Part shown: positions 1 to 6,745 of the stretch, piece by piece
How positions within the stretch are numbered: the stretch's first letter is position 1
Layout: the number at the start of each line of letters is the position of its first letter
Assembly (NCBI GenBank): GCA_023250585.1
Contig: JAHFAK010000019.1
Coordinates: 1 to 6,745 of the forward strand
Source: Deltaproteobacteria bacterium
Lineage (GTDB): Bacteria > Bdellovibrionota_F > JAHFAK01
DNA length: 6,745 nucleotides
Direction of reading: 5' to 3'
Translations under genes and position numbers: made by a program
Notes under the pieces: model-generated
What the model was told of the DNA's origin: nothing
Seen by the model: the letters and a program-made list of their open reading frames with translations, nothing else
Database searches by the model: none

Positions 1-144
1 ACAACTAAAAAAAAGGATGGTAATAAAAAAAATGCAGAGGATATTTTTGAATTGAATCATTACAAAAATTTAACAAATTATTTTCCGGAAATAAAGAAGT
101 ATAAAATAAATGAATGTGTATCAGCTCAGTTAATGGGGGAGTAA
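1..144 (+). CDS. C-terminal end of an unknown Lys-rich protein (5' truncated)
   Basis: Frame 1 is open from the first base to a TAA at 142-144, giving 47 residues that begin TTKKKDGNKKNAED and end SAQLMGE. The segment is hydrophilic and rich in Lys and Asn, with no membrane segment or motif I recognise, so no function is proposed. It is probably a real gene end because the frame stays open, the composition is protein-like, and the stop lies exactly at the edge of hairpin element A. The same arrangement of a hairpin hugging a stop codon recurs at the helicase gene and at the 121-residue exported protein. The gene converges on ahcY. A chance open frame cannot be excluded because the start is outside the window. 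Confidence 0.5.
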   Translation, partial: TTKKKDGNKKNAEDIFELNHYKNLTNYFPEIKKYKINECVSAQLMGE

Positions 145-259
145 TGGTGAAGATATGTTCTAAAAAAGTATTTCTATCGATCGCGCTTTCCTGTTCTTAA
201 TAGTATTATGGAAGCGACGTCGATAGAAATACTTTTTTAGAACATATCTTCACCTTACT
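140..259. repeat. Long hairpin element A: conserved 39-nt core with locus-specific arms
   Basis: Positions 146-180 and 220-254 are perfect 35-nt inverted repeats. The pairing continues to 140-144/255-259 after a single bulged T at 145, so each arm is about 40 nt. The centre, 181-219, starts TCGCGCTTTCCTG and ends ATTATGGAAGCGACG. It can fold further: CGCTTTCC (184-191) pairs with GGAAGCG (210-216) with one bulged T, leaving an 18-nt apical loop and a 3x3 internal loop next to the arms. The same core occurs inverted at 4715-4753 with different arms. It lies between two convergent genes and overlaps the stop codon of the left one. A terminator role is plausible, but no T-tract follows either end. 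Confidence 0.9.
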
Positions 260-284
260 AACTGCGGGATTACATGAACGTGTC

Positions 285-1544
285 TTATGTCCCAGCGCTA
301 TAATCAGAAAGGTATTGCTCTTGAGCTTTTGTTAATGCATCGATTTTTATATCCATAGTACCAAGTTTTAATCGCGCAATTTCCTGATCTTGAGCTGCTG
401 GAATAGTGTAGACAGTATTCTCTAATTTATTGCCTTCTTTTTTAAGTCGAACAAGCGAAAGCAATTGATTAGCAAAACTCATATCCATAACCTCAGATGG
501 ATGTCCTTCAGCTGCTGAAAGATTTACAAGTCGCCCTTGAGCGAGAATAAAAATATGTTTTCCATTGGTAAGCGTATATTCTTCGCATGATGTTCGAATA
601 AGACGTATCTCTTTTGTGATTTCAGCTAATTCTTTTAAATTAATTTCACAATCGTAATGGCCGGTATTACAAATGATTGCTCCTTCTTTCATATGACCAA
701 AATGTCTGCCAACAATAACATCTTTCATACCGGTTGCAGTAATAAAAATATCCCCAATTTTTACAGCTTCGTCCATTGTCATTACTTTAAACCCTTCAAG
801 GCGGGCCTTAAGCGCTTGAATTGGATTTATTTCAGTAACAATAACTTCTGCACCCATACCTCGAGCACGTAATGCAACTCCTTTTCCGCAATGTCCATAA
901 CCACCAATGACTACGTTTTTACCTGCAAATAAAACGCTCGTTGCGCGAATGACACCATCGAGGGTGGATTGACCGGTTCCATATACGTTATCAAAATCCC
1001 ATTTCGTTTCCGCATCATTGACCGCGATGACTGGATATTTGAGAGCCTTATCAGCAGCCATAGCGCGCAGGCGATGCACACCGGTTGTTGTTTCTTCAGT
1101 GCCACCAATTATATATTCCGCAAGTTCAGGATGTTTTTTATGAACGGTAAAAATGAGATCCGCTCCATCATCAAGAGTTAATGTTGGTTTGAATTCCAGT
1201 GTTTTATCAATACACCAATAAAACTCTTCTGTGTTCATGCCATTCCATGCATATATTGAAATTCCTTCGCTCGCTAATGCTGCGGCAATATCATCCTGTG
1301 TAGAAAGAGGGTTACATCCACTCCAGCTTACTTCAGCTCCAGCAGCAATAATAGTTTTAATTAATACTGCAGTTTCTTTCGTTACATGTAAACAACCTGC
1401 TACGCGCATACCAACGAGTGGTTTTTCTTTCATAAACCGTTTGCGATATTCTCCAAGTACAGGCATGCGAGATTCTGCCCAACGAATTTTATTTTTTCCA
1501 GATTCAGCGAGTGAGAGGTCTTTGACTTTGTAGTTAGTTGCCAT
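285..1544 (-). CDS. ahcY: S-adenosylhomocysteine hydrolase (adenosylhomocysteinase)
   Basis: This cytosolic NAD-dependent enzyme splits S-adenosylhomocysteine into adenosine and homocysteine, relieving product inhibition of methyltransferases. From the ATG at 1544 it is 419 residues. This is the short form that lacks the roughly 40-residue insertion of the longer proteobacterial type. Visible signatures are CLHVTKET near residue 51, DDGADL near 125, EETTTGV near 150, and NDAETKWDFDN near 176 (catalytic Lys/Asp/Asn cluster of the family). The Rossmann motif GYGHCGKG lies at 215-222, CNTGHYDCEI near 292, and the C-terminal EGHPSEVMDMSFANQ near 356. An in-frame ATG at 1562 would add MKRKSI. I prefer 1544 because AAAAGGA precedes it at good spacing, whereas 1562 has only pyrimidine-rich CTTCTTTT upstream. 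It lies 108 nt downstream of metK, probably co-transcribed, with a large hairpin in between. Confidence 0.96.
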   Translation of the reverse strand: MATNYKVKDLSLAESGKNKIRWAESRMPVLGEYRKRFMKEKPLVGMRVAGCLHVTKETAVLIKTIIAAGAEVSWSGCNPLSTQDDIAAALASEGISIYAWNGMNTEEFYWCIDKTLEFKPTLTLDDGADLIFTVHKKHPELAEYIIGGTEETTTGVHRLRAMAADKALKYPVIAVNDAETKWDFDNVYGTGQSTLDGVIRATSVLFAGKNVVIGGYGHCGKGVALRARGMGAEVIVTEINPIQALKARLEGFKVMTMDEAVKIGDIFITATGMKDVIVGRHFGHMKEGAIICNTGHYDCEINLKELAEITKEIRLIRTSCEEYTLTNGKHIFILAQGRLVNLSAAEGHPSEVMDMSFANQLLSLVRLKKEGNKLENTVYTIPAAQDQEIARLKLGTMDIKIDALTKAQEQYLSDYSAGT

Positions 1545-1550
1545 AATAGA

Positions 1551-1559
1551 TTTCCTTTT
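1551..1559 (-). promoter_or_regulatory. Ribosome binding site that fixes the ahcY start
   Basis: On the - strand the sequence reads AAAAGGAAA, followed by 8 nt and then the ATG at 1544. The alternative upstream ATG at 1562 has no purine-rich Shine-Dalgarno, because CTTCTTTT directly precedes it. This supports the shorter AhcY beginning MATNYKVKDLS, which also matches where conserved family sequence begins. Confidence 0.65.
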
Positions 1560-1569
1560 CATAAAAGAA

Positions 1570-1647
1570 GGTGAGCGGTTAGAGGTATACGGTTAGCGTC
1601 TGAGAAAAATTTTCTTAGGCGCTTACCCGAACCGAAAACCGCTCACC
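1570..1647 (-). terminator. Large intergenic hairpin between metK and ahcY (attenuator or terminator candidate)
   Basis: The outer arms GGTGAGCGGTT (1570-1580) and AACCGCTCACC (1637-1647) are perfectly complementary. Inside them CGGTT (1590-1594) can pair with AACCG (1630-1634), and 1595-1608 pairs with the AT-rich 3' half ending GGCGCT with two wobble positions. On the - strand the structure begins 5 nt after the metK stop and is followed by TTCTTTT, a short T-rich run resembling a weak intrinsic terminator. It then leads directly into the ahcY ribosome binding site. It could end part of the metK transcripts, set the metK:ahcY ratio, or stabilise the upstream message. It does not resemble the SAH riboswitch consensus as I remember it. 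Confidence 0.5.
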
Positions 1648-1652
1648 GAAGT

Positions 1653-2831
1653 TTATTTTGCATTAAAAAACGATTTTAATTCAGTGACTTTATCGGTTTT
1701 TTCCCAATTGAAGCCATCTTCTTCTCTTCCAAAATGGCCATACGCAGCTGTTTGTTTATATTTTGGTTTGAGTAAATCAAGATGGTTAATAATACCTCGA
1801 GGTTTTAAAGGGAAAATTTCCCGAACCGCTTGTACAAGTTTGAGTTCATCCACTGTTGAAGTTCCACGAGTATTAACAAGTACTGAAACAGGATCTGCTA
1901 TACCAATTGCATAGGCGAATTGAACTTCACAGACAGAGGCAAGTCCTGCTGCAACAATATTTTTTGCAACATAACGAGCCATGTAGCATGCGCTGCGATC
2001 TACTTTTGATGGATCTTTCCCTGAAAAGCATCCGCCACCATGTGCACCCATACCACCATACGTATCAACAATAATCTTTCGGCCGGTTAAACCACAGTCA
2101 CCTTTTGGCCCGCCCACAACAAATCGTCCCGTTGGATTAACGTGGAACACCGTATCTTTTGTTAAATATTGTTCAGGAACAACAGGCTTAATAATTTTTT
2201 CTATAACTGCTTCACGAAGTGTTGAATAACTCACGCTATCTTTGTGTTGAGTAGAAATAACAACATTTTCAACGGCTACGGGTTTTCCATTCATATAACG
2301 AATTGAAATCTGGCTTTTTCCATCAGGACGTAAGAAATCCAGTTCTTGTGCTTTTCTTACCTGCGAAAGTTTTCTTGTTAATTTGTGTGCCCAATGAATA
2401 GGAGTGGGCATGAGTTCTTTAGTTTCATTGCATGCATATCCAAACATAATGCCTTGATCACCTGCCCCTTGTTCTTTTTCCTTATTCGTATGCTCATTGA
2501 CACCGAGTGCAATATCAGGGGATTGTTTTCCAATTGCTGTAATAACGGAACAGGTTTCCCAATCGAAACCCATAGCTGAATCATTGTAGCCAATCTCTTT
2601 TATTGTTTCGCGAACAACCTGTGGCATATCAACATAACAATTGGTTGTAATTTCTCCTGCTATAAGAGCCATACCTGTAGTTACTAATGTTTCGCATGCA
2701 ACCCGGGCATGTTTATCTTGTTTAAATATTTCATCTAAGATTGCGTCTGAAATTTGGTCAGCAACTTTATCGGGATGACCCTCGGTTACTGATTCTGAAG
2801 TGAAAATATAATCACTCGCATTTTTGATCAT
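1653..2831 (-). CDS. metK: S-adenosylmethionine synthetase (methionine adenosyltransferase)
   Basis: This cytosolic enzyme makes S-adenosylmethionine from ATP and methionine, releasing phosphate and pyrophosphate. At 392 residues it is full length for bacterial MetK. Signatures in order are [15 protein letters not shown] (16-30, ATP/Mg binding His and Asp), [12 protein letters not shown] (122-133), [17 protein letters not shown] (244-260), [19 protein letters not shown] (262-280) and GHFGRE near 365. Cys replaces the more common Ala or small residue in GDCGLTG, GGGCFSG and RSACYMARY. These are tolerated-looking changes with all charged catalytic residues kept. The ATG at 2831 is preceded by AGAGGAG at about 7 nt, a strong ribosome site, and by a sigma70-like promoter at 2865-2892. 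Family members act as tetramers. It is the first gene of a likely metK-ahcY unit. Confidence 0.98.
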
Positions 2832-2864
2832 AGTATACTCCTCTGTTATTGATTAAGGTTTTCG

Positions 2865-2892
2865 AGAATATACTATTTGCGATTGATGTCAA
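2865..2892 (-). promoter_or_regulatory. Sigma70-like promoter of metK
   Basis: Read on the - strand, TTGACA (2892-2887) is a perfect -35. A 16-nt spacer follows, then TATTCT (2870-2865), a 4/6 match to the -10 consensus. Transcription would begin near 2858, giving a 5' leader of only about 27 nt that carries the AGAGGAG ribosome site. That leaves no room for a SAM riboswitch, so any SAM feedback would have to act elsewhere. Confidence 0.65.
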
Positions 2893-2915
2893 GAAAAGGG
2901 TAAGGGCGAGGGACT

Positions 2916-2934
2916 CTCTGAAAAACTCATATTT
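2916..2934. repeat. Repeat fragment, copy 1 of CTCTGAAAAACTCRTATTT
   Basis: The 19-nt string CTCTGAAAAACTCATATTT recurs with a single change (A to G) at 3867-3885. Its first part, CTCTGAAAAA, also matches the terminal sequence of the adjacent 122-nt palindrome: the complement of 3047-3056 reads CTCTGAAAAA. It is probably a remnant or end of the same repeat family, lying just upstream of the metK promoter. Confidence 0.6.
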
Positions 2935-2938
2935 CAAG

Positions 2939-3060
2939 GAACCTCTCAAAAAGGTCCAGATGCAAGGCGCACGCGAAGCCGCAACCGGAGCATCCTCGCA
3001 TAGTATGTGAGGATTGTGGTTTTGCGTGCAACGATGCAGATGGGCCTTTTTCAGAGGTTC
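2939..3060. repeat. 122-nt imperfect palindrome, MITE-like repeat
   Basis: The ends GAACCTCT (2939-2946) and AGAGGTTC (3053-3060) are inverted copies. Pairing continues through AAAAAGG/CCTTTTT and CC/GG with one mismatch and one wobble, giving about 20 outer base pairs. Further blocks pair inward: TGCA, GCACGC/GCGTGC, and an apex TCCTCGCA/TGTGAGGA with a 5-nt loop. The left arm is clearly richer in G and C than the neighbouring DNA. It contains no convincing gene. It begins 1 nt past the stop of the 121-residue gene, so it may also serve as that gene's terminator. The family is not identified. Confidence 0.75.
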
Positions 3061-3061
3061 T

Positions 3062-3427
3062 CTAGTTAAGAAGAACAATGCCTAAATCTTCTATACTGAT
3101 TAATCGGCCATCTAATTGCGAAAGTATTGTTTTACAGTCACTACTGAGAGAAGGATCTTGAAGATACGATTCTAAGTCGCCAGAAGTAGAGAATTTTACT
3201 CCTTCTTTAGATTCGGTATTATTCTTATTTAAGCATTCTTGCGCCTTTTTTACTAATGAGAAATCAATGTTTGATCCAAAGGGGCATTGCTCTCCAACTC
3301 CTATGGGAATTTCTTGCGCAACGTTTGAACTATCAGTGGATGCAAATACTTTTGCTGCAATGAGGACTGAGCTCGAGAGCAAAAATACTACTACAATGCC
3401 GAGAAGAATGAGTTTTTTACGTACCAT
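3062..3427 (-). CDS. Small exported protein with three cysteines, function unknown
   Basis: The 121 residues start with a classical signal peptide: MVRKK, a hydrophobic run to about residue 25, and a plausible cleavage after AKVFA at 29. The mature part is about 92 residues, hydrophilic, with Cys48, Cys65 and Cys98. The segment EQCPFGSN followed by QEC aligns with the 80-residue neighbour encoded at 3612-3854: identical 17-residue Cys spacing and shared Glu, Gly, Asn, Ile/Val and Gln. A second block, GVKFSTSGDL, aligns with AVVLDSEGNL. They look like divergent paralogues. The start at 3427 is supported by GGAGGA 6 nt upstream. A TATAAT promoter lies about 70 nt upstream and the 122-nt palindrome follows the stop directly. 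A periplasmic or secreted location is inferred; I do not recognise the family. Confidence 0.8.
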   Translation of the reverse strand: MVRKKLILLGIVVVFLLSSSVLIAAKVFASTDSSNVAQEIPIGVGEQCPFGSNIDFSLVKKAQECLNKNNTESKEGVKFSTSGDLESYLQDPSLSSDCKTILSQLDGRLISIEDLGIVLLN

Positions 3428-3444
3428 ATAGATTCCTCCAATTC

Positions 3445-3464
3445 AGAGATAGATACTTATCTCT
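3445..3464. promoter_or_regulatory. Small palindrome in the leader of the 121-residue gene
   Basis: AGAGATA (3445-3451) and TATCTCT (3458-3464) are perfect inverted copies around a 6-nt gap. The palindrome lies between the predicted transcription start (near 3489) and the ribosome site. It could be a repressor operator or a leader hairpin. It is short, so chance is possible. Confidence 0.35.
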
Positions 3465-3495
3465 CACTATTTAGATTATGCAGAATCCATGCCAA

Positions 3496-3525
3496 ATTAT
3501 AACAAAAAAATTACAGCACAACCAA
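3496..3525 (-). promoter_or_regulatory. Extended -10 promoter for the 121-residue exported protein
   Basis: On the - strand a perfect TATAAT (3501-3496) is preceded by TGT, forming the extended -10 element TGnTATAAT. A weak -35, TTGGTT (3525-3520), lies 18 nt upstream. The predicted start near 3489 gives a leader of about 60 nt containing the 3445-3464 palindrome. An independent promoter suggests this gene is not simply read through from the 80-residue gene. Confidence 0.55.
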
Positions 3526-3552
3526 TTGATATTATTATTATTTATCTCTAAC

Positions 3553-3589
3553 GCTTTAAAGAATTGTGTCACATGCTTCTCTTTAAAGC
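3553..3589 (-). terminator. Hairpin downstream of the 80-residue gene
   Basis: GCTTTAAAG (3553-3561) and CTTTAAAGC (3581-3589) form a perfect 9-bp stem around a 19-nt loop. It begins about 20 nt past the stop of the 80-residue gene on the - strand. No T-tract follows it in the direction of transcription, so a terminator role is tentative. The rest of the interval 3428-3611 contains the promoter of the next gene and nothing else that I can identify. Confidence 0.35.
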
Positions 3590-3611
3590 ACATTATGGCT
3601 GCAATTTTTTC

Positions 3612-3854
3612 CTATTCGCATTCGATAGTTTCTATGGGAACTTCGGTTAGATTTCCTTCTGAATCAAGAACAACGGCGTTCTTTTTAACCGTCGTACACT
3701 GCTGTTCTTCGCTTTCAACACCCTCACCTACATTAGCACCTTCAGCACATGGTTCATCTCCACCGGTAACATCTACCGAAGTATTATTACTTGGCCGAGC
3801 TATTATGGTGGAAGAAAAAAGAAAGAAGAAAAAAACAAGTGTAATTTTGAACAT
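3612..3854 (-). CDS. Small exported protein with three cysteines, paralogue of the 121-residue neighbour
   Basis: This 80-residue product begins with a short signal peptide: MFKI, a Phe-rich hydrophobic core, and likely cleavage after SSTIIA at residue 19. The mature part of about 61 residues is acidic with Cys36, Cys53 and Cys79, the last next to the C-terminus (IECE). Residues 34-53 match residues 46-65 of the neighbouring 121-residue protein in Cys spacing (17) and at Glu, Gly, Asn, Val/Ile and Gln. AVVLDSEGNL matches GVKFSTSGDL. The start at 3854 is the first ATG and gives a proper signal peptide. Its ribosome site is weak: AGAGGG about 10 nt upstream, contributed by the repeat fragment at 3867-3885. 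An odd number of Cys suggests pairing with a partner or one free thiol. I do not recognise the family. Confidence 0.7.
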   Translation of the reverse strand: MFKITLVFFFFLFSSTIIARPSNNTSVDVTGGDEPCAEGANVGEGVESEEQQCTTVKKNAVVLDSEGNLTEVPIETIECE

Positions 3855-3866
3855 ATTTTAGGGGCC

Positions 3867-3885
3867 CTCTGAAAAACTCGTATTT
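3867..3885. repeat. Repeat fragment, copy 2 of CTCTGAAAAACTCRTATTT
   Basis: CTCTGAAAAACTCGTATTT matches 2916-2934 at 18 of 19 positions in the same orientation. It lies in the leader of the 80-residue gene, and its complement supplies the only purine-rich ribosome-site candidate (AGAGGG). Confidence 0.6.
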
Positions 3886-3899
3886 AAAGTTAAAACACA

Positions 3900-3905
3900 A
3901 TTATA
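3900..3905 (-). promoter_or_regulatory. Candidate -10 box for the 80-residue exported protein
   Basis: A perfect TATAAT is present on the - strand about 46 nt upstream of the start codon, predicting transcription from near 3893. No good -35 is visible at 16-18 nt, where the DNA is an AT-rich stretch. The background is AT-rich, so this is a moderate call. Confidence 0.4.
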
Positions 3906-3957
3906 AGAAGCTAACTTATTATTTATATTAAAAAATTCTGCTCCTTAATCTAATGGG

Positions 3958-4650
3958 TTAATGGAAAATTCTTTCATCATGATCGTCCTGTACGGTAAGT
4001 CTTCTCCATTCTTTTTTCATTCCCCGAATATTTAAATTACCACCAAACCATAAAAGATAAATTAAACCAACGAGCATTCCTCCAAGGTGGGTAATGTGAC
4101 TAATCCCATCTTGGGCATAACTAATAGTCGACATAAATTCAATAAAGGCAAAAATGACAACCATGAATTTTACTTTCATAGGGAAAATAAACATCATAAG
4201 AACCATCCTGTTGGGAAAAAAGAGTCCATAGGCAAGCAAAAGACCATAAATTGCTCCCGATGCTCCAACGACAGGAATCAATGAATTATGAGAAAAGATA
4301 CACGTAAAAATTCCTGAACCGATTCCACACAAAAGATAATAGAAAAGAAATTTCCTACTTCCCATAGTGTATTCAATCTCGCCACCAAACATTGAAATGA
4401 CAAACATATTGAGAAGTACATGCATGGGTCCGCCATGAAGAAACATATAGGAAATTAACTGATAGACAAAGAAATTATGAGTAACATCGAGGGGGATGAG
4501 CCCCAAATAAACAATCAGAGGAATTCCCTGAAGCTGCAAAAGTACCTGCAGGACATACACAACAACACTCACAATAATAATTTTTTTCACCATCGGAGTC
4601 ATGGGGCCGGTAAAACTAAATTGTGGTCTATAGGTATATCGTTCGTGCAT
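3958..4650 (-). CDS. Rhomboid-family intramembrane serine protease
   Basis: This 230-residue integral inner-membrane protein has about six hydrophobic segments, starting at residues 22-40. Rhomboids cut other membrane proteins within the bilayer using a Ser/His dyad. The family motifs are intact: HGGPMHVLLNM (72-82, oxyanion-type His and Asn), GASGAIYG (129-136, catalytic Ser131) and HITHLGGMLVG (185-195, catalytic His188 in HLGG). All expected catalytic residues are present, so it should be active. The short hydrophilic N-terminus (MHERYTYRPQFSF) and the charged C-terminal tail, ending DDHDERIFH, should lie in the cytoplasm. The ATG at 4650 has GAGGA about 6 nt upstream. No clear promoter is visible between it and hairpin element B, so it may be read from the helicase gene through the hairpin. 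Substrate unknown. Confidence 0.93.
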   Translation of the reverse strand: MHERYTYRPQFSFTGPMTPMVKKIIIVSVVVYVLQVLLQLQGIPLIVYLGLIPLDVTHNFFVYQLISYMFLHGGPMHVLLNMFVISMFGGEIEYTMGSRKFLFYYLLCGIGSGIFTCIFSHNSLIPVVGASGAIYGLLLAYGLFFPNRMVLMMFIFPMKVKFMVVIFAFIEFMSTISYAQDGISHITHLGGMLVGLIYLLWFGGNLNIRGMKKEWRRLTVQDDHDERIFH

Positions 4651-4674
4651 AACAATTCCTCAACTTTATTTATG

Positions 4675-4793
4675 TAGGGGAGGAGTTATATCTGCTCTTT
4701 TCATTTTATACCGACGTCGCTTCCATAATAATTTTAAGAACAGGAAAGCGCGATCGGTATAAAATGAAAAGAGCAGATATAACTCCTCCCCTA
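4675..4793. repeat. Long hairpin element B: conserved 39-nt core (inverted) with different arms
   Basis: Positions 4675-4714 and 4754-4793 are perfect 40-nt inverted repeats. The 39-nt centre (4715-4753), read on the - strand, is identical to the core of element A at 37 of 39 positions. The two differences fall in the apical loop (TAG versus AAT). The innermost three arm bases (CGA/TCG) are also shared, so the conserved unit is about 45 nt. Beyond that the arms bear no resemblance to those of element A. It occupies nearly all of the 151-nt gap between the helicase stop (8 nt away) and the rhomboid ribosome site. No T-tract follows on either strand. Confidence 0.93.
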
Positions 4794-4801
4794 AGAATTC
4801 T

Positions 4802-6745
4802 TCAGTAACTCACTTCGCTCATTTGCGGACTAACCGTAACTTCTAATAAATTTTTGGGAATATCCTTAATAAAACTGGTGGGCATATTGTAATGAACACT
4901 CCCAAAAATTCTTCGTAATCGGCATGATGAAAGAGAGAGACTTTTACGAGCTCGTGTAATTCCGACATAACACAGCCGTCGTTCTTCTTCGTATTCTTCA
5001 AGACTATCCATTGAACGCGAATGAGGAAAAAGTCCTTCTTCCATTCCAATCATAATGATATGATCAAACTCAAGCCCTTTTGCGCAGTGAATAGTCATAA
5101 GCGTAATTTTATCCTCGGTTTCTTGCAATCGATCCGTATCGCTCACCAAAGAAACTTTTTCTAAAAATTGTGAAAGCGTATGATCTTTATTTTCATTAAA
5201 GTATTCATAGATCGCTTCTAAAAATTCAGTAATATTTTCTTTGCGCGATTCAGCTTCAAATTTTTCAAGGCCATTTAATGTCCCCCAATAGCCACTGTCA
5301 TTAAGTAATTTTCTTACCCATTCATGGGGCGGAATTGTAGCCTTTGAGGTTCGAACTTGATTGAAAAGATCATATTCTTTTTTTATTTTTTCGCTACTTG
5401 CGCCTGTATTCGCTTCGGTAAATATTCTCAATGCTTCAAGATAATCCGTCCCGTGTTCATTTTTTACCCAATCAATTTTCTCAATTGTTTTATCGCCAAT
5501 TCCCTTTTTGCCAATTTTTACAATTCTGCGGAAACTAATTCCATCGTACGGATTTTCCAAGAAACGTAAATATGCGAGAATGTCTTTGATTTCTTTTCTC
5601 TCATAAAATTTGAATCCACCAAACATAGCATAGGGAATACCATGCTTAATCAGCTCTTCTTCAACAACGCGTGATTGCGCATTCGTTCGGTAAAAAATAG
5701 CAACGTTACGATATTGCCCATCTTCGGTGGCTAACTCTTCTATTTTTTCTATAACAAATCGCGCTTCATCTTTTTCATCGAGGGCCAAATGATAATTAAT
5801 TTTTTCCCCAACTTCGTTTTCTGTCCACAACGTTTTTGAAAGCCGCTGTGTATTTTTGAGAACTACACTTGAGGCTGCCTGAAGAATAAGCTTGGTTGAG
5901 CGATAATTCTGTTCGAGTTTAATAATCTTGGTATTTTTAAAATCATCTTGGAAGTGAAGAATATTGTCGATATTCGCACCTCGCCAGCGATAAATAGATT
6001 GATCATCATCGCCAACGACGGTAACACCGAGCTTATTACCGACTAACAGCTTAACTAATGTATATTGAATCACATTCGTATCTTGAAACTCATCAACAAA
6101 AATATACGGCCATTTATCGTAATAACTTGAGTGTACTTCTTTATGCTCACTAAAAAGATCGACAACTTTTCCAATGAGATCTCCAAAATCAAGGCTGTTA
6201 CTCTTCAACAACTTTTTTTCGTACAGCTCAATTACTTCATAAATCTTTTTATCAATGAAATTATAATCCGTTACTTCTTCCCGAGCTTTTTTTAAAGACA
6301 ACCCATTATTTTTTAAATGATCAATTTTATCTAACACGGAAAAAGGTTTTATTGATTTTTCACCGATATTTAATTCTTTTAAACATTCACGAACAAGTGT
6401 TGCCTGATCATGTTTGTCGATAATATTAAAGTTCGAATCATACCCAATAAGATCAGCATGCTTTCGTAAAATACGCGCACACAGAGCATGAAATGTTCCT
6501 ACCCAAATATTCTGGGGGATTGAAGCGCCAAGCTTGAGAATTCTATTTCTCATTTCTTGTGCAGCTTTATTCGTAAAGGTCATCGCAAGAAAACCATAAG
6601 GACTTACTTTTCCTTCCATCAAGAGATAGGCAATTTTATGAGTTATTGTCTTTGTCTTCCCGCTACCCGCACCTGCAAGAATTAAGAGCGGCCCTTCAGT
6701 ATATAACACAGCTTCTTTTTGCTTTGGATTTAATGTATCGAGTAT
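4802..6745 (-). CDS. UvrD/Rep/PcrA-type superfamily 1A DNA helicase (5' end outside window)
   Basis: This is an ATP-dependent 3'-5' DNA helicase of the UvrD/Rep/PcrA group, acting in repair and replication restart. The frame is open to the right edge. The first visible residues, ILDTLNPKQKEAV, match the family N-terminus, so only a few residues are missing and the GTG at 6709 is internal. Motifs, numbered from the first visible residue: Walker A GAGSGKT (25-31), TFTNKAAQEM (Ia, 56-65), VDEFQDT (II, 217-223), GDDDQSIYRWRGA (III, 245-257), QNYRST (IV, 279-284), TIHCAKGLEF (V) and RRLCYVGITRARK (VI). After motif VI only 46 residues remain. The linker and C-terminal module of typical PcrA, about 70 or more residues, are absent, so the length (about 650) is closer to Rep. 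The stop at 4802 is 8 nt from hairpin element B. Confidence 0.96.
   Translation of the reverse strand: MLDTLNPKQKEAVLYTEGPLLILAGAGSGKTKTITHKIAYLLMEGKVSPYGFLAMTFTNKAAQEMRNRILKLGASIPQNIWVGTFHALCARILRKHADLIGYDSNFNIIDKHDQATLVRECLKELNIGEKSIKPFSVLDKIDHLKNNGLSLKKAREEVTDYNFIDKKIYEVIELYEKKLLKSNSLDFGDLIGKVVDLFSEHKEVHSSYYDKWPYIFVDEFQDTNVIQYTLVKLLVGNKLGVTVVGDDDQSIYRWRGANIDNILHFQDDFKNTKIIKLEQNYRSTKLILQAASSVVLKNTQRLSKTLWTENEVGEKINYHLALDEKDEARFVIEKIEELATEDGQYRNVAIFYRTNAQSRVVEEELIKHGIPYAMFGGFKFYERKEIKDILAYLRFLENPYDGISFRRIVKIGKKGIGDKTIEKIDWVKNEHGTDYLEALRIFTEANTGASSEKIKKEYDLFNQVRTSKATIPPHEWVRKLLNDSGYWGTLNGLEKFEAESRKENITEFLEAIYEYFNENKDHTLSQFLEKVSLVSDTDRLQETEDKITLMTIHCAKGLEFDHIIMIGMEEGLFPHSRSMDSLEEYEEERRLCYVGITRARKSLSLSSCRLRRIFGSVHYNMPTSFIKDIPKNLLEVTVSPQMSEVSY

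Follow-up and report, generated by a model that had tools for sequence, protein, structure and literature searches.

The window analysed here is a stretch of 6,745 nucleotides from a deltaproteobacterium (GTDB lineage Bdellovibrionota_F; JAHFAK01; contig JAHFAK010000019.1 of GenBank assembly GCA_023250585.1) that contains two long palindromes, and it raises the question of how two hairpins can have the same apex while their arms, nearly perfect within each hairpin, seem to have nothing in common. A preliminary description of the window interpreted these arms as private to each locus and offered two explanations: an inserting core that makes an inverted duplication from about 40 nt of the local sequence, or a conserved apex whose stems stay paired either through selection or through correction by template switching.

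Both palindromes, element A (140-259) and element B (4675-4793), are real: they are confirmed as long hairpins and fold far better than shuffled sequences (single-stranded DNA folding, z -16.2 for element A and z -15.6 for element B). The 40-bp stem of element B is paired throughout, and the 35 perfect base pairs of element A are followed by a few outer pairs (Table 1). The 39-nt centre is indeed common to the two, in opposite orientation and at 37 of 39 positions, but the similarity does not stop 3 bases beyond it on each side, as had been thought; it extends over 59 nt (171-229 versus 4705-4763) at 90% identity. Element B has a rhomboid gene (3958-4650) on one side and a UvrD-type helicase gene (4802-6709) on the other, and element A is the middle part of a larger MITE (118-273, length 156).

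Table 1. Features of elements A and B, in positions of the window
Feature	Position	Strand	Remarks
Element A, 5' arm	146..180	+	35 bp perfect pairing with 220-254
Element A, apex	181..219	+	bulge region TCG, core CGCTTTCCTGTTCTTAATAGTATTATGGAAGCG (184-216), bulge region ACG
Element A, 3' arm	220..254	+	pairs with 146-180
MITE around element A, left 8-bp target-site duplication ATGAATGT	110..117	.	equals ATGAACGT (274-281) at 7 of 8 positions
MITE around element A, left terminal inverted repeat GTATCAGCTCAGTTA	118..132	+	family consensus GTAATNNCTCAGTTA
MITE around element A, right terminal inverted repeat TAACTGCGGGATTAC	259..273	-	family consensus GTAATNNCTCAGTTA
MITE around element A, right 8-bp target-site duplication ATGAACGT	274..281	.	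partner of ATGAATGT
Element B, arm (3' on core strand)	4675..4714	-	40 bp perfect pairing with 4754-4793
Element B, apex	4715..4753	-	core 4718-4750, bulge regions on both sides
Element B, arm (5' on core strand)	4754..4793	-	solo hairpin without terminal repeats

The genome-wide search for the core that the preliminary description had called for places both elements in a dispersed hairpin family. The core pattern has 35 exact matches in the genome, versus none for the reversed control pattern, which rules out chance, and 45 matches when up to 3 mismatches are allowed. A covariance model built from 30 copies recovers at least 79 distinct hairpins in the 2,240,314 bases (164 contigs) of the assembly, a lower bound, since the first pass scored only 150 candidates. 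Nearly all copies are intergenic; their gene settings, taken from long open frames and not from a trained gene finder, are convergent, codirectional and divergent, and among codirectional genes the core runs along the genes in 19 cases and opposite to them in 17. The core pattern has no match in 144 other genomes (a class relative and 143 more) or in the GTDB contig collection, the covariance model has none in the one genome of the same class that was searched, and plasmid and phage records contain no match to element A. The 386 kb examined in that class relative are free of hairpins with arms of at least 18 bp. Among viral contigs, 23 matches to a 16-mer of the core are at about chance level and none comes with the hairpin; the single weak match to the model (E 0.0055) falls in another part of its contig. 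The lineage itself looks isolated, as the best match to its adenosylhomocysteinase in the GTDB contigs is only 74% identical. Elements A and B are thus members of one dispersed, intergenic family of long palindromic DNA elements in an isolated lineage; the palindromic repeat family is new, and about half of its copies are classical MITEs.

In these copies (type 1; about 40, including element A), the hairpin is the interior of a MITE of about 157 bp with 15-bp terminal repeats, GTAATNNCTCAGTTA, at both ends. With at most one mismatch, this repeat has 95 matches in the genome, versus 6 for the reversed control. The flanking 8-bp target duplications have an identity of 0.77, versus 0.30 for a mismatched-pair control (16 of 39 are exact), and other duplication lengths give 0.27-0.36. 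Type 1 copies thus combine terminal inverted repeats with a target-site duplication of fixed length, as MITEs do. The same MITE ends also flank a different palindrome (GGATCCCG...CGGGATGAC), often with a total length of 156-158 bp. GTAA termini and an 8-bp target duplication are the signature of IS66, and type 1 copies may have been moved by a transposase acting on such IS66-like ends. Known MITEs with IS66-like ends are comparable in size (about 157 bp), in the lack of a gene, in terminal repeats that start with GTAA and in 8-bp duplications; here, however, the assembly contains no transposase of the IS66 DDE family, and about 33 hairpins are without such ends. No complete autonomous partner was seen between the terminal repeats. 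A candidate for a full-length autonomous copy, a repeat pair about 1 kb apart in contig C42, was rejected; it encloses an unrelated gene and consists of two separate MITEs.

The other copies (type 2; about 33, including element B) are solo hairpins. They have no terminal-repeat signal above the control and no flanking duplication of 3-12 bp, and no conserved target or tetranucleotide marks the base of the stem; the MITE features of terminal repeats and target-site duplication are therefore absent from them. That solo copies are decayed MITEs is unproven, as they show no terminal-repeat signal above the control. Shared arms in an ordinary MITE family, the outcome against which the preliminary description had set its own proposal, is consequently what we find for about half of the copies, but the coupled evolution of the arms described below is real and needs more than an ordinary MITE.

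Nearly every copy follows one plan: the stem measures about 37-40 bp and has small bulges by the apex, followed by a short inner stem in which a single T bulges out and by a loop of 18 nt. The whole hairpin (a stem of about 38 bp, the small apex bulges and the 33-nt core) behaves as one unit. The bulges read G/T/A-CG on the 5' side and ACG or one-base variants on the 3' side in about 72 of 77 copies. A family-wide consensus also runs through the arms, from a purine-rich outer end through ATATGTTC or similar and a run of A or T to TATCGA. The arms are therefore not private to their loci: at about 38 bp throughout, they are related between copies, and the impression of unrelated, locus-specific arms is a small-sample effect. 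For the pair of A and B by itself it is accurate that the arms share nothing further, element A belonging to an A-run subfamily and element B to a T-run subfamily, which is why the two seem unrelated, whereas the 79 copies have their consensus in common.

The consensus also bears on the proposal of an inserting core that duplicates about 40 nt of the local sequence. Although the outer halves of the solo arms vary greatly (mean pairwise divergence of 48%), as copies of local DNA should, nearly all arms are 37-40 bp long and follow one family consensus, their inner halves differ by only 14-23% between copies, and the type 1 hairpins lie within conserved MITE ends. The arms are thus not copies of local DNA, and we consider this explanation hardly credible. 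A second family of five copies has an unrelated apex, TTTGCTTCCTCTTATAAAACTTCACTGAGCAAA, with arms of the same style and the same pairing, so the hairpin plan is not tied to one core. A candidate small peptide, read in an ATGTTC... frame through the 5' arm and the core, was discarded: the ATG is AAG in several type 1 copies and ATC in several solo copies, and the reading frame differs between the types.

What distinguishes the family is that the two arms of a copy change together. Within a copy, the median arm mismatch is 0; between copies, mean arm divergence is 19% for type 1 and 39% for solo copies (badly mended copies excluded). Among 30 copies, 315 cells have changed on both sides of a pair, versus 4 on one side (wobble states), and 98.3% of cells are paired, a value that none of 500 shuffles and no slid register approaches. 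Arms that are identical within a copy yet different between copies are a feature of inverted repeats homogenised by template switching. Type 1 copies differ by 22-28% in their non-palindromic flanks, against 19% in the arms and 10% in the core; the arms therefore drift at about the pace of the neighbouring DNA. Since solo cores have likewise diverged less (15%) than solo arms (39%), the core evolves about 2-2.5 times more slowly than the arms but is not frozen.

Such covariation invites the explanation that selection keeps the arms paired for a structured RNA whose function depends on the stem and a conserved loop, be it a terminator, an mRNA stabiliser, an RNase III site or a small RNA. The strength of the covariation and the slower core would agree with this explanation, as would the very stable folding of the RNA (z -14.6 and -17.5). 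In a selected RNA stem, however, G·U pairs are expected to be common and to outnumber A·C on the functional strand, whereas here there are almost no G·U intermediates and the mismatches over all copies, read on the core strand, comprise 34 G·U and 33 A·C, so there is no RNA-like tolerance. Orientation among codirectional genes is unbiased, many copies lie between divergent genes, no T run (as in a terminator) was seen 3' of the stem in the inspected flanks, and no Rfam family reaches its gathering score, the sub-threshold matches being to miRNA hairpins of plants and animals. On balance, a structured RNA maintained by selection is distinctly unlikely.

The apex carries further traces of how these hairpins change. 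In a few copies the bulges have been turned into perfect pairs, CGT/ACG in L168 (= L071), L193+ and L206 and, in the opposite direction, GCG/CGC in L182 (= L018). In L162, L156 and L195, the homogenised tract ran outward, and one MITE flank was replaced by the other. Copies such as L184, L187, L207, L211 and L213 have two different arm versions within one copy, as expected of a recent exchange between copies in which mending is still incomplete. In about half of the type 1 copies (18:22), the asymmetric core has the opposite orientation with respect to the MITE ends, whose labels, here and on the element tree, were set by eye. Core orientation changes at least 7 times on this weakly resolved tree (bootstrap 6-10), versus 13.5 times for shuffled labels, and firm branches force only 2 of these changes. 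The near-identical pair L175/L181 has opposite cores. Spacer inversion, another feature of inverted repeats homogenised by template switching, is thus present here. The core variants TTCC, ACCCC, GTCT and TTCT occur in both classes and are distributed almost at random on the arm tree (14 changes versus 15.2 when shuffled); their scatter suggests that the core may be exchanged between copies, and we infer that it is either moderately constrained or so exchanged.

Replication template switching would account for these patterns. If replication switches template inside or between the arms, one arm would be rewritten from the other, and a switch of this kind that takes place between strands would invert the segment between the arms. 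Template switching between the arms of inverted repeats is reported to have two outcomes, homogenised arms and an inverted spacer (PMC8604942), and it has been proposed to maintain hairpins (PMC8794818). Arms could then look private and still be nearly perfect because one is recopied from the other, and no selection for pairing would be needed. We favour template switching because of the paired changes without intermediates, the healed bulges, the tracts that run into the flanks, the core inversions and the copies with mixed arms. Probably, then, replication template switching keeps the arms matched and sometimes flips the apex, in a family of which about half are MITE interiors and about half solo hairpins. 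Of the two ways in which the preliminary description had thought that stems under a conserved apex might stay paired, template-switch correction is the one borne out by two-sided changes, healed bulges and apex inversions. One observation counts against unguided template switching: the bulges survive in 72 of 77 copies although the arms just outside them are mended, a pattern to be expected only if selection acts or if switching has a preferred place to start. This leaves two options, a selected apex or a switch that begins outside the apex.

SbcC was not detected in the genome, and SbcD gave a weak match below the cut-off; such a lack would help long palindromes to survive. Against this, the class relative is likewise without recognised SbcCD, yet has no such hairpins in the 386 kb examined.

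The conserved apex could also be the mark of mobility. The hairpin might be mobile DNA recognised as a folded single strand via its bulged apex (compare the ends of IS200/IS605, REP and attC), with the arms recopied at each move and the MITE copies as secondary captures. The asymmetric bulges and loop would give a folded strand polarity, solo copies have neither terminal repeats nor target duplications, the genome encodes Y1 transposases, and the second family has the same plan around an unrelated apex. We nonetheless regard this explanation as doubtful: none of the four Y1 genes has a copy in its surroundings out to the locus ends, about 1.3-1.9 kb away, and the stem base is without a conserved target or tetranucleotide. 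Its more specific form, in which apex-recognised hairpins spread as single strands with one arm resynthesised per move, in at least two families (two unrelated cores, the same arm style), is unlikely; if it were true, the arms would be a by-product of movement and the apex alone would be the element.

Several known systems resemble the family in part. REP and REPIN sequences with their Y1 transposases (PMC3116915; PMC8266576; PMC3733652) are likewise dispersed extragenic palindromes with an imperfect stem, and Y1 genes are present here, but REPs measure 20-40 bp and carry a GTAG or CGTC tag, whereas the stem here is about 38 bp, no tag was seen and no copies lie beside Y1 genes; on the features compared (a short tagged palindrome flanking a Y1 gene), the family does not belong to REP/RAYT. 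Integron attC sites have conserved recombination boxes at the foot of the stem and go with an integron integrase; in this family, conservation is at the apex. ERIC/RU-1, YPAL and other bacterial stem-loop repeats (PMC2267715; PMC2759123) are of similar size (about 120-170 bp), intergenic and formed by one long stem-loop; they are described as families of similar sequence, whereas here the arms diverge widely, pairing is kept and the apex is most conserved. The hairpins GC42 of yeast (PMC4478555), also dispersed in noncoding DNA, show the opposite pattern of conserved stems and variable loops. The palindromes of Volvox organelles (PMC2670323), dispersed noncoding hairpins with constant loops (TAAA/TTTA) and stems of variable length, are the nearest descriptive parallel that we found, but their loops are 3-5 nt long, whereas the core here has 33 nt with bulges. 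Quasipalindrome correction and spacer inversion (PMC8604942; PMC8794818; PMC7202029) likewise involve arms made identical, an inverted spacer and compensatory changes without intermediates. Published cases of this correction come from individual loci or from RNA genes, with short arms. The hairpins described here number at least 79, are dispersed and combine 38-bp arms with a shared apex, and template switching in the JAHFAK01 organism is deduced from patterns in the sequence, not from events that were witnessed.

Arms that drift in step and an apex that flips are real features of this family, and template switching is their most likely cause. Covariation of stems is usually taken as proof of a selected RNA structure; in this family, its best interpretation is a mutational origin because wobble intermediates are few, there is no strand bias, apices are inverted and conversion tracts occur. 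The family is a ready test set on which covariation caused by template switching can be told apart from covariation under selection, and it shows that a chromosome without a recognised full SbcCD can carry dozens of nearly perfect 117-nt palindromes.

A second hairpin family (n = 5 copies) carries an apex, TTTGCTTCCTCTTATAAAACTTCACTGAGCAAA, unrelated to that of the main family, and its arms are variable between copies and paired in the same style. Long perfect palindromes of another, unrelated kind have a conserved arm sequence (GACCGAAAGTTGCCGGGCACGTTTCAG). The window holds a further dispersed repeat (CTCTGAAAAACTCATATTT...) with the ends AGGGACTCTCTGAAAAA and TTTTTCAGAGGTTCTCT, and an open frame (window 1-142) comes in from the contig edge and reads into the MITE holding element A, which supplies its final residues and stop codon.

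Additional repeats (L numbers, stretches of the same genome around repeat copies; coordinates after the colon, within the stretch)
Feature	Location
Second hairpin family	L170:1201-1310; L208:4810-4915; L316-L320, around position 1500
Palindromes with conserved arm	L169:173-292; L222:3134-3229
Dispersed repeat	window 2909-3063 and 3860-3889
Related copy of dispersed repeat, ~126 bp	L176:4741-4866
MITE ends around different palindrome	L113, L119, L121, L221-L224, L226, L229

The right flanks of L211 and L213, both with chimeric arms, are alike for ~30 bp past the MITE end (GAAGGTGTGAA.AAATCAAG.AGAGCT), and on this likeness the two copies may lie within a larger duplicated unit. A different palindrome (GGATCCCG...CGGGATGAC) is also found between MITE terminal repeats, often totalling 156-158 bp with them, the length of the hairpin-bearing MITE; this equality despite different interiors hints at a size limit on MITE movement.

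Follow-up and report, generated by a model that had tools for sequence, protein, structure and literature searches.

Two hairpins with the same geometry

The window (the whole stretch of DNA analysed here, 6,745 nt) contains two long hairpins that closely agree in size, which raises the question of how inverted repeats at two loci come to have arms of equal length and near-perfect pairing. Hairpin A, at positions 140-259 of the plus strand, comprises a left arm of 41 nt (140-180) that includes one bulged T, a core of 39 nt (181-219) that contains the block GTTCTTAANNNTNTTATGGAAGCGACG, and a right arm of 40 nt (220-259), and has 40 pairs in total. Hairpin B is located on the minus strand at 4675-4793, with the 3′ end of a uvrD-type helicase gene on one side and the beginning of a rhomboid gene on the other. 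Its 40-bp arms (4754-4793 and 4675-4714) are perfect and also enclose a core of 39 nt (4715-4753). The constant geometry of about 40-39-40 noted in a preliminary description of this DNA was thus confirmed at both loci. The two cores are near-identical sequences on opposite strands (repeat I1). RNA folding z-scores were -17.4 for A and -17.5 for B, with 0 of 200 shuffles equally stable, and no Rfam family was matched anywhere in the window. We also noted two small ORFs (3062-3427 and 3612-3854) that begin with signal-peptide-like sequence and match no Pfam family.

A dispersed family with a common core

Allowing up to three mismatches, the core pattern matched the 2.24-Mb genome at 45 sites and the conserved right-hand core block GTTCTTAANNNTNTTATGGAAGCGACG at 76 sites. 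The latter, dispersed through the genome, were taken as the counted family. A covariance model built from 19 copies recovered most of the 76 and added a few copies with more diverged cores, for a total of about 80. A diverged core at L228:1017-1133 has GGTT/AACC in place of the inner stem GCTT/AAGC, which amounts to a paired change inside the core.

Among the 76 copies, 39 arm positions are paired in 20, 38 in 15 and 37 in 13, so 48 copies have 37-39 pairs. The others have 34-36 pairs (10 copies), 40-47 (13 copies) or 27-33 (four copies), and one copy is arm-deleted. The core is 39 nt long in 45 copies and 40 nt in 25 (70 of 76 combined), and the core versions differ by a 1-nt indel that changes the reading frame. 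Arm length over all copies had been proposed as a check in the preliminary description, and its spread is indeed narrow. The same description held the arms of A and B to be unrelated in sequence. This is wrong for the family, as the aligned copies have a common consensus over the whole arm. The arms of A and B seem unrelated when compared alone because the two hairpins belong to different subgroups. Judged from these alignments, the constant arm length would reflect inheritance from one ancestral hairpin, and a measuring device is not needed.

We evaluated whether the family encodes a peptide. In some copies an open frame runs through the core (e.g., the short ORF ATGTTCTC..), but single-base indels in the arms and core versions shift it, and a coding function was rejected.

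MITE-borne and standalone copies

At least 31 copies, A among them, sit within a MITE that has GTAA ends and is flanked by 8-bp target-site duplications. The MITE carrying hairpin A occupies positions 118-273 of the plus strand (156 nt), with the b-type end GTATCAGCTCAGTTAATGGGGG on the left and the a-type end GTAATCCCGCAGTTAGTAAGG, read inward, on the right. Its duplications, ATGAATGT at 110-117 and ATGAACGT at 274-281, match at seven of eight positions. The MITE-borne units are mostly 147-164 nt long and have two kinds of inverted end, a (GTAATCCCTCAGTTATNAGGG) and b (GTAACAGCTCAGTTAATGGGGGAGTTAGGG). Both ends share GTAAY..CTCAGTTA in inverted orientation, and the hairpin arms stop where the a and b ends cease to resemble each other. 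In 29 of the 31 copies the duplications are identical at seven or more of the eight positions, compared with a maximum of five in shuffled pairings. These copies are thus short elements without coding capacity that have inverted terminal repeats and target-site duplications, as is characteristic of MITEs. The GTAA ends and 8-bp duplications resemble those of IS66. An IS66-derived element movable by a resident transposase was considered and rejected, as IS66 transposase (PF03050) is absent from the assembly, which is 96.7% complete.

The second subgroup comprises 34 standalone copies, including B, with similar cores and T-rich-type arms, and without MITE ends or duplications. Direct repeats at the arm ends of these copies showed no excess, and none was found for B, which argues against standalone copies being insertions with their own target duplication. 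End-like sequence in the standalone flanks is in faint excess (p = 0.006), with a few cases convincing by eye (L026, L029 and L037). This suggests that at least some standalone copies are old MITE insertions, and copies such as B may be older insertions that have lost their MITE ends to decay.

Arms are maintained after insertion

The arms of MITE-borne copies differ by 18% between copies but by 0.95% within one copy, and those of standalone copies by 38% and 1.5%, respectively. Divergence between standalone copies is 44% in the outer 18 nt of the arm. The MITE ends diverge between copies by 18-26% and the core by 6.5-7.7%. As MITE-borne arms change about as fast as MITE ends, the arm sequence itself appears to be under no visible constraint, unlike the core. 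The core may be additionally constrained, perhaps because it is needed for mobilisation or by a host protein.

Given that both duplications and both arms are identical at the outset, the target-site duplications can serve as a clock for the arms of the same insertions. The duplications are mismatched at 14 of 248 positions (5.6%) and the arms at 11 of 1200 (0.9%; Fisher p = 1e-5). Thus, the duplications have drifted about six times further than the arms they flank. The preliminary description reasoned that near-perfect arms imply either recent formation or active maintenance. Recent formation does not agree with duplications that are already 5.6% diverged around arms at 0.9%, and the results support active maintenance of the arms after insertion. 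Arm mismatches are also overdispersed, with none in 50 of 75 copies and a variance of 2.0 around a mean of 0.67, the pattern that occasional resetting of each copy would produce.

Block copies and core inversions

The two edges of the core are normally unlike: GAGCGCGC forms the left edge and GCGACGTC the right. An exact copy of the right edge, GACGTCGC, has taken the place of GAGCGCGC in L040, L058 (+) and L108. L042 is the reverse case, in which the right core edge is now a copy of the left. Similar events involve the MITE ends: L073 and L115 (minus strand) have a-end sequence in place of the inner part of the b end, and in L115 this sequence includes a private variant. The replacement shortened the units to 150 and 147 nt, respectively, and left their duplications intact. 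Whole-arm conversion changes, a further check proposed in the preliminary description, were thus detected within this genome as blocks copied from arm to arm. L111 is a partial case, with one MITE end altered toward the other. The same three loci are the long-armed outliers of the MITE-borne subgroup (44, 46 and 47 pairs in L111, L115 on the minus strand and L073), and in all three one MITE end has partly given way to sequence of the other or has changed to agree with it, which accounts for the long arms.

Measured against the a and b ends of the MITE, the core lies one way round in 17 cases and the other way in 16, an even division that could partly reflect assembly error if the k-mers were shorter than the arms of about 39 bp. 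L004 and L030 have an identical left arm and core block and opposite core orientation. The chimaeric copies L047 and L090 may likewise be assembly artefacts. The family thus displays both multi-base block copies between arms and spacer inversion, the latter subject to the same possible assembly error.

Alternative explanations for the paired arms

Maintained pairing would also be expected if the hairpin were functional as RNA, for instance as a terminator, leader, processing site or small RNA, with selection for pairing giving rise to compensatory changes. The fold is very stable, the core is more conserved than the rest of the element, and covariation is strong: among 19 standalone copies aligned without gaps, two-sided changes occur at 32 of 38 arm pairs. 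Stems selected as RNA are expected to show many G-U pairs, as in rRNA and tRNA helices. However, the same alignment has 185 two-sided cells vs 4 wobble and 4 unpaired (14-36 two-sided in slid controls), and mismatches across all copies are G-T/T-G in 13 cases and A-C/C-A in 12, without a wobble preference, with the caveat that transcription from both strands would erase a G-U signal. Moreover, the MITE-borne arms evolve as fast as the MITE ends, and entire blocks change at once. Simple ORF-based gene calls revealed no consistent orientation of the hairpins to neighbouring genes; divergent pairs are the commonest context and convergent pairs the rarest (9 of about 60). An intrinsic terminator, for which a convergent or co-directional downstream position is expected, was rejected on this basis. 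Overall, we consider it unlikely that RNA function maintains the arms.

Arm identity could instead be kept by recombination, or by cruciform extrusion and resolution involving a resolvase or a core-recognising invertase, rather than by polymerase switching. Both the near-equal frequency of the two core orientations and the conserved, asymmetric core would suit a site-specific enzyme. Against this, no candidate enzyme was found, arms of 39 bp are short for homologous recombination, and the block copies that affect one side only, at the core edge and at the MITE ends, are most simply read as copying, so this is a minor possibility in our assessment. A more speculative version, which we regard as quite improbable, is that an enzyme recognises the core, actively flips it and copies the arms anew; the element would then carry its own repair-by-inversion cycle and outlive its transposon ends. 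The preliminary description had inferred from the equal arms a mechanism that measures about 40 nt. Such a mechanism would generate every hairpin de novo, through an inverted duplication of sequence at the target. The narrow range of arm lengths and the highly variable outer 18 nt of standalone arms agree with such a mechanism. However, the arms align to a family consensus, the 8-bp target duplications of MITE-borne copies lie outside both arms, and the long-armed outliers are explained by copied or altered MITE ends, which together make it very improbable.

Other palindromes and related elements

Six further hairpins are built in the same way, with mutually different, mostly perfect arms of about 40 bp that are purine-rich outside, but around an unrelated conserved core, TTTGCTTCCTCTTATAAAACTTCACTGAGCA. 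They are located around position 1500 of L125-L130 and at L115:5487-5595, with an a-type MITE end on the left side of the one in L130. Many further copies of these MITE ends surround an unrelated GGATCCCG..CGGGATGACA palindrome (L052, L057, L061, L063, L077, L082, L084, L094 and others). We also detected units of only 36-43 nt that have GTAA-type ends, hardly any interior and apparent 8-bp target duplications, and are unusually short for MITE-like elements (L046:286, L051:810, L070:804, L072:773, L076:716, L078:821 and L098:838). The MITE therefore resembles a vehicle for palindromes.

Another repeat, GGTGTGAAAAAATCAAGAGAGAGCTCC, occurs at 20 sites (e.g., L232 and L233) and is joined directly to MITE ends at L047, L054, L085, L090 and L096. 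In a broad hairpin survey that covered 369 kb of the genome, we found a second family of imperfect palindromes, about 120-130 nt long, in which the inner motifs are conserved and the arms vary. It is represented in the window at 2930-3062 (with a remnant at 3860-3889) and at L110:3054-3170, L111:6936-7069 and L113:8213-8338. The copy at 2930-3062 had no match in plasmids.

The core of the hairpin family was absent from 58 other genomes searched and from viral and genome contig collections, the MITE of hairpin A was absent from plasmids, and the covariance model had no match in one other genome of the class. ERIC-type repeats are likewise dispersed intergenic palindromes of many copies, with stems that are part of the conserved sequence. 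REP/REPIN repeats (PMC3116915) resemble the present family in the same respects, but their stems also belong to the conserved sequence, whereas in the present family the stem can vary freely in sequence and what is kept is the pairing and the core. Bacterial MITEs such as MITEAba12 (PMC6382973) are also short and non-autonomous, with inverted ends and target duplications. Unlike them and elements with IS66-type ends, the present elements coexist with no IS66 transposase in the assembly, and their interior is a long hairpin whose arms vary from copy to copy. The palindromic elements of Rickettsia are dispersed and selfish too, but are described as losing repeat identity over time (per PMC6649704), while the present family keeps its arm identity.

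Template switching as the probable cause of arm identity

The best explanation, which we consider reasonably probable, is that A and B are members of one dispersed non-autonomous hairpin family in which intramolecular template switching homogenises the arms and inverts the cores. Template switching between arms is known to yield arm homogenisation and spacer inversion (PMC8604942), and the block copies, the two core orientations and the two-sided changes with almost no wobble fit an intramolecular process of this kind. We infer the switching events from paralogues of one genome.

As the target duplications show, a hairpin with arms of about 38 bp and a conserved core of 39/40 nt has spread in a short GTAA-ended vehicle that makes 8-bp duplications. 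At replication, the nascent strand would then switch to the opposite hairpin arm or to the sister strand, copy it and return, presumably through the action of an enzyme or a particular replication event. To judge from the footprints, a partial switch would overwrite one arm with the other, and a full switch through both arms would also invert the core. The outcome would be near-free drift of arm sequence with almost perfect pairing throughout, and an arm length that is handed down and increases only if a switch overruns the arm end. Recombination between the arms or the processing of cruciforms could produce the same footprints, and switching alone does not account for the low core divergence.

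Quasi-palindrome correction by template switching (PMC8604942, PMC7202029) is similar in that arms become perfect copies, spacers invert and several bases change at once. The reported cases are mostly scattered short repeats, whereas here there are about 80 homologous mobile copies with 8-bp duplications as an internal clock. In the coding palindromes of nematomorph mitochondria (PMC6649704), long inverted repeats are also perfect in an all-or-none manner, which was argued to show upkeep by conversion. Those palindromes lie within mitochondrial protein genes and do not form a dispersed family with a common core.

In combination, the results show that a single bacterial repeat family bears the signatures of arm homogenisation as well as spacer inversion. 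With about 80 homologous hairpins, more than 30 of which have an 8-bp clock, the family is a natural experiment in which rates of correction and inversion are measurable against point mutation. More generally, DNA copying alone can generate the perfect two-sided covariation that is usually taken to prove a functional RNA stem, and the missing wobble pairs give such copying away.
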